The notes beneath the pieces are model-generated. The model worked only from the letters and a program-made list of their open reading frames with translations, was not told where the DNA came from and searched no databases. A stretch of DNA of 61,368 nt from Planctomycetota bacterium (GTDB lineage Bacteria > Planctomycetota > Phycisphaerae > UBA1845 > UTPLA1), in NCBI GenBank assembly GCA_003576905.1, contig QEVG01000032.1, positions 1 through 61,368 of the forward strand, in the 5' to 3' direction. Made by a program: the position numbers and the translations under genes. Of this stretch, positions 1-61,368 are shown in pieces; position 1 is the first letter of the stretch, and each line of letters opens with the position of its first letter.

Positions 1-137
1 AGCCGCGGATTCCCGGCGCGACCGGCGTTGATGTAATCGCCCCCGGCCTGCGAGCAATCCGCAACAACTAGGATGCGGTTCTAAACACTCGCGCCAGAAC
101 GGATAACGCGGACCGGGAATGCCGCATTCCGCCGAGC

Positions 138-955
138 ATGGGCGCGGAGTCGGCCGCGCGAGCCAAGGCTGACGCACAACTTGATATCGAAGGCTTTCAG
201 CACGTGCTGGACAATTCCGCGATCGGGCACGTCCACAAGCGTCATGGTCCCGGCATGGAGCGGCGGGCGGGCCAAGTGCCCGTTGAGAGAAGCGACTTTG
301 AGCGACTTCCCGCCATTGTGCAGAGCCCGGACAAAATCACCGTCGAGCGAAGACCGGACAATCTGGACACGATTGTCATCGAGAAGCGAATCAACGGAGT
401 CGTTTACGTCGTCGAGGAGGTGCGGACCGGCCGCCGGAAACTGGCTCTCAAGACCATGTACAAAAAGCTGGCGGACACCGGGGCGGTGCCTGGATCCGCA
501 GATGCGGCCGTGGACCTTTACGTCCGAAACGACCCCGGTCGTCCGCCGGATGATATTATAGCGCGGCCGCAAATCATCGACCTGAACCTGCCGGGCACGA
601 CCTACGGCAGATACTCCCTCGCTTACAAGCATGGAATCAGCGGCAGCGACGCCGAGGCGGCGAAGTACGTCTCGGAGGCGCTGACCGGCGACGCCACGCG
701 CCAGGTCAGGGACCGGCTCGGCGCCGCCGGCGGGCCGGCAACCGCGTGCCGGCCAAACTGGCCGCGAAGCTGGCCGCGGAAACCGGGGGCCAGGTCGCCG
801 AGCTTCTCTCGACCGGGACCTATCGATCGCGCCGGGCCAAGGGGGCCGTGGCCGCCCTGGCCAACCCGCGGGACTTTGTTGCCGCCGCGGCGGCCGACAT
901 CCCCGCGGACGCCAAGTGCAATCGACCCCGGCCCGCCACTAATCCGCAGCGATGC
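138..955 (+). pseudogene. Phage-like gene remnant with PBECR-type nuclease domain, frameshifted
   Basis: Residues 16-110 of the frame opening at ATG 138 look like a phage Barnase/EndoU/ColicinE5-D/RelE-like (PBECR) nuclease domain. There is a HKRHG motif near residues 33-37, a segment on inter-strand spacing typical of the family (DFERLPAIVQSPDKI, 53-67), then VVEEVR (91-96) and KTMYKK (105-110). Such domains usually end large phage (often MuF-type) structural proteins; here an in-frame stop at 69-71 leaves no long upstream region. After about 735 the reading frame becomes proline/arginine-rich noise. The +2 frame from about 725 instead reads a plausible alanine-rich helical tail (starting near GTG 746) to about 945, which suggests a frameshift in a decaying gene. 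Family assignment is by eye. An intact shorter gene ending at 1010 is the alternative. Confidence 0.5.
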
Positions 956-960
956 CATCC

Positions 961-1473
961 GTGCAAAACCGCGGAGCCGCGCGCACGGCGAGCAAGGAGG
1001 AAGGTCATAACCCGCGAGAACGAGCCTGCGATCGCACGGATTCCCCCGCGGCGCTCGCCCCGTCCGCTCCGCGCGCCGAGGACGCCCCTATGTCTTTCTC
1101 ACGAAATCCGCGAATCACCGTTCGCGCCCCGCCCCGCCCCAGTCCTGAATGCATTCAAGTTGTTCAGGTTCCATTCAGCCTTCCTGCGCAAGAAACGCGG
1201 TTTTTCAGGATAAAAATAATCTGTGCATGCCCCCATTCAGGTTTGCTTATCCGGACGTGGCATCCGTCGGGTGAACATGCCCCCACAGGCGGCGCGGTAG
1301 GCGACGCCTCGCGCCGGGAGTTTCTCACTCCGACTCCTTCGTGCTTCTTCCGTCTCCATTTCACTCGCCCCGTCCCGCGCCCTCCCTCGCCCCCCGCGCG
1401 CACCTCGTCGCCTTCAGAGGGACAGGACACGATTCCCCCGCACCCGCCTTTTCTGCTCCCTGTTCCCCGTTCC
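961..1473. other. Intergenic stretch without a supported gene
   Basis: No reading frame here has gene-like composition; the long frames are low-complexity proline/arginine translations of GC-rich DNA. A 10-bp direct repeat CATGCCCCCA occurs at 1226-1235 and 1276-1285, and several ATTCAG/TTCAGG motifs lie between 1145 and 1245 around an AT-rich patch (1200-1225). The right end runs into pyrimidine-rich simple repeats. No terminator or promoter was convincing. Confidence 0.5.
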
Positions 1474-1525
1474 CTATTCGCTGTTCCCTTTTTCCCTTTC
1501 CGCCGTCCCCTGTTCGCCCCCCTGC
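1453..1525. repeat. Degenerate GGGAACAG-type simple repeat overlapping a gene end
   Basis: On the minus strand this reads as several degenerate copies of an 8-10 bp unit around GGGAACAG (on the plus strand CTGTTCCC, GTTCCC, GTTCGCC). The last 15-18 codons and the stop codon of the M14 peptidase gene (stop at 1474-1476) lie inside it. Confidence 0.6.
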
Positions 1526-3318
1526 CACCCCACCCGCCCCACCGGGTACACGTCCTTCCGACTGTCCCAGTATGCCGAACGCAGATAGAAAAACTCAAGG
1601 CGCTCCCGCGCCCCGGCCTCCGCGTGGGCCTGCTGCCACTCGGCGAACTCCGCCGCCAGCGCCGGGCTCTCCCGCAGCATCCGGTCCGCGATCGGCGCCA
1701 TCGCGTAGTCCTCGAAATACTCCTTCTGCTCGAAGATCGCGTCGAAAAACCCCCACCACAGCAGGCTGTCCGGCGCCTCCGGCTCCAGCAGATGCACCGC
1801 CACGCGCGACATCGGCTGATTCAGCCGCACCACGACCGACCCCGCCGGGTAGGTCCGCGTCTCGCGGATCGGCACGGCCCGCGCCGTCAACCCGTGCCGC
1901 CCCTCGAACGGGCGCGCCGCCCAGACGACGTCCTCAAATCGGTAGCTTTCGACTTCCAGCGTCCGCGGCGCGTCCAGCCGCGTCAGTTCCAGTCCGTGAA
2001 GCGCGAGTCGCTCGATCACCTCCGTCCACTGCGGTGGGACGATGTACGCCCGCGGCGCTTCCACCGTCGCCGCCGGCGCTGCCCGCGTGTACGTCCGCGT
2101 CGGCGTATCGACCGTGCGGTCGTGATGCCACACGGGGTACACTCCCCCCGCCGCCGGGCTGTGCTCCATCGTCACGGCGTAGCCCTTGAACGTGATCGGC
2201 TCGCCGGGGTCCGCCTTGTCCGGCGCGGTGGACAGGACGATCCGCCCCGAAGGGCCGGCCGAGGCGACTCCGGAGGCCTCGCGGTCGGCCGCGGCCACCG
2301 CGTCGATGAGTGCCTTTGTGTCGGCATTCACCAGCTCGAGTGACCGCACCAGGAGCCGGTGCGTCGCCCGCACCCGCGTCTCGTAGGGCTTGAGCATGTG
2401 GGTCTCGACGAGGAGCGACGGCCGGTTGGTGATCGCCCCGTAGCTCGTGGAGAACCGCGGCGCAAAACCGCCGTTTCCCGCGTCGATTCCCTTCGCCGGG
2501 TCGAGCCGGTCCCGCATGTCGAAGAAGATCTGCGGGCAGTGCCCGTCCTCGGCGAGCGTCCGGAGCAGGTGCGGGTGCAGCCTCTGCGACACCCAGCCCG
2601 CGAGCGGCGCGGGGACCTCGGGCCCGAACGCCGCGAGGAAGGTGATGTCGTACTGCCAGTCGGCCCCGTCGGTCGTGTGGGTGTCGAACCACAGGTGCGG
2701 CCGCCACGCGTGGTACATCCGCAGCCACGCGCGCATCTCCGGCGCGTCGGCCTTCATGAAGTCCCGGTTGAGGTTCAGCGCCTGCGCGTTGCACCGCCAG
2801 CCCATCTCCTTCGGCCCGTTCTGGTTGATGCGGTTGTAGGCGCTGACCCGCTCGTGCCCGTCGATGTTGAAGATCGGCAGGATAAGCAGCACGACGTGAT
2901 CAAGCAGCGCGGCGCGCTCCCGGCTCACCGCGACCTCGCGCAGCAGGGCCAGGCTGGCGTCCTTGCCCTCGATCTCGCCGGAGTGAATCCCGTTGCTGAT
3001 CAGGACGATCGCCTTGCCGGTCGCCGCCGCCGCGCGCGGCGTGAAGGCCCGCTCCCTCGACACGATCACCATCGGCATGTCGCGGCCTTCCCCGGTTGTG
3101 CCGATCGAGACCACCCGCACCCAGGGCGAACCCTTCTCCACCGCGCGGCAGAACGCCACCGCCTCGTCATACCGCCCCGTCTCAACGTACTGCGTCCGTT
3201 CCGCCGTCGTCACGAGGTCCGCCGTGTGCGCCGGCCCCGCGCATCCGCCGCCCGCGGCCATCCACACCAGGCAGGCCAACCCTGAACCGATGCCGCGCAC
3301 TCTCTTGCGCCATGCCAT
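1474..3318 (-). CDS. M14 family zinc carboxypeptidase, predicted lipoprotein
   Basis: Predicted exported metallocarboxypeptidase (614 aa). The first zinc ligands are H112 and E115 in IHSGEIEG; the third is H214 in FDTHTTDG. LNLNRDF (181-187) fits the substrate-binding Asn/Arg motif, and E305 in LLVETHML is the likely catalytic glutamate. The start at 3318 is chosen because ACAGGAGAG lies 10 bases upstream and it begins a signal peptide ending in a lipobox-like AAGGGC (Cys26); an ATG 60 bases upstream is less good. The C-terminal half (350-600) is a beta-rich region I do not recognise, and the last ~18 residues are encoded by a simple repeat. It lies 97 bases downstream of the transaldolase gene on the same strand and may be co-transcribed. 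The family is clear; the substrate (peptide or cell-wall material) is not known. Confidence 0.88.
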   Translation of the reverse strand: MAWRKRVRGIGSGLACLVWMAAGGGCAGPAHTADLVTTAERTQYVETGRYDEAVAFCRAVEKGSPWVRVVSIGTTGEGRDMPMVIVSRERAFTPRAAAATGKAIVLISNGIHSGEIEGKDASLALLREVAVSRERAALLDHVVLLILPIFNIDGHERVSAYNRINQNGPKEMGWRCNAQALNLNRDFMKADAPEMRAWLRMYHAWRPHLWFDTHTTDGADWQYDITFLAAFGPEVPAPLAGWVSQRLHPHLLRTLAEDGHCPQIFFDMRDRLDPAKGIDAGNGGFAPRFSTSYGAITNRPSLLVETHMLKPYETRVRATHRLLVRSLELVNADTKALIDAVAAADREASGVASAGPSGRIVLSTAPDKADPGEPITFKGYAVTMEHSPAAGGVYPVWHHDRTVDTPTRTYTRAAPAATVEAPRAYIVPPQWTEVIERLALHGLELTRLDAPRTLEVESYRFEDVVWAARPFEGRHGLTARAVPIRETRTYPAGSVVVRLNQPMSRVAVHLLEPEAPDSLLWWGFFDAIFEQKEYFEDYAMAPIADRMLRESPALAAEFAEWQQAHAEAGARERLEFFYLRSAYWDSRKDVYPVGRVGWQGGEQGTAEREKGNSE

Positions 3319-3415
3319 GGACTTGCTCTCTCCTGTGGGAGTGGAATCGAAGCGATTCGGGATGCGATGAACCGACACAATGATCGCGCGGCGACGCCGA
3401 CAAGCCGACCGGCCG

Positions 3416-4060
3416 CTACTGCTTGAGCTTCTTCCAGTCCGAAAGGAACCGTTCCAGGCCGATCGTCGTGAGCGGATGATCCAGCAGCTTCGAGAATACG
3501 CCGTACGGCATCGTACCGATGTCGGCGCCGGCCTTCGCGGCCTGCACGACGTGGAGCGGATGGCGAAGGCTCGCCGCGAGGACTTCAGTGGCGAAGCCGT
3601 AGTTGTCGTAGATCGTGCGGATCTCGTCGATCAGGCCCATGCCGTCGTGGCCGATGTCATCGAGGCGGCCCAGAAACGGCGAGCACATCGTCGCACCCGC
3701 CTTGGCGACGATCAGCGCTTGCAGAGGCTGGAAGATCAGAGTCAGGTTCGTCCTGATTCCCTCGCCGGCGAGGATCTTCAGCGCCTTGACGCCTTCGGGA
3801 ATCGTCGGCAGCTTCACCACGATGTTCGGCGCGATCTTCGCAAGCTCCCGCGCTTCCTTGAGCATCCCTTCGCAATCGGTCGAGACCACCTCCGCGGAGA
3901 CTGGTCCGGAGATGACTTCGCATATCTGCCCGACAAGGGTGCGAAAGTCCTTGCCCTCCTTGGCCACAAGGCTGGGATTGGTAGTAACGCCGTCGACCAT
4001 GCCGAGGGCCGCGCCGGCCTTGATTTCATCCAGATTCGCCGTATCGAGGAAGAACTTCAT
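3416..4060 (-). CDS. tal: Transaldolase / fructose-6-phosphate aldolase family protein
   Basis: Short (214 aa) class I aldolase of the MipB/TalC transaldolase subfamily, a cytoplasmic TIM barrel. The N-terminus [13 protein letters not shown] and the [12 protein letters not shown] motif (25-36) are diagnostic. The Schiff-base lysine is K83 in [10 protein letters not shown], and [11 protein letters not shown] and the [11 protein letters not shown] segments follow in the usual order. The enzyme transfers dihydroxyacetone units between sugar phosphates (sedoheptulose-7-P/erythrose-4-P) or cleaves fructose-6-P; sequence alone does not separate these. [12 protein letters not shown] replaces the usual NVTLIFSxxQAL. 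GGAG lies about 10 bases before the ATG. Confidence 0.93.
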
Positions 4061-4208
4061 GTCAGGCTTGCTCCGTCCACATGCGCCCGGTACTCATACT
4101 CGAGCCGACAGTGTAACCGGGCAGGCCCCGCGCGCCATCCCCCGTGTCGGACCACCGCGTTCGCGTCCGTCGCTTTGCAGAAGCCAGGGGACGGGCGTAC
4201 TCGATCGG

Positions 4209-7013
4209 CTAGGGTGCGAGGAGGTCGGCGACAAAGGCGTCGACATCCTCCTCGATGGTGGGGTTCCCGTAGAATGAACAGTAGACGTTGTCCTCGCCCT
4301 CCGGAAAACCAAGAATGCAGCGGGTAAAACCGCCGATATCCAGGGCGTCGACCACCGTATCACTGTTGATATCGCCAAGCAGGGCGCAGCCGAGGGTGGT
4401 GACCGTCTCGGGTCCGACAAACGGCGTTTCAACGCCGAGCCGGTTTCGCGCCTTGACGCGGAAGGCGTACTGCGTCCCCGGCGTTAGGCCGGTGATCGGG
4501 ATGCTCGTGGTCTGCACCCACTGGTTGGCGCCGGTCCCGTGCGCCGGCGTCATTTCCAAGAAGATTCCCGACATGCCAACGTTCAGCAGCGAGAAGGAGC
4601 CCGTCGCCTGCACGGTGATGAACGTCTCATCAATGACGCTGAAGGCGATGCCGGTCGGCGTCTGGATCATGGTTGCAGTGCCCACAATTTCCGAGGCTGC
4701 GGTTTCGTTCTGCGCCGGGGTCGCGCTGTCGCGCGCGCGAACGCTGTAGTTGTACAGGGCATTGGGCGACAGGCCTGTATCGGTATAGTCGCGGACATTG
4801 ATCCACCCGCTGGAGCTGCCGCCGGACCCGCCGGTGGTGAAAGTGAAGAAGTACTGCGTCGGCGGAGAGTTCGCATCGATCACCTCGACACAGCGCATGG
4901 TCACTTCGCTGGTGCTCAGCGGCGTCGGCACGATTTCGAAGGTCGGCGGGCTCGGCGACGGCGGAATCGTGTCGATCTCGCCGAAGATGAGCTTTCCTAC
5001 CCATGTGCCCCACGTATTGTTCGCGTGAACGTATTCCTGAATTGTCCACAGGGTGGACTCGTCCGCCGGGTCGAGCGAGCAGAGGCTGTAATCGCCCCAG
5101 CGATTTCGACCGAGGCCGTCAAGCAGGGTGTGCGCGGCGCTTCCCGCCCGCAGGAGCTGCACCGGGCTCATCTGGCCGGGCGCATCGACCGAAAGCCTGC
5201 CACAATAGTACGCAGCGGCGAACTGCGAAGCGCTCGAGCCGGAGAAGCCCAAGATCGCGTCTCCGGCGGCGTTGACCATGATCGAGGGCATCCAGTAGCT
5301 CAGCGAGCCGCTGTCGACGGTGCCGCTCTGGGTCAGGCCCAGCGGTGACTCGTTGATCTGGTACCAGCGCACGGCGTTTCGCCCGCTGATGCCGACATGA
5401 TGACACGTCCAGATGGAACCGCTCCGATACACGGCGTTCATGAGGCGGTTGTCGATGCTGTCCAGCGGCGTGGCGCTGCCCATCGACGGCACGTCCACGG
5501 GCGAGGAATGACTCGGAATAGAAACGGACCCCACGGTCGTCAGCGTCGGCCCGGTCAGCAGGTTCGTCAGGCGCCGGACGCGCAGCTGGGTCGAACTCTG
5601 GCGTGACACGAAATACTGCCCGGCCACGGCGGGCGTACCGTAGGTATGCACCGGCTGAATGGCCTGCTCGTAGGGCAGCGCGCGAAACGCGGTGATATTG
5701 CCGAGGCTCGGGGAGCCGGATATCAGCGGGGCCTTCTCGATTGCGAAGATCGTCATGTTGTTTCCGCAGGTGCCGCTTCCGGCCATGAACGAGGCGATAT
5801 AGATGCCATCCGGGTCGACGCCCAGCGTTGGATAGTCGGGAAAGCAATCGACGTCCACGTCGGTCGAAGCGACGAAGTTCGTCTTGAAAAACGTGCCGGT
5901 CGGGTTGTCAGTGGTCGATACCGCGAGATAGATGCGCGTGTTGAAGTCCGAGACAATCACGATCCAGCGGCCGCTGTACTGATCAAACAGGACGCGCGGA
6001 TCGCCGCTCGAGCCGGGAAGGAAGGTATCGAGGGATACGTTGGAAATCTGCGCGCCGGTCAGCTTGTTGAAGACCGCGAAGTTGCGATTCACGACCGTAA
6101 CAAAGTGATTTGGGCCCACGGCTCCGCAGGTGTCGGGCGGATAGGAGAACTGCCCGGCCTCGCCGCGCGTAACGGCTTCAAAATCCAGCGTCAAAACGGG
6201 CGTCGTTGCGCCGCCGCCGCGCGGCTCCGCGTCGAGATTCGACGGCGAATTCCCGGTGGCCTGGCCGGCCGCAGGCAGGCCGAGACGCGGCGGATTGTTT
6301 GCGTCGAATACGCCCAGACCCTCCTCCCAAGTCAGCCCGGCGTAGGCAGTGCCCGTGAGAGTCTGCGTGTAATTGCAGTCCTCGAAATCGAGTACGACGC
6401 GGCGCGGGGCGTCGCCTGGTCGTGCGGAAGAAAGGGTATAGGTAAAGTCATCGATGGAATACCACGCCGCGCCCTCAAAGGCAGCATCGGCCTCGAAGAC
6501 GATGCGGTCCACGCCGCGCAGGTTCATCTCGAACCACTCCGGCGTACGGCCAATTCGAGTGAACCAATCCGACGCTGCAACCTCCCGGCCCTGGAGATAT
6601 CCCACGACTCGAACGCGTTTCGCCCACACGCCCTCGCCGGCCTGCCCTGCGATATACGCGCCGATGACATCCGTCGGCTCGGGAAAGCGGATTCCCATGC
6701 GCGTGTCGCCCCACTTGTTCACCACATTGTGCTTGCCGGACTTGGGAAAGTAGGTCCCCCGGAGGCTGGGAATCTGCCATGCCCCTTTTGCACTTCCGCG
6801 CATATTGTGGTGTTTCATCTCGGCTCGGGGCCGATTCGCCTCGCGGGCCTGTACATCCTCCAGAGATTCAATGATGCCCGGCCCGTAGAGGGCGGGGTTC
6901 AGGCGTTCGCCTGTCCGCACCGTTCCGACCGGCTCAATGTCCGATCCCAGGGCAAGGAGGGAGTGCGACAGGAACAGGAATGCGGGAAACAGCCAGCGAA
7001 GTTTACGAAACAT
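4209..7013 (-). CDS. Large secreted protein with propeller-like, fibronectin III-like and dockerin-like regions
   Basis: A 934-aa exported protein of unknown function. The start at 7013 gives a clear signal peptide (MFRKLRWLFPAFLFLSHSLLALG); an upstream ATG at 7061 adds 16 residues without such an N-terminus. Residues 90-210 resemble a choice-of-anchor/lectin-like fold. The central part begins with PPDTCGAVGPNHF, a motif I know from large secreted bacterial proteins with repeated beta-sheet blades. About residues 690-870 hold two fibronectin type III-like modules (GLSPNALYNYSVRARD; GLTPGTQYAFRVKARN). The C-terminal 60 residues carry a single dockerin-type calcium loop (GDINSDTVVDALDIGGF), usual at the end of planctomycete secreted proteins. 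Attachment to a surface partner is inferred. It is first of three minus-strand genes but 148 bases separate it from the transaldolase gene. Confidence 0.8.
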   Translation of the reverse strand: MFRKLRWLFPAFLFLSHSLLALGSDIEPVGTVRTGERLNPALYGPGIIESLEDVQAREANRPRAEMKHHNMRGSAKGAWQIPSLRGTYFPKSGKHNVVNKWGDTRMGIRFPEPTDVIGAYIAGQAGEGVWAKRVRVVGYLQGREVAASDWFTRIGRTPEWFEMNLRGVDRIVFEADAAFEGAAWYSIDDFTYTLSSARPGDAPRRVVLDFEDCNYTQTLTGTAYAGLTWEEGLGVFDANNPPRLGLPAAGQATGNSPSNLDAEPRGGGATTPVLTLDFEAVTRGEAGQFSYPPDTCGAVGPNHFVTVVNRNFAVFNKLTGAQISNVSLDTFLPGSSGDPRVLFDQYSGRWIVIVSDFNTRIYLAVSTTDNPTGTFFKTNFVASTDVDVDCFPDYPTLGVDPDGIYIASFMAGSGTCGNNMTIFAIEKAPLISGSPSLGNITAFRALPYEQAIQPVHTYGTPAVAGQYFVSRQSSTQLRVRRLTNLLTGPTLTTVGSVSIPSHSSPVDVPSMGSATPLDSIDNRLMNAVYRSGSIWTCHHVGISGRNAVRWYQINESPLGLTQSGTVDSGSLSYWMPSIMVNAAGDAILGFSGSSASQFAAAYYCGRLSVDAPGQMSPVQLLRAGSAAHTLLDGLGRNRWGDYSLCSLDPADESTLWTIQEYVHANNTWGTWVGKLIFGEIDTIPPSPSPPTFEIVPTPLSTSEVTMRCVEVIDANSPPTQYFFTFTTGGSGGSSSGWINVRDYTDTGLSPNALYNYSVRARDSATPAQNETAASEIVGTATMIQTPTGIAFSVIDETFITVQATGSFSLLNVGMSGIFLEMTPAHGTGANQWVQTTSIPITGLTPGTQYAFRVKARNRLGVETPFVGPETVTTLGCALLGDINSDTVVDALDIGGFTRCILGFPEGEDNVYCSFYGNPTIEEDVDAFVADLLAP

Positions 7014-7301
7014 GGAAAGCACTCGATTCGAGAAACGTTGATGGCCGGTCGGATGGCCCAACGGGGCCCGGCCCGGATGGTCATTTTATCGCCCGCGACG
7101 GGGCCGACGCAAGAAACTCGGGCCAGCATCGACCCGGATTGGAGCTTTCGCGGACGCGTTTTGGTCGCCGGGGGGAGATTGTGTCCCGCACATGCGGAGC
7201 CGCACGCCCGAATTGAAATGAGCCGGTAAGGCGTCGCACGCTTGCGTAAACGCCGCGCCGCGAGATGATCTGGCGGGCGGACGGCGTCGGCGGAAAACCC
7301 C

Positions 7302-8573
7302 ATGCTTCATCAATACCTCGAACTGCCTCGCGCAGTGCACATCCTGTGCCTCGGCATGTTCATCAACCGGGCCGGGACGTTTCTTATTCCCTTTCTGGCG
7401 CTGTATCTGACCACGCGCCTGGGGTACAGCGAGTCGTTCGCTACCTGGACGATCGGCGTCTATGGACTGGGGTCGATCTGCGCCGCGCTCCTGGGCGGAC
7501 ACCTGGCCGATCACATTGGGCGGCGAACTGTAATGCTCGGCAGCCTGCTCGGGGCAACGGTCATATTGATGATCTTCAGCGCGCTCTCGACAAAGGCCGC
7601 CATCGTCGCGGCGGCCTTCTGCCTTTCGTTCGTGGCCGACACCTATCGCCCGGCGGCGGCGGCGATGATTGCTGACCTGGTCGAGCCGACGCGGCGCTCG
7701 CTGGCATACGGACTGATGTACGTCGCCATTAATCTCGGATTCTCGGTGGCACCGGTCATCGGCGGGTTTCTGGCGGAACGGTCGTTCACCCTTCTCTTCT
7801 GGGGCGACGCGCTAACCTGTGCGATTTACGCAGCCATCATCGTCCTGTTCATTTCGGAGACGCTTCCTGCGCGGTCCACCGCTTCCGCGGATGCGACGGA
7901 CAACGCGGCTCCGCAGGAGGCACAACCGTCGGACCGCGTTTCGGCGCTCGACGCGGCGCGCCACATCCTTCGCGACCGGCCCTTTCTCGTTTTTTGCGGA
8001 GCATCCCTGCTGCTCGCCGTCATCTTCATGCAGTCGGTGTCGACGCTGCCGCTCTACATGAAACAATTCGGCATCAGCGCGAGAAAGTACGGGCAGATCC
8101 TCGCCATAAACGGCATCCTGATCACCGTGTTTCAGCTCCCGATGGCTGCATGGCTCAATCGTTTCAACCGCGCCCACCTGATGCCGCTGGCGTCGCTGCT
8201 GACGGCCGCCGGCTTCGGACTGACGCTGTTTGCCGTCTCCCCCTGGCATTTTGCGGCGACGGTGGTTGTCTGGACGATCGGCGAGATGATGCAATCGCCG
8301 TTCCTTCAGGCTATCGTCTCCGACATGGCGCCGATGAATCTCCGGGCACGCTACATGGGCGTATTCACGCTGTCCTACGCCGCCGCCATGTCAACGGGCG
8401 TGCCGGCCGGAGGTCAGATTCTCGTTCATGCGGGCGGGCGGTATGTCTGGATTGCAACCTTCGTCGTCGGTCTCGTCAGCGCGCTGATGTACTGGATGGT
8501 ACGTGCTGCCGTCGCACCGCGACGTGCGGCGCAGCTCGTCGAGGTGCCTCCGGCGGATTCTCCTTCTGCATAG
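7302..8573 (+). CDS. Major facilitator superfamily transporter
   Basis: A 423-aa integral inner-membrane protein with about twelve hydrophobic segments in two halves separated by a charged loop (about 190-222). The MFS signature between helices 2 and 3 is GGHLADHIGRR (66-76), followed by a conserved arginine-containing segment DTYRPAAAAM. It resembles the multidrug-efflux type of MFS proteins (DHA1-like), but the substrate cannot be read from sequence. It stands alone on the plus strand and converges with murJ, with only nine bases between the stop codons. GGCGGAAAA upstream of the ATG is a fair ribosome-binding site. Confidence 0.9.
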   Translation: MLHQYLELPRAVHILCLGMFINRAGTFLIPFLALYLTTRLGYSESFATWTIGVYGLGSICAALLGGHLADHIGRRTVMLGSLLGATVILMIFSALSTKAAIVAAAFCLSFVADTYRPAAAAMIADLVEPTRRSLAYGLMYVAINLGFSVAPVIGGFLAERSFTLLFWGDALTCAIYAAIIVLFISETLPARSTASADATDNAAPQEAQPSDRVSALDAARHILRDRPFLVFCGASLLLAVIFMQSVSTLPLYMKQFGISARKYGQILAINGILITVFQLPMAAWLNRFNRAHLMPLASLLTAAGFGLTLFAVSPWHFAATVVVWTIGEMMQSPFLQAIVSDMAPMNLRARYMGVFTLSYAAAMSTGVPAGGQILVHAGGRYVWIATFVVGLVSALMYWMVRAAVAPRRAAQLVEVPPADSPSA

Positions 8574-8582
8574 AGCCGGGTT

Positions 8583-10241
8583 TCACTTCAGCCCGCAGGC
8601 GTCCGCGGCCGCGGCGGTTCGGCCGCCCGCCAACCAACGTACCTCTTCGCAGCGCAGCGCCGCCGCGGCGCCGAAATATGCACCAACGGCCGCCAGAATC
8701 GGGAGGAACACGCGCACGGCCAGAACTCCGGTGCGGCCGAGCCCGGCCAGCGGCAGCTTCCCGGTCCACTGGTACACGACGACCAACACGAGCAGGACGA
8801 GCGCGGAAGCGGCGACGGTCTTGGCAGCGGACTTCGCGATCAGGCGCGCGCCGATCCGGCCCTGCATGCGCCGCCGAAGGAGCCAGAGGGATACGCCGCA
8901 GTGCAGGTAGGCCGTGACCGCCGTGCTGATGCCGAAGGCGGCCTCGCGAATGGCCGGCCGCCAGACGAGCGTGAGGCTGATGGCGATGTTAAGTGCAACA
9001 AGTGCGGCACTGATCCACATCGGCGTAAGCGTGTCTTTCAGGCTGTAAAAGCCGCGCAGCAGGATGTGCTGACAGCAAAAGGCCGGCACGCCGATCGCGT
9101 AACAGGTAAGGACCCACGCCGCGCGGGCGGTCGCGTCGGGCCCGAACCGGCCGTGTTCGAAGAGGAGGGCGACGATCGGCTCGGCCAGAACGATCAACAC
9201 GAGCGCACAGGGCAATCCTTCGAAGAGCGCGACGCGTACCGACTGGCCCAGCGTGCTGCGCAATCCCGCGAGATCGCGGCGGCTGGCATACAGCGAGAAG
9301 AGGGGAAACACCGCCGTGGCCAGCGAAATCGCCAGCACGCCGAGCGGAAACTGGTAGAGTCGCTGGGCGTTGTTGACCGCAGACAGGGCCCCCTCGACCA
9401 GTGGGTACTTGATGTCCCGCCCGAACAGCACAAACGAATCGGGCGAGCCCGGTCCCCGCGTGAGAAAGGTACAAAGCTGGGCATCAAAGAACACCGAAAA
9501 CAGCAGGACGCCCTGGCCCAGCACGACGGGGAGAAACATCCGCCCGATGCGCCGGACGTCTGGATCGTTCCAGCGCACCGAGAAACGGAACGCGACGCCG
9601 TGGCGCTTCATCACCGGCACGATGATGGCAATCTGGAGAAGGCTGGCGGCGAGGACACTGAGGGCCACGCCATAAATCTGCCGGTCGAGCGCCTCGCCGA
9701 TCATCGGACCCACGTACAGCACGCCGATCATGTTCAGCACATTGAGAACGATCGGCAGCAGCGCCGGCACCGTGAAGTGATTGAGGCAATTGAGGATGCT
9801 CGAGAAGAGCGCGAGGACGCAGATGCCGATCATGAACGGCATCATGACGGCGGTGAGCGCGAGTTGGAGGGCGTGCATGGCCGAGGTCGTTTCAAACCAC
9901 CACAGCCCGAGCACGATCGCCTCAAGCACGAGCGTAATGAGCGTGAGAAGGAGCACCATCAGCCCGGCCACGCGGCCCAGAAGCGTCCACGCCGCGTCAC
10001 GTCCGCGCTGATCGAGCGTCTCGGTGAAGATGGGAATGAAGATCGCCGAGAGGGCTCCCTCGCCGAAGAGCCGGCGAAACAGATTGGGAATCAGAAAGCC
10101 GTAATTGAAGGCATCCTGCACCCATTTCTGCCCGTACACGTGATTGAGCAGGATGTCGCGGGCGAGGCCGGTGACGCGCGAGCACAGCGTGCAGATGGCA
10201 ATGATCCTGGCGGAACCGAGATAGCGCGCGTCCTGAGCCAT
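8583..10241 (-). CDS. murJ: MurJ-type lipid II flippase
   Basis: Fourteen-helix inner-membrane protein of the MOP superfamily (552 aa) that moves lipid II across the membrane for peptidoglycan synthesis. Diagnostic segments are SRVTGLARDILL near residue 22, the AFNYGFLIPNLFRRLFGEGALSAIF region at 42-67 (the family's conserved F-PNxxRRLFxEGA motif), and FEHGRFGP in the C-terminal half. The start at 10241 matches the usual N-terminus; a longer start at 10316 would overlap the upstream chrA gene and add a non-conserved leader. No Shine-Dalgarno is obvious at either. It lies 46 bases downstream of chrA on the same strand. Confidence 0.94.
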   Translation of the reverse strand: MAQDARYLGSARIIAICTLCSRVTGLARDILLNHVYGQKWVQDAFNYGFLIPNLFRRLFGEGALSAIFIPIFTETLDQRGRDAAWTLLGRVAGLMVLLLTLITLVLEAIVLGLWWFETTSAMHALQLALTAVMMPFMIGICVLALFSSILNCLNHFTVPALLPIVLNVLNMIGVLYVGPMIGEALDRQIYGVALSVLAASLLQIAIIVPVMKRHGVAFRFSVRWNDPDVRRIGRMFLPVVLGQGVLLFSVFFDAQLCTFLTRGPGSPDSFVLFGRDIKYPLVEGALSAVNNAQRLYQFPLGVLAISLATAVFPLFSLYASRRDLAGLRSTLGQSVRVALFEGLPCALVLIVLAEPIVALLFEHGRFGPDATARAAWVLTCYAIGVPAFCCQHILLRGFYSLKDTLTPMWISAALVALNIAISLTLVWRPAIREAAFGISTAVTAYLHCGVSLWLLRRRMQGRIGARLIAKSAAKTVAASALVLLVLVVVYQWTGKLPLAGLGRTGVLAVRVFLPILAAVGAYFGAAAALRCEEVRWLAGGRTAAAADACGLK

Positions 10242-10287
10242 GCGGGGCGTATTAGACGCCAAAATGAGAAAATGAACAGCCGCGCGG

Positions 10288-11607
10288 TTAGTGACCGACC
10301 AGCACGCCCCGCGCAAGTCCGATCAGTGCGGCGGTACATACCAGAACAAGGACACTGATCCTGAGCCGGACAAGCGCGACGAGGCCGACCAGGGCAACGG
10401 CAATGGAAAACCAGTCGGGCCCGATCCCCGACTTCCACAGCACCTGGACGGCGAACCATACCGCAAGATTGAGCACGACTCCCACGACGGCGGCCGTGAT
10501 GGCGGAGAGCGCCGCCATCAATGACTCTACGGAGCGCATCCGCTCCACGTACGGCGCACCCAGAAAGATCCATAAAAAACACGGGACAAACGTAACCCAG
10601 GTCGTAACCAACGCTCCGAGCGTGGCGGCAAGCAGAGGCGGCAGATCGCCCGGGTGATTCCATGCGCCGACAAAACCAACGAACTGGACAACCATGATAA
10701 GCGGCCCCGGGGTCGTTTCCGCCAACCCCAGACCGTCCAGCATCTGGTTCGCGTTGAGCCATTCGTACCGTTCGACCGCCTGTTGCGCAACATAGGGCAG
10801 GACTGCGTAGGCGCCGCCGAAAGTGACCATGGCGGCCTTGCTGAAGAAGATGCCCTGCTGGGTGACGGCGGCGTTGCTGCCGAGAAGGCGAGCCGCGGCG
10901 ATGACGGGCATCCACCACAGCACGAGGCAAACGACCAACACTCGTATCGATCGCGCAAACGAAGGCGGTGTGGAAGCCGCAAGGGCGGCACGGAGAGCCG
11001 CCGTTTCCGTTGAATCGTCTCCGGAGTGACCCTTGAGAATCAGGAAGTATTTTTTTGCGAATCGGCCCCCCGCCAGACCGATCAATCCAGCCGAGAAGAT
11101 GATGAGAGGAAACGGGGCGTTCAGGAAGAAGATCGCGACGAACGCGGTGGCGGAAAGCACCCAGGCAACGGCATTCTTGAGCACCCGGCGGCCGATTCGC
11201 ACTACTGCATCCAGCACGATGGCAACGACCGCGGGTTTCAATCCGGTGAACGCATCGCCAATCCAGGTGACGCTGCCGTGCGCGACATAAACGTAACTCA
11301 GCAGCCACAGGATCAGCACGGAAGGGAGTACAAACAGCCCGCCTGCCGCGATACCGCCGGGCGTGCGATGCAGAAGCCAGCCGATGTATGTCGCAAGCTG
11401 CTGGGCCTCCGGTCCCGGCAACAGCATGCAGAAGTTCAATGCGTGGAGAAACTGAGACTCGCCGACCCATTTTCTCCGCTCGACGAGTTCACGATGCATG
11501 ATGGCGATCTGCCCGGTAGGACCGCCGAAACTGATGAACCCAAGCTTCAGCCAGAACTTCAGTGCCTCCGTCGCGGTCGGCCCCTTGATGGGATTACAAG
11601 CAGTCAT
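10288..11607 (-). CDS. chrA: Chromate transporter, long-chain ChrA
   Basis: A 439-aa membrane protein built from two CHR domains. Each half has the FGG and PGP hallmarks: GFISFGGPTGQIA and LLPGPEAQQLATYIGW in the first, AAMVTFGGAYAVLPYV and TTPGPLIMVVQFVGF in the second. The family exports chromate, often conferring resistance, though a native role in sulfate-like oxyanion transport is possible. The start at 11607 is preferred because TTGAGGGCTGGCGA precedes it; an upstream start at 11637 has no such site. No chromate regulator (chrB) is next to it. It may be co-transcribed with murJ, with which it has no evident functional link. Confidence 0.93.
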   Translation of the reverse strand: MTACNPIKGPTATEALKFWLKLGFISFGGPTGQIAIMHRELVERRKWVGESQFLHALNFCMLLPGPEAQQLATYIGWLLHRTPGGIAAGGLFVLPSVLILWLLSYVYVAHGSVTWIGDAFTGLKPAVVAIVLDAVVRIGRRVLKNAVAWVLSATAFVAIFFLNAPFPLIIFSAGLIGLAGGRFAKKYFLILKGHSGDDSTETAALRAALAASTPPSFARSIRVLVVCLVLWWMPVIAAARLLGSNAAVTQQGIFFSKAAMVTFGGAYAVLPYVAQQAVERYEWLNANQMLDGLGLAETTPGPLIMVVQFVGFVGAWNHPGDLPPLLAATLGALVTTWVTFVPCFLWIFLGAPYVERMRSVESLMAALSAITAAVVGVVLNLAVWFAVQVLWKSGIGPDWFSIAVALVGLVALVRLRISVLVLVCTAALIGLARGVLVGH

Positions 11608-11647
11608 TCGCCAGCCCTCAAGGGTCCGTAATCTCAACCGTTGGCCG

Positions 11648-12880
11648 TCAAATCATCTGACGCCCAGGGCGACGACGTCTCACCCCAAGCAGGATGGCAA
11701 GCAGCGCCAGTGCCGAAGGCTCCGGCACCGGCGGATCGAAGGCGACATTGAGCCCGCCGTCCGCGTCCACATACGCGATGGCCGGCCAGCTCGTTCCGTA
11801 GTCGTCGAAGGCCAGGCTGGGCCGGCGCGGGCGACCGGCCGGGGCGTCCATCTTGATCGACCCGTCCACAAGACTCGTCAGCCAGCTTGTGCCGTTGTTC
11901 GTGTAGGCGAGCCAGAGCTCCTCCGCCGAGCTGGAAATGACCTTCCGCTCATAGGCGATGGCCGGCAGTCCGTCCGAGAGATCAAAGGCCAGCGAGACAT
12001 CCTCGAAACGATGGCCGGTAGACGATTGAAGTTCGGTCGTCTCCAGGGCAAAGCCCGTAAACCGCGTGTAGAAGAGCTTCGACGTATTCGTGCCGCTGTC
12101 GTAGGTGGTGTAAGCCAGTGCCGCGAGGCCGCTGTTCGGATTGACCGCGATGTCAACGCCAGTGACATTCGACGCGGTCGCCAGCGTGGCGCTGGGCCAC
12201 GTTCCGCCGAAGAGCGGTTGTGAGGCGATCACCAGCCCCTGGTTTCCGCCCGAAAGGTTGGTCCGCGCGGCGACATGCCTCAGTCCCCGGCCGTCCACGG
12301 CCATGGCCGCGTCGATTACCGTGAGTACGCCGGGCAGCGTGGTCATATCGCTGGACGAGAAGGTTCCCCCGGTATGACGGATATCGAAGAGATTCCCCGC
12401 GGTGGTGCGGCCATACATGCCGTGCAGCGTGCCGGATAGATCATACGTGATGTCGATGGACGGAGTCGTTGTCAGGGCATCCGTTCCGATGCTCTGCGCC
12501 GCGCCGCCGTTAAAGCTTCCCTGCACCGTCCCGTTCGAATTGACCCAGGCGATCATCGGGCGCTCCGACCGGTCGAAGGCCAGGCTTGTCAGCATGCCCG
12601 ACCCGCTGCCGGAGGCCACGTCGCGCGTGCTCCATAGGCCGAGGCCGAGGAAGTGCGAGTGTCGCACGGTGTTCGTGCCGGGCGTGGTTTCCACCTGCGA
12701 CCACGAAACCGAAGGTGTGCCGTAGTGATCGAAGGCGAGCGAGGGCGACGACACGTAGAAGCCCGAGGGGACCGTGGCGATCCGCGATTCAAACCAGCTC
12801 GGCGTACCGTTGATCGCCGCTGCCGATTGAATCTGAGAAAACACAGCGACAAGAAAAACCGCGACACGGACATGGCGCAT
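11648..12880 (-). CDS. PEP-CTERM exported protein, beta-rich
   Basis: A 410-aa exported protein. It begins with a signal peptide (MRHVRVAVFLVAVFSQIQSAAA) and ends with a PEP-CTERM sorting tail: VPEPSALALLAILLG followed by VRRRRPGR. Such proteins are thought to be processed by exosortase and delivered to the outer surface or matrix. The body has recurring blade-like segments beginning LAFDxxGxPxVSW or similar (PSLAFDHYGTPSVSW, TSLAFDRSERPMIAW, PSLAFDDYGTSWPAI), suggesting a propeller of repeats; no enzymatic motif was seen. The start is firm: GGGAGGAG lies 9 bases before the ATG. No exosortase gene is in the window. Confidence 0.85.
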   Translation of the reverse strand: MRHVRVAVFLVAVFSQIQSAAAINGTPSWFESRIATVPSGFYVSSPSLAFDHYGTPSVSWSQVETTPGTNTVRHSHFLGLGLWSTRDVASGSGSGMLTSLAFDRSERPMIAWVNSNGTVQGSFNGGAAQSIGTDALTTTPSIDITYDLSGTLHGMYGRTTAGNLFDIRHTGGTFSSSDMTTLPGVLTVIDAAMAVDGRGLRHVAARTNLSGGNQGLVIASQPLFGGTWPSATLATASNVTGVDIAVNPNSGLAALAYTTYDSGTNTSKLFYTRFTGFALETTELQSSTGHRFEDVSLAFDLSDGLPAIAYERKVISSSAEELWLAYTNNGTSWLTSLVDGSIKMDAPAGRPRRPSLAFDDYGTSWPAIAYVDADGGLNVAFDPPVPEPSALALLAILLGVRRRRPGRQMI

Positions 12881-13020
12881 GACTTTTCTCCTCCCTTTCG
12901 TAACTGCTCAATGTATTCCCGAAGAGCCGGATGTTCGCGCCATCATGCACGAACACCAGCGATCCATCCACCGGATCAGGCCCGGCGAAGATGCCAATCG
13001 GACTGCACTTGACGGGACGA

Positions 13021-13473
13021 CTAGGGGGCGGACCCGCCCAGTGCCCGTCCGCGAAGATCCTGCGCTGATTGCAGCAGCGCCTCCTTGTCCACGGGCGTAC
13101 GCGGGGCGAGCACAAGGGTCTCGATCTCGCGATCGTCGTACACCGTGAACGGAACCAGGCATTCGGCGAAGAGATCAATCACCGGCCATTGATACCACGG
13201 GGGATCAAGCTTGTGATTCGTCTTCAGCGTTTCGTAGCCCGGCTTTCGAATGATGATATCGTAATCGCCGTACCAGGTGAATGGCACCTTCACAGGCGAC
13301 TTGCCGACCTCCTGATCGTTGAGAATGACAGTGGCGCCCTGCGGTTCGGTATTGATCGAAACGGTCCGCTCAACGCAGCCCGACAACAGAGAGAATGCCA
13401 GAATCAGGGCACTCTTGTAAGCAATTCGTCGCGCTTCGCCGCTTCGCATCCGTGCATGTCGATCCTGGTTCAT
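13021..13473 (-). CDS. PEGA-domain lipoprotein
   Basis: A 150-aa predicted lipoprotein. The start at 13473 is chosen because AGAAGGAG lies 12 bases upstream and it begins a signal sequence with lipobox LLSGC near residue 33. It is followed by a PEGA-type beta module: VSINTEPQGATVILNDQEVG, then SPVKVPFTWYGDYDIIIRKPGYET. Longer frames extending into ruvX are unlikely. Small PEGA lipoproteins of this shape are common in planctomycetes; the function is unknown. It is downstream of ruvX on the same strand, 94 bases away. Confidence 0.82.
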   Translation of the reverse strand: MNQDRHARMRSGEARRIAYKSALILAFSLLSGCVERTVSINTEPQGATVILNDQEVGKSPVKVPFTWYGDYDIIIRKPGYETLKTNHKLDPPWYQWPVIDLFAECLVPFTVYDDREIETLVLAPRTPVDKEALLQSAQDLRGRALGGSAP

Positions 13474-13567
13474 GGTCGGGCGCGCTCCTTCTGCCTGCGA
13501 CAGATGTGTAGTGTAATATCGCCGCCGACAGCCGCAACTACTTTCCTCAGGCCGCCGCGGCGCGGCG

Positions 13568-13990
13568 TCAGGAGCCGGCGTCCAGAAACGCCTGAAGAAT
13601 CTTCTGTGCCGCGATCCGATCGGCCAGGCCTTTTCGATCCCGGGTTCGGACACCTGCCTCGTCCATCACTCCCTCCGCCGCGAAGGAGCTGAGTCGTTCG
13701 TCGTGCAGATGGACCGGCCGGCCGGAAAGCCGCTCCAACTCAGCCGCGAATCGCCGGGTGAGCGTCGTCTGAAGACTGTCGCTACCGTCCATGTTCAGGG
13801 GCAGGCCCACGACAAAGGAGCCGGCGGCCTCGCGCTCGCCCAGATCGGCCATCGCCCGCGCGTCGCGGGTGACATCGTTACGCCCGTTGAGGGTCGCCAG
13901 TGGCACGGCGATGCGCGTTTCGGCGTCGGCGACGGCCACGCCGATGCGCCGCACGCCGTAGTCAATCCCGATAAACCTCGCGGTTGCCAA
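13568..13990 (-). CDS. ruvX: Putative pre-16S rRNA nuclease / Holliday junction resolvase YqgF
   Basis: A 140-aa RNase H-fold protein of the YqgF/RuvX family, cytoplasmic, implicated in 16S rRNA 5'-end maturation and proposed earlier as a resolvase. Family motifs are FIGIDYGVRRIGVA with catalytic D10, VVGLPLNMDG (61-69), HDERLSS (96-102) and a final acidic residue D124 in GLADRIAAQ. Length is normal. It follows the mannose-1-phosphate guanylyltransferase gene after 18 bases, so the two are probably co-transcribed. Confidence 0.95.
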   Translation of the reverse strand: MATARFIGIDYGVRRIGVAVADAETRIAVPLATLNGRNDVTRDARAMADLGEREAAGSFVVGLPLNMDGSDSLQTTLTRRFAAELERLSGRPVHLHDERLSSFAAEGVMDEAGVRTRDRKGLADRIAAQKILQAFLDAGS

Positions 13991-14008
13991 TGCTGTCCTC
14001 TTTGGCGC

Positions 14009-15073
14009 TCACGTGTAGCGCGGGCCATATCGGCGCTCGAGTTCCGCGACGAGGTCCTTGATCCGCTGTACCTGGTCGCGCCGGCAGATCAGCGTCGCGT
14101 CTCCGCTTCGCACGACGACGATGTCTTCCACGCCGATCGCCGCAATGAGGTGGTCGTCCTCGGATACGAAGATATTGCCGCTTGCGTCCACGGCCAGCAC
14201 GTTTGCCGCGGCAATCGCATTGCCCTGATCGTCAACACGAGCGACGCCCGGCAGGGCCGTCCAACTTCCCACGTCGCGCCATTCGAGGTCCATTTCCACG
14301 ACCAGCACGTGCGATGCCTTCTCCATCACCGCGTGATCAATGCTAATCTTTACCAGAGGTTCGTACGCTTTCCCCATCGCGCCGCTGTCGTGCCGGCTTG
14401 GGGCGACCTTTCGTGCCGCGTCGCATGTCGCGGGCAGATACCGATCCATTTCGCGCAGGATCGTCTCCGTGCGCCAGACAAACATACCACTGTTCCAGTA
14501 GTACTCGCCAGAAGCAACGAAGCCTCGGGCGGTCTCAACATCCGGCTTTTCGTGAAACGCCTCGACTTTCCATACGCCGGGCGCGACGGCGGGGCCGCGC
14601 CTGACATAACCAAGCCCGGCGTGCGGCTCGGTCGGCCTGATGCCGAATGTCACCAAAGCGTCACCATCGGCGGCGACCGTATCGAACCCCTTCCGAACGA
14701 TGGCGACGAAACGATCGGCCGGACGAATCAGATGATCCGCAGTGAACACGCCCATGACGGTCCCGGGGTCCTGCGCGTGCAGGATCGCGGCGGAGGTCGC
14801 AATGGCCGCCGCCGTGTCGCGTCCCATCGGCTCGCCGATGAGGTTCTCAGGCGGGAGGTCCGGCAGCTCGCGGCTGATCGCCGGCAGGTGCTCGGCGAGG
14901 GCGATGACGTAGATGTCGCCCGGGGCAAGGAGGCCGCTCAGCCGCTCGAAGGCATGCTGTATCAGGCTCCGGCCGTCGATAATGCGAAGAAGCTGCTTCG
15001 GACGGGCCCGCCGCGACAACGGCCAGAGCCGCGTGCCTGATCCGCCCGCCATGATCACCGCGCATTTTCGCAT
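14009..15073 (-). CDS. manC: Mannose-1-phosphate guanylyltransferase
   Basis: A 354-aa cytoplasmic nucleotidyltransferase making GDP-mannose from mannose-1-phosphate and GTP, a precursor for surface polysaccharides and glycans. The pyrophosphorylase signature is MAGGSGTRLWPLSRRARPKQ at 8-27. FTADHLI and FHEKPD follow in order, with a conserved YYWNSGMFVWR segment at about 185. It lacks the C-terminal isomerase (cupin) domain found in bifunctional enzymes, which is usual for this length. It sits between the helicase gene (30 bases upstream) and ruvX (18 bases downstream), all on the minus strand, likely one operon. No Shine-Dalgarno is visible. Confidence 0.93.
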   Translation of the reverse strand: MRKCAVIMAGGSGTRLWPLSRRARPKQLLRIIDGRSLIQHAFERLSGLLAPGDIYVIALAEHLPAISRELPDLPPENLIGEPMGRDTAAAIATSAAILHAQDPGTVMGVFTADHLIRPADRFVAIVRKGFDTVAADGDALVTFGIRPTEPHAGLGYVRRGPAVAPGVWKVEAFHEKPDVETARGFVASGEYYWNSGMFVWRTETILREMDRYLPATCDAARKVAPSRHDSGAMGKAYEPLVKISIDHAVMEKASHVLVVEMDLEWRDVGSWTALPGVARVDDQGNAIAAANVLAVDASGNIFVSEDDHLIAAIGVEDIVVVRSGDATLICRRDQVQRIKDLVAELERRYGPRYT

Positions 15074-15102
15074 TGAGTCACACTGTGCCGCGCCGCTTTC
15101 GG

Positions 15103-17235
15103 TCAGTCCATCACGTACAGGGCCACGTGCTCCCGCGCAAACGCCCGGTGCCCGAAGTCGCGAAAGTAGATCTTAACATAGACGGTACGTCCGCGCGGCT
15201 CGATCGCGATCACTTCTCCTTCACCGTATTCATCGTGCCGCACGCGCTGCCCGGGGTAGTAGTCGCCGGCCGGGTGATCGCCCTCGTCGTTGAACCTGCC
15301 GAGATGCGCCGTGCTGCGGTCGCGCTCGGTCTCGAAGGAGCTGCGCTCGACGCCTTCCGAAGGAAGCTCGCGCAGAAAGCGCGAGGCCATGGTTCGCTCG
15401 GTGATGCCGCGCACCATCCGGTACCGTGCGTGCGTGAGCGTCAGGTGCTGTTTTGCCCGCGTCATCCCAACGAAGCACAGGCGCCGCTCCTCCTCAAGCT
15501 CGCTTTCGTGGCCATCGAGCGCCCGGCGGTGCGGCAGAAGGCCTTCCTCAAGGCCGACGACATAGACGATCGGGTACTCCAGTCCCTTCGCGGTGTGCAG
15601 TGTCATAAGTGTGACCGTTCCGCCCTCCGCGAGGCTGTCGGCATCGCTCACAAGGCTGATCTGCTGAAGCCAGTCGGCCAGCACGCCCTCGGCATCCTCC
15701 TGATCGAACTGCTTCGCGGCGTTCACGAGTTCATACGCGTTTGCGAGCGGCTCGTTGTCGATCTCGCCTTCGCCGAGGAGCGAGGCTTCCAGACCGGACT
15801 CGCGCAGCACCGCCTCGACAATCGCCTGGACCGGCCGCTTCGGCATCGCCCGGAGCGTGGCCATCAGCCGCGCGAAATCCGCGACCTTCTTCGCTGCCGC
15901 GCCCTTGCCCGCCGCCAGTTCATCCAGCGCGGCGCTGACGGTCACACCCTTCTCCCTCGCCAGCAGGCGGATTTTTTCCATCGTGACCCTGCCGATGCCC
16001 CGCGCCGGCGCGCCCATGGCCCGGAAGAGCGCCGTCTCGTCGGCGGGATTCTCAATGGCCCGCAGGTACGCGAGAACATCCTTTATCTCCTTGCGACCGT
16101 AGAACTCGATGCCGCGTGCGATCTGGTAGGGCACATGTCGCGATCGAAGCGCATCCTCCAGTACGCGGCTCAGCGCGTTGATGCGGTAAAAAATCGCAAT
16201 GTCGCCCGGCTCGGCTCCGCCCTCGAGACGCTCGCAGATGTCATCGGCAATATGCCGGGCTTCGATGCGCTCGTCCTCGCAAGTCCACACGCGGACCGCC
16301 GCCCCCACCTCGCCGCTCGTCCACAGGTCTTTATGCTTGCGCCGCGTGTTGTGGGAAATCAGGGAGGACGCCGCGGCCAGGATCGTGCCCGTGCTGCGGA
16401 AGTTCTGCTCCAGTCGCACGACGGCCGCGTCGGGGTAGTCCGACTCGAAATCGAGGATGTTCTGGATATCCGCGCCGCGCCAGGCGTAGATCGACTGGTC
16501 CGGGTCGCCGGTTGCGCAGATGTTCCGATGCCCCGAAGCAAGCTGCGAGGCGATGACATACTGGGCGTGGTTGGTGTCCTGGTACTCGTCGATGAGCAGG
16601 TATCGGAATCGGCGGGACAGGTCTTCGCGCACTTCGGCATTCTCCCTGACGAGAATTGCCATCCGCATCAGAAGATCGTCGAAGTCGCATGCCTGCTGCT
16701 CTTCGAGCAACATTTGATACCGCGCATAGATCTTTGCCGCGGTCTTGGTCGTGAAATCGTAAGACTCTTCCTCGAGCACCGCCGGACCCGCGAGCCGATT
16801 CTTTGCCTCGCTGATGCGAGCCTCCATCGCCCGCGGCTGCCAGTTGTCCGCGCTGAGACCGCACTCCTCGATCGCCTGACGAATCAGGGTGCGCCGGTCG
16901 GCCTGATCCACAATCGTGTAGTTTGCCTTGATCCCCGCCGCATACGAATACTCCCGCAGAAGCCGAGCACACAGCGAATGAAATGTGTAGACCCACATCC
17001 GCCCGGACACGCCCAGGCCGATGATCCGCTCGCGCATCTCACCGGCGGCCTTGTTCGTGAAAGTAATGGCGAGCACTTCTTCGGGGCGGGCGGCCGTACG
17101 GGCAATGTGAACGGCTCGGCGCGTGATGACCCGCGTCTTGCCCGAACCCGCGCCAGCCAGTACCAGCAGCGGTCCCTCGACGTGCAGCACGGCCTCGCGC
17201 TGCGGCTCCGTGAGGTTTTCCAATAGATCGTTCAT
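15103..17235 (-). CDS. pcrA: ATP-dependent DNA helicase, UvrD/PcrA/Rep family
   Basis: A 710-aa superfamily 1A 3'-5' helicase involved in repair, replication restart and removal of proteins from DNA. Motif I is AGAGSGKT (27-34), motif Ia AITFTNKAA, motif II LLIDEYQDTN, motif III GDPDQSIYAWRGA, motif IV LEQNFRST, and motif V/VI include VTLMTLHTAKGLEYP and CFVGMTRAKQHLTL. The C-terminus has a short Tudor-like module (YYPGQRVRHDEYGEGEVIAI) as in PcrA. The start at 17235 (MNDLLENLTEPQ) matches family N-termini; upstream starts add a few unlikely residues. The gene is divergent from the HExxH protein gene at 17344. Confidence 0.95.
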   Translation of the reverse strand: MNDLLENLTEPQREAVLHVEGPLLVLAGAGSGKTRVITRRAVHIARTAARPEEVLAITFTNKAAGEMRERIIGLGVSGRMWVYTFHSLCARLLREYSYAAGIKANYTIVDQADRRTLIRQAIEECGLSADNWQPRAMEARISEAKNRLAGPAVLEEESYDFTTKTAAKIYARYQMLLEEQQACDFDDLLMRMAILVRENAEVREDLSRRFRYLLIDEYQDTNHAQYVIASQLASGHRNICATGDPDQSIYAWRGADIQNILDFESDYPDAAVVRLEQNFRSTGTILAAASSLISHNTRRKHKDLWTSGEVGAAVRVWTCEDERIEARHIADDICERLEGGAEPGDIAIFYRINALSRVLEDALRSRHVPYQIARGIEFYGRKEIKDVLAYLRAIENPADETALFRAMGAPARGIGRVTMEKIRLLAREKGVTVSAALDELAAGKGAAAKKVADFARLMATLRAMPKRPVQAIVEAVLRESGLEASLLGEGEIDNEPLANAYELVNAAKQFDQEDAEGVLADWLQQISLVSDADSLAEGGTVTLMTLHTAKGLEYPIVYVVGLEEGLLPHRRALDGHESELEEERRLCFVGMTRAKQHLTLTHARYRMVRGITERTMASRFLRELPSEGVERSSFETERDRSTAHLGRFNDEGDHPAGDYYPGQRVRHDEYGEGEVIAIEPRGRTVYVKIYFRDFGHRAFAREHVALYVMD

Positions 17236-17343
17236 CACCCACATCCTATCGGGATCGGCCGGACAAGGCACGACGTGGCCGGGCCGGAGGGACGGGTATA
17301 CAATGAAATGGCCCCCGCGAGCCCTGCCATTCGGAGCCCGACC

Positions 17344-18399
17344 ATGCCGATCCCATTCCGCCGCAAACTAGACGGCGTATTCGCTACCGCGCTGGCAGCG
17401 AGTCTCGTCCTCATCAGTGTCGCATCGGCGGATGATACGGCGGATCTCCGCACATGGTCCGGCAAGAAGAGAATCCTTCTCTGGCCGATCGACGCGTCGT
17501 CCCGGCCGGCGGCCGAGCCTGGGACAACCATCACGATCGGCGACTGGACCTATCGAAGCGTTCGATCCGCCCGGCCGCGCGACGGCGTTCCATGGGAGTT
17601 GCAGGTTTCCCCCGCAGGAAAAAACGCCGCCGCCTGGAAAAAGGGCGCGACCCGCCAGGTGCTGCCCGGTCTCGCCGCCGAACGCGGCCGCGGTCAGAAG
17701 GAGATCAAGAACACCGAGGCGATCCCGATCATCGAGTTGCCCGATGCCCTTTGGAAAAAGTGGCTGTCGGCCGAAATGGACGACGTGGTCGGTATTCACT
17801 ATCACGCCATGGTCACGGACGATCAGGCGCGCATCCTCTATACCTTGCACCAGGTTCCGCCCGACCTGCCCGACGGAACCCCCGAGGGCGGTGAGGTCAT
17901 CGGGACGCGCATCGAGGCGACACTGCTGGCGCCGGTGGCATACAGCCTTGACCAGACTGTCGTTGCCCGGATGGACCCGCACGACCGAAATCTCGTCAAG
18001 CTGCGGGGTGAGCACGAGCTGAGCCACGCGGAAATCTCGCAGCAGGTACTCGTCGCCGTCCTTCACGGCCCACAGGACTGGGACGAAAAGGCCTGCCGCG
18101 GCCGCCGGTCGCAGATCGAGTACTACTGGAAGCGCGAGCAGGTCGCCCGATCGTGGCAGGGTTTTCGATCCGGGCTGGGGAAGGCGTCGGCCCTGCGCAC
18201 GACAATCGTGCTCGTGCCGCCGACGCGGTGGTCGATGCTTCTGCCAATTCCTCCGGAGCGCGTCACGCAGAAGCACATTCAGCAGTTCAACGACTCGATC
18301 GTGCTTCTCTCCGAGACCTTTGCCGCGACGGACCGCGCCGCCCAGGAGCGATTCCACGCGCAGCACGGAGCGTTTGAGGAGGCGCCGCCCGGCAGATGA
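17344..18399 (+). CDS. Secreted protein with HExxH motif, putative metallopeptidase
   Basis: A 351-aa protein with a Sec signal peptide (hydrophobic 12-27, likely cleavage after A29). The start at 17344 is supported by GGAG eight bases upstream. Residues 222-232 read GEHELSHAEIS, a zincin-type HExxH (H224, E225, H228) preceded by a strand-like segment. A downstream ligand could be H241 or E259, in IEYYWKREQ. The layout loosely recalls DUF922-type predicted secreted proteases. There is also IHYHAM at 151-156. I cannot name the family with confidence, and the HExxH may be coincidental. It has no co-directional partner: pcrA diverges and an ECF sigma gene converges. Confidence 0.62.
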   Translation: MPIPFRRKLDGVFATALAASLVLISVASADDTADLRTWSGKKRILLWPIDASSRPAAEPGTTITIGDWTYRSVRSARPRDGVPWELQVSPAGKNAAAWKKGATRQVLPGLAAERGRGQKEIKNTEAIPIIELPDALWKKWLSAEMDDVVGIHYHAMVTDDQARILYTLHQVPPDLPDGTPEGGEVIGTRIEATLLAPVAYSLDQTVVARMDPHDRNLVKLRGEHELSHAEISQQVLVAVLHGPQDWDEKACRGRRSQIEYYWKREQVARSWQGFRSGLGKASALRTTIVLVPPTRWSMLLPIPPERVTQKHIQQFNDSIVLLSETFAATDRAAQERFHAQHGAFEEAPPGR

Positions 18400-18427
18400 C
18401 GAGCGGTCCCGTTCGCCGCGCCGATGC

Positions 18428-18991
18428 TCACGGCTCCTGATCGCATCGCAGGGCATCGTATAGCCAGGCCCGGGCATAGGCCCAGTACCGATCGGCGGTG
18501 GCGATGGAAATGCCGAGGACCGCCGCGGCCTCTTTCAGGCTCATTCCCGCGAAATAACGCAGCTCGACCAGTTCCGCCTTCACGCGGTCTTCTTCGGCCA
18601 GGCGGCTCAGGGCCTCATCCAGGTCGAGTATCTGGTCGGGCACGGAGTCGAGTGCCAGTGTATTGACGTTGATATCGAGCCGGATCGCGCTGCCGCCGCG
18701 CTTTTCACGCCGCCTGCTCCGGGCCCGCTCGATCAGGATGTGCCGCATCGCCCGGGCCGCCGCCGCGAAGAAATGTCCCTGGCTGTCCCACCGCGCCTCC
18801 TTGTCCCCCACCAGACGCACATATGCCTCGTGGACCAGGGCCGTCGCCGAAAGCGTCTGACCCGGCTTCTCCTGCGAAAGCCGATGCGCCGCGAGCCGCC
18901 GAAGTTCATCGTACACCAGCGGCAGGAGCTGCTCGGAACCCCGCGAATCCCCCTCTTCGATGGCCGCTAGTATCCGGGTGACTTCCTGCAT
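18428..18991 (-). CDS. ECF-type RNA polymerase sigma factor (TIGR02999-like)
   Basis: A 187-aa sigma-70 family regulator. Region 2 includes LLPLVYDELRRLAAHRL, TLSATALVHEAYVRL and HFFAAAARAMRHILIERAR; region 4 is LVELRYFAGMSLKEAAAVLGIS with a helix-turn-helix and a final tryptophan-rich AWLYDALR. This arrangement matches the abundant planctomycete/acidobacterial ECF group described as TIGR02999, many members of which sit next to protein kinase genes; no kinase gene is adjacent here. It converges with the HExxH gene (28 bases between stops) and diverges from btpA across about 210 bases. Its target promoters cannot be read from the sequence. Confidence 0.9.
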   Translation of the reverse strand: MQEVTRILAAIEEGDSRGSEQLLPLVYDELRRLAAHRLSQEKPGQTLSATALVHEAYVRLVGDKEARWDSQGHFFAAAARAMRHILIERARSRRREKRGGSAIRLDINVNTLALDSVPDQILDLDEALSRLAEEDRVKAELVELRYFAGMSLKEAAAVLGISIATADRYWAYARAWLYDALRCDQEP

Positions 18992-19200
18992 TCAAAGGCT
19001 CGCGAACTCGGGTTGTTCAGCGGACGGATCGACGCGCCGAAGCGCACTCAACCGTCCATCGGCCCGCCGGGCATTAACATCATTCTACCGGCGCGTAAGG
19101 CCCCATCAAAACGCCTCTCCGTCCGCCGGAAAACGGCCGGATGGATAGCCGGACCTCGCTGCGTTTCCTGTCTCGCGCCCCTTGCCGGTAAGATGCGGCA

Positions 19201-20013
19201 ATGGAATCAAGTGGCCTTTCCTTTCTGTCGTCGCTCACCCGCCCGGCGCTCGTGGCGATGATCCACGTCGGCGCCCTGCCGGGCACGCCGCGCTCGTCGC
19301 GCCGTGTTTCCGAACTTGCCTCGGACGCGGCGGCGGAGGCGAAGCTCCTTGCGCAGGGCGGCGCGGACGCAATCATCCTGGAGAACATGCACGACCTGCC
19401 GTACATGAACCGGGCGGTGGGTCCGGAAGTCGTCGCCGCCATGACGGCAGTGTGTCGCGCGGTGCGCGACGCGGTGTCGCTGCCGCTGGGAGTGCAGGTC
19501 CTGGCCGGGGCGAACCGCGAGGCCATTGCGGTGGCACACTCCGCAGGCTGCCAGTTTGTCCGGTGCGAGGGATTCATCTTTGCGCACGTGGCGGATGAGG
19601 GACTCATGCCCGAGGCGGATGCGGGGCCGCTGCTGCGGTATCGTCGGATGATCGGAGCGGAATCGGTGGCGATCATCGCCGATGTAAAGAAAAAGCACAG
19701 CGCGCACGCAATCACCGCTGACATTGACCTGGCCGAAACGGCCCTCGCCGCCATCCACTGCGGGGCCGATGGAGTCGTCGTCACCGGCGCCGCGACCGGC
19801 CGCCCCACGCAGCCCGCGGACGTCGCCGCAGTCGCCAAGGCCATCGACAGCCCTGTCTTCGTAGGCAGCGGCGTCACTCCCGAGCAGATACCTCTCTTGA
19901 AGACACACGCCGACGCAATGATCGTCGGCAGCTACATCAAGAAGGACGGGCATTGGGAGAACGGGCCGGACGCAGAGAGGCTTCGAAAACTGGTCAATGC
20001 CCTGAAGTCGTGA
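19201..20013 (+). CDS. btpA: BtpA/SgcQ family TIM-barrel protein
   Basis: A 270-aa cytoplasmic protein. MIHVGALPGTP (20-30), AIILENMHDLPY, LGVQVLAGANREAI, FVRCEGFIFAHVADEGL and the C-terminal phosphate-binding-like VFVGSGVTPEQIP are typical of the family. In cyanobacteria BtpA stabilises photosystem I proteins; elsewhere the family (including SgcQ) probably has a sugar-phosphate or nucleoside-related enzymatic role, so the photosystem function should not be transferred here. There is no clear ribosome-binding site before the ATG. A strong hairpin follows the stop codon. Confidence 0.9.
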   Translation: MESSGLSFLSSLTRPALVAMIHVGALPGTPRSSRRVSELASDAAAEAKLLAQGGADAIILENMHDLPYMNRAVGPEVVAAMTAVCRAVRDAVSLPLGVQVLAGANREAIAVAHSAGCQFVRCEGFIFAHVADEGLMPEADAGPLLRYRRMIGAESVAIIADVKKKHSAHAITADIDLAETALAAIHCGADGVVVTGAATGRPTQPADVAAVAKAIDSPVFVGSGVTPEQIPLLKTHADAMIVGSYIKKDGHWENGPDAERLRKLVNALKS

Positions 20014-20025
20014 TGCCTGCCATAG

Positions 20026-20046
20026 CGGCCGGCGTCCCGCCGGCCG
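20026..20046 (+). terminator. Strong hairpin after btpA, no U-tract
   Basis: A perfect 9-bp stem (CGGCCGGCG / CGCCGGCCG) with a TCC loop lies 13 bases after the btpA stop. There is no T-run, so an intrinsic terminator role is uncertain. It may belong to the palindrome family found just downstream. Confidence 0.45.
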
Positions 20047-20140
20047 AAGTTGCTGTGTGATTCATCGGTACTTGTAACCAACTGCATCGTGCCCGGCCTG
20101 CACCTGGATGACGCGCTGGCTGGAAGCCAGCGGCACACCC

Positions 20141-20252
20141 ACCGGCAGGATGCCGGTGCCACAGACCCACCGGCAGGATGCCGGTGCCACAGACCCACCG
20201 GCAGGATTGCCGGTGCCACAGACTCACCGACAAGATGCGGTGCCACACTCAG
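20141..20252. repeat. 28-bp tandem repeat built around a CCGGCA/TGCCGG palindrome
   Basis: Two exact 28-bp units (20141-20168, 20169-20196), a 29-bp unit with one added T (20197-20225) and a degenerate 27-bp unit (20226-20252). Each contains ACCGGCAGGATGCCGGT, a stem-loop with a GGA loop, followed by GCCACAGACCC. A single related palindrome in reverse orientation sits at 21199-21217. No spacers are present, so this is not a CRISPR array. Confidence 0.9.
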
Positions 20253-20388
20253 TTTTGGAACCGCTCCTCGCATTCAGGCGTCCAATCCCCGGTACATCCA
20301 CCAGCGGTTGTCGATTCGGAGCTGAATCGGCATGATGAAAATGACATATTCCCGCTAAGAAACCCCGCCCTTGTGCGTCAAATAGATT

Positions 20389-20449
20389 GAAAACGAGCGC
20401 ACGACGGGCATCGGCCGCCAATTGGGGCCGAAAACGCGATTGGAAAACG
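20389..20449 (+). promoter_or_regulatory. Three GAAAACG heptamers upstream of a sigma-factor gene
   Basis: GAAAACG occurs at 20389-20395, 20430-20436 and 20443-20449, the last ending two bases before the ATG at 20452. This could be an operator or part of an autoregulated promoter. The evidence is only the repetition and the position. Confidence 0.25.
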
Positions 20450-20451
20450 GC

Positions 20452-20961
20452 ATGAATCGCCCTGAGCGAATAGACCGCCGCCAATGGATGGCCGAAGCCC
20501 TCGCGGCGAATGAATCGCGGCTCCTGCGCTATGCCGCCCGCGTCACCGGCGACGGCGAGACCGCCCGGGACGTGGTGCAGGAGACATTTGCACGGCTCTG
20601 GGGCCAGAAGCCGGCGGAACTGAACGGGCGGCTCCTGCCGTGGCTCTACACGGTGTGCCGCCGATGCGCGCTGGACGCGCGGCGCAAGGAGCGACGAATG
20701 ACGAGTGTCAGTGAATCGGCATTACTCGATCGAGTGGGAAATGAGACGCGGCCACTCGACACCGTCGTCGGCACGGAAGAGACGGGCGGCATGTTGAAAC
20801 AGTTGACGACGCTTTCGGAGAACCAGCAGGAGGTCGTCCGCCTTAAGTTCCAGGACGGGCTCTCTTACCGCGAGATCAGCGAAGTAACCGGCCACAGCGT
20901 CAGCCATGTGGGCGTGCTCTTGCACACGGCGCTAAAGACGCTGCGAGAGAAGATGACGTAG
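20452..20961 (+). CDS. ECF-type RNA polymerase sigma factor
   Basis: A 169-aa sigma-70 family protein. Region 2 is ARDVVQETFARLWGQ with PWLYTVCRRCALDARRKERR; region 4 is ENQQEVVRLKFQDGLSYREISEVTGHSVSHVGVLLHTALKTLREKM. ATG at 20452 is preferred to a TTG at 20422; the ribosome-binding site is weak (GGAAAACG). Downstream on the same strand is the vWA protein, whose first ~60 residues resemble an anti-sigma N-terminus, so this is probably the paired sigma factor. That pairing is inferred from order. A 17-bp palindrome and an inverted-repeat element separate the two genes, which is unusual for such a pair. Confidence 0.92.
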   Translation: MNRPERIDRRQWMAEALAANESRLLRYAARVTGDGETARDVVQETFARLWGQKPAELNGRLLPWLYTVCRRCALDARRKERRMTSVSESALLDRVGNETRPLDTVVGTEETGGMLKQLTTLSENQQEVVRLKFQDGLSYREISEVTGHSVSHVGVLLHTALKTLREKMT

Positions 20962-20978
20962 GTTCCGCTGTGCGGAAC
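20962..20978. repeat. 17-bp palindrome flanked by an 11-12 bp direct repeat
   Basis: GTTCCGCTGTGCGGAAC forms a 7-bp stem with a TGT loop directly at the end of the sigma-factor gene. It lies between two exact copies of AGATGACGTAGG (20951-20962 and 20979-20990), so the stop-codon region looks duplicated around it. A near-identical palindrome (one base different in the loop) is at 27293-27309. Confidence 0.75.
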
Positions 20979-20983
20979 AGATG

Positions 20984-21194
20984 ACGTAGGGTGGGCACTG
21001 CCCACCGATCAGAGCCCCTGCCTGCCCGCCGCGGCGGGACCGTAATGGAGAGGTGGGCGAAGAAATGTGGAATTGAGAATTGAGAATTTAGAATTTGGAA
21101 ATGAGATTGAAGTATCGGGCTTGTCTTCTTTCTCAATTATCAATTCTACATTCTCAATTCCCGAACAGGATGGTGGGCAATGCCCACCCTACGT
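20984..21194. mobile_element. MITE-like 211-bp inverted-repeat element
   Basis: The 23-bp ends at 20984-21006 and 21172-21194 are inverted copies with one mismatch. Each contains the self-complementary GTGGGCA/TGCCCAC core and ACGTAGGG at the outer edge. Inside, an AT-rich arm of repeated GAATTGAGAATT motifs (21069-21095) is matched by a reverse-complementary arm (21131-21162). The GC content falls far below that of the neighbours. There is no transposase gene, so it would be non-autonomous if mobile. Confidence 0.55.
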
Positions 21195-21198
21195 GTGG

Positions 21199-21217
21199 CA
21201 CCGGCTAATTGCCGGTG
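21199..21217. repeat. CACCGGC/GCCGGTG palindrome
   Basis: A 7-bp stem with a TAATT loop, preceded by TGTGG. It is the same motif, in reverse orientation, as the unit of the tandem repeat at 20141-20252. It lies 20 bases before the start of the vWA gene and could affect its translation. Confidence 0.6.
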
Positions 21218-21237
21218 AATGAATGCGAGAATCTGCC

Positions 21238-23499
21238 ATGACCATCGACACGAATGATCCGCGATTGACCGCATACGCCCTGAACGAGCTTGAAGACGCC
21301 GAGCGCGCCGAGATGGAGCGCCTGCTGACCGAATCGCCCGAGGCGCGGGCAGAGGTTGAGGCGATCCGCGGCGCGGCGGACCGGCTCTCGCAGGAGCTCG
21401 CCGCCGAGCCGATCCCCGGCACGGCTCCGCACTCCGCCGAGGCGAATATGCCCGGCGAAGCCGGACATTCTCTCCGCCTCTCCGACGAAGACCGCCGACA
21501 GATCGAAGCCCGGGCACTTGCGATAAGAATTCGCCGTTGGATTCCGACTGCCATTGCGGCGTCGGTACTGCTGGTATGCGGCCTTTCAATTTCGATGTAT
21601 GGAATGGGTTCGGCGCGCGACAAGGCGAGAAGTGACTCGAATACAAACATGATCGCCATGAAAGATGCATCTGGCCCGGATGCAACCGATTCGATAGACC
21701 CTCTGTCAGAACTACGCGCTTTGGGATATGTCGGTGAGGGGCTTGTTAGGGATGCATCAGATCCGTTGCCGAAGGTCAGCGGTGGCGCACAGAAGGTTGA
21801 TTCGGGCGAGCCAGGCATTGATCAGTATGCCTTGATTAGGCAGAACAACACGACCCCCAAGCAATTCCTTAATCCTTTAACAACGGAGAATGTACGCGCT
21901 TCATCGCCTGCGAGTGAGCAGATTGCGTGGATGGACGCGCGACCGAATGTCACTGTGCCTGCATTTTCAGGTCGAAGCATGAATCTCGTGGATAATGTCT
22001 CACGTGATTCGATTGACGTCTGGTGGAATCGCCCGCGTCACGGGCACCTGTACCATTCCGAAAACACCGGCGAGGCCTACAACCGCATCCTCGACAACCC
22101 ATTCCTTGCCGCGCTGCAAAACCCGCTGTCCACCTTTTCCATCGATGTGGACACCGCCTCGTACTCCAACATCCGCCGCATGCTCACCGGCAACCAGCTC
22201 CCTCCGCCCGACGCGGTGCGTATCGAGGAGATGGTCAACTACTTCACCTTCGACTACGACGGCCCCGCCGGCGATCACCCCTTCGCCGTGCACCTGGAGA
22301 CGGCGGCATGCCCGTGGGATGTGGAGCACCGCCTCGTCCGCGTCGGGCTCAAGGGGCGCGAGATCGAGCGCGAGAAGCGCCCGGCCTGCAACCTCGTCTT
22401 TCTCATCGATGTCTCGGGCTCGATGGATGAGCCGATCAAGCTGCCGCTGGTCAAGCAGGCACTGGCCATGCTGACGCAGCAGCTTACGCCCGCCGACCGG
22501 GTGGCGATGGTGGTCTATGCCGGTGCATCCGGGCTGGCACTGCCGAGCACGCCGGCCGGCGAGAAGCTGAAGATTCTGGACGCCCTGGATAATCTCCAGG
22601 CGGGCGGCAGCACCAACGGCGGGCAGGGCATCGAGCTGGCCTACGACATCGCCACGCAGTACCTGAACAAGGAGGGCGTCAACCGCGTCATCCTCGCTAC
22701 CGACGGCGATTTCAACGTCGGCATTACGGATCGCGAGAAGCTGATCAAGCTCATCACCGACAAGGCCAAGGGCGGCGTGTTCCTTTCCGTCCTCGGCTTC
22801 GGCATGGGAAATCTGAAGGACGCCACGCTGGAGCAGCTCGCCGACAAGGGCAACGGGCACTACGCCTACATCGACACCTTTGCCGAGGCGAAGAAGGTGC
22901 TGGTCGATGAAATCGGCGCGACCCTGGTCACCATCGCCAAGGATGTGAAGATTCAGATCGAGTTCAACCCCGCCCAGGTCGCGGCCTACCGGCTGATCGG
23001 CTACGAAAACCGAATCCTGGCCGCCCGCGACTTCAACGATGACAAGAAGGATGCCGGAGAGATCGGCGCTGGGCACACCGTCACCGCGCTGTACGAGATC
23101 GTGCCGATGGCGGCGAACGTTCGGGGCGTCGATCCGCTGAAATATCAGAAGGTCGAGCCGGTATCGAACAAGGGTAGCGGAGAACGCGATCCGGCCGGCG
23201 GGGAAATGCTCACCGTGAAGCTGCGTTACAAGCCGCCGACCGCCGACACGAGCACGCTGATCGAGGTCTCGCTCGTGGACAGCGGCGCAGCCTTCGACGG
23301 CGCGTCACCCGATCTGCGGTTCGCGGCGAGCGTCGCGGGCTTCGGAATGATGCTGCGCTGCAGCCCGCACAAGGGCGACCTGACCTATGAAAGCGTCATC
23401 GCGATGGCAGTCAGCGCCCTGGGCCGCGACCCGAACGGCCAGCGAAGTGAGTTCATCGATCTCGTGCGGAAGGCGAAGACCCTCTCCGGCCGCGAATAG
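21238..23499 (+). CDS. von Willebrand factor A protein with anti-sigma-like N-terminus (YfbK type)
   Basis: A 753-aa protein. Residues 1-60 (DPRLTAYALNELEDAERAEM) resemble the short N-terminus of anti-sigma/zinc-finger proteins but lack a HxxxCxxC zinc site. A membrane helix lies at about 102-122. After a linker comes the YfbK N-terminal region (NPLSTFSIDVDTASYSNIRRML), then a vWA domain with MIDAS motif DVSGS (391-395) and the later acidic ATDGDFNVG, then a C-terminal YfbK-type domain ending FIDLVRKAK. The vWA part is probably extracytoplasmic. Being downstream of an ECF sigma gene suggests it restrains that sigma factor (inferred). The linker DNA, about 21600-22010, is lower in GC and uses codons such as TTA and AGG rare in neighbours. 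An ATG 15 bases upstream is an alternative start. Confidence 0.88.
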   Translation: MTIDTNDPRLTAYALNELEDAERAEMERLLTESPEARAEVEAIRGAADRLSQELAAEPIPGTAPHSAEANMPGEAGHSLRLSDEDRRQIEARALAIRIRRWIPTAIAASVLLVCGLSISMYGMGSARDKARSDSNTNMIAMKDASGPDATDSIDPLSELRALGYVGEGLVRDASDPLPKVSGGAQKVDSGEPGIDQYALIRQNNTTPKQFLNPLTTENVRASSPASEQIAWMDARPNVTVPAFSGRSMNLVDNVSRDSIDVWWNRPRHGHLYHSENTGEAYNRILDNPFLAALQNPLSTFSIDVDTASYSNIRRMLTGNQLPPPDAVRIEEMVNYFTFDYDGPAGDHPFAVHLETAACPWDVEHRLVRVGLKGREIEREKRPACNLVFLIDVSGSMDEPIKLPLVKQALAMLTQQLTPADRVAMVVYAGASGLALPSTPAGEKLKILDALDNLQAGGSTNGGQGIELAYDIATQYLNKEGVNRVILATDGDFNVGITDREKLIKLITDKAKGGVFLSVLGFGMGNLKDATLEQLADKGNGHYAYIDTFAEAKKVLVDEIGATLVTIAKDVKIQIEFNPAQVAAYRLIGYENRILAARDFNDDKKDAGEIGAGHTVTALYEIVPMAANVRGVDPLKYQKVEPVSNKGSGERDPAGGEMLTVKLRYKPPTADTSTLIEVSLVDSGAAFDGASPDLRFAASVAGFGMMLRCSPHKGDLTYESVIAMAVSALGRDPNGQRSEFIDLVRKAKTLSGRE

Positions 23500-23583
23500 A
23501 TATCTAATTGATCAGAGGCCCGAGGGTGAGGAAGGGGCGTGGCCCAAACCGCTTGGATCCGGCTTCGTAGCGCACGGACTTCC

Positions 23584-23612
23584 TTGAGTCACCCGACCAT
23601 TCTGGACATAAT
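23584..23612 (+). promoter_or_regulatory. Sigma-70-like promoter for PEP-CTERM gene
   Basis: TTGAGT (23584-23589), a 17-base spacer and CATAAT (23607-23612) match the housekeeping consensus at 4/6 and 5/6. Transcription would start near 23620, shortly before GGAGGG and the ATG at 23640. Confidence 0.5.
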
Positions 23613-23639
23613 AACATTAGAATTTCCGGAGGGATTGCC

Positions 23640-24290
23640 ATGAACAGCGGAAGTCGCGTCGCCGTACTACTCTTGTGTGCGCAGATTGCCGCGTTTTCCT
23701 CTTCGCTCACGGCCCATGCTCAGCCCGCAGTGGATTGGGATACCCTGGGCGCGAACGCATCAACCATCATCAACACCGGCCAGACCTTTACCGACATCGG
23801 AACGACACTGGGGCGCGTCGACCTCGTCGGCGTTGATTTGACGGTCACCTACTCCGGCACAGGGCTGGGCGGCAACAAGTTGCGCATCAACGACGGCTCG
23901 GTCGATGATGATCAGTGGAATCTCTACAATGGCACGCTGTCGTTCTCGTTCACTTCCCCGGTGAAGATTCGATTCGAAGGCGGCGGCTCATTGCTGGCGG
24001 GCGAGATCGATACGTTCGGTCCGGCATCGATTGGTTCGCTGATCAGCACCCACACAGAATCCGGCCTCGTGATGACCGACGACAGCGTGGCAAATCCCAC
24101 GGCGAATCACATCGTCACCAGTGGCCTGGTCTGGCTGAGCCTGCCGGATACCGGCTTCTTTCATGACGTGCAGGAGCATAACCAGGGCGCGCGGCTGTTC
24201 ATCATTCCGGAGCCCCATTCGTTGCCCCTAGCCGCACTGGGTCTTTCCTTTCTCGCGCGGCGTCGCGGGCATGTTTTCCGCAAGCGTTAG
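23640..24290 (+). CDS. PEP-CTERM exported protein
   Basis: A 216-aa exported protein with a signal peptide (hydrophobic 7-24, ending AHAQ) and a C-terminal PEP-CTERM tail: IPEPHSLPLAALGLSFLARRRG. The body is beta-rich and has no enzyme motif. A ribosome-binding site GGAGGG lies 6 bases before the ATG, and a good sigma-70-like promoter is 28 bases upstream, so it is probably its own transcription unit. It shares only the sorting tail with the other PEP-CTERM protein at 11648-12880. Confidence 0.85.
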   Translation: MNSGSRVAVLLLCAQIAAFSSSLTAHAQPAVDWDTLGANASTIINTGQTFTDIGTTLGRVDLVGVDLTVTYSGTGLGGNKLRINDGSVDDDQWNLYNGTLSFSFTSPVKIRFEGGGSLLAGEIDTFGPASIGSLISTHTESGLVMTDDSVANPTANHIVTSGLVWLSLPDTGFFHDVQEHNQGARLFIIPEPHSLPLAALGLSFLARRRGHVFRKR

Positions 24291-24486
24291 GCGGAAGTGC
24301 CGGGAAGTGTCGATCACCGGCCACCTCCCTCCGCCTCCTTCTGGAGTCATTCTTCAGCCCTTTAGCCCGCAGAGTTTGAAAAAATCCACATTCAATCTGA
24401 AGTGCGACACGCTCCGGCCATGGGTAAGGGGATTGAGCATGCCGGGAGCGATGATTTTCGTCGCAGCACCAGTACTTTGCGGATAA

Positions 24487-24515
24487 TTGCGGCCCTTAAA
24501 AAAGTGGATTACAAT
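24487..24515 (+). promoter_or_regulatory. Sigma-70-like promoter for the DUF4440/glycine-rich pair
   Basis: TTGCGG (24487-24492), a 17-base A-rich spacer and TACAAT (24510-24515) match at 3/6 and 5/6. Transcription would start about 55 bases before the ATG at 24578. Apart from this site nothing else was seen in the gap 24291-24577. Confidence 0.45.
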
Positions 24516-24577
24516 TCCGTGAGTTCTCATGCACGGATGACCGTCCGTGCACGTTCGTCCCTTCCTGGAGAAATCCC

Positions 24578-25495
24578 ATGAACCAAATTCCACGAATGCT
24601 GATCGTGATGTCAATCGCCTTGCTCGCTGCGCCGCCGGCGCTATCGGCGAATCCGGAGGATGAAAAGGCGATCCGAGACGCCGCGGCGAAGTACGCCGAG
24701 GCGTTCAACAAAGGCGATGTGGACGCGATGGTCGCGCAGTATGCCAAGGATGCCACCTACGACGCGGGCGAGGGGCCGGTGATCGCCGGACGCGATGAAA
24801 TTCGCAAAGAGCTTGCGGCAAACATCGCTGAGAGCAAGGGCACCAAGATGTCGATCGACATCAAGTCGATCCGCTTCACGAAACTGCGCGCAATCGAAAT
24901 CGGCGTAGCCACGATGACGTCCGCCGGCGGCGAGTCAACGGCCGTGCCCTATCGCGCGATTCATACGCGTCAACCTGACGGCAAGTGGCTGATCACCAAC
25001 GTCGGCCCGGATACGACGGCCGAGGGCGCCGAGGGAGGGCCGCTGGACGAACTCGATTGGATGCTTGGCCGCTGGCAGGACTCGGAAGCAGACATAGACC
25101 TCCGCAGCGAGTGTCGGTGGGACCGCAACCGTCGTTTCATGATCCGAACATTTGCAGTGCAGGAAGAGAATCGCTCTGTCCTGGAAGTCACCGAAATCAT
25201 CGGATGGGATGCGGCCGATCGGGTCATCCGCTCGTGGGTATTCGACTCCGACGGCGGCTTCGGTCATAGCACCTGGAGCCGGCGCGGCGATGAGTGGATC
25301 ATTTTGGCCAGGGGAGCCCTCGCCGACGGTGGAAGAGGGTCGGCGGTCAACATCATTCGTCGCCTCGACCAGAATTCGTTTGCCTGGTCGTCCACCAATC
25401 GCGATGTTGACGGCCAGATGCTGCCGGACGTCACCGACGTCAAGATGGTTCGAGTTCCCGAAACCCAGGCGGCCAGCGGAGGAAGCATGCCATGA
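24578..25495 (+). CDS. Exported SnoaL-like (DUF4440/SgcJ) protein
   Basis: A 305-aa protein with a signal peptide (MLIVMSIALLAAPPALSA) followed by an NTF2-like fold: IRDAAAKYAEAFNKGDVDAMVAQYAKDA (about 33-60), GRDEIRKEL, and the closing strand ITNVGPD. A second, unrecognised region (about 155-300), starting LDELDWMLGRWQ, resembles the DUF1579/lipocalin-like modules often fused to DUF4440. No catalytic residues can be assigned. GGAG lies near the ATG. The stop codon overlaps the start of the glycine-rich gene (ATGA), so the two are translationally coupled and probably work together. Confidence 0.82.
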   Translation: MNQIPRMLIVMSIALLAAPPALSANPEDEKAIRDAAAKYAEAFNKGDVDAMVAQYAKDATYDAGEGPVIAGRDEIRKELAANIAESKGTKMSIDIKSIRFTKLRAIEIGVATMTSAGGESTAVPYRAIHTRQPDGKWLITNVGPDTTAEGAEGGPLDELDWMLGRWQDSEADIDLRSECRWDRNRRFMIRTFAVQEENRSVLEVTEIIGWDAADRVIRSWVFDSDGGFGHSTWSRRGDEWIILARGALADGGRGSAVNIIRRLDQNSFAWSSTNRDVDGQMLPDVTDVKMVRVPETQAASGGSMP

Positions 25496-27144
25496 AGCGC
25501 CTAATCCTAGTTATTCTGATGGTGTGTCTGTGGCAGGTGGCGGACGTCGCCGATGCGCGGGGTGGACGTGGAGGACGGGGCGGCGGGGGTCGGGGTGGCG
25601 GTGGGCGTGGCGGAGGAGGGCGGAGTTTCTCGGGAGGCGGCGGCCGGTCGCCCTCTTTCAGTCGCTCCGGCGGCGGTAATCGATCGTCGGCACGTCCTGC
25701 TCAGCGTCCATCGTCCGGCGGCCGTTCACCCTCGTTCAGTGGTTCTTCCAACCGTGGCGGGAGCGGATTCGGCGGCGGTTCCAATCGCCCGGCGGGCGGC
25801 GGCGGCTTCAGTGGCGGGTCAAACCGACCGGGCAGCGGCGGTGGCTTCGGTGGCGGATCGAACCGACCGGGCAGCGGCGGTGGCTTCGGTGGCGGGTCAA
25901 ACCGACCGGGCAGCGGCGGTGGCTTCGGTGGCGGATCGAACCGGCCGGGTGGCGGCGCTGGCGCTGGCAATCGCCCGTCGCATGGCGACCTTGGAAACTT
26001 TCTGGGCATGCCGACGCAAGGCGGCGGCGGCGCGGGCGGTGGCCTTGGTGGTCGCGGTGGGATTGGCGATCGCGGGGGCATCGGTGATCGTGGCGGCATA
26101 GGCGACCGCGGCGGGATTGGCGATCGCGGGGGCATCGGTGATCGTGGCGGCATAGGCGACCGCGGTGGAATTGGCGATCGCGGGGACATCGGTAATCGTG
26201 GCGGCATAGGCGACCGCGGCGGGATTGGCGATCGCGGTGGCATAGGTGATCGTGGTCGCCCGTCGCAGCTCCCCGCGAATCGGCCGGGGCGCGGTGATCG
26301 AAACGGGTGGAACAACTACCGCAGCAATCGCGCCTCCAGCGTCCGCAACCTCTCGTACAGAAATGCCAATTTCAATCGAGTGGCCACTCGCCCCGCCGGG
26401 TGGTGGGGCGGCGGCGCCGGCTACGGGCGCGGATTTGCGCATGGATGGGCCGCGTCGAACGCGTACCACGGGTGGGGTGGATTCTGGGGCTGGAGCGGCT
26501 GCGCTCCCGGCTTCTGGTGGGGCGTCGGCACCTCGGCCGTGGCCCTGGGCAGTTGGTGTGTCGCTCTCGCGGACGACGACGACTACGAACCGACATACTA
26601 CGACTACGGAGACACCATCTACATTGACGGCGGCGCGGTCTACCGGGACGGCCAGCAGGTGGCATCGCAGAGCGATTACGCAGGCCAGGCGATTCAGTAC
26701 GCCAGTGTTGCGGTTCCGCCGCCGCCCGAGATGAATGAGTCGTCACCTCCGACGCCGGACCAGGACGCTGCCATGCAGGAATACGCTGACAACTGGATGG
26801 CGCTGGGCGTCTTCGGCGTCTCGCGCGTGGACGATGACAGCGCCAGTCCGAGGTACTTCTTGCAACTCGCGGTGAGCAAGGACGGCTACATCGCCGGCAC
26901 GTGCTACGACTCGATCAACGACCAGACGATGCCGATTACCGGCTCGGTTGACAAGACGTCGCAGCGCGCCGCATGGAAGGTGGCGGACAAAGCGGATGTG
27001 GTTATGGAAACCGGAATCTTTAACCTGACGCAGGAGAACGCGACAGCGCTGGTCCACTTCGGCAAGGATAAGACCGAGGAGCGCCTGCTGGTGCGAATGC
27101 CGCCCCCGAAGGAAGGTCAGTCGACGCCGACAGCCTCGCCGTAA
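25492..27144 (+). CDS. Glycine-rich repeat surface protein
   Basis: A 550-aa exported protein. A signal peptide (1-22) is followed by a glycine/arginine/serine-rich region (23-260) containing tandem 13-residue GSGGGFGGGSNRP units and eleven GGIGDR-type hexapeptides (one is GDIGNR). Next comes a tyrosine/tryptophan-rich part with several short hydrophobic stretches (about 300-360), then a proline linker. A globular C-terminal domain (about 425-540) begins WMALGVFGVSR and includes VSKDGYIAGTCYDSINDQTMPITG. In planctomycete genomes proteins of this shape have been labelled mu-protocadherin-like surface proteins, from memory; the name says nothing sure about function. It overlaps the upstream DUF4440 gene by four bases and has GGAGGAAG before its ATG. 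Confidence 0.83.
   Translation: MKRLILVILMVCLWQVADVADARGGRGGRGGGGRGGGGRGGGGRSFSGGGGRSPSFSRSGGGNRSSARPAQRPSSGGRSPSFSGSSNRGGSGFGGGSNRPAGGGGFSGGSNRPGSGGGFGGGSNRPGSGGGFGGGSNRPGSGGGFGGGSNRPGGGAGAGNRPSHGDLGNFLGMPTQGGGGAGGGLGGRGGIGDRGGIGDRGGIGDRGGIGDRGGIGDRGGIGDRGGIGDRGDIGNRGGIGDRGGIGDRGGIGDRGRPSQLPANRPGRGDRNGWNNYRSNRASSVRNLSYRNANFNRVATRPAGWWGGGAGYGRGFAHGWAASNAYHGWGGFWGWSGCAPGFWWGVGTSAVALGSWCVALADDDDYEPTYYDYGDTIYIDGGAVYRDGQQVASQSDYAGQAIQYASVAVPPPPEMNESSPPTPDQDAAMQEYADNWMALGVFGVSRVDDDSASPRYFLQLAVSKDGYIAGTCYDSINDQTMPITGSVDKTSQRAAWKVADKADVVMETGIFNLTQENATALVHFGKDKTEERLLVRMPPPKEGQSTPTASP
25792..25947 (+). repeat. 39-bp coding tandem repeat
   Basis: Three near-identical 39-bp units (25831-25869, 25870-25908, 25909-25947) and a degenerate preceding one encode the 13-residue GSGGGFGGGSNRP units. 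The few differences are mostly silent, such as GGATCG versus GGGTCA. Confidence 0.9.
26056..26253 (+). repeat. 18-bp repeat arranged in 54-bp higher-order units
   Basis: Eleven 18-bp units encode GGIGDR (one is GDIGNR). Synonymous differences recur every third unit, giving a 54-bp higher-order repeat copied about three and a half times. This points to recent expansion by slippage or unequal recombination. Confidence 0.9.
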
Positions 27145-27292
27145 GGACGACGAATTTGGACGCAGTGACGAAATGCGGGATTCCGCCGCGGTCGCCTCAT
27201 GGTTCTCGCACCCGAGGCGAAGATGTTGGTGTGCGCCCGGTTGATTGTGGAGCCGGTCATATCACCGGTGAATCCCACGGCGAACGGAGTAT

Positions 27293-27309
27293 GTTCCGCC
27301 GTGCGGAAC
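27293..27309. repeat. 17-bp GTTCCGC/GCGGAAC palindrome
   Basis: GTTCCGCCGTGCGGAAC differs by one loop base from the palindrome at 20962-20978. It lies between the convergent ends of the glycine-rich gene (stop at 27144) and the dihydropyrimidinase gene (stop at 27320), ten bases from the latter. It has no T-run for a plus-strand terminator. Confidence 0.6.
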
Positions 27310-27319
27310 AATTGACTTG

Positions 27320-28741
27320 TTACATTCGTCCCGCCGTCTCGCGCGGAAGCCACTTGCCCCAGCCGTTCTGCCCGCAGAACTTGTAGTCGTCCACGATCAC
27401 CTTGCCGCGGGAGAGCGTCGTCCGCGAGAAGCCCGCAAGGTTCCAGCCCTGGTAGGGAGACCAGTCGGCGTTCGTCTCCATTTGCGCGTGGTCCACCTTG
27501 ATCTTCTTCTTCGGGTGGATGATCGCGATGTCGGCATCGTAACCCTTATTGATCTGCCCCTTGCGGTCGCCCAGGCCCATGATCCGGGCCGGCGCCGTGC
27601 AGCACTTGTCCACGAATTCATTGACGGACAGGCGATCCTTCAGCACCCCGTGCGTATAAACGATCGGCAGCAGCGTCTCCAGGCCCGGCATGCCCATCGG
27701 GATCTTCGTCCAGTCGCCCTGCCACATGGCTTTCTGTTCGCGGGTGAATGTACATGTGTCCGTCGAGACGGCGCAGACCGTGTCGTCGCGAAGCCCCCTC
27801 CACAGCCGCTTCTGGTCGGGCTTCTTCTTGATCTGCGGACAGCAGCCGTAGAGGTGCCCGTCCGGCCCGTCAAAGAGTGAATCATCGAGCACGAGATACT
27901 GCGCGCAAGTCTCGGCGAAGACGTTCTCCAGCCCCCGCTTGTGCGCGGCGCGAATGATCTCCGTCCCCTCGGCGGTGGACATGTGGACGACGTAGAGCCG
28001 GCCGCCGGTCACTTCCGCCCATGTAACCGCCCGCTGAATGGCCTCGGCTTCGATGAAGTTCGGCCGGGTGACGGCGTGCAGCCTTGCGCCCAGGCGTTTC
28101 ATCTCCTCCTCGTTGTGATGCCGAGCGATCAGCTCATCCAGCACGCGGCTGGATTCGGCATGAATGAGCAGCATCGCGTCCAGCTCGCGGCACTTCTCCA
28201 GCGCGCCGAAGATGGCGGCGTCGTCCGCCTGCCAGCCTTCGCGCTCGTAGATCATGAACTGCTTGAAGGTGGGGAAGCCCTTCTTGACCATGTCGGCCAT
28301 CTGGTGCTTGTGCTGGTTCCACTTGGTGACGGCGACGTGAAAGGTGTAATCAATGCAGGCTTTCCCATCGGCCTTGGCGTGCCAGTTGTCGACGGCCTGC
28401 TGGAGCGACTCCTCGCCGTACGGGATGGCGAAGTCGATCAGTGTGGTCACGCCGCCGCGCGCCGCCGCCCGCGTGCCCGTGTTGTAGTCGTCCGAGGAGG
28501 TCGTGCCGCAGAAGGGCAGCGCCAGGTGCACGTGCACATCCACGCCGCCGGGGATGACGTAGTGCCCCTTGGCGTCGATGATGCGCGGCCCGTCGCCGTT
28601 GTTCTTTCCCTTACCCCGGGCCTTCTTCGCCAGCCCTTTTCCGACGGCGGCGATCTTCTCACCGACGATGCCGACGTCGGCCTTCTCGGTCTTGTTCGCG
28701 TGGACAACTGTTCCGTTTGTAATAATGGTGTCGAATCGCAT
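27320..28741 (-). CDS. hydA: Dihydropyrimidinase / cyclic amidohydrolase
   Basis: A 473-aa cytoplasmic amidohydrolase that opens dihydropyrimidine or hydantoin rings. All binuclear-zinc ligands are visible: H70 and H72 in DVHVHLA, the lysine to be carbamylated K160 in FPTFKQFM, H194 in LIHAES, H253 in VVHMST and D328 in VSTDTCT. The start at 28741 is backed by GGGAGGAGG. There is a lysine-rich insertion KKARGKGKNNGDG (39-51) near the N-terminus. No other pyrimidine-degradation gene is adjacent. Hydantoinase, or an allantoinase-like activity, remains possible. Confidence 0.9.
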   Translation of the reverse strand: MRFDTIITNGTVVHANKTEKADVGIVGEKIAAVGKGLAKKARGKGKNNGDGPRIIDAKGHYVIPGGVDVHVHLALPFCGTTSSDDYNTGTRAAARGGVTTLIDFAIPYGEESLQQAVDNWHAKADGKACIDYTFHVAVTKWNQHKHQMADMVKKGFPTFKQFMIYEREGWQADDAAIFGALEKCRELDAMLLIHAESSRVLDELIARHHNEEEMKRLGARLHAVTRPNFIEAEAIQRAVTWAEVTGGRLYVVHMSTAEGTEIIRAAHKRGLENVFAETCAQYLVLDDSLFDGPDGHLYGCCPQIKKKPDQKRLWRGLRDDTVCAVSTDTCTFTREQKAMWQGDWTKIPMGMPGLETLLPIVYTHGVLKDRLSVNEFVDKCCTAPARIMGLGDRKGQINKGYDADIAIIHPKKKIKVDHAQMETNADWSPYQGWNLAGFSRTTLSRGKVIVDDYKFCGQNGWGKWLPRETAGRM

Positions 28742-28934
28742 CGCCGCCTCCTCCCAGCCGCGGGCCGGGGTCTTCCAGCTTGTTCCGCAGGCATTGTCTT
28801 GCAGGCCTTTCGAGCGGTCAAACCAACGCCCGGCCTGCCCCGCACGCGTTTGGGCCAGTCACCACGCTATCATTTCACCGCCGGGGCGAGGGGGTCGCGT
28901 TTTCAACCTCGCGCAGGCCCATTAAGATCACGCC

Positions 28935-30101
28935 ATGCCCAAGCGGGTCATAATCCTCGGTTCCACCGGCTCCATCGGCGCAAACGCCCTTGCCGTCGCC
29001 GACAGCCTGCCCGGCGAGTTTGAAATAGTCGGACTCGCCGCGGGCACCAGCGCGGACAAACTCGCGGAACAGGTCCGCAGGTACAACCCCCGCGCCGTTG
29101 CGCTTTCCCACCCTGCCGCCGCCGACGCGCTCGCTCGGCAACTCCGCGCCGACGGCATTCGCACGGAAGTATGGGCCGGTCCCGATTCCCTCGCGCGCCT
29201 CATACGCGACCTCGATTGCGACTTTGTCCTCTCGGCGATCGTCGGTGTCGCCGGGCTTCCGGCCACGCTCGCCGCCGTCGAGCGCGGCCTCACCGTCGGC
29301 CTCGCCAACAAGGAGTCGCTCGTCGTCGCCGGCCGGCGGATGGTCGAGTCCGCCCAGGCGAACCGCGCCCAGCTATTACCTGTAGACAGTGAACACTCGG
29401 CGATCTTCCAGTCGCTGCATTCCGGCCGTCAGGAAGAGGTCGAAAAGATTCTCCTCACCGCGTCCGGCGGACCGTTTCGGACCTGGTCGCTCGAACGGAT
29501 GCGGACCGCGACGCTGGAAGACGCGATGCGTCATCCGACCTGGGCGATGGGTCCTAAAATCACAATCGACAGCGCGACGATGATGAACAAGGCGCTGGAG
29601 ATTATCGAAGCACGGTGGCTGTTTGACATTGACCCCGATCGTATTGAAGTCGTTATTCATCCAGAGTCGATCATTCATTCGATGGTCGCCTTCCATGACG
29701 GGTCGATCGTCGCCCAGATGGGCTGTCCCGACATGCGAACGCCCATCCAGTACGCGATGACCTACCCGCGGCGGCTCGCCGGCCGCGGAAACAGGCTGAA
29801 CTTCTCGCGCCTGGAGCGGATGCACTTTGAACCGCCCGATCTCGAGCGGTTCCCCGCGCTGCGCCTGGGGCACGACGTCGCGCGACGAGGCGGGACCGCG
29901 GGCGCCGCATTCAACGCCGCCAACGAGGCCGCCGTCGGACTGTTTCGAGAGGGAAAGATCGGCTTTCTCGACATCGCCGCCGTAACGGAAGACGTGCTGC
30001 GGCGACACACTTATGATTCACACCCCTCGCTGGAGACGCTTATGCGCGTCGACGCCTGGGCAAGGAAAGAGGTTGCGGAATGCTGTTCAGTGAAGAGCTG
30101 A
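28935..30101 (+). CDS. dxr: 1-deoxy-D-xylulose 5-phosphate reductoisomerase
   Basis: A 388-aa cytoplasmic NADPH-dependent enzyme of the MEP isoprenoid pathway, converting DXP to MEP. The dinucleotide-binding motif is GSTGSIG (9-15), NKES is at 125-128, and the metal ligands D151 and E153 are in VDSEHSAIFQ. TIDSATMMNKALEIIEA and PESIIHSMV follow as expected. The gene runs 22 bases into the RseP-like gene, a common pairing in bacteria that suggests co-transcription and coupled translation. The ribosome-binding site is weak. Confidence 0.97.
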   Translation: MPKRVIILGSTGSIGANALAVADSLPGEFEIVGLAAGTSADKLAEQVRRYNPRAVALSHPAAADALARQLRADGIRTEVWAGPDSLARLIRDLDCDFVLSAIVGVAGLPATLAAVERGLTVGLANKESLVVAGRRMVESAQANRAQLLPVDSEHSAIFQSLHSGRQEEVEKILLTASGGPFRTWSLERMRTATLEDAMRHPTWAMGPKITIDSATMMNKALEIIEARWLFDIDPDRIEVVIHPESIIHSMVAFHDGSIVAQMGCPDMRTPIQYAMTYPRRLAGRGNRLNFSRLERMHFEPPDLERFPALRLGHDVARRGGTAGAAFNAANEAAVGLFREGKIGFLDIAAVTEDVLRRHTYDSHPSLETLMRVDAWARKEVAECCSVKS

Positions 30102-32767
30102 TGCGACGATTGAACAATCAGGTGGCGCTGCGCGATGCAGGTCCCCTGGTGAACCGGGCGGTCCACTTCGCGCGACGGCGATTGCAGCCCGCAGGGACGC
30201 TGCGGTTCGCCCGGCGCGATCACGCCGCGTTCGCCGTTCGTGCGTCGCTCTTTTCCATCAGCGCGCCCCTCTTTCTCCTGGCCTTCACGAACGCACGCTT
30301 CGCCATCCCCGGCCCGTTGGCCGCCCTGCCCGACTGGGCCGGAACGGCCTGGTCCTACATTTTGCTCATCCTCGGCTTTTCACTGGTGATCTTCGTTCAC
30401 GAACTCGGTCATTTCCTCGCGGCCAAGTGGGCCGGCGTAAAGGTCGACCGCTTCGCCATCGGCTTCGGAAAAGAGCTCATCGGCTTCACTTGGGGCGAGA
30501 CGCGTTACTCGTTCAACGTCCTGCCCCTCGGCGGCTACGTAAAGATGCTCGGCCAGGAGGACTTCGTCATCGACAAGTCCGGCGAGCTTAAGGTCAAGGA
30601 GGATCCCAACTCCTTCTCGAACAAGAGCGTCGGACAGCGGATGGTCATCATCTCCGCCGGCGTCATCATGAACCTGATCTTCGCGGCCATCGCCTTCGCC
30701 ATCGTTGTCATGGTCGGGCGCCTCCAGCCCCCCGCCGTCGTCGGCATCGTCGTCGAGGGCTCCGCCGCCGCGCGCGCCGGGCTCCAGACCGGCGATCGCA
30801 TCATGGCCATCAACGGCTCTACCGTGGACAGCTTCGGCGACCTTTCCGCACGGGTGACGCTCTCCGATCCCGGCGAGAAGCTCGTGCTCGACGTGCTTCG
30901 CGACGGCAAGCCGGTCGAACCCAAGCCCGAGGTGCTGCCGGAATTCAAGGCCGATGCCAAGGTCCGGCAGATCGGCGTAAGCCCCGGCATGAATCGCCGC
31001 GTGTGGATTCCCTCGCTCCGCGGGAACGCAAGCCCCCGACCCGATCAGCTTCAGCGAAACGACGAGCTGTACGCCCTGGTTGAAAACGGCGTCGTCCGCC
31101 CATGCAAGGACCTGGGCGATTTCCGCCGCGCCCTCGTTGCGGCCCGCGGCGAACCCATTGAAGTCCTCGTCAAGCGGCCCACGGACCCCGACGCGCTCGC
31201 GATTGAAGATGTCCTCAAACCCGAACATCCCATAGAAAGCACCGACGTTCGCGTTCGGGTCCGGGCCACCTGGACGCCGGTGCCCGATGACGCCGCCGGC
31301 TCCGGCACGGGCTCGCTTCTTGGCATGGTTCCACGACTGGCGGTGATCTATGTGGAAGAGGGCAAGAGCTTCGAGAACGCGGGGGTGCGGCAGGGAGACA
31401 TCATCGTCAAGTTCGGTCCCGCCGCCTATCCGGACCTTGCAACCGTACGGAAGATCATCGAGTCCAGCCCCGGAGAGAAGATTCCCGTCGAAGTCCGCCG
31501 TCCCAACGAAAAGAACGGCGACCTGAGCGCCGAGCTCGTCCAATTCTGCAGTGCCCACCGCGAGCGCCTCATCGCCGAGGCCCTCAAGGACCCGCAGGCC
31601 GCCGCCCGGTCCGCCGCTGAGCTGGCCGCCAAGGCGGGTCTCTCCGAGACTGATCGCGCGGCGCTGGCCAAGGCCCTTTCCGACGCGAAGGACGCCGGTG
31701 CCATGCGCCGCTGGCTCGAGGACGTGGATGTACACAAGGTCGGGCCGCTTGTGCCCAAGTCTCCCTTCACCCTCATCGGAAAGGCCCCGCCTCCGCCCGT
31801 CGAGGCCGGACTGGCTCCGATCGACGAAGACCACGTCGTTGTTTCGGCTGTCCTTGATCAGATCGGCGGGCGGACCACGCCAGCCAAGGCCGCGGGCATA
31901 CCCGTCGGCGCGGTCATCACGGCCTGCAACGACAAGCCGGTGGGAAGCTGGATGGAGCTGTGCAAGGCGTTTGAGGCCGCGGCCGGCGGCTCGGTCGATC
32001 TGACCTACCGCCTTGTCGATCAGTACCACACGATCAGGTTTTCCGTCCCTCAGTGCGTGACCCTGGCCCTGAACATTCCGCCGGGCTCGCGGCTTATCCG
32101 CATCGACGGAAAGTCCACCTTCCAGACCAAGGATGCCGACGGCAAGACCTACGACGTGGCCCTGCCGGACTGGCGGGCAATCCGCGCCGGACTGGACACG
32201 ATGATCGGCAAGACGGCCACCATTGAGTACGTCACCTACGACGGCCGGAAGGGCAGCGGCCTGTACGCCGTCACGGCGGACAACACCGACCCGTGGCAGT
32301 CGCGGATCTTCTACGTCGAGCCGTTCCTCTGCTACCAGCTTCTCGAGCGGCACCGCGTGGCCAATCCGATCGCGGCGGTCGGCGTCGGCTTCAAGCAGGC
32401 CTACCAGATGACGGTGCAGACGGTGCAGACCATACGGCACATGCTCTTTACGCAGCAGGTGGGCGTGAGCAAGGTCAGCGGGCCCGTGGGCATCGTGCGC
32501 ATCGGCAGCCGTTTCGCCGATGCGGGGCTTCTCGACCTTCTATGGTTCCTGGCGATCATCTCGGCCAACCTGGCGGTGATCAACTTCCTGCCGATGCCGA
32601 TCGTCGACGGCGGGCTGTTCCTCTTCCTCGTGCTGGAAAAGATCCGCGGCGAGCCGGTCAGCATCAAAACCCAAGTCGCCACGCAGCTCGTGGGGATCGC
32701 TCTGATCGCGACGCTGTTCATCCTCGTGACCTACCAGGACATCAAGAACTGGATCACGGGGACGTAA
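30080..32767 (+). CDS. rseP: RseP-like site-2 metalloprotease with multiple PDZ-like segments
   Basis: Membrane-embedded M50 zinc protease (895 aa, about twice the ~450 of typical RseP). The active-site HELGH is at 107-111 (VIFVHELGHFLAAKWAGV), and the second metal-binding motif is NFLPMPIVDGG around D843. Between them are PDZ-like stretches at about 217-285 (AARAGLQTGDRIMAINGSTV), 419-475 (FENAGVRQGDIIVKFG) and 587-660 (AKAAGIPVGAVITACND), and perhaps a fourth to 735. About 85 residues precede the first helix. ATG 30080 has AGAGG seven bases upstream; ATG 30101, sharing a base with the dxr stop (TGATG), is an alternative. Such proteases cut membrane regulators such as anti-sigma factors. A link to the ECF systems here is only a suggestion. 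Confidence 0.93.
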   Translation: MLFSEELMRRLNNQVALRDAGPLVNRAVHFARRRLQPAGTLRFARRDHAAFAVRASLFSISAPLFLLAFTNARFAIPGPLAALPDWAGTAWSYILLILGFSLVIFVHELGHFLAAKWAGVKVDRFAIGFGKELIGFTWGETRYSFNVLPLGGYVKMLGQEDFVIDKSGELKVKEDPNSFSNKSVGQRMVIISAGVIMNLIFAAIAFAIVVMVGRLQPPAVVGIVVEGSAAARAGLQTGDRIMAINGSTVDSFGDLSARVTLSDPGEKLVLDVLRDGKPVEPKPEVLPEFKADAKVRQIGVSPGMNRRVWIPSLRGNASPRPDQLQRNDELYALVENGVVRPCKDLGDFRRALVAARGEPIEVLVKRPTDPDALAIEDVLKPEHPIESTDVRVRVRATWTPVPDDAAGSGTGSLLGMVPRLAVIYVEEGKSFENAGVRQGDIIVKFGPAAYPDLATVRKIIESSPGEKIPVEVRRPNEKNGDLSAELVQFCSAHRERLIAEALKDPQAAARSAAELAAKAGLSETDRAALAKALSDAKDAGAMRRWLEDVDVHKVGPLVPKSPFTLIGKAPPPPVEAGLAPIDEDHVVVSAVLDQIGGRTTPAKAAGIPVGAVITACNDKPVGSWMELCKAFEAAAGGSVDLTYRLVDQYHTIRFSVPQCVTLALNIPPGSRLIRIDGKSTFQTKDADGKTYDVALPDWRAIRAGLDTMIGKTATIEYVTYDGRKGSGLYAVTADNTDPWQSRIFYVEPFLCYQLLERHRVANPIAAVGVGFKQAYQMTVQTVQTIRHMLFTQQVGVSKVSGPVGIVRIGSRFADAGLLDLLWFLAIISANLAVINFLPMPIVDGGLFLFLVLEKIRGEPVSIKTQVATQLVGIALIATLFILVTYQDIKNWITGT

Positions 32768-32774
32768 CGAACCC

Positions 32775-33815
32775 TTACCACTCCACGCCGAGAATCAGGC
32801 AGTTCAGCCCGCTGCCGATGCCGCAGCAGGCGACGCGGTGGCCCTTTTCAAGAAACCCGCGCTCCTCCGCGATGGCCGCGGTGATCGGCAGCGAGACCGT
32901 GCCGATGTTTCCGAGATACTCGTACGTCTGAAAGTCCTTTTCCAGCGGGATGCCCATCGCCTTCAGCACCGTTTCGCGGTGCGGCGCGCCGACCTGGTGA
33001 CAGATCGTCCGGTCCACGCGCTCGACGCTCCAGCCCGTCTCCTCCAGAAATGCCTGCCACGTCCGCTTCCCCAGCGCGACGCCGTGGTCGAGCACGCCCG
33101 CCGCGTCGGTCACCATCTGCATCGGCGCACTGGCCGGAATCCCCGTATCTGGGCCCCAGCGGCACAGCCGGTGGTGCCGCGGATCGGTGCGGATCGCCCC
33201 GCACGTCACGGCATGCCCGGCAAGTGTCATCGATTTATCACAAACCACGACCGCGATCGCTCCCGATCCGCCGGTCAGCGTCGCGAGGCTCAGCCGGAAG
33301 CTCTCCATGTTCGCCTCGCGCAGCATCCGCTCAATCGTCAGATCCACGATCTGCCGGGCCGACTCGCACGAGACGACCATTCCCGCGCGGATGTGTCCAA
33401 GCTCGATGGCCGTGGCAATCTGCACGATCCCGTTGATGACGCCGAGGCACGCATTGCTGACGTCGTACACTTGCGCCGCGCCGGTGATGCCTAGCCCCTC
33501 GGCCACCGCGCAGGCCGTCGCCGGCTCGAGGTTGTCGCGGCACACCCCCGCGTAGATCAGTACGCCGATGTCTTCGGGACGGATCGACGATACGGCCATG
33601 GCCTTGCGCCCGGCGCGCGTCGCCCCCTCCGCCATGGAAAAGCCGGCGGGCCAGTAGCGGCGCTCGCGGATTCCGGTCAGCGCCTCCAGCTGCCCGACCT
33701 GAAGCCGAAGGGCCCGGTACAGCGGCGCGAGTCGCTCCTCCAGCTCGACCGAGGTGACAACCTGCGGCGGCAGCTCGTAGCCGATCGAATCTATGCAGGC
33801 GCGTGCGAATCGCAT
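32775..33815 (-). CDS. 3-oxoacyl-ACP synthase III-like thiolase (FabH/OleA type)
   Basis: A 346-aa condensing enzyme. The catalytic triad is complete: C123 in VSNACLGVING, H273 in ICHQVGAPHRE and N303 in YLGNIGTVSLP. The context NACLG is found in FabH paralogs and in OleA-like enzymes, so it may join acyl chains other than the housekeeping malonyl-ACP/acetyl-CoA pair. ATG 33815 is chosen over a GTG at 33887 because it matches family N-termini. It is downstream of fliA and a small hypothetical gene on the same strand (83-base gap), so it may be transcribed with the flagellar block. It converges with the RseP gene, with seven bases between stops and no terminator. Confidence 0.88.
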   Translation of the reverse strand: MRFARACIDSIGYELPPQVVTSVELEERLAPLYRALRLQVGQLEALTGIRERRYWPAGFSMAEGATRAGRKAMAVSSIRPEDIGVLIYAGVCRDNLEPATACAVAEGLGITGAAQVYDVSNACLGVINGIVQIATAIELGHIRAGMVVSCESARQIVDLTIERMLREANMESFRLSLATLTGGSGAIAVVVCDKSMTLAGHAVTCGAIRTDPRHHRLCRWGPDTGIPASAPMQMVTDAAGVLDHGVALGKRTWQAFLEETGWSVERVDRTICHQVGAPHRETVLKAMGIPLEKDFQTYEYLGNIGTVSLPITAAIAEERGFLEKGHRVACCGIGSGLNCLILGVEW

Positions 33816-33898
33816 GGGTACCGATCCGGCCCCGCGCAGCGCGCGCCGGGCACATGGGGGATCGATATTGATACGGGAAAAGGCCACCCGCGTCGAGG

Positions 33899-34216
33899 TC
33901 AGGCGGAAATGTCAATGCGCGGGCGACCCTCGGCATCCGTGCGGATGCCGTCCGTTTCGTCAGCCACGGTCGCCGGCTCCTCGTCGGGCGGGGCATCGTA
34001 CCGGCCCTGGCTCCCAAGGCCGCCGCTATCGGTGTGTACCTGGGTGTCGTCGGTATCGGTGCCCTCGACCTCGAGAATCGCGTCGGGCCCGCTGGTCAGG
34101 CCCCTGGCCCGCTGGGCATCGGCGTTGCGGGCGGCGTCGCTTTCGCGTGCGGCCTCGGCCTGCGCGGCCGGAGACTGAAGGACCGAAGCGATGGGGCTGG
34201 GCGGAATGGCCGACAC
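33899..34216 (-). CDS. Small hypothetical protein downstream of fliA
   Basis: A 105-aa acidic, alanine-rich protein with no recognised domain. It starts at GTG 34216, five bases after the fliA stop, and ends with GRPRIDISA, a short conserved-looking C-terminus. It has a predicted helical first half (AQAEAARESDAARNADAQRA) and a disordered acidic second half. Tight spacing supports a real, co-transcribed gene; the role is unknown. The alternative is that it is spurious, but codon use on this strand is consistent with coding. Confidence 0.6.
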   Translation of the reverse strand: MSAIPPSPIASVLQSPAAQAEAARESDAARNADAQRARGLTSGPDAILEVEGTDTDDTQVHTDSGGLGSQGRYDAPPDEEPATVADETDGIRTDAEGRPRIDISA

Positions 34217-34221
34217 GATGG

Positions 34222-34995
34222 CTAGATCCTGAACTCCTTGTCGCGCTGCTTCAGCTGGAAGCGGAGGCGGTCCACGATGGCGGAGTGCATCTGGCTGACG
34301 CGGCTTTCGGACAGGTCCAGCGTCATGCCGATCTCCTTCATCGTCATTTCCTCATAGTAATAGAGGATGAGAATAAGCCGTTCGATGGGCGAAAGCCCGC
34401 GCTGGATCAACTCCTTGAGATCGACCTTCTGAAGTTCCTGGGGCGGCGTCAGAGAGCGATCGTCGCGGAGCACTTCCAGCTCGCTGACGTCGCGGGTCGA
34501 ATCATTGTTGTAGGCCTTGCGCGATAGCGACGTCATCGACACGGCCGTCGAGTCCTTCGACATCCGCTCGAATTCGCCGGGCGAGACGCCGATGCGGTCG
34601 GCGATCTCTTTTTCGCTGGGAAGCCGCCCGAGCTCACTCTGGAGCTCCTTGGTGGCGTGCTGAATCTTCTGCGATCGGTTGCGCACGAGGCGCGGCACCC
34701 AGTCCATCGAGCGAAGCTCGTCGAGAATCGCCCCGCGCACGCGCGGCGAGCAGTACGTCTCGAACTTCACGCCGCGATCAAGGTCGAAGGCCTCGATCGC
34801 GTCGATCAGGCCGAACATGCCCGCCGAAATGAGATCGTCCAGCTCCACCTCCGTGGGAAGCTTCGCGTGGACGCGCTCGGCATTGAACCGCACGATGTGC
34901 GTGTAATGCTGGATGATGGCGTTTCGCAGTTCGTGGCTGGGCTCCCGCTTGTACTGCCGCCAGATGTTCTGGATATCCGTGTCCGTTGCGAGCAT
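34222..34995 (-). CDS. fliA: Flagellar sigma factor FliA (sigma-28)
   Basis: A 257-aa sigma factor of the FliA/WhiG group that directs late flagellar (and motility) promoters. Region 2 includes HYTHIVRFNAERVHAKLP, DLISAGMFGLIDAIEAFD and FETYCSPRVRGAILDELRSMDWVPR, the last two diagnostic of this group. Region 3 is DRIGVSPGEFERM, and region 4 is GLSPIERLILILYYYEEMTMKEIGMTLDLSESRVSQM in overlapping order. It lies near the end of the flagellar block, after flhF and flhG. No flgM (anti-FliA) is in the window. Confidence 0.96.
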   Translation of the reverse strand: MLATDTDIQNIWRQYKREPSHELRNAIIQHYTHIVRFNAERVHAKLPTEVELDDLISAGMFGLIDAIEAFDLDRGVKFETYCSPRVRGAILDELRSMDWVPRLVRNRSQKIQHATKELQSELGRLPSEKEIADRIGVSPGEFERMSKDSTAVSMTSLSRKAYNNDSTRDVSELEVLRDDRSLTPPQELQKVDLKELIQRGLSPIERLILILYYYEEMTMKEIGMTLDLSESRVSQMHSAIVDRLRFQLKQRDKEFRI

Positions 34996-35013
34996 GCGCC
35001 GTTCTCCTGGTCA

Positions 35014-35280
35014 TTAGGACCGGGCCGTCGAGGGCTCCGGCCCCCCGATTTTCTCCGCCGGCCTGAGTGACGCGGCGTCGTCACCCGTCGTTCGCTCAAT
35101 CTGATCGTTGACGATGGAGGAACCGATCCAACCGACGACGGCGCCCAGAAGGTAGCCGCCGGCCAGCCCGACGAGCGCGCGGACCATGATGCGCGTGACC
35201 GGGTTGCCGGCCGAAAGCCCGCCCACGATCATGGCGCTGAAGATCAGCAGCCCGCAACATGCACCACACAGTCGTGCCAA
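35014..35280 (-). CDS. Small membrane protein, hypothetical
   Basis: An 88-aa protein with two predicted membrane segments (about 5-24 and 35-56, LVGLAGGYLLGAVVGWIGSSI) and a polar C-terminal tail. The best start is TTG 35280 with GTGGGATC before it; an ATG at 35232 would remove the first helix. It sits between flhG and fliA, 70 and 18 bases away, so it is probably part of the flagellar operon. I do not recognise the family. Confidence 0.55.
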   Translation of the reverse strand: MARLCGACCGLLIFSAMIVGGLSAGNPVTRIMVRALVGLAGGYLLGAVVGWIGSSIVNDQIERTTGDDAASLRPAEKIGGPEPSTARS

Positions 35281-35350
35281 GATCCCACCGCTCCGGAGGT
35301 CGATTCTCGGTCGTCAACATGTGTGGCATCGGCGGAACTTCGCGTCTGAA

Positions 35351-36253
35351 TCAGTAGAAAAAGCCCACCAGCCGGCGGAAGAAGCCGGGCCGGCCCTGCG
35401 TCTGACCACGCTGGCTGCCGACCCGCTCCGCCAGTGCTGCCAGGCAGGTCGAAGCCGGACAGCGCGGGTAGCTATCCAGCACCGGACGGCGCAGCCGGAC
35501 CGATTGACACACGTGCTCATCGCGCAGGATGTGCCCGGCCACGTCGAGGCAGACACCGAGGAACCGCGCCGCGACGCCCGCGACGCGCTCCGCGACCATC
35601 TCCGCCTCGCGCATGCCCCCCACCTGGTTGATCACGAGGCTCATGGACGGCCGCACGGGCGTCCGCGTCAGCACCTTGATTAAGGCATAGGCGTCGGTCA
35701 TGGCCGTCGGCTCCGGCGTGGTCACGACAAGCAGTTCGTCAGCGGCCTGGGCGAAGGCGAGGACGTTCTGGGAGATGCCCGCGCCGCAGTCGAGGATGAT
35801 AAAGTCGCAGCGGCGTTCGAGCAGGGCGAGCTGCTCAACGAGACGCTGCCGGTCGTTCGGACCCAGGTCCGCGACGGCGGAGAGCCCGGAAGCGCCGCGG
35901 ATCAGCCGGGGACCGCTGTCGAGGGTGACGGCGATTTCGTCAATGGTGCGCTCGCCGCGTATGACGTGAGACAGGTCGAAACGCGGCTGGACGTTGAGCA
36001 CCACGTCGGCGTTGGCCGTGCCGAGGTCGGCATCGACCAGCACGACGCGATGGCCCTTCCGCGAAAGGGCAATCGACAGGTTCACGGCGATATTGGTCTT
36101 TCCGACGCCGCCCTTGCCGCTGGCGATGGCGATGATCCGCGCGCAGCGCAGCCGAAGGCCACCCTCTTGTGGACAGGACGATGCCGCGGATGCGGCCTGA
36201 CCGCCCATGAGGTGACGCAATCGCGCGGCCTGGTCAACCGGGATGGCGCTCAT
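35351..36253 (-). CDS. flhG: FlhG (YlxH) MinD-like ATPase
   Basis: A 300-aa cytoplasmic ParA/MinD-type ATPase controlling flagellar number and placement together with FlhF. The deviant Walker A is SGKGGVGKT (45-53), with VDADLGTANADVVL and FIILDCGAGIS as the other nucleotide motifs. The N-terminus carries DQAARLRHLM (7-16), the short motif with which FlhG stimulates FlhF GTPase activity. ATG 36253 is preferred to the TTG at 36259; it follows the flhF stop by two bases. The C-terminus FFRRLVGFF could be a membrane-targeting helix. Confidence 0.93.
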   Translation of the reverse strand: MSAIPVDQAARLRHLMGGQAASAASSCPQEGGLRLRCARIIAIASGKGGVGKTNIAVNLSIALSRKGHRVVLVDADLGTANADVVLNVQPRFDLSHVIRGERTIDEIAVTLDSGPRLIRGASGLSAVADLGPNDRQRLVEQLALLERRCDFIILDCGAGISQNVLAFAQAADELLVVTTPEPTAMTDAYALIKVLTRTPVRPSMSLVINQVGGMREAEMVAERVAGVAARFLGVCLDVAGHILRDEHVCQSVRLRRPVLDSYPRCPASTCLAALAERVGSQRGQTQGRPGFFRRLVGFFY

Positions 36254-36255
36254 TC

Positions 36256-37596
36256 TCAAACCCCCTGCGCCGCGGCGGCGCGATTCGGGAGACTCGCATG
36301 GGACCCCGGGGTCTCGGCCGGTGGGCCAGCCGGCGTCACACCCGGCGACAGAATCAACTCGGCCACGCGGCGCGCGCTGCCGACCTCGATGTCGTCGGGC
36401 ACCGCCTGGCCCGTGGTGAGGTACGACAGGCGCAGATCGAAAGATCGAAGGACATTCAAAATGACACCGAAGCCGACCGCTTCGTCGAGCTTGGTGAAAA
36501 TGAGCTGCCGCGCTCCGAGAACCGAGAACTTCTCGATGGCCTGGCGGATCGCCGCCTCGCTGGCGGTCGTCGAGAGCACGAGATGCACCTGGTCGGGTAC
36601 CGCGGCCGCCAGGTACGTCCGCAGTTCCGCGATGCGCGGATCGTCCTTCTGGCTGCGGCCCGCCGTGTCAATCAGGATCAGGTCGACCGACGAAAGCCGG
36701 CGGATGGCGTCGCCCATCTCGGCCGGCGAGGTCACGGGAATCAGGGGTATCTGCATGATCTGCGCGTAGGTCTTGAGCTGCTCCACGGCGGCGATGCGAT
36801 AGCTGTCGATGGTGATCAGCCCGACGCTGCGCCCCTCGCGGAGCTTCATGTGCGCCGCCAGCTTGGCCAGCGTCGTCGTCTTCCCTACACCGGTCGGTCC
36901 GACCAGCGCCACGATCGTCGGCCGGTTCTCGTTAACCAGTTGCAGCGGTGCGGCGGGGGGCAGCGACTCCCCGATGTATCGCAGCAGTTCCTCGCGCACA
37001 TTCTCAGCGGACACGCCTTGCGACCGCGTCTCTCGGTCCTCGCCGTCCATCGGCGCTTCGCTCTCGCCCAGCCGCGGGCGCACCCGGTCGATGATTTCCA
37101 TGACCAGCCCGCGCGCGACCTCGTGGCTGATCATCCGGGTGTAGTGCTCAATCAGCTCTTCCGGGACATCGGCCGGACGGGCGGGATCGTTTTGCAGCAA
37201 CAGATCGCGGACCATCCCCCGGATCGCGAGCAGATCCTCGCGGATATCATGCGGAGCCCCTGTCGAAGCCGCGGACTGCGGAATGCCCGGCCCGCCGGCC
37301 GCGGGCGCCGGCTTCTCAATACCGTAGGCCGCCGCGACGCGCCCCTGAACCGGCGCCGACGATCCGGCAGGCACGCCGGCGCGTAGCTCATCCGGTCGGC
37401 CCGCGCCGCTGCGTGCCGCGATGACCTTCGGATCCGCCGTCGCCGTGATTTCCACGAATGTCCGGGCGCCGATTCCAAGTATGCCCCCGCGCCGAATCGT
37501 GCGGGTGTGCAGGATCATCGCGCCTTTGCCGAGCTCGCGCTTCACGCGGGCGAGGGCGTCAGACATGGACCGGGCTTGATACGTTTTCAACTCCAT
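36256..37596 (-). CDS. flhF: FlhF, signal-recognition-particle-type GTPase for flagella
   Basis: A 446-aa SRP-family GTPase that marks the site of flagellar assembly. The N-terminal B domain has MELKTYQARSMSDALARVKRELGKGAMILHTR as its conserved start (motifs within 1-32). The NG domain shows the P-loop GPTGVGKT (233-240), then TIDSYRIAAVEQLKTYAQIM, LIDTAGRSQKD and IFTKLDEAVGFG. It overlaps the end of flhA by 38 bases and nearly abuts flhG, so translation is coupled. Confidence 0.95.
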   Translation of the reverse strand: MELKTYQARSMSDALARVKRELGKGAMILHTRTIRRGGILGIGARTFVEITATADPKVIAARSGAGRPDELRAGVPAGSSAPVQGRVAAAYGIEKPAPAAGGPGIPQSAASTGAPHDIREDLLAIRGMVRDLLLQNDPARPADVPEELIEHYTRMISHEVARGLVMEIIDRVRPRLGESEAPMDGEDRETRSQGVSAENVREELLRYIGESLPPAAPLQLVNENRPTIVALVGPTGVGKTTTLAKLAAHMKLREGRSVGLITIDSYRIAAVEQLKTYAQIMQIPLIPVTSPAEMGDAIRRLSSVDLILIDTAGRSQKDDPRIAELRTYLAAAVPDQVHLVLSTTASEAAIRQAIEKFSVLGARQLIFTKLDEAVGFGVILNVLRSFDLRLSYLTTGQAVPDDIEVGSARRVAELILSPGVTPAGPPAETPGSHASLPNRAAAAQGV

Positions 37597-39727
37597 CCGT
37601 CACCACCTGTCCCTGGCGCTCGACCGGATTGTCGAGCGCTACCATGCCATGCGTCCGGACGTTCACGCCCCGGACGATCTCTCCATATCCAAGAACGGCC
37701 ACGCTGGGCAGCGCCGTCTCGATCAGCCGGCGCACGAACGGCCGCACCTGCGGCGAGGCGAACACCACCGGCGGTTTGCCCGCCGTCTTCGTCGCGGCGG
37801 CGTCCACTTCATTGCGAACGGCCGCGATGATTCGATTGGCCAGCGCCGGCGGCATCGTCAGGTACGAGCCGCGCTCGGTGCGCTCCACGTGCCCGTTGAC
37901 GGCGTCTTCCAGGGCCGGATCGAGCGTGACGCCGTGAATGCTGTTGTCGCTGTCGCGGTACTGCTCGCAGATCGTCCGCGCCAGGGCGTTGCGCACGTAT
38001 TCCGTGAGCACCTCGGGGTCCTTGGTGCGCGGCGCCCAGTCGCCAAGGGTTTCGAGAATCGTCTCGAGGTCGCGGATCGGCACGCGCTCGCGCAGGAGGT
38101 TTTGCAGAACGGCCTGCACGTCGCCGATCTTGATCACGTCCGGAATCGTCTCTTCGACGATCTTCGGGCTCCGCTCCTTGAGGTTGTCGAGCAGCCGCGA
38201 AAGATCCTGCCGCGTGAGAAGCTCCGCCGCGTGCCTCCGGACAATCTCCGTCAGGTGCGTCGCCAGCACGCTGCTCGGCTCAACGACCGTGTAATTGCGG
38301 TGCTCGGCGGTGGCCCGCTCGTCCTCGTTGATCCACATCGCGGGAAGGCCGAAGGCCGGCTCGCGCGTCTCGATTCCGTGAAGCGGATCGGTCACCGCGC
38401 CGCTGTCGATGGCCAGAAGGCGACCGGGCAGCAGGTCCCCGCGGGCGATCACCGCGCCGCGCAGCTTGATGGCGTACTGGTTCGGCTCCAGTTGAACGTT
38501 GTCGCGTATGCGGATCGGCGGAACGATGAGGCCCAACTCGGTCGCCACCTGGCGGCGGATGTTGGTGATGCGGTCGAGCAGGTCGCCCCCCTGCTTCTTG
38601 TCGACGAACCGTACGAGGCCGTATCCGACCTCCAGTTCCATCGCGTCAATGGCGAGACACGCCTCGATCTTCTCCGGCTCCTTCGGCCTGGAGGCCTTCG
38701 CCTTCTGCACCTCCGCCGCCTCGCGTTGGGTCCGGCCGAAGAGCGTGTAGCCGAGTCCGCCGACGCCGACTCCCATCAGCAGCAGCGGCACGGTCGGCAG
38801 CGGCGTGAACATCAGCACGCCGAGAAACGCCGACGCCAGGACCATGGCGATCGGGCGCGACGTCACCTGGCCGAGCAGTTCTTCGCCCATGTTGGTCTTG
38901 GCGGTAGACCGTGTCACGATCATGCCCGCCGCGATGGAGACCAGAAACGCGGGAATCTGCGCGGCGAGTCCGTCGCCGATCGTCAGCTTGGTGAACACCT
39001 CAAGACACTGCATAATGGGCAGGTCCTTCTCCACGATCCCCACGTAGAGCCCGCCCAGGATATTCACGATCGTGATAATGACGCCGGCGATGGCATCACC
39101 CCGCACGAACTTGCTGGCGCCGTCCATCGCGCCATAGAAATCCGCCTCGCGCGTGATGTTCTCGCGCCGCCGCCTCGCTTCCTCCTCGTTGATCAGGCCC
39201 GCCGACAGGTCTGCATCTATCGCCATCTGCTTGCCGGGCATCGCGTCGAGCGTGAATCGGGCGGCGACCTCGGCGATGCGCGTCGCTCCCTTGGTGATCA
39301 CCACGAACTGAATGATCGTGATGATGAGGAAGATGATGACGCCGACGGCCAGCGACCCGGCGGCGACGAATCCGGCGAATTCCTCGATGACGTGCCCGGC
39401 GGCGGAGGTCGTCCCATCGGCATTGGTAAGGATCAGCCGCGTGGTCGCCGTATTAAGCACGAGCCGCAGCAGGGTCAGCGAGAGCAGAAGGGACGGAAAT
39501 GACGAGAACTCCAGCGGCCCGTTCATATACATCACGGTGAGCAGAACAACGGCCGAAAGCGTGATGTTGGCGATGAGCAGGACATCAAGGACCGCGGTCG
39601 GAAGCGGAATCAGGATGACGAGGATCAGCGACATCGCCATCATCGGGAAGATCAGTCCGCGATAGCGCTGAATCGCGCCGGAGGCCCTTTGAAGCGAAGA
39701 ATTGAATGTCGACGTTCCAATTGCCAT
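37559..39727 (-). CDS. flhA: Flagellar export gate protein FlhA
   Basis: A 722-aa inner-membrane component of the flagellar type III export gate. The N-terminal half has about eight membrane helices. The family's conserved cytoplasmic loop reads VVITKGATRIAEVAARFTLDAMPGKQMAIDADL, split over residues 140-172, and is followed by a FYGAMDGASKFVRGDAIAG segment (about 197-215). The C-terminal half is the soluble substrate/chaperone-docking domain, with the expected ETLGDWAPRTKDPEVLTEYVR stretch. It follows flhB after a 54-base gap. Confidence 0.97.
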   Translation of the reverse strand: MAIGTSTFNSSLQRASGAIQRYRGLIFPMMAMSLILVILIPLPTAVLDVLLIANITLSAVVLLTVMYMNGPLEFSSFPSLLLSLTLLRLVLNTATTRLILTNADGTTSAAGHVIEEFAGFVAAGSLAVGVIIFLIITIIQFVVITKGATRIAEVAARFTLDAMPGKQMAIDADLSAGLINEEEARRRRENITREADFYGAMDGASKFVRGDAIAGVIITIVNILGGLYVGIVEKDLPIMQCLEVFTKLTIGDGLAAQIPAFLVSIAAGMIVTRSTAKTNMGEELLGQVTSRPIAMVLASAFLGVLMFTPLPTVPLLLMGVGVGGLGYTLFGRTQREAAEVQKAKASRPKEPEKIEACLAIDAMELEVGYGLVRFVDKKQGGDLLDRITNIRRQVATELGLIVPPIRIRDNVQLEPNQYAIKLRGAVIARGDLLPGRLLAIDSGAVTDPLHGIETREPAFGLPAMWINEDERATAEHRNYTVVEPSSVLATHLTEIVRRHAAELLTRQDLSRLLDNLKERSPKIVEETIPDVIKIGDVQAVLQNLLRERVPIRDLETILETLGDWAPRTKDPEVLTEYVRNALARTICEQYRDSDNSIHGVTLDPALEDAVNGHVERTERGSYLTMPPALANRIIAAVRNEVDAAATKTAGKPPVVFASPQVRPFVRRLIETALPSVAVLGYGEIVRGVNVRTHGMVALDNPVERQGQVVTDGVENVSSPVHV

Positions 39728-39781
39728 GGTGACTTACGTTGACCAGGAACGCGCCCCGGTCGATTCGTGCTCCGTTCCGAC

Positions 39782-40867
39782 TTACGCCGCCGGGGCGCGC
39801 ATCCCGCGGGCCCGGCCGCTCAGTTCATAGACGTAGGCCAGGATTTCGGCGATGGCCTTGTAAAACCGCTCCGGCACTTCCTGCCCGACCTCGACGGTCT
39901 TGAAGAGCGCCTGGGCGAGCGGCCTCCGCTCGACGATCGGTATTCCGTGCAGGGCGGCAATCTCCCGAATCTTCGCAGCGAGATAGTCGGCGCCCTTGGC
40001 GATGACGCGCGGCGCGCTCATGGTCTCGGCGTCGTACTTAATGGCGATGGCCAGCTCTGTCGGATTCGTGACGATCACGTCGGCCTTCGGCACGTTCTTC
40101 CGAATCTGCTGAAGCAGCGCCGCGAGCTGCATGCGCCGGCGGCGCTGCTTGATGACCGGATCCCCCTCCATGCGCCGCATCTCCTCCTTAACCTCTTCCT
40201 TGGTCATGCGGAGGTCCTGTTCATGCCGCCAGCGCTGCCATGCGTAATCCAGAATCGCGAGGACCAGCAGGACGAGGGCGAGGCTGATCCCGATCTCGTA
40301 GATCACGCGTGACAGGACAACGAGCTGCTGCCAGCCGCCGATCTCCATGGCGACAAAAATCGTCTCCAGCCTGCTGCGCACCGCGACATAGCCGACAAGG
40401 CTGACGAACATCAACTTGAGAAGATTCATCACCAGCTGTACCAGCGTCCGCGTCGTAAACAGCCGCCCGAAACCGCTCAGCGGGTTGATCTTGTTCAGAT
40501 TGGGCATGAGCGGCTCGGTGGTGAAGAGAAACCCCACCTGCACGATGTGCGACAGAACGCCCAGGAGCATCAGGCCGAGCATCACCGGCCCGGCCGCGGC
40601 CAGCACCGCCGTCGCCACCGACCACACGAGCGGCATCAGGTCCAGATGCGCCGCGTCGCGCGGGCTCTCGATCGTCATGTAGCGCTGCATGGCGGCGATC
40701 AGGGCCTCAAGCGTCCGCGGGCCGAACCACCGCAGACAGACCATTCCGCCCAGCAGCAGCAGCGCCGAGGAAAGATCGTGGCTGCGCGCGATCTGGCCCT
40801 TGCGCCGGGCTTCCTCGCGCCGGCGCGGCGTCGGGGCTTCGGTCTTTTCTCCCGCGTCACCCGGCAT
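39782..40867 (-). CDS. flhB: Flagellar export switch protein FlhB
   Basis: A 361-aa export-gate protein with four membrane helices and a cytoplasmic C-terminal switch domain. The N-terminus GEKTEAPTPRRREEARRKGQ is typical. The autocleavage site, normally NPTH, reads NPTE here (N268-P269-T270-E271) within DVIVTNPTELAIAIKY. The surrounding KADVIVTNPT and APRVIAKGADYLAAKIREIA are otherwise normal. The start overlaps the end of fliR by 11 bases. The His to Glu change could alter self-cleavage kinetics. Confidence 0.95.
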   Translation of the reverse strand: MPGDAGEKTEAPTPRRREEARRKGQIARSHDLSSALLLLGGMVCLRWFGPRTLEALIAAMQRYMTIESPRDAAHLDLMPLVWSVATAVLAAAGPVMLGLMLLGVLSHIVQVGFLFTTEPLMPNLNKINPLSGFGRLFTTRTLVQLVMNLLKLMFVSLVGYVAVRSRLETIFVAMEIGGWQQLVVLSRVIYEIGISLALVLLVLAILDYAWQRWRHEQDLRMTKEEVKEEMRRMEGDPVIKQRRRRMQLAALLQQIRKNVPKADVIVTNPTELAIAIKYDAETMSAPRVIAKGADYLAAKIREIAALHGIPIVERRPLAQALFKTVEVGQEVPERFYKAIAEILAYVYELSGRARGMRAPAA

Positions 40868-41651
40868 GGACCACCTTCCGCGACATCGTCTGCATCAGCT
40901 CGCCCACGTCGTCGAGGCAGTTGGCGAGGCCCGTTGCGATGATCCCCTCGGAATGCGCCATCGTGACCGCGACGAAGAGCACGGCCACGGCGATCTTCAG
41001 GCTGAATCCCACCGAGAAGATGTTGAGCTGCGGCATGGTCTTCGTCAGGAAGCCGAGCACGAGCGATGTCAGGAGCAGCGCCAGCACGGCGGGCCCCGCG
41101 AGGCGCAGGGCGGCGTCGAACATCGTCCGCGCGATGGACGCCGCGAACTCACCGATCGACGCGTCCGAAACGAGCATTAGCGGCGGCACCTGCCGGAAGC
41201 TGCCAAGCACGGCCTCCACGACCGCGAGGTGCCCGCGAAGGGCGAAAAAGAGAATCATCACCGAGAAGAACCAGATCTGATCGAGGATGCTCGTTTCCTC
41301 GTCAAAGAGCGGATTGACCACCTGCCCGAGCGAAAGCCCCGACTGGTGGCTGACCACCTGCCCTGCAATCTGCGCGGCGAAGAAGACGGCCCCGGCGGCC
41401 AGCCCGATGATTTCGCCGATCACGAGTTCCCCCGCCATCCCCGCAAGGGCCTGGCCGACGGTCAGTTCGCCGGGCAACAGCGGTAGAACGGCCGGAAAGA
41501 GCATAAGCGAGATGACGACCACGAGACCGGCCATGTAGACGCGCGGAATCTGGGTGCTGGCGAAAACCGGCGCGGCGAGTGCCATGCCGGCGACGCGGGC
41601 CAGCACCAGCGCGAAATTGGGCATCAGCAGCTCGAATCGAATCAGCTCCAC
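40857..41651 (-). CDS. fliR: Flagellar export protein FliR
   Basis: A 264-aa membrane protein of the flagellar export gate (FliPQR complex), with six hydrophobic segments. The family motif appears in ELVIGEIIGLAAGAVFFAAQIAGQVVSHQSGLSLGQVVNP (within about 95-135), and LNIFSVGFSLKIAV lies near the C-terminus. It is followed by flhB with a short overlap and preceded by fliQ with a 49-base gap. Length is normal. Confidence 0.95.
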   Translation of the reverse strand: MELIRFELLMPNFALVLARVAGMALAAPVFASTQIPRVYMAGLVVVISLMLFPAVLPLLPGELTVGQALAGMAGELVIGEIIGLAAGAVFFAAQIAGQVVSHQSGLSLGQVVNPLFDEETSILDQIWFFSVMILFFALRGHLAVVEAVLGSFRQVPPLMLVSDASIGEFAASIARTMFDAALRLAGPAVLALLLTSLVLGFLTKTMPQLNIFSVGFSLKIAVAVLFVAVTMAHSEGIIATGLANCLDDVGELMQTMSRKVVHAG

Positions 41652-41700
41652 GTTGTCACGTCTTCCTCCATCTGAGGCCGGGGACCGGCCGCGCGGGCGT

Positions 41701-41967
41701 TCACTGAACGCCCAGTCCGTCTCCCCAGAGCCGCTGCGTGTACTCGACCATCCGCGTGGCGAGCCAGGGAATGAAAAACGCCGCCGCGAGCCCCATGGCG
41801 ACGATCTTCGGCACGAAGCTGATCGTCTGCTCCTGAAGCTGGGTCACCGCCTGGAACACGCTGATGCAAAGGCCCACGATCATGCCGATCGCCATGATCG
41901 GCCCCGCGAGAATCAGGGCGAGCATCAGGGCGTCGTAACTGAGGTCGATCGCCGCGCCGGGTGTCAT
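41701..41967 (-). CDS. fliQ: Flagellar export protein FliQ
   Basis: An 88-aa protein with two membrane helices, part of the FliPQR export-gate core. The conserved stretch is GLCISVFQAVTQLQEQTISFVPKI (within 31-55), and PWLATRMVEYTQRL lies at the C-terminus. The first codons overlap the fliP stop by four bases (ATGA). Confidence 0.95.
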   Translation of the reverse strand: MTPGAAIDLSYDALMLALILAGPIMAIGMIVGLCISVFQAVTQLQEQTISFVPKIVAMGLAAAFFIPWLATRMVEYTQRLWGDGLGVQ

Positions 41968-42848
41968 CCGTTGCCTCCGAAGCTGCCGAGCAGCGAGCCG
42001 ACCACCAGCCCCCAGCCGTCGGCAAGGACAAAGAGCATGAGTTTGAACGGGAGCGAGATCAGCACGGGCGGCAGCATCATCATGCCCATGCTGATGAGAA
42101 TCGCCGCGACCACCATGTCGATCACGAGAAACGGCAGGTAGATGCGGAAACCCATCACGAATGACGTCTTAAGCTCGCTGAGTACAAACGCCGGAATGAG
42201 TGACGTCAGGCTGACATCATCCTGTCGCAGCTCCGAGTCGGCGGGCACCGGCCCGCTCGCGTACTCGTGAAAAAGGAAGACGTTCTCCTCGTTCTCCGCA
42301 ATCTCGATCTGGTTGAACATGAACTCACGCAGGGGACGGGCGCCCCGCTCGAATGCCTCCGCCTGGCCAAGCTTGCCCTCCAGGTACGGGTCGACCGCGT
42401 CCTGTTTCATCCGGCTCCAGGTCGGCGCCATGATGAGCATGGTCATGATGACGGCCATGCCAATGAGCACCTGCCCGGGCGGAAGCTGCTGCGTGCCGAT
42501 GGCCTGTCGAAGCAGGGCCAGCACGATCACGATCCGCGTGAAACTCGTCATCATGATGAGGATCGAAGGCGCGATCGAAAGCACAGTGAGCAGTACGAGG
42601 ATGCGAAGCGACGCGGAGATGCCCTTGGCGTCGGTCGCGGGCGGCGCGACGGCGCTCATGTCAGGAATGCCCAAGGCGTTGTCAATCTGGCCCGACGTGT
42701 TGGCCGCGACAAGCTGCGCCGCCGCCGGACGCCCCGGCGCCAGGGCCAGCGCGCCCGCCATCGCCAGAAGCGCGATGCGCGACGAACGGAAATGTCTTCT
42801 GCCTCCGGCAGTCACCGCGCAACTCCTTTGCGCCGAATGAAGCATCAC
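41964..42848 (-). CDS. fliP: Flagellar export protein FliP
   Basis: A 294-aa export-gate core protein. A signal-like N-terminus (ALLAMAGALALAPGRPAAA) precedes four membrane helices. Diagnostic motifs are SIAPSILIMMTSFTRIVIVLALLRQAIGTQQLPPGQVL (within 95-135), and FRIYLPFLVIDMVVAAILISMGMMMLPP (within about 235-265). It is somewhat longer than usual because of the N-terminal extension. It overlaps fliQ and follows fliO after 57 bases. Confidence 0.95.
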   Translation of the reverse strand: MMLHSAQRSCAVTAGGRRHFRSSRIALLAMAGALALAPGRPAAAQLVAANTSGQIDNALGIPDMSAVAPPATDAKGISASLRILVLLTVLSIAPSILIMMTSFTRIVIVLALLRQAIGTQQLPPGQVLIGMAVIMTMLIMAPTWSRMKQDAVDPYLEGKLGQAEAFERGARPLREFMFNQIEIAENEENVFLFHEYASGPVPADSELRQDDVSLTSLIPAFVLSELKTSFVMGFRIYLPFLVIDMVVAAILISMGMMMLPPVLISLPFKLMLFVLADGWGLVVGSLLGSFGGNG

Positions 42849-42905
42849 TCGCCCGGACGCAAAGGCGGGTCGCTGCCGACGCCTCGCGCTCCGGCCGATG
42901 CCCTG

Positions 42906-43673
42906 TCACGTCGACTCCGCCGACGCCTTCTCGCCTGAGAAAGCGCGCAATCGATCCAGCAGGTCGCGCACGCCCGCCCGGGTGGCGGCGGTTCGATTGG
43001 GCAACACGGGATCGCCGGGCTCCGCGGCGAAACGGTCGTCCTCTTCCGGCCGCGCCAACTTCCCATTGAACAGATTGAGCGCCGCGGAGAAGGAACCAGG
43101 CGCGCCACGCTGCGCCACCGCGACCAGCGCGGATACTTCCTCGGGATCGCGGATTTCGCAGAGCGACGACACGCGATCGGGCGTAAGTCCGAGCAGGACC
43201 AGCCGCTGCCCCACGCGCACGAGGGCGAGGCTTTGTTTGTTGGATAGATACTGCCGCGCAAGAAGGCGGATCACGCCGTCGGGGCTGAACCGCGCCGTGC
43301 CGCTCATCCACTTGCGCGCGAGCATGGCGAGCAGGCCAATCGTGACCAGCACCGCAATCAGCGGCCATACAAGCGTCGCGACGTTCGTGAGGCCGGCGCC
43401 GTTGTCGGCCTTGGCGACCTTGGCAATCGCGGGCTCCTTGTGGCCGCGCCGTCGAACGATTTTGGATTCGGATTCAGGCTCGGCGACGGTGCGCTCTACC
43501 CACGACGCCACGGCATCGGGCTGCGCGTCCGTCGAGACCGGCGGCGCATCCGCCCGGGCGTGGGTCACGCAAATGAGACTTCCTGCAAGAACCAGGGCCG
43601 GGAGGGCTATCCTGCCGCGTTGGAACAGTCGCAGAAGTCCTCGCGATTCGGTTGGAGCCGGGGCGTCGCGCAT
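42906..43673 (-). CDS. fliO: FliO-type flagellar assembly protein
   Basis: A 255-aa protein placed by context (between fliN and fliP) and layout. A signal-like N-terminus and a low-complexity periplasmic part precede one membrane helix (about 109-127, WPLIAVLVTIGLLAMLARKW). A cytoplasmic domain follows, with the FliO pattern RLLARQYLSNKQSLALVRVGQRLVLLGLTPDRVSSL in overlapping segments. ATG 43673 shares one base with the fliN stop (TGATG). FliO helps assemble FliP. It is longer than average FliO because of the N-terminal part. Confidence 0.85.
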   Translation of the reverse strand: MRDAPAPTESRGLLRLFQRGRIALPALVLAGSLICVTHARADAPPVSTDAQPDAVASWVERTVAEPESESKIVRRRGHKEPAIAKVAKADNGAGLTNVATLVWPLIAVLVTIGLLAMLARKWMSGTARFSPDGVIRLLARQYLSNKQSLALVRVGQRLVLLGLTPDRVSSLCEIRDPEEVSALVAVAQRGAPGSFSAALNLFNGKLARPEEDDRFAAEPGDPVLPNRTAATRAGVRDLLDRLRAFSGEKASAEST

Positions 43674-44224
43674 CACGCGCCCTCCTCGACGAGTTCCTGC
43701 CCGGCGACGATCTCGCTGACCCGCACGCAGAAATTGTCATTAAGCACGAGAACTTCACCCCGGGCCACGAGCCGGTCATTGACAAAGACATCGACCGGAT
43801 CGCCGGCGAGCTTGTCGAGTTCGACGACCGAGCCCTCGCCGAGCTTCAGCACGTCTTCAATCAGCATCATGGCACGGCCAAGCTCGATCTTTACGTCGAG
43901 TTCGACGTCGCTGATCAGATCGATGCCCCGGTCACCCGCCGGTGCGGCCGCGGGACCGAAGTCGGGCAGGTGGAGGGTGGCGGCCCCGGTCGTCGCGGGT
44001 CCGACGGATGCGACAGCCTCCGCCGATGCATTCGCGCCTGCCGACGCCTCCACTGCGGCCTCCGCCTGCGCAGCGTCGCCGCTCTGTATGGGAGAGGCCG
44101 CGGCGGAAGGTGCGGCTGGGGCATTCGACGCGGGAGCCTGCGCAGGCTGACCCGCGGCGGCCAGCGCCGCGTCGATTTCTTCCTGAGAAGGAGTGTTGGA
44201 TGGATTGGGATTCTCGCCGGACAT
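43673..44224 (-). CDS. fliN: Flagellar motor switch protein FliN
   Basis: A 183-aa C-ring component. The C-terminal 85 residues are a SpoA/FliN domain: [53 protein letters not shown], read in short blocks, with an EIVAGQ ending. The first 95 residues begin with [10 protein letters not shown], a motif like the CheY-binding N-terminus of FliM/FliY, and continue as an alanine-rich linker. fliM, usually just upstream, is absent here. That makes the FliM-like N-terminal motif notable. Confidence 0.95.
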
Positions 44225-44333
44225 TCCGTCCTACCTTCCGTGGCCGTACGTGGCATCCATGCCGGGCCGCGATGAATCTCGATGAATCAGGGCCGGCCCC
44301 GTGGCGGGCTGCCGTGCCACCGGAACCAAGCCG

Positions 44334-44888
44334 CTAATAGCCCGTGGGCATCGGCATGCACTCGGGCACGAGCACTTGCTCGATCAGCGAGTCGTCGCCA
44401 AGGAGCACGCCGAGTTCGTGACGGACCTGGCGCTTCAACGTTTCCAGGCCTGGCTCGGCCAGATGCCGTTCCTCGGCGCTGCGAATGACGCGACCGATCG
44501 CGTCCTCGACGGTGCTCTTGCGGCTGTTGAAGAACTCCTCGACCCTGCCCTGGTTCTCATGGTGCACGCGGACCACGACCTTGACGTTATAGAGCATGGC
44601 TTTCGAGCCGTTGCTGTTCAGGACGCGGACCTTGGCGACGAGAATCTCACGGCTCTCTTCCCACGGCTTGGTCGTCGGGGTCAGCGCCTGTTCGATGCCG
44701 ATTGTTGGGTCGGGGTCGGTGCCGAGAAATTTCATGCACAGAAAGATGCCGACTCCCTCGACCAGCATGAGCCCGCCGACGATGCCGATCGTTCCGAACC
44801 GCCCCTTGGTTGCGGGCGCGGACTTCGGGTCCCCGGCCGATTCGGCGGGTTCCTTTTCCTTTTTTGCGTTCTCGGCTTCTTTGGACAT
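44334..44888 (-). CDS. fliL: FliL flagellar basal-body-associated protein
   Basis: A 184-aa single-pass inner-membrane protein that associates with stator units. The start at 44888 gives a lysine-rich cytoplasmic tail, a helix at about 34-52 (IGIVGGLMLVEGVGIFLC) and a periplasmic FliL/stomatin-like domain with VVVRVHHENQ, SRKSTVEDAIGRVIRS and KRQVRHELGVLL. GCGGAAAAT precedes the ATG. A longer frame from 44990 would add unlikely residues. motA/motB, which often precede fliL after flbD, are not present. Confidence 0.88.
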   Translation of the reverse strand: MSKEAENAKKEKEPAESAGDPKSAPATKGRFGTIGIVGGLMLVEGVGIFLCMKFLGTDPDPTIGIEQALTPTTKPWEESREILVAKVRVLNSNGSKAMLYNVKVVVRVHHENQGRVEEFFNSRKSTVEDAIGRVIRSAEERHLAEPGLETLKRQVRHELGVLLGDDSLIEQVLVPECMPMPTGY

Positions 44889-45088
44889 ATTTTCCGCAGG
44901 TGCGACTCCGGCGACACCCGGACGCGCAAATCTAGAACTCTTATCGGTCGATTCCTGCGCCGCCTGAACCCCGATCCCGGCCCGCGGCACGGGATTCAGG
45001 CGATTGTCGCGGGCGATCGCGCAGGAGTTGCCGATGCTGCCGGCCGAAACCTGATTGCGCGCCGCATTTCAACGCAGCCGCGCGCCGA

Positions 45089-45280
45089 TTACATGGCAAA
45101 CGCGCGAATACTGCGCCCATACGCCACGGCGCGCTTGACCACTTCCTCGACGCTCTCACGGACAATGATGTGCTCGCCGTTGATCAGCGTGATCATGGTG
45201 TCCGGGGTCGCTTCGATGAACTTGATCAACTCGGCGTTTACGACCACGCTTTCACCGCGCAGCCGGGTCACGACGATCAT
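45089..45280 (-). CDS. flbD: FlbD-family flagellar protein
   Basis: A 63-aa protein of the flagellar FlbD family (the small Gram-positive/spirochete type, unrelated to the Caulobacter response regulator). The pattern is complete: MIVVTRLRGESVVVNAELIKFIEATPDTMITLINGEHIIV in blocks, then ESVEEVVKRAVAYGR. It lies between flgE and fliL as in many genomes. The 200 bases between it and fliL hold no other gene. Confidence 0.92.
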   Translation of the reverse strand: MIVVTRLRGESVVVNAELIKFIEATPDTMITLINGEHIIVRESVEEVVKRAVAYGRSIRAFAM

Positions 45281-45342
45281 GACTGCCTCCGCCGGCGCGC
45301 GGGGCCGGACCGCCAGCCGCCGCGCTGGACCGTATTCAATCC

Positions 45343-47022
45343 TTACCGCCGCGCGATCAGCAGCAGCTCCTGAAGAAGCTGGTCCGACGTCGAGATCACG
45401 CGGCTGGCCGCCGAGAACGCGGTCGACGACGTGATCAGGTTGATGAACTCACGCGACAGATCCACGTTTGACAGCTCCAGCGCGCCCGAGGTGATCCCGC
45501 CCGCCCCGAGGGTCAGCGGCGGCGTCACCCGCGCCTCCCCGCTGTTCGGACCGATGAAGAACACGTTGTTCGACCGGGCAAGCAGGCCCGCCGGGTTCGC
45601 AAACGTGGCAAGGGCGATCTGCCCGATGGTCTGATTCAGCCCGTTGGTGAACGTACCGGTGATGACGCCGTCCTGGCCGACGCTGTAGTCGATCAGCGTC
45701 CCGGTCGCGAAGCCCGTCTGGAAGCTCATCACCACGTTGGAATCGCGCGAGTTCAGACCCGACAGCCGGGTGAAATCGAGGTTGATCGACAGCGGATCAT
45801 TCGCCCCCGATCCGGCGCGATTCACCAGAACTCCGCTGTTCTGGGCCTCGACGAACTGCCCGTCCTGATCAAACGTGATCGTGCCCGTCCCGATGTCGAA
45901 CTGCACGTCGGTATCGTCGGCGGCCGTGGCATAGTAGCGCCAGGTGCTGCTGCCGGTCGTGCGGCTCTCCAGCACGAGGGATACGTTGACCGACAGGGGG
46001 TTGCCGAGCGAGTCGTACACGACAAACGTCGTGGTCGTGCTCTCGCCGTTGGCGGCCTGGGTCTCGTTGAAGGTGAACGGCACCTGCGTCGAGCCGTTGC
46101 TGATAAGCGTCCCGGCCTGGATGGAGAGGGCGTTCTCCACGCCCGCGTTGCCGCGGATTTCGAGCCGCCCGTCGGCCGTGACGCCGACGCCCGGGCTGCC
46201 CGCGACGCCGGCCGTGGTGTCAATGCCGGTGACCTGGTCCAGCCAGTTGAGGAAGTCGTTCACGGTCGTGCCCGTGGTCCCGACGACAAAAGTCTCCGCT
46301 GGAACGTCGCGCCCGCCGCGCTTGATCCCGCTCACCGTGATCGTGTCTCCATTCGCCAGGAGCGCCGGTCCGCCGACGTTTCGCACATCCGTCAGCAGCG
46401 TCGCACCGGTGATCGGGTTGTTTGCCGCGTCGTGGAGGATCTGCGATTGGAGGATCGTCCCCTGAGTGGCGACATCGCCGGTTGAATCTAGAGTTCCGTC
46501 AAACCGCGCCGAATCGGTCGCCCGCGCGACAGTCATCGACCCGAGCGGAATGGACAGGTCGCCGACCGCGCCGGGAATCAGCTCAAAATCGGAGTTGACT
46601 GAGTACCCCTGGACGAAGAAGCCGTCCTGGGTAATCAGCCGGTTGTCGGCGCTGAGCGTGAAGCCCCCGTCGCGCGTATATACGCTCTCGTTCTCCGGCG
46701 TCCGAAGCACGAAAAAGCCCTCGCCCTCGATCGCCAGGTCGCTCGGTACGCCCGTGGTCTCAATCGAGCCGGGCGTGAACGATCGCTGGATCGCACCCAC
46801 GGTTGATCCGAGTCCGATCTGGTTCGGATTGGTCCCGCCCTGAGTGCCGTTGGGCTTCGTGCCGGCCGACAGCGTCCGCGCAAACTGCGTCTGAAAGAGC
46901 GTGCGCGAACCCTTGAAGCCGGTCGTGTTGATGTTGGCGATGTTGTCGCCGATCACGTCGAGCCGGAACTGGCTGCTGTTAAGCCCAGAAAGTCCCGTGA
47001 AGAGTGCGGATGTCAGCCCCAT
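45343..47022 (-). CDS. flgE: Flagellar hook protein FlgE
   Basis: A 559-aa hook subunit. The N-terminus has the rod/hook family helix (ALFTGLSGLNSSQFRLDVIGDNIANINTTGFKGSR, residues 5-40 in blocks) and the GEGFFVLRTP motif near 105. The C-terminus ELSNVDLSREFINLITSSTAFSAASRVISTSDQLLQELLLI forms the matching helix. It is longer than the ~400 aa of enteric hooks because of extra central domains. It is downstream of flgD after 75 bases, matching assembly order. Confidence 0.96.
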   Translation of the reverse strand: MGLTSALFTGLSGLNSSQFRLDVIGDNIANINTTGFKGSRTLFQTQFARTLSAGTKPNGTQGGTNPNQIGLGSTVGAIQRSFTPGSIETTGVPSDLAIEGEGFFVLRTPENESVYTRDGGFTLSADNRLITQDGFFVQGYSVNSDFELIPGAVGDLSIPLGSMTVARATDSARFDGTLDSTGDVATQGTILQSQILHDAANNPITGATLLTDVRNVGGPALLANGDTITVSGIKRGGRDVPAETFVVGTTGTTVNDFLNWLDQVTGIDTTAGVAGSPGVGVTADGRLEIRGNAGVENALSIQAGTLISNGSTQVPFTFNETQAANGESTTTTFVVYDSLGNPLSVNVSLVLESRTTGSSTWRYYATAADDTDVQFDIGTGTITFDQDGQFVEAQNSGVLVNRAGSGANDPLSINLDFTRLSGLNSRDSNVVMSFQTGFATGTLIDYSVGQDGVITGTFTNGLNQTIGQIALATFANPAGLLARSNNVFFIGPNSGEARVTPPLTLGAGGITSGALELSNVDLSREFINLITSSTAFSAASRVISTSDQLLQELLLIARR

Positions 47023-47097
47023 GGTATTTCATCTCCGTGGCGAAGAGTCGTTTAGCAATGTCCGTTCGTCTCGATCCTTCGATGTCGGCGCTTCCCT

Positions 47098-47730
47098 TCA
47101 GATGCCGACTTTCACGCTCGGCGCGAAGAGTTGATTGAGCAGCCAGGTTGTGTTGTTCACGGCTTCCGCCGTGTTTCTCGCCCAGGCATCGGGCCTTCGG
47201 AGCCGGCCGGTCGCGGGCTCGGCGTCCTCGGCCGCGTCGTCGCCGGCCGCCTGCCCGCCGCCGAGGCCGAGCCGATCACGGATTTCCTGTGGGAGATTCT
47301 CAACCAGCGTGACCAGGTCCACGCTGGCCGCCGGCAGCCGCTTGCCATTGTGGAGTTCAAGCGTGGCCTCGCCCTTGTCATTGAATTCAACGCCGATCAC
47401 CACCCCCTCGATATCCGCCGAGGCGCCTGACTCGCTGGTGACTGTCCCGAACACGTAGTGGCCGATGAGCCCGGCCGTGGCGCCGAAGCGCTGCTCACCG
47501 GCCAGGTTCAGAAGCGTCTGGTTCAGCGTGCTCGACTGCTCCATCTGCCGGATGGTCGACATCTGCTCCAGAAGCGCCTGGTTGTCCGTCGGATTGAGTG
47601 GGTCCTGGTTCTGCAATTCGGCGATGAGCAGGCCGAAGAAGTCCTCGCTCTTCATGTCGTCAAAGCCCCGCGTCGTCGTGCGCTGTGGCACGGTCACGGG
47701 CAGATTCGAATTCACGCCTTGCGTCTGCAT
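47098..47730 (-). CDS. flgD: Hook assembly scaffold FlgD
   Basis: A 210-aa hook-cap protein. The diagnostic N-terminal stretch is MKSEDFFGLLIAELQNQDPLNPTDNQALLEQMSTIRQMEQS, covering about 26-65 in blocks; the rest is variable, as usual. ATG 47730 is preferred because GTGAGGAC precedes it; a frame from 47772 is less likely. The C-terminal half is rich in glycine, acidic residues and alanine and shorter than in enteric FlgD. It follows fliK with a 53-base gap. Confidence 0.94.
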   Translation of the reverse strand: MQTQGVNSNLPVTVPQRTTTRGFDDMKSEDFFGLLIAELQNQDPLNPTDNQALLEQMSTIRQMEQSSTLNQTLLNLAGEQRFGATAGLIGHYVFGTVTSESGASADIEGVVIGVEFNDKGEATLELHNGKRLPAASVDLVTLVENLPQEIRDRLGLGGGQAAGDDAAEDAEPATGRLRRPDAWARNTAEAVNNTTWLLNQLFAPSVKVGI

Positions 47731-47783
47731 GCCAATGTCCTCACTGCTTGCGTCCGGCCGCGCGGCCGGCATGGACTGTCTCT

Positions 47784-49493
47784 CTACGCCACAAGGTCAA
47801 TCCACACGTCGCCCGCCGGGGCCGACTCGTTGGCGTCAACGGGAAACGGCAGCGTCACGGCCTTGTCGGAGGTCTCCGGCGCGGAATTCCCGCGGTCCGC
47901 CTGGCCGGACCCGCCGTGCGCTCCCCCGCGCGGCGTGTCAAAGCGATGACCCCCGCCCAGGTCCGGATTCGCGCCGCGCGACGTTTCGTGCTGCGCGCCG
48001 GACTGGCCCTGCTGCCCGCGCGATCCGTCGTCCTGCTGCATCGCCGTCTCGGCCGAAGCCGGCGCGCGAACCACGACGTCGGACCTTTCGATCTTGATTC
48101 CGTGACCGGCCAGGGCGTCGCGCAGCTCCGACATCCGCGACTCGATCAGCCGCGCGACCGCGTGCGACTCCGCGTCAACGCGCAGGGTCATGGCCTGTTG
48201 CTGCATGCGGATTTCAAGCCTCAGGTGTCCGAGCTCCGGAGGATCGAGCTGGAGCGTCACCTGCTGGCGGCCGCCCGACCCCGACGCGGTCAGCACGCGG
48301 GCTGCCGCGTCGATGACATCGTCGGCGGGAACCGGCGCGAGAAGAAGCTGGTTCAAAGTCGTCTGGAACGAAGGAACAGATGTCTGCGAAGGTTGTGCGA
48401 CGGGCCGAGGCGCGGCGCTGGGCGCGCTCGCTCCAGACGTCACGTCACTGGGCGGCCCGGCGTTGGCGGTCAACTCGGTGCTCTCCGTCGCGCCGCTGAT
48501 CAGGAACTTTCCCACTGACGCCGCAGCGCCGTCGCCCTGACCGGAGGAAATGCGAATGCGTTCAATACGCCCCGTCGCATCGATGCCCGGCGCTGCTCGG
48601 GCGGGCGCGATCCGATGAGATTCCGGCGCGGCGCTATCCCCGCGCGGTTCGCCGCGCGGCGCCAGCCGTGGATCGGCCTTGAGCTTCGCCGCTTTCTCAT
48701 TCCGCGCCGGCTTGGGCCTTTCGACAGGGGTCGCCGGGGCGGCGGGCAGAATCTGCTCGGGCGAGACCAGCGTCGTTGATGCCGGTGCCTTCGCCAGGGC
48801 TTCGTGCAATACGCGCTCCCCGCCCGTCGGCGGCAAGGACGCGGCGGCAGCCTCCCTCGACGTGGGTAGCGCGGCCCGCGCCGGCTGCGGCTCCGCTCGC
48901 GGCGTGGGCCCCGGAACCGGCTGCGCGTCCCCCGCGGATCTCGCGGCTACCTGCGACACGGTCGATTGACCGGGCGCGTGCACGTCGATCGAACCGCGCG
49001 AGCCGATCGTCGCGCCACCTTGCCCGCCAAGGTCGGCGATTCTCCCGATCGTTCCGCCGGGAAAGACCGGCGCCTCCAGCCGGACTGCCTGCGGCACTTC
49101 GCGTTGGGCAAACGGCTCCCCGGCTTCACATATGGCCGGCTTCTCGGAGTCGAAGTTCGGCAGCGCCGGGTGCTCTGAGACCGCAACTGCGCCGGCAGGT
49201 ATCTCCGCTTCCACGGGAACCGCAACGGGTGTCGCCAACCCTTCGACGGGTGCTTCGGTCACCGGCGCTTCGGCTGGGGCTTCATCCCGATGCTGCGCGT
49301 CGACCGGTTCGGGCTCTTTCGATGCGGGCTCCGGAGGAACGGCCTTGTCGGCCCGGTCCCTTATGCGGCGTATGTCGAAAAAGTCTCGAAAGCTTCCGCC
49401 GGGCGGTTCATTTCGATCGGTGCGCGGCAGAGGCGCAGGACCGGATCCGGCCTTGAGCGGCAGAAGATTCGCCGCGAGAAGATTTGCCGACAT
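47784..49493 (-). CDS. fliK: Flagellar hook-length control protein FliK
   Basis: A 569-aa protein with a long, proline/alanine-rich disordered N-terminal part (about 1-390) and the conserved Flg_hook C-terminal domain: QQVTLQLDPPELGHLRLEIRMQQQAMTLRVDAESHAVARLIESRMSELRDALAGHGI, about 430-490 in blocks. FliK acts as a molecular ruler and switches export from hook to filament proteins. It lies between the MotE-like gene and flgD, as in Bacillus-like clusters. Length of the disordered part may bear on hook length. Confidence 0.93.
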   Translation of the reverse strand: MSANLLAANLLPLKAGSGPAPLPRTDRNEPPGGSFRDFFDIRRIRDRADKAVPPEPASKEPEPVDAQHRDEAPAEAPVTEAPVEGLATPVAVPVEAEIPAGAVAVSEHPALPNFDSEKPAICEAGEPFAQREVPQAVRLEAPVFPGGTIGRIADLGGQGGATIGSRGSIDVHAPGQSTVSQVAARSAGDAQPVPGPTPRAEPQPARAALPTSREAAAASLPPTGGERVLHEALAKAPASTTLVSPEQILPAAPATPVERPKPARNEKAAKLKADPRLAPRGEPRGDSAAPESHRIAPARAAPGIDATGRIERIRISSGQGDGAAASVGKFLISGATESTELTANAGPPSDVTSGASAPSAAPRPVAQPSQTSVPSFQTTLNQLLLAPVPADDVIDAAARVLTASGSGGRQQVTLQLDPPELGHLRLEIRMQQQAMTLRVDAESHAVARLIESRMSELRDALAGHGIKIERSDVVVRAPASAETAMQQDDGSRGQQGQSGAQHETSRGANPDLGGGHRFDTPRGGAHGGSGQADRGNSAPETSDKAVTLPFPVDANESAPAGDVWIDLVA

Positions 49494-49513
49494 GTACGGA
49501 CTCCCCGACTCGG

Positions 49514-50158
49514 CTAATTGCCTGCAGCCAGGACCTCCGCCTGAACAGCATTGCGGTCATGTAACTTTTCCAGGATGCGTCCGATCCACAGACGCTCTTC
49601 ACTCTTCTTGCACTCGCCCACGATCTTGCGGGCCTTTCGCGGCTCCATCTCGAGAAGGATTCGAACGACGTCGGCATCCTTCTTGAGCCGCAACAGCTCC
49701 TTCGCCTCCTTTGCCTTCAGTCCCGACAGGATGTCCAGCTCTTTCCTGAACCCGCTGTCGTCCGCCTCTTCCTCCCTTCGGCGCTGCTCCTCCTCGATGC
49801 GCTTTCTGTGTTCCTCCCATTCCTCCTTCGCGCGGACAAACGCAAGCTGCTGGCGTTCCAGGAGCTCCCAGCCGTTGCGTATCTCCCGCTGCCGGCGCTC
49901 CAACTCGGTTCGGGCGATCTCCGCGGCTTCCTGCTCGCGCCGCCGCTGCTCGGCCGCGTCGAAGCCCGGTGCGCTTGTCTCCGCCGCGGGCATCGTGGCC
50001 GGCGCCGGTCCGGCCTCTTCGCCGCGAAGGACCGCGAGGGCCCGTGAGAGACGCTCTCTCCGAAGCCAGTCGCGCGACCAGGCGAATCCGGCGAGCCCGG
50101 CCATCGCGGCCATGTTCATCATCGACACAAGAGCCAGCGCTGTTAAAAGCCGTTTCAC
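49514..50158 (-). CDS. MotE-like coiled-coil flagellar protein
   Basis: A 214-aa protein with a short N-terminal membrane segment (about 7-26), a highly charged coiled coil (70-145, repeated ERRQREIR/EEEQRRREEE-type heptads) and a C-terminal MgtE-N-like segment (ADVVRILLEMEPRKARKIVGECKK). This layout and its position between fliJ and fliK match MotE (a chaperone for MotC in some bacteria) or FliJ/FliK-linked proteins. The four-base overlap with fliJ supports the assignment. A magnesium transporter is ruled out by length. Confidence 0.72.
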   Translation of the reverse strand: MKRLLTALALVSMMNMAAMAGLAGFAWSRDWLRRERLSRALAVLRGEEAGPAPATMPAAETSAPGFDAAEQRRREQEAAEIARTELERRQREIRNGWELLERQQLAFVRAKEEWEEHRKRIEEEQRRREEEADDSGFRKELDILSGLKAKEAKELLRLKKDADVVRILLEMEPRKARKIVGECKKSEERLWIGRILEKLHDRNAVQAEVLAAGN

Positions 50159-50634
50159 GGATTTCCGGGCTCCTCACGAAGTTGCGCGTGTGCAAAGCGC
50201 GTGACACTCATTTCATCAAGCTCCCGCTGCTCTTCCCGCTGAAGCTGCGCGGTGAAGGACGAATATTGCCGGTCCCTCAGATTCTCCAGAATCCGGGCGT
50301 CCTTCCGCGCCGCCGCCAGTGCCGCCCGCTCCTGCGCCAGATTTGCCTTCTGACCGGCAATCTCCGCTTCCGTTTGGAGCACCCCCTGGCGCAGCCGCAC
50401 AAGCCAGTGGCGGGCCAATCGCAGGTCGTCGACGTTGAGCGAGCCTGCCGTGAGCCTTTCGCGCACCGCGCGGCTCTCCTGGCCGACCTGGTCCTCCAGC
50501 CGACGCTGCCGCTCCTCGAGATCGAGAATCGCGCGGAGCCGCGCCGCCACCCGGCGCTTCGCCTCGTCCGCGCGCCGCGCGCGCAGCTTCCAGAGCGTCT
50601 CGAACCGGAATGTGAACTTCGCGCCCATCTGCAT
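50155..50634 (-). CDS. fliJ: Flagellar export chaperone FliJ
   Basis: A 159-aa predominantly helical protein. FRFETLWKLRARRADEAKRRVAARL at the N-terminus is the common FliJ pattern (FxxxxLLxxRxxxExxAxxxLA), followed by a long antiparallel coiled coil (40-150). It works with FliI and FlhA in export. It comes directly after fliI (40 bases) and overlaps the MotE-like gene by four bases. A second ATG two codons later is an alternative start. Confidence 0.85.
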   Translation of the reverse strand: MQMGAKFTFRFETLWKLRARRADEAKRRVAARLRAILDLEERQRRLEDQVGQESRAVRERLTAGSLNVDDLRLARHWLVRLRQGVLQTEAEIAGQKANLAQERAALAAARKDARILENLRDRQYSSFTAQLQREEQRELDEMSVTRFAHAQLREEPGNP

Positions 50635-50674
50635 TCTCGCTCGGTGCGCCGGTCAGGCCGCCGGCGCCGCACCG

Positions 50675-52042
50675 TCACCTTCGCGCGCCCGCGGCGGCCG
50701 GTTTCGGCGACGCGGCCGCCGCCTCGGCCTGCTGTATCTCCCTGGCCAGCCGGAGCAGCGACTCGCGCGACGCCTCAAAGTCCGCCGGCTCCGTCACCGC
50801 CTGTTTCAAGAACGCCTCCACTGCCGGACGCATGCGGATGGTTACGTCGTATTCCGGATTGCTCCCCGCGGCGTATGCGCCGATGTTCACCAGGTCTTCG
50901 ATCTCCGACCATACCGCCAGCAGCCGGCGCACCCGCGAAGCCGCCGCCAACTGCGCTGCGTCGGTAATGTCGGGCATGACCCGGCTGATGCTGTCGAGCA
51001 CGCTCACCGCCGGGTACTGGCCGCGCGAGGCAAGGCGGCGAGACAGCCACACGTGGCCGTCCAGAATGCCGCGCGCCGCGTCGGCGATCGGCTCGTTGAG
51101 GTCGTCGCCCTCGACGAGCACTGTGTAAAGCCCCGTGATCGACCCTCGCACCGTCCGCCCGCAGCGTTCCATCAGGCGCGGCATCATCGCAAAGACGCTC
51201 GGCGGATAGCCCTTGGTGGCCGGCGGCTCCCCGGCGGCCAGGCCGATCTGGCGCCCCGCCATGGCCATGCGCGTGACACTGTCCATGAGCAGGAGGACGT
51301 TCGCGCCGCGGTCGCGGAAGTATTCGGCAATGGCCGTGGCCGCGAGGCAGGCACGGATGCGCAGCGGCGGAGACTGGTCCGACGTGCTGACCACGACCAC
51401 CGAGCGACGGAGCCCGGCCGTGCCGAGGTCCTTGGCAATGAAGTCGCCCACTTCGCGGCCGCGTTCGCCGATCAGTGCGATCACAGCCACGTCAGCCGAC
51501 GTGTATCGCGCCATCATGCCCAGCAGCACGCTCTTCCCGACGCCGGTCCCCGCGAAAATCCCCATGCGCTGGCCGCTGCCGATGGTTAGCAGTGCGTTTA
51601 TCGAGCGAATCCCGACCGAGATCGGGGCGTCGATGCGTGGCCGGCTCGTCGCTTCCGGCGCCGAGCGCTGCAGCGGATAACACGTGTCCGCCTCGATCGT
51701 CCGGCCGTCCGAAACCCGCCGGCCCATTCCGTCGATGACCTGCCCCAGCAGTTCCGGTCCCACGGCGATCTTCTGGGCCGTCGTCACCAGGCGAATCCGC
51801 TGACCCTTGCAGACTCCCTCGGCCGTGTCGATCGGCATCAGCAGCGTCATGCCCTGCCGAAAGCCGATGACCTCGGCAAAGAGCGCACGATCGGGGCCGG
51901 TCTGCACCTCACACAGCGCCCCCAGCGGCGCGGGCAACCCCGACGCCTGAAGCGTCATTCCCGCGAAAGATGCCACGCGGCCGGTTACGCCGAGCGTCGG
52001 CGCGGCGCGGGCGATGTCGAACTGGGCATCGAGAACGGTCAT
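50675..52042 (-). CDS. fliI: Flagellum-specific ATP synthase FliI
   Basis: A 455-aa export ATPase related to the F1 beta subunit. Walker A is AGTGVGKS (164-171), followed by GERGREVGDFIA, VLLLMDSVTRMAMAGRQIGLAAGEPP in blocks and YPPSVFAMMPRLMERCG, all standard for FliI. ATG 52042 overlaps the fliH stop (ATGA) and is preferred to the in-frame start at 52057. It is followed by fliJ. The sequence has no signs of degradation. Confidence 0.97.
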   Translation of the reverse strand: MTVLDAQFDIARAAPTLGVTGRVASFAGMTLQASGLPAPLGALCEVQTGPDRALFAEVIGFRQGMTLLMPIDTAEGVCKGQRIRLVTTAQKIAVGPELLGQVIDGMGRRVSDGRTIEADTCYPLQRSAPEATSRPRIDAPISVGIRSINALLTIGSGQRMGIFAGTGVGKSVLLGMMARYTSADVAVIALIGERGREVGDFIAKDLGTAGLRRSVVVVSTSDQSPPLRIRACLAATAIAEYFRDRGANVLLLMDSVTRMAMAGRQIGLAAGEPPATKGYPPSVFAMMPRLMERCGRTVRGSITGLYTVLVEGDDLNEPIADAARGILDGHVWLSRRLASRGQYPAVSVLDSISRVMPDITDAAQLAAASRVRRLLAVWSEIEDLVNIGAYAAGSNPEYDVTIRMRPAVEAFLKQAVTEPADFEASRESLLRLAREIQQAEAAAASPKPAAAGARR

Positions 52043-52785
52043 GGCTTCACGGACCATTGGTTGAGCCGTTCGCGCCAGCCGGTTACCAGCTCGTCGGCGA
52101 TGCGGTCGATCCGCCCGGTCAGCGTCCCGTCAATCTGGCTGTCGGGCGTCTCAAGGACAATCCCGCCGCGCCCGACAGAGGCATCCTCCGTGACGCGAAG
52201 ATGACGACCCGATTGCAGCGACTCGGCCAGTGGAGCCGCCAGTTCGCGAACGGCGGCGACGTCCTTGGGATGCGCACGGACCAGCACCCGCGATGCCTCG
52301 GCGACCAGCTCCAGCGCTTCGGCGCAGGCCTCGGTGGCGATTTCCGGGGCGACGTCCTCCAGCGCGGCGAGCCTCTCGGCGATTCGCCGCGCGATCACTA
52401 CCGCGAGCACGACGACGTCGCGCCGGGCGGCAAGCAAAAGCGCCTCACGGCGGTCGCGGAACTCCGACAGCAGGTTCGAGAGGGCCGATACCAGCGACGC
52501 CTGCTCCGCATCGAGCCGCGCCGTGGCGGCGAGAAGGGCCGTTTGCTCGCCCTCGCGCCGGCCTTCCTCGAGACCTTGCGCCCGCCCGGTGGCATGGCCT
52601 TCGCGGGCGGCGTGTTCGCGCAGGAGGTCGGCCTGGCGGCGCGCCTCGACGAGAATGCGGTCCGCCTCGGCGCGAGCCGCGCCGACGATCGACTCGGCCT
52701 GCGAGGCAATGTCGCGCAGGTCGAGCCCGAGCATGCCGCGCGAGGCCCGCCCGGCCTCGCCCGCCTTGATGATGGTGCGGCTCAT
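52039..52785 (-). CDS. fliH: Flagellar assembly protein FliH
   Basis: A 248-aa regulator of FliI, with an alanine/arginine-rich coiled coil with glutamate/alanine repeats (about 30-110, including GRAQGLEEGRREGEQ) and a C-terminal FliH/V-ATPase E-like domain (DASVGRGGIVLETPDSQIDGT). It overlaps both fliG (upstream) and fliI (downstream) by four bases, an arrangement that assures balanced synthesis. Length is normal. Confidence 0.93.
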   Translation of the reverse strand: MSRTIIKAGEAGRASRGMLGLDLRDIASQAESIVGAARAEADRILVEARRQADLLREHAAREGHATGRAQGLEEGRREGEQTALLAATARLDAEQASLVSALSNLLSEFRDRREALLLAARRDVVVLAVVIARRIAERLAALEDVAPEIATEACAEALELVAEASRVLVRAHPKDVAAVRELAAPLAESLQSGRHLRVTEDASVGRGGIVLETPDSQIDGTLTGRIDRIADELVTGWRERLNQWSVKP

Positions 52786-53825
52786 ACGATGAGTTCCTTT
52801 TCCCCGCCCCGGCCGGCGATGATGATCTCACCCGATTCTTCAAGCCGCCGCACGACATCGACGATGCGCTGCTGGGCCATTTCGACGTCGGAGAGCCGAA
52901 CCGGACCCATGTATTCCATCTCCTCGCGAATGAGCTGGGCGGCGCGCTCCGACATGTTTGAGAAGATCTTCTCCTTGAGCTCGTCCGTCGCCGTGCGCAG
53001 CGCCAGCGTGAGATCGCTCGTCTCGATCTCCTTGAGCACAGACTGGATACCCTTGTCGTTGACGAGCATCACATCCTCGAACACGAACATCAGGCGGCGA
53101 ATCTGCTCGACGAGCTCCGGGTCTTCCTCGCCGAGCGCCTCGAGGATCCCCTTTTCCGTCGAGCGGTCCACAAGGTTGAGAATCTCCGCGACCGTTTCGA
53201 CGCCCCCGACGCGCTGGAGCCGATCGTTCATCATGCCGGACAGCCGATGCTCCAGCCCCTTTTCCACCTCCTTGATCACTTCGGGGCTGGTCTGCTCCAT
53301 GTGCGATATGCGGCTGATCACCTCGATCTGCTTTTCCGCCGGCAGTCCCGCGAGGATTTCGCTCCCCTTGGCCGGAGTCAGGTGCGCGAGGATCAGCGCG
53401 ATGGTCTGCGGGTGCTCGTCCTGAATGAACGTGAGCAGGTTCTCTGTCTCCGCCTTGTGCAGAAACGTGAATGGCTTTGAGTAGAACTGATGTTCGATCT
53501 GGTGCATCACGCGCTCCGCCTCTTCCTTGGAGAGCGTCTGGTTCAGCAGCATCTTCGCGTACGAAAGCCCGCCCGCCTCCGTGTACGTCCGGGCCAGCGC
53601 AAGATTGTGAAACTCCCGGATGACCTGCTGGCGCTGTTCCTCGGAGACGTTTTTCAGATTGGCGACCTCGCGCGTAATGTTCTCAATCGTGTCCGGGTCG
53701 AGCTGCTTGAGGATTTCTGAGGCGGTGGCCTTGTCGAGACTGACCATGAGGACGGCGACCTTGCGCAATCCGGTCAGCGCGGCGTCCTCCGGCGGCGACT
53801 GCGTTCGTGCTCTTGTGCTTGCCAT
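52782..53825 (-). CDS. fliG: Flagellar motor switch protein FliG
   Basis: A 347-aa rotor protein. The N-terminal domain begins LTGLRKVAVLMVSLDKATASEILKQLDPDTIENITREV in blocks; the middle domain has HPQTIALILAHLTPAKGSEILAGLP; the C-terminal torque domain has IRRLMFVFEDVMLVNDKGIQSVLKEIETSDLTLALR and MSERAAQLIREEMEYMGPVRLSDVEMAQQRIV in blocks, with the charged residues that meet MotA. It lies directly after fliF (12 bases) and overlaps fliH. Confidence 0.97.
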   Translation of the reverse strand: MASTRARTQSPPEDAALTGLRKVAVLMVSLDKATASEILKQLDPDTIENITREVANLKNVSEEQRQQVIREFHNLALARTYTEAGGLSYAKMLLNQTLSKEEAERVMHQIEHQFYSKPFTFLHKAETENLLTFIQDEHPQTIALILAHLTPAKGSEILAGLPAEKQIEVISRISHMEQTSPEVIKEVEKGLEHRLSGMMNDRLQRVGGVETVAEILNLVDRSTEKGILEALGEEDPELVEQIRRLMFVFEDVMLVNDKGIQSVLKEIETSDLTLALRTATDELKEKIFSNMSERAAQLIREEMEYMGPVRLSDVEMAQQRIVDVVRRLEESGEIIIAGRGGEKELIV

Positions 53826-53837
53826 CGCGCCGCGCCT

Positions 53838-55511
53838 CTACTCGGAATCCTGAACCCATTGCTGAACGATTCCCGCCGCCGTCGTCGCGTCGTCCTTCAC
53901 CATCTGGCCGATCTGACGGATGATCTGCTGCGTGCGGACCATCTCGGCGTCCACTTCGTGCCCCACCAGCACCCCCTGCATCTCCTCGACTTCGCCGACC
54001 GGAGTCGCCCCGCCGAGCGACTGGAGATGTCCGTCGCCGGATTCGCCCCCGTCGCCGATAAACGCGCCGTAACCGCCGCCCGCCCCCGCGCCGGCCAGCG
54101 TGCGCGGCGACGAAAGCACGACCTGGGCCTTTCGCGCGATCCGAGCCATGAACAGGATGCTGATCAGCGCAAGCAGACCCAGACCCGCCTGCGCGCCGTA
54201 TTGCCTGGCCATTGCCAGATATCCCACGTCCGACGCCGCCGCCTGCGGCTGCGTCGTGACCGGGAGGTCGTAGTACCAGTCCACGACGATCTGGTCCTCG
54301 GCTTTCGCGTCAATCAGGGGCCGGACGAGCGCCTTGATCCGAGGCACTTCCGTGGACGCCACCTTCTCGATGGCCGCGTCCCGCGCCTGGTCCTTGGGCA
54401 GGCCCATCCCGTCCACGATGCGCTCGAGAAAACTTCGCGGCACGCTGACCGACGCCGACACGCGCTCGACCGCTCCGCGCAGCTCGTCCACGACCGTCAT
54501 CTTCACGTCGCGCTTCTCACTGTAGGTCGTGTCCGTCTCCTCGCGCGTGCTCGAGCTGCCGGGCGACGGCTCCGCCAGCCCCACGCGGGCGTTGGGCCGC
54601 ACCGAGGGCTCCGCCGCGCGGCCGGGGCCGGTCATTTCCTCGGCAGTGCTCGTTTCGCGCTGCACGACGGGGGGGCCATAGACTTCCTGCTGCGACTTCT
54701 CCGCCGAAGTGCGGAGCTTCGCATGCACGTTGACCACAACCCCTTCGATGTGGCGAAGCTGATCGTAGATCTTCTGCATGTAGTGGTCTTCGATGCGGGC
54801 CTGTTGTTCAAGCAGTTCGGTCGGAACGTGATCCAGACCCTCGGGTGGGCGGTAAAACCGCTTCCCGTCGGTGATCTTGATGTTTGACAGGTGAAGCCCC
54901 GGCACCGCGCCCGCGACGAAATTGGCGATCGCCAGCACCTGCTGCTTGCCGAGTTCCTGGCCGTCGGCCATCGTCAGCGCCACGCTCGCGCTGGCCGCCG
55001 AATCCTGCCGCGAAAATCCGCGCTTCTGGGGAACTGTGACAAGCACCCGCGCATCGCGAACGCCTTGAAAGTTACGCAACACGCCGGAGAGTTCCGCCTC
55101 GAGCCCGCGCGACTCCATCCAGCGCGACCGCTGCTCGCCGATGAACACGCTGTTCTGCTTCACGAGGGAGGCATACCCCAGGCTCGTGTCGGAGGGCAGC
55201 GCGCCGCGCTCGGAGAGCAGCGCCTGGGCCCGCTGCCGATCCTCGTCGGCCCCGCGAATCTGCACGCGGTCTCCCTGCACGCGCGTCGATACGCCGGCGA
55301 GCCGAAGTTCAGACTGCACGCGCTGAATCTCGGACGGAGTGAATGACTGATCGAGAAGCGGGATCCAGTCGGGCTCGCTGCCCCAGCGGATCATTCCCCA
55401 CATGCCGCCCAGCAGCACCACCACGAGCAGCATGATCGCGATCCGCTGCGAGACGGACATGCCGCGAAGCTGCTCGGCGATCTGTCGGGCTTGTGCACTG
55501 ACGAATTCCAT
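53838..55511 (-). CDS. fliF: Flagellar MS-ring protein FliF
   Basis: A 557-aa inner-membrane ring protein with two membrane helices (about 22-42 and 434-452). The ring-building motifs include DRVQIRGADEDRQRAQALLSERGALPSD, GVRDARVLVTVPQKRGFSRQDSAASASVALTM and LRHIEGVVVNVHAKL, all in order and in blocks. The C-terminal tail (GEVEEMQGVLVGHEVDAEMVRTQQIIRQIGQMVKDD) binds FliG. A hairpin (55552-55570) lies in the 148-base gap after fliE. Confidence 0.96.
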   Translation of the reverse strand: MEFVSAQARQIAEQLRGMSVSQRIAIMLLVVVLLGGMWGMIRWGSEPDWIPLLDQSFTPSEIQRVQSELRLAGVSTRVQGDRVQIRGADEDRQRAQALLSERGALPSDTSLGYASLVKQNSVFIGEQRSRWMESRGLEAELSGVLRNFQGVRDARVLVTVPQKRGFSRQDSAASASVALTMADGQELGKQQVLAIANFVAGAVPGLHLSNIKITDGKRFYRPPEGLDHVPTELLEQQARIEDHYMQKIYDQLRHIEGVVVNVHAKLRTSAEKSQQEVYGPPVVQRETSTAEEMTGPGRAAEPSVRPNARVGLAEPSPGSSSTREETDTTYSEKRDVKMTVVDELRGAVERVSASVSVPRSFLERIVDGMGLPKDQARDAAIEKVASTEVPRIKALVRPLIDAKAEDQIVVDWYYDLPVTTQPQAAASDVGYLAMARQYGAQAGLGLLALISILFMARIARKAQVVLSSPRTLAGAGAGGGYGAFIGDGGESGDGHLQSLGGATPVGEVEEMQGVLVGHEVDAEMVRTQQIIRQIGQMVKDDATTAAGIVQQWVQDSE

Positions 55512-55551
55512 GATTGTCCGGGCGTCTCCACGCCTGACCCAGGGGCATCAG

Positions 55552-55570
55552 GGACCGCTGACCGCGGTCC
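55552..55570 (-). other. Hairpin between fliE and fliF
   Basis: A perfect 7-bp stem (GGACCGC/GCGGTCC) with a five-base loop in the 148-base gap between fliE and fliF. There is no T-run on either side. It could be an RNA-processing or partial-termination site within the operon, but it may be chance in GC-rich DNA. Confidence 0.3.
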
Positions 55571-55659
55571 GGGACTCTGAAATCGGCGCCACGGCTCCAC
55601 CGCGACGCATTCCGCGCGGACGCACCTTCATCCGCGCGCCCGCCGGCCCCCGCCTCGAG

Positions 55660-55974
55660 CTACACGCGCATCTGCTTCAACTCGGTGTACGCGTCCATCA
55701 GCTTGTTGCGGATCTCCATGAGCAGATCAAACGCCACGCCAGCCTTTCGACTCGCGGTGAAGACTTCGGCGACGTTGTCCGTTTCGCCGGTCAGGAGCTT
55801 CTGTACACCGGCATCGGCCTCGCTCTGCAACTGATTCACGCGATCCAGGCTCTCGAGCAGGTAGGACTTGAAATCCTTGCCGTCCGCCGGAGCCGCCTTG
55901 CCTGCCGCGCCGGTCGAGGTCACGGGGGCCAGGGGCCGAATTGAACCGAGTCCGCTTATCGTGGGATCCGCCAT
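55660..55974 (-). CDS. fliE: Flagellar hook-basal body protein FliE
   Basis: A 104-aa rod adaptor linking the MS ring to the rod. The C-terminal helix SLDRVNQLQSEADAGVQKLLTGETDNVAEVFTASRKAGVAFDLLMEIRNKLMDAYTELKQMRV (in blocks, about 42-104) is fully diagnostic. The N-terminal 35 residues are proline/glycine-rich. It follows flgC after 62 bases, the usual flgB-flgC-fliE order. Confidence 0.95.
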   Translation of the reverse strand: MADPTISGLGSIRPLAPVTSTGAAGKAAPADGKDFKSYLLESLDRVNQLQSEADAGVQKLLTGETDNVAEVFTASRKAGVAFDLLMEIRNKLMDAYTELKQMRV

Positions 55975-56036
55975 GTACCAGCAACTCCGTAATCCCGTGT
56001 TCCAATGCCGTCCGTCCGCCGCGCGGGCCGCGCCCT

Positions 56037-56438
56037 TCAGGCCAGCAGCCTCAGTGTCGCGGCCATCATCGACTTCGCCGCCTCCATCGCCGTGACGTTC
56101 GCCTCGTAGGCCCGCATGGCCACCATTGCGTTGATCATCTCCGTCGCTGGGTCGACGTTGGGATACAGCACGTATCCATCCGCGTTCGCGTCGGGATGGC
56201 TCGGGTCATGCACCATGCGCGGCTTGAGGTTCGTATCTTCGACGATCGACGAAACATGAACGCCCTCGCCGCCCTTGCCGTCGCCGGGGGAGAGCAGCGC
56301 CACGCGCCGCATGTAAGGCCCCGGCGCGCCGTCGGCCCGCCGCGTGGTCCGGCTGTTGGCCACGTTCGCCGCGATGGTGTCGAGCTGAATCCGCTGCGCC
56401 ACCAGGCCGGACGTGCTGATATCAAGAACACCGTACAT
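56037..56438 (-). CDS. flgC: Flagellar basal-body rod protein FlgC
   Basis: A 133-aa proximal rod protein. The N-terminal helix is LDISTSGLVAQRIQLDTIAANVANSRTT, the family motif. HPDANADGYVLYPNVDPATEMINAMVAMRAYEANVTAMEAAKSMM at 75-125 (in blocks) is the FlgC signature. It is 43 bases downstream of flgB. Confidence 0.96.
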   Translation of the reverse strand: MYGVLDISTSGLVAQRIQLDTIAANVANSRTTRRADGAPGPYMRRVALLSPGDGKGGEGVHVSSIVEDTNLKPRMVHDPSHPDANADGYVLYPNVDPATEMINAMVAMRAYEANVTAMEAAKSMMAATLRLLA

Positions 56439-56481
56439 CGCTTATCCCGTCTGCCGTGGCGCGACTGCCGCGCCCTGTCCG

Positions 56482-56919
56482 TCAAACCACGCGACCCCGA
56501 ATCGACTTCTCCAGGGTGTCGAAATAACGTTTCAACAGCTCCGTCGCCACCTGGTGCGTCATCGCCGTCTCGGCAACCTGGCTCATCTGCCGCTCGATCG
56601 ACGCGTTGGTCCCGTCTTTGAAGAGCAGGTTCTCCACCGGCTCTTCCGACGGCCGAACGGACAGCCGCCCGTCCGATGCCAATTCAAACTCCCGCGTACG
56701 CTCCAGACGAAACGGCTCGCTCCGATTCCGGTCGCGCCGGTCGGCCGCCTCGCGCAGCGCCGCCTGAAACGACGCGACGTCGAGCTGCTTTGTCCGATAG
56801 CCCGGCGTATTGATGTTGGCGATGTTCGTCGCCAGCATCCGCTGCCGGGCTTCGTTGAACGCGAGCGTCTTCTCCAGCATGGAGATGGACGTCCCGCCGC
56901 TCACATTCTTCAGAAACAC
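56482..56919 (-). CDS. flgB: Flagellar basal-body rod protein FlgB
   Basis: A 145-aa proximal rod protein, the first gene behind the sigma-54 promoter. SMLEKTLAFNEARQRMLATNIANINTPGYRTKQLDVASFQAAL (13-55, in blocks) and NASIERQMSQVAETAMTHQVATELLKRYFDTLEKSIRGR at the C-terminus are standard. It starts at GTG 56919, with GGAGG nine bases upstream; the sigma-54 transcription start would be about 40 bases before. An internal ATG at codon 14 is too far into the conserved helix. Confidence 0.94.
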   Translation of the reverse strand: MFLKNVSGGTSISMLEKTLAFNEARQRMLATNIANINTPGYRTKQLDVASFQAALREAADRRDRNRSEPFRLERTREFELASDGRLSVRPSEEPVENLLFKDGTNASIERQMSQVAETAMTHQVATELLKRYFDTLEKSIRGRVV

Positions 56920-56970
56920 GATCGCCGGCCTCCATGCCTGTCGGTCGCGCCGATGCTCATCCGCGTCTCA

Positions 56971-56987
56971 AAGCAAGGCCCGTGCCA
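56971..56987 (-). promoter_or_regulatory. Sigma-54 (-24/-12) promoter of the flagellar operon
   Basis: On the minus strand the sequence is TGGCACGGGCCTTGCTT, matching TGGCACG-N4-TTGCW at every defined position. Transcription should begin near 56961 and lead into flgB (GTG at 56919). It sits between flgB and an NtrC-family activator gene, the expected regulator. The rest of the 235-base gap (56920-57154) shows no other clear motif. Confidence 0.88.
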
Positions 56988-57154
56988 CCGCACCGGCCTC
57001 GTTTCCCCGCGGCCACGCGGGTTTTTCGCGCTGCGTGCGGTCGGGCGATCGGCAAGATCCGCCCGACCGCGCAGCTATTGCGCGTTTGCGCGATGCGCCG
57101 GACGGTCTCGTCGCGCCCGGTGCCACGATTCTGAAGCACGCGATACGGACTCGC

Positions 57155-58561
57155 TCAGCCGGCGCGCCGGGCCTCTTGCTGAAGGGCCGCGTTGGCCGCA
57201 GCCGCGGCGGATGCTTCCTCGCGCCACTGCTTGAGCTTCATGCCGAGCGTGCGCACGCCGATCCCCAGCGCCTTGGCCGTCTTCTCGCGATGTCCGTTGA
57301 ACCGAACGAGGGTCTGCTCGATCAGCGCCCGCTCCATGTCTTCCATCATGTGGCCGGGGCGCAGCGGGCGGCCGCCCTGTTCAGCCCCGAATCCGCTCGA
57401 AAGCCACGGCTCGATAAGCGGCGCGTCGATCTGGTCGTCCTGGCAGAGCACCACCGCGCGCTCGCAGATGTTTTCGAGCTCGCGCACGTTGCCGGGCCAG
57501 TGATAGTTCTCCAGCACCGATTGCGCCCGCGGGCTGACTTTCTTGGGCTCCCCGCCCTCGCGCCGCGCGATCCGGCGGAGGAAGTAATCCACCAGTTCCG
57601 GCAGGTCCTCGCGCCGATCCCGAAGCGGCGGCAGCACCACCGGCAGCACGCTCACGCGGAAAAACAGGTCCTCGCGGAACCGCCGGCGCGCCACCCAGTC
57701 GGTCAGGTCGCGGTTTGTCGTCACGATAACCCGCACGTCGGCGTACTGGGTCACGCTGCTGCCCACGCGTTCGAACTCGCGCTCCTGAAGTACACGAAGC
57801 AGCTTCGCCTGAACCGGGATCGACACTTCGCTGATTTCGTCGAGCAGGAGCGTGCCGCCGTCGGCCAGCTCGAACCGCCCCTTTCGCATCTTGTCCGCGC
57901 CGGTGAACGCGCCGCGCTCGTGGCCGAACAGCTCGCTTTCCAGCAGATTGGCCGACAGCGCCGCGCAGTTCACGCACAGAAGCGGACGATTCGCACGGGG
58001 AGAGGCCATATGAATGGCACGCGCCACCAGTTCCTTGCCGGTGCCGCTCTCACCCTGAATCAGGACCGTCGCGTTGCTCCGGGCCACCCGATCAACCTGC
58101 GCCCGCACGGCGCGCATCGCCCGGCTGGACCCGACCAGCTCGGCGTCGCCCTCGAGGTCCTTCAGGGTCACCCGCAGGGCCTCGTTTTCGCCGCGCAGCC
58201 GGCCGACCGCCACGGCCCGCTCGACCACGAGATTGATGGCATCCGTCTCGAACGGCTTCTGGATATAGTCAAACGCGCCGAGCTTCATCGCCTCGACCGC
58301 GTTGGCCACCGTGGCGTACGCCGTCATCAGCACGAACGGCGCGTCCACTCCCCGAGCCCGCAGGTGACGCAGGAGTTCGATCCCGTCCATGCCGGGCATC
58401 TTCAGATCGCTGATGACCACGTCGAACCGCGTCGGGGAAATCCCGTTGGCGGCCTGTGCCGGGTCCCCGAAAGCCGTCACCTCGTGGCCGGCCACGGTCA
58501 GAATGTCCGTCAGCGAATCCCGCATGACATCCTTGTCGTCGATAATGCATACGCGCGCCAT
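57155..58561 (-). CDS. NtrC-family sigma-54-dependent response regulator (FlgR/FleR-like)
   Basis: A 468-aa cytoplasmic activator with three domains. The receiver (1-120) has D52 as phosphoacceptor in [12 protein letters not shown], and K102 in IQKPF. The AAA+ domain (140-380) has Walker A GESGTGKE (170-177), the sigma-54-contacting GAFTGA loop (217-222) and Walker [10 protein letters not shown]. The C-terminal Fis-type helix-turn-helix is [23 protein letters not shown]. It is 235 bases upstream of flgB with a consensus sigma-54 promoter between them, and downstream of a soluble histidine kinase. It is therefore most likely the flagellar class-III-type activator. An enhancer site was not located. 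Confidence 0.93.
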
Positions 58562-58701
58562 TACTGCCGCTCCATCTCATGCGCCCCGCGGGGGATTCAA
58601 TCCGTTTTCACCCGGCCGCGACGCGTTGTCCCTGTTGCCTGTGTTCCGTCCGCCAGAAATTCCTCATGCCGGCCGCCACGCGCGGCCGGATTGCGAACCG
58701 T

Positions 58702-59565
58702 TCAATGAACCGTCGGCTTCGCCGTGTCCCCGCCAGGAAGCCGAATGACGAACCGCGCCCCGCCCTCCGGCCGGTTGCCCGCGCGGATGGTCCCGCCGTG
58801 GGCCTCGATAATCCGATGCACGATCGCCAGGCCCAGCCCGGTGCCGCTCGCCTTGGTCGTGAAGAACGGATTGAAAATGCGGTGCAGGTGGGCCTCGGGA
58901 ATACCGGGGCCCGTATCCGTCACGCAGATTTCCGTTCCGTCTCCCGCCGCCGTCGCGGCGAGCCGCACGCGACCGCCCTTTCCCGCCGCCTGAAGACCGT
59001 TCATCACCAGGTTGAGCAGAACCTGATGCAGCCGATGTCGATCACAGTATACGCCGCATGAACCTGCGTCGGGCTCCACGGTCAGCGTCCCGCCGCATTC
59101 TTCGGCCCACGGCCGCACGGCGTCCTCAAGTGCCATTAGAATGTCGCTCATGCGGTGCGGCTGCGACTCGAGCCGGTACTCCTGCGCGAAATCAAGAATC
59201 TCCGATACCAGCCGTTCCAGAGACCGCACGCCGTAGGTGATCTTCGAGGCGGCCGCGGCCGCCTTGTCGCGCCCGGACAGCTCGCGCTCCAGCATCGATG
59301 CGTACAGCGCGATGCCCCCGAGCGGATTGCGAATCTCATGCGCCAGGCCCGCGGCCATCTCGCCCAGGGCTGCCAGCCGCTCGCTCCGGCGAAGCTCCTC
59401 ATTCTTCCGGCGAAGCTCCTCGCGCAGCCGCGCCACTTCCTCGTGCAGTCGCTCGTGCGCGCCTTTCAGACGCTCCGTGACGTCGTTGTACGCCGAGATG
59501 ATCGCCGAGAGCTCCAGCTCCCGGTCGCTGATCCGCGGCGAATGTGTCGCTGCCAGGCTCGTCAT
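58702..59565 (-). CDS. Cytoplasmic sensor histidine kinase (FlgS-like)
   Basis: A 287-aa kinase without membrane helices. An N-terminal coiled coil (15-64) leads to the HisKA domain with H76 in GLAHEIRNPLGGIALY, and the HATPase_c domain with N-box LLNLVMNGLQAA, G1 VTDTGPGIPEAH and GTGLGLAIVH. A coiled coil in place of a sensor domain suggests it reads an internal cue, such as the state of basal-body assembly, as proposed for FlgS in other bacteria. It lies 140 bases before the regulator gene and overlaps the FlgN-like gene by four bases. Confidence 0.92.
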   Translation of the reverse strand: MTSLAATHSPRISDRELELSAIISAYNDVTERLKGAHERLHEEVARLREELRRKNEELRRSERLAALGEMAAGLAHEIRNPLGGIALYASMLERELSGRDKAAAAASKITYGVRSLERLVSEILDFAQEYRLESQPHRMSDILMALEDAVRPWAEECGGTLTVEPDAGSCGVYCDRHRLHQVLLNLVMNGLQAAGKGGRVRLAATAAGDGTEICVTDTGPGIPEAHLHRIFNPFFTTKASGTGLGLAIVHRIIEAHGGTIRAGNRPEGGARFVIRLPGGDTAKPTVH

Positions 59566-60026
59566 GCGCGTTCGTCCGTCAGTCCGCGTCCAGGGTGTCG
59601 CCCCGGCGCCGCGTAGGCCGTCGCGGCGCGCGCGTGGTTGTCTAGCGCGTCGATCCGGTTCACCATGTCATGCCGCCGCGCCTGGAGCGTCTCCGTGTCG
59701 CGGGTGTCGCTCTGGAGAATACTCGACAGCGCCGAGTTCGACTCCTCCAGAAGCTCTGCCACGTGCCGCCGCCGCGACTCGTCCAGGCCCGAGTAGATGC
59801 TCGTCCACTGGCTGCGATACGGCGCCAGCCGGGCGTTGAGACCGACCAGTCCGTCCACAAGCCGCTGCCGCTCGGAAAGCAGCGCCAGCAGCGGTTGAGG
59901 ATCGTCCTGAATCACGAGCGCCTTCTGCCGGTCCGCGAGGCTGCGAAGCCGCGCGAAGAGAACGCGCTGATGTTCCAGAAGCTGAACCAGCTCACCCACC
60001 TGATTGTCCTGTTCCGCCTGTACCAT
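59562..60026 (-). CDS. FlgN-like flagellar chaperone
   Basis: A 154-aa helical protein. The start at 60026 is chosen because GAGGACGTG precedes it and the preceding frame is arginine-rich noise. The pattern LVQLLEHQRVLFARLRSLADRQKALV and DDPQPLLALLSERQRLVDGLVGLNARLAPYRSQW (in blocks) matches FlgN-type chaperones, which escort the hook-filament junction proteins FlgK and FlgL (not in this window). It is 13 bases after the TPR gene and overlaps the kinase gene, so the three are one unit. Confidence 0.72.
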   Translation of the reverse strand: MVQAEQDNQVGELVQLLEHQRVLFARLRSLADRQKALVIQDDPQPLLALLSERQRLVDGLVGLNARLAPYRSQWTSIYSGLDESRRRHVAELLEESNSALSSILQSDTRDTETLQARRHDMVNRIDALDNHARAATAYAAPGRHPGRGLTDERA

Positions 60027-60039
60027 CACGTCCTCATGC

Positions 60040-61368
60040 CTAGTAAATGCCCGTCCGCTCCAGCCGCGCGACGAGACCCTCCCAGAACGCCTTCGACGAC
60101 ATGCCGGGCTCGCCTTCGAAGGCCGAGGCCGGCGTCTTCCGCAGGAGCCAGCCGAGCCGCGCGAGGGCCGCCCGCGCCTCCTCGACCTGGCCGACACGCT
60201 GATGGCACTGCACCACCTGCATCATGGCGACGATCGCCGCCGGAAGGTTCTCATACCGCCACGCCGTCTCGCGATAGGCGACGATGGCTTCGTCGTACCG
60301 ACCCAGGTCAAAAAGGCAGTCGCCCCGATACTGATAACTTGCCCGAAGGCGCGTCCGCTCAAGCTCCGACAGCGCCGAAGTATCTTCCGCCGCCAGCAGC
60401 TTCACGACGAGGTCGTATTCGAAAAGGGCCTTCTCCAGCCGCCGGTCCGCCTCGCGCTGCGCGTCCGCGCGGGCCAGCTCGCTCGCGCCCGCCTTCGCGT
60501 CCTCCCGAAGTGCCTCCGCACTGGCGCGATACGCGCCGGCGAGCTGAAAGCGAAGCCGCGCTATCTGTGGATCGTCGGGGTAAAACGCGATCGCGTCCTC
60601 CAGCCGTGTGATCGCCTTTTCGATGTGTCCCGGCTCGCGCGCGGGATCGGCGTCCGCGTAATAATCGGCGAGCCGAAAGAGCGCCAGTCGGTATTCAAGC
60701 GCCTGCGGCGAAAAAAGCGGATCCGGCCCGCGATCGTCCACGATATCGAGCAGCAGTCCCACTCCCTCGGAAACGCCGTCGCCGCCCCGTCGAATCAGGC
60801 AGTCCGCGAGCGGCACGTACGACTGAAGCGCTGATGGCGTCCGCGCATACACCGTGATAATCCGGCGATAGGCCGCGATCGCACGGTCCAGGTCTCCCAT
60901 CTCGTGCGCCGAGCGGGCGATCCGATGCAACGCCGCGACGCGTCCGGGCGCCTCGGGAAACTCCCGGACCAGCCGCATCAGGCTGTCGAGCGCGCGATCC
61001 GCTTCGCCCGCGGCATCAAAGTTATCAGCGGCCTTCTCCAATGCTGCGGCGGCCGCCGCCTCGTCCACCGATACAAGCCCCACGAGCGACAGGTATGCCT
61101 CTGCCGCGCGAAGATAAAGGGCCTTTGCCCCGGCGCGTCCCTCGCCCGATCCGGTCGTGCTCGACGCCGCAAGCTCCGAGAGTGCCCCGGCCTGCCGCGA
61201 CAGGTAATAGGCCTGAAGATGCTGATTGCCCTGGGCCACGAGCCGCCGGGCCAGGTCGAAATACTCGACCGCCATCGCCACACGCCGATCCTGCATCAGC
61301 ATCTCGGCAATGGTCGAAACCCCCACCCGGACCGACTCCCGGTCAATGCCCGTCGGCGGCGTCTCCGA
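60040..61368 (-). CDS. TPR-repeat protein, partial (5' end outside window)
   Basis: At least 442 residues of a protein made of tetratricopeptide-like helix pairs (for example AVEYFDLARRLVAQGNQHLQAYYLSRQ and DLDRAIAAYRRIITVYARTP, read in blocks). The frame is still open at the window's last base, so the true start lies beyond 61368. It is upstream of the FlgN-like gene by 13 bases, so it belongs to the flagellar regulatory unit. TPR proteins usually hold protein complexes together; its partner here is unknown. Confidence 0.85.
   Translation of the reverse strand, partial: SETPPTGIDRESVRVGVSTIAEMLMQDRRVAMAVEYFDLARRLVAQGNQHLQAYYLSRQAGALSELAASSTTGSGEGRAGAKALYLRAAEAYLSLVGLVSVDEAAAAAALEKAADNFDAAGEADRALDSLMRLVREFPEAPGRVAALHRIARSAHEMGDLDRAIAAYRRIITVYARTPSALQSYVPLADCLIRRGGDGVSEGVGLLLDIVDDRGPDPLFSPQALEYRLALFRLADYYADADPAREPGHIEKAITRLEDAIAFYPDDPQIARLRFQLAGAYRASAEALREDAKAGASELARADAQREADRRLEKALFEYDLVVKLLAAEDTSALSELERTRLRASYQYRGDCLFDLGRYDEAIVAYRETAWRYENLPAAIVAMMQVVQCHQRVGQVEEARAALARLGWLLRKTPASAFEGEPGMSSKAFWEGLVARLERTGIY

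Follow-up and report, generated by a model that had tools for sequence, protein, structure and literature searches.

Which promoter starts transcription of the flagellar genes at this locus, and which regulator works it? The window analyzed here, that is, the whole 61,368-nt stretch of planctomycete DNA, carries a long block of flagellar genes on its minus strand, preceded by genes of a two-component system. Comparison with related sequences makes it highly probable that a functional sigma-54 promoter drives the block from flgB on, by way of the adjacent kinase and regulator and a pair of upstream dyads.

The minus-strand gene order is TPR protein, weak FlgN-like protein, kinase, NtrC-type regulator, flgB, flgC, fliE, fliF, fliG, fliH-like and fliI, and the block runs beyond fliI to flhA, flhF and fliA. 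The genes that the argument needs are as follows.

60040..61326, minus strand, TPR protein, first in the regulator cluster (TPR families; relatives here in many loci)
59562..60197, minus strand, weak FlgN-like protein (PF05130 20.3 bits, under the cut-off of 30.5; relatives here in many loci)
58702..59565, minus strand, cytoplasmic histidine kinase (PF02518 HATPase_c, PF00512 HisKA; hydropathy)
57155..58561, minus strand, NtrC-type response regulator and sigma-54 activator (PF00158, PF00072, PF02954; GAFTGA)
56482..56919, minus strand, flgB, rod protein and first gene of the block (TIGR01396 69.7 bits, cut-off 59.05)
56037..56438, minus strand, flgC (TIGR01395 above cut-off)
55660..55974, minus strand, fliE (TIGR00205 above cut-off)
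53838..55511, minus strand, fliF, MS ring (PF01514 and PF08345 above cut-off; TIGR00206 below its cut-off)
52782..53825, minus strand, fliG, rotor (TIGR00207 above cut-off)
36256..37596, minus strand, flhF (TIGR03499 above cut-off)
34222..34995, minus strand, fliA, sigma-28 of the FliA/WhiG family, end of the block (TIGR02479 245.9 bits, cut-off 189.6)

The fliH-like gene between fliG and fliI has family scores under their cut-offs. An earlier note on this DNA had placed FliA (sigma-28) at the end of the same block, as the above-cut-off match at 34995-34222 bears out. Gaps inside the 22-kb block (148 nt between fliE and fliF, one of 118 nt, some 350 nt following flgE and some 355 nt ahead of fliA) could house more promoters, and a separate one is conceivable above all for fliA. 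At one mismatch the window has a single further sigma-54-like match, TGTCACGCGCTTTGCA at 50206-50191 on the minus strand (GT for GG), which sits in the 118-nt gap, flanked by two unnamed frames of the block. Within 44224-45343 of the window, a small protein at 44334-44990 looks FliL-like by eye. We do not claim a loss of fliM, which is missing from the block and lies on another contig (G000:C7:7686-8261).

The regulator and flgB are separated by a spacer of 235 nt, which contains the following features.

56972..56987, minus strand, sigma-54 -24/-12 promoter TGGCACGGGCCTTGCT (exact match, relatives' sites, junction controls)
56961..56961, minus strand, predicted transcription start, about 12 nt past the -12 GC by sigma-54 promoter geometry
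56929..56933, minus strand, GGAGG, probable flgB ribosome-binding site, 9 nt ahead of the GTG (from sequence)
57030..57075, minus strand, strong GC hairpin that overlaps the dyads described below (-34.7 kcal/mol, z -6.4)

The 16-mer has no mismatch to the sigma-54 consensus (TGGCAC and TTGCT elements, with the GG/GC spacing kept) and is the sole exact match in the window. The exact minus-strand match reported previously at 56971-56987 stands, but its start was off by one base, the true one being 56972. Its position shortly ahead of flgB is likewise confirmed, at a measured 52 nt from the GTG (56919); the stop of the NtrC-type gene (57155) is 167 nt away. The hairpin, which may act as an insulator between the regulator and flgB transcripts, was set aside as the main feature; no common hairpin sequence was seen among 15 spacers compared, and the folding is that of the window's spacer.

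In the 4.7-Mb genome the consensus has five exact matches versus one for a reversed-pattern control, and 74 versus 43 when one mismatch is allowed. Because the excess at one mismatch is small, the consensus by itself is no proof of a site, and position and conservation decide. The other four exact matches lie 43-135 nt ahead of open frames, which by eye resemble an aminotransferase, a dehydrogenase and ResB in three cases and, in the fourth, are a small frame ahead of a PrkA-like gene. That the lineage has rpoN, as had been supposed, agrees with a PF04552 match in the genome itself (G000:C1, 180 bits) and with matches in 58 of the 61 genomes of the relatives search, the three genomes without a match being 55-84% complete. 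A one-mismatch sigma-54 site also stands ahead of a frame named GroEL-like by eye (L129, G000:C30); sigma-54 enrichment of chaperone genes in Planctomycetota is described in excerpts of PMC12316311.

For the conservation analysis, 61 genomes were searched for FliG, with a match in 60, and the surrounding stretches were compared; with ten named loci added, the order-level set came to 68 loci, plus the window. The nearest of the ten named relatives is the uncultured planctomycete PLA6, whose FlgC is 83% identical. Both flgB and the preceding regulator were matched in 59 of the 68 loci, while among the other nine, seven are cut by contig ends and two (L063 and L102) are long and simply without a match. 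Loci with an unmatched flgB or regulator were left out (L063, L068, L070, L078, L083, L092, L100, L102 and L104), as were the duplicates L037 and L046 (on the contigs of L047 and L076) and, by eye, L043 and L044 (site and spacing as in L045). This gave 56 non-duplicate spacers, window included, which were scored with weights of our own choosing against 500 dinucleotide shuffles each. The earlier proposal to look for the same site upstream of flgB in relatives was answered positively: the site beats the shuffles at p<0.05 in 44 of the 56 spacers (p<0.01 in 30), and the strand facing flgB outscores the opposite one in 55. Most of the 12 sites that fail against the shuffles retain the GG and GC spacing, for example TGGTATCGGTTTTGCT. 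The best-scoring sites of L071 and L072 are probably wrong, as the dyad geometry points to others, with counts unchanged.

In fixed 250-nt windows, scores of at least 14 occur before flgB in 29/56 cases, against 0/55, 0/56, 1/55, 0/57, 0/63 and 2/61 at six other junctions; no sigma-54 excess was found before ntrC, flgC, fliE, fliF, fliG or fliI. Autoregulation of the regulator genes by sigma-54 is unsupported at the same threshold, with 0/51 before the TPR gene, 0/47 before the FlgN-like gene and 0/55 before the kinase. Compared with seven of the 14 family relatives, chosen for having the site, the 16-bp site is 75-94% identical to that of the window and the remaining upstream spacer 40-52%. 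By exact match, position and conservation, TGGCACGGGCCTTGCT is a genuine-looking sigma-54 promoter at the head of the flagellar block.

Several relatives (L047, L048, L049, L051, L052 and L053) also have a GATAAGA box 42-43 nt upstream of the sigma-54 site, with variants in L054, L056 and L057; the box is also present in L050, which is without the site, and the window carries GCGAAAAAC (around 57030) at the corresponding place. As a sigma-28 -10 element the box was dropped by eye, there being no -35 TAAA at the right distance.

The two genes encoded just ahead of the spacer have their motifs intact. The regulator consists of a REC domain, a sigma-54 interaction domain and HTH_8; its GAFTGA loop is intact, as are Walker A and the phospho-acceptor Asp. 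It so combines the parts that define a sigma-54 enhancer-binding protein (a REC domain, an AAA+ domain with Walker A and GAFTGA, and an HTH at the C-terminus). The kinase has no strongly hydrophobic segment, its top 19-residue Kyte-Doolittle mean being 0.84. Domains, loop and hydropathy thus agree with the earlier description of an NtrC-type activator and a soluble kinase just ahead of the site. A cytoplasmic kinase and a sigma-54 activator encoded with flagellar genes are what marks a flagellum-associated two-component system, and both genes are conserved together with flgB. The regulator scores under the cut-offs of the FlgR (NF049963, 308.7 versus 750 bits), FlbD (NF050807, 338 versus 750 bits) and NtrC (TIGR01818, 436.8 versus 558.6) models.

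Upstream of the promoter, the spacer holds two dyads.

57070..57082, minus strand, distal enhancer-like dyad CGCAATAGCTGCG, in the same promoter-relative place in several family relatives
57051..57063, minus strand, proximal enhancer-like dyad GGCGGATCTTGCC, which departs from the consensus at one position and lies 19 bp from the distal one

Their consensus is CGCA-N5-TGCG / GGCA-N5-TGCC, mostly 19-20 bp apart. Five families of the order have the pair, some 60-100 bp ahead of the promoter: counted from the promoter's first base, it lies near -95/-76 in most of f1 (the window's family) and near -87/-68 in other families. The scoring of dyads against shuffles admitted spacings of 17-21; as the consensus had been derived by eye from f1 spacers, only the other families test it independently. 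Tandem dyads reach p<0.05 in 13 of the 15 f1 spacers, the misses being L047 (of the window's genus, with the site; p 0.31) and L050 (without the site), and, outside the consensus set, in 8/8 spacers of f5, 8/10 of f8 and the single ones of f6 and f7 (1/1 each). They are not significant in f2 (0/3, p 0.055-0.12), in f4 (0/12) or in the ungrouped named loci (0/4 tested, two more spacers being too short). Dyad placement is not universal: f4 and the ungrouped loci have the site and the regulator and no spacer dyads. The recognition helix is similar in the loci without significant dyads, and since f4 and the ungrouped loci have no spacer dyads despite this similarity, the link between dyads and regulator is one that we infer. 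The dyads are likely binding sites of the neighboring regulator, which would serve as its enhancer.

A further indication of the partnership may lie in regulators that have decayed. Two strict motifs were looked for in 101 regulator sequences, duplicates and fragments included: 81 have both the loop and Walker A, six the loop only, nine Walker A only and five neither. The 14 without the strict loop comprise five that start GAY for GAF, two fragments, one GACTGA, two GAFTSA and four that are damaged, namely L050, whose loop is deleted, L055, which reads GAFPGA, and L169 and L189, which have lost both loop and Walker A; all four damaged regulators retain the helix-turn-helix. The comparison of loop with site covered 77 loci, with 35 excluded because no adjacent regulator could be aligned or because the spacer was short. 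A canonical loop (G[AS][FY]TGA) goes with a site at p<0.05 in 53 of 70 loci (17 fail), and the GACTGA locus and the two GAFTSA loci have sites at p 0.003-0.017. L050, L169 and L189 are without a site, and L055 has a weak, doubtful match (p=0.023) that overlaps a dyad; the sample is small, and L169 and L189 belong to one family (f35) and may represent a single event. Regulator loop and promoter seem to have been lost together, as a partnership between them predicts.

Beyond the order, 147 planctomycete genomes were searched and 79 had an FlgC match, the window's own included; 60 of the other 78 were examined, with 58 of these 60 loci above the family cut-off and with flgB starts estimated from profile matches. 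In this phylum sample 56 loci could be scored, 25 of them with a site at p<0.05, and four spacers were too short. The regulator precedes flgB on the same strand within 1.2 kb in at least 40 of the 60 loci (36 scored and the four with short spacers; in L148 it was seen yet not counted as adjacent). Thirteen of the 36 have a gap of at most 12 nt and are uninformative on the promoter, and among the 23 with a gap of at least 30 nt the site is present at p<0.05 in 16. In at least 17 of the 60 loci the regulator abuts or nearly abuts flgB, with no room for a promoter between, so any sigma-54 promoter there must be elsewhere. Abutting or overlapping genes were seen in L153, L155, L156, L157, L160, L165, L167, L168, L170, L172, L179, L181 and L184, where the regulator may be in the same operon as flgB. 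In 20 loci no regulator was found next to flgB; nine of these carry a site at p<0.05.

Two other explanations have to be weighed against a promoter worked by its neighbors. The promoter may be real and be worked by another sigma-54 activator, the neighboring regulator serving other targets; we consider this improbable, since, although the dyad-free spacers of f4 and the ungrouped named loci would fit it, the regulator adjoins flgB across most of the order and in much of the phylum, three of the four regulators with a damaged sigma-54 loop stand beside a flgB that is without the promoter, and in the genome itself a tandem dyad with at most one mismatch occurs in four places, against two for the reversed control, none of the three outside this locus having a sigma-54-like site nearby (best 8/12 positions). 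Less probable still is a chance or relict match, the block being transcribed from a sigma-70 promoter or through read-through out of the regulator genes, as the weakness of the consensus at one mismatch and the abutting regulator and flgB genes of many phylum members could suggest: the 16-mer is conserved amid a diverged spacer, the control junctions are empty or nearly so, a simple consensus scan of 56900-57200 found no sigma-70-like site, and a strong hairpin precedes the promoter.

Control of the block by its adjacent two-component system would then proceed as follows. The kinase (59565-58702) would phosphorylate the NtrC-type regulator (58561-57155), which would bind the two dyads at 57082-57051 and loop to sigma-54 polymerase waiting at 56987-56972. 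Its AAA+ domain would open the promoter, with a predicted start near 56961, and the rod, MS-ring, rotor, export and hook genes, perhaps with fliA, would be transcribed, presumably as one long transcript. The earlier note had proposed a path from kinase to activator, sigma-54 and hook-basal-body genes, and its parts that can be tested in sequence (rpoN, relatives' sites, motifs and fliA) hold. With fliF, fliG and the export genes behind the same promoter, either the pair is a top-level switch or there are more promoters inside the block. We tentatively put forward a bolder scheme, possible though on balance doubtful, in which the kinase-regulator pair would be the top-level sigma-54 switch of the early block, acting through a tandem enhancer and not as an assembly checkpoint, and in which the joint loss of loop and promoter in several lineages, with the DNA-binding domain kept, would represent a repeated natural conversion of an activator into another type of regulator within the same operon.

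Excerpts of PMC12316311 report sigma-54 promoters of motility genes in Planctomycetia, mentioning an earlier Pirellula study, and refer to Phycisphaerae solely for chaperone genes; rpoN is noted in Rhodopirellula in the consulted part of PMC2754498. No mention of planctomycetes was found in PMC3930126, PMC7064773 and PMC3162934. The type of system is already known; the regulator, the dyads and a Phycisphaerae flagellar promoter have no description among the matches listed from the open-access literature, as judged from titles and abstract beginnings. The present analysis proposes a concrete control circuit for flagella in a phylum for which, in the excerpts above, only the sigma-54 enrichment of motility genes in Planctomycetia is reported. 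The set of regulator, promoter and dyads permits regulon prediction in uncultured planctomycetes, and the activator loop and the promoter, which seem to have been lost together, would allow an evolutionary test of the partnership between regulator and promoter.

Four known systems invite comparison. The relatives L050, L169 and L189 resemble the NtrC proteins without GAFTGA of Rhodobacter capsulatus and Caulobacter, in that the loop is lost and DNA binding kept; such proteins are known to work with sigma-70 (PMC10274813). The window regulator differs from them in having the loop, which only some of its relatives have lost. Like FlbD of Caulobacter, which binds ftr sites at sigma-54 flagellar promoters (PMC7064773, PMC3930126), it is an NtrC-family protein that probably acts at such a promoter; FlbD is without a cognate kinase and works with FliX (PMC7064773), whereas the window regulator has a kinase gene adjacent. 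FlrB-FlrC of Vibrio and FleS-FleR of Pseudomonas share with the window a flagellum-associated kinase and sigma-54 activator and the presence of FlhF (PMC7064773); they stand under a master regulator, FlrA or FleQ, that makes the early genes. A further parallel is FlgS-FlgR of Campylobacter and Helicobacter, where a cytoplasmic kinase and an NtrC-family regulator act on sigma-54 rod and hook genes (PMC7064773, PMC3930126). In FlgSR, synthesis begins with the MS ring, rotor and export apparatus, which the kinase senses, and the pairs of Campylobacter, Vibrio and Pseudomonas act only after these have been made (PMC7064773). Unlike in FlgSR and FlrBC, the promoter in the window fronts a block that ends in fliA and itself contains the genes for MS ring, rotor and export, and this gene order suggests that the control logic may differ from kinase activation by an assembled core of MS ring, rotor and export apparatus.
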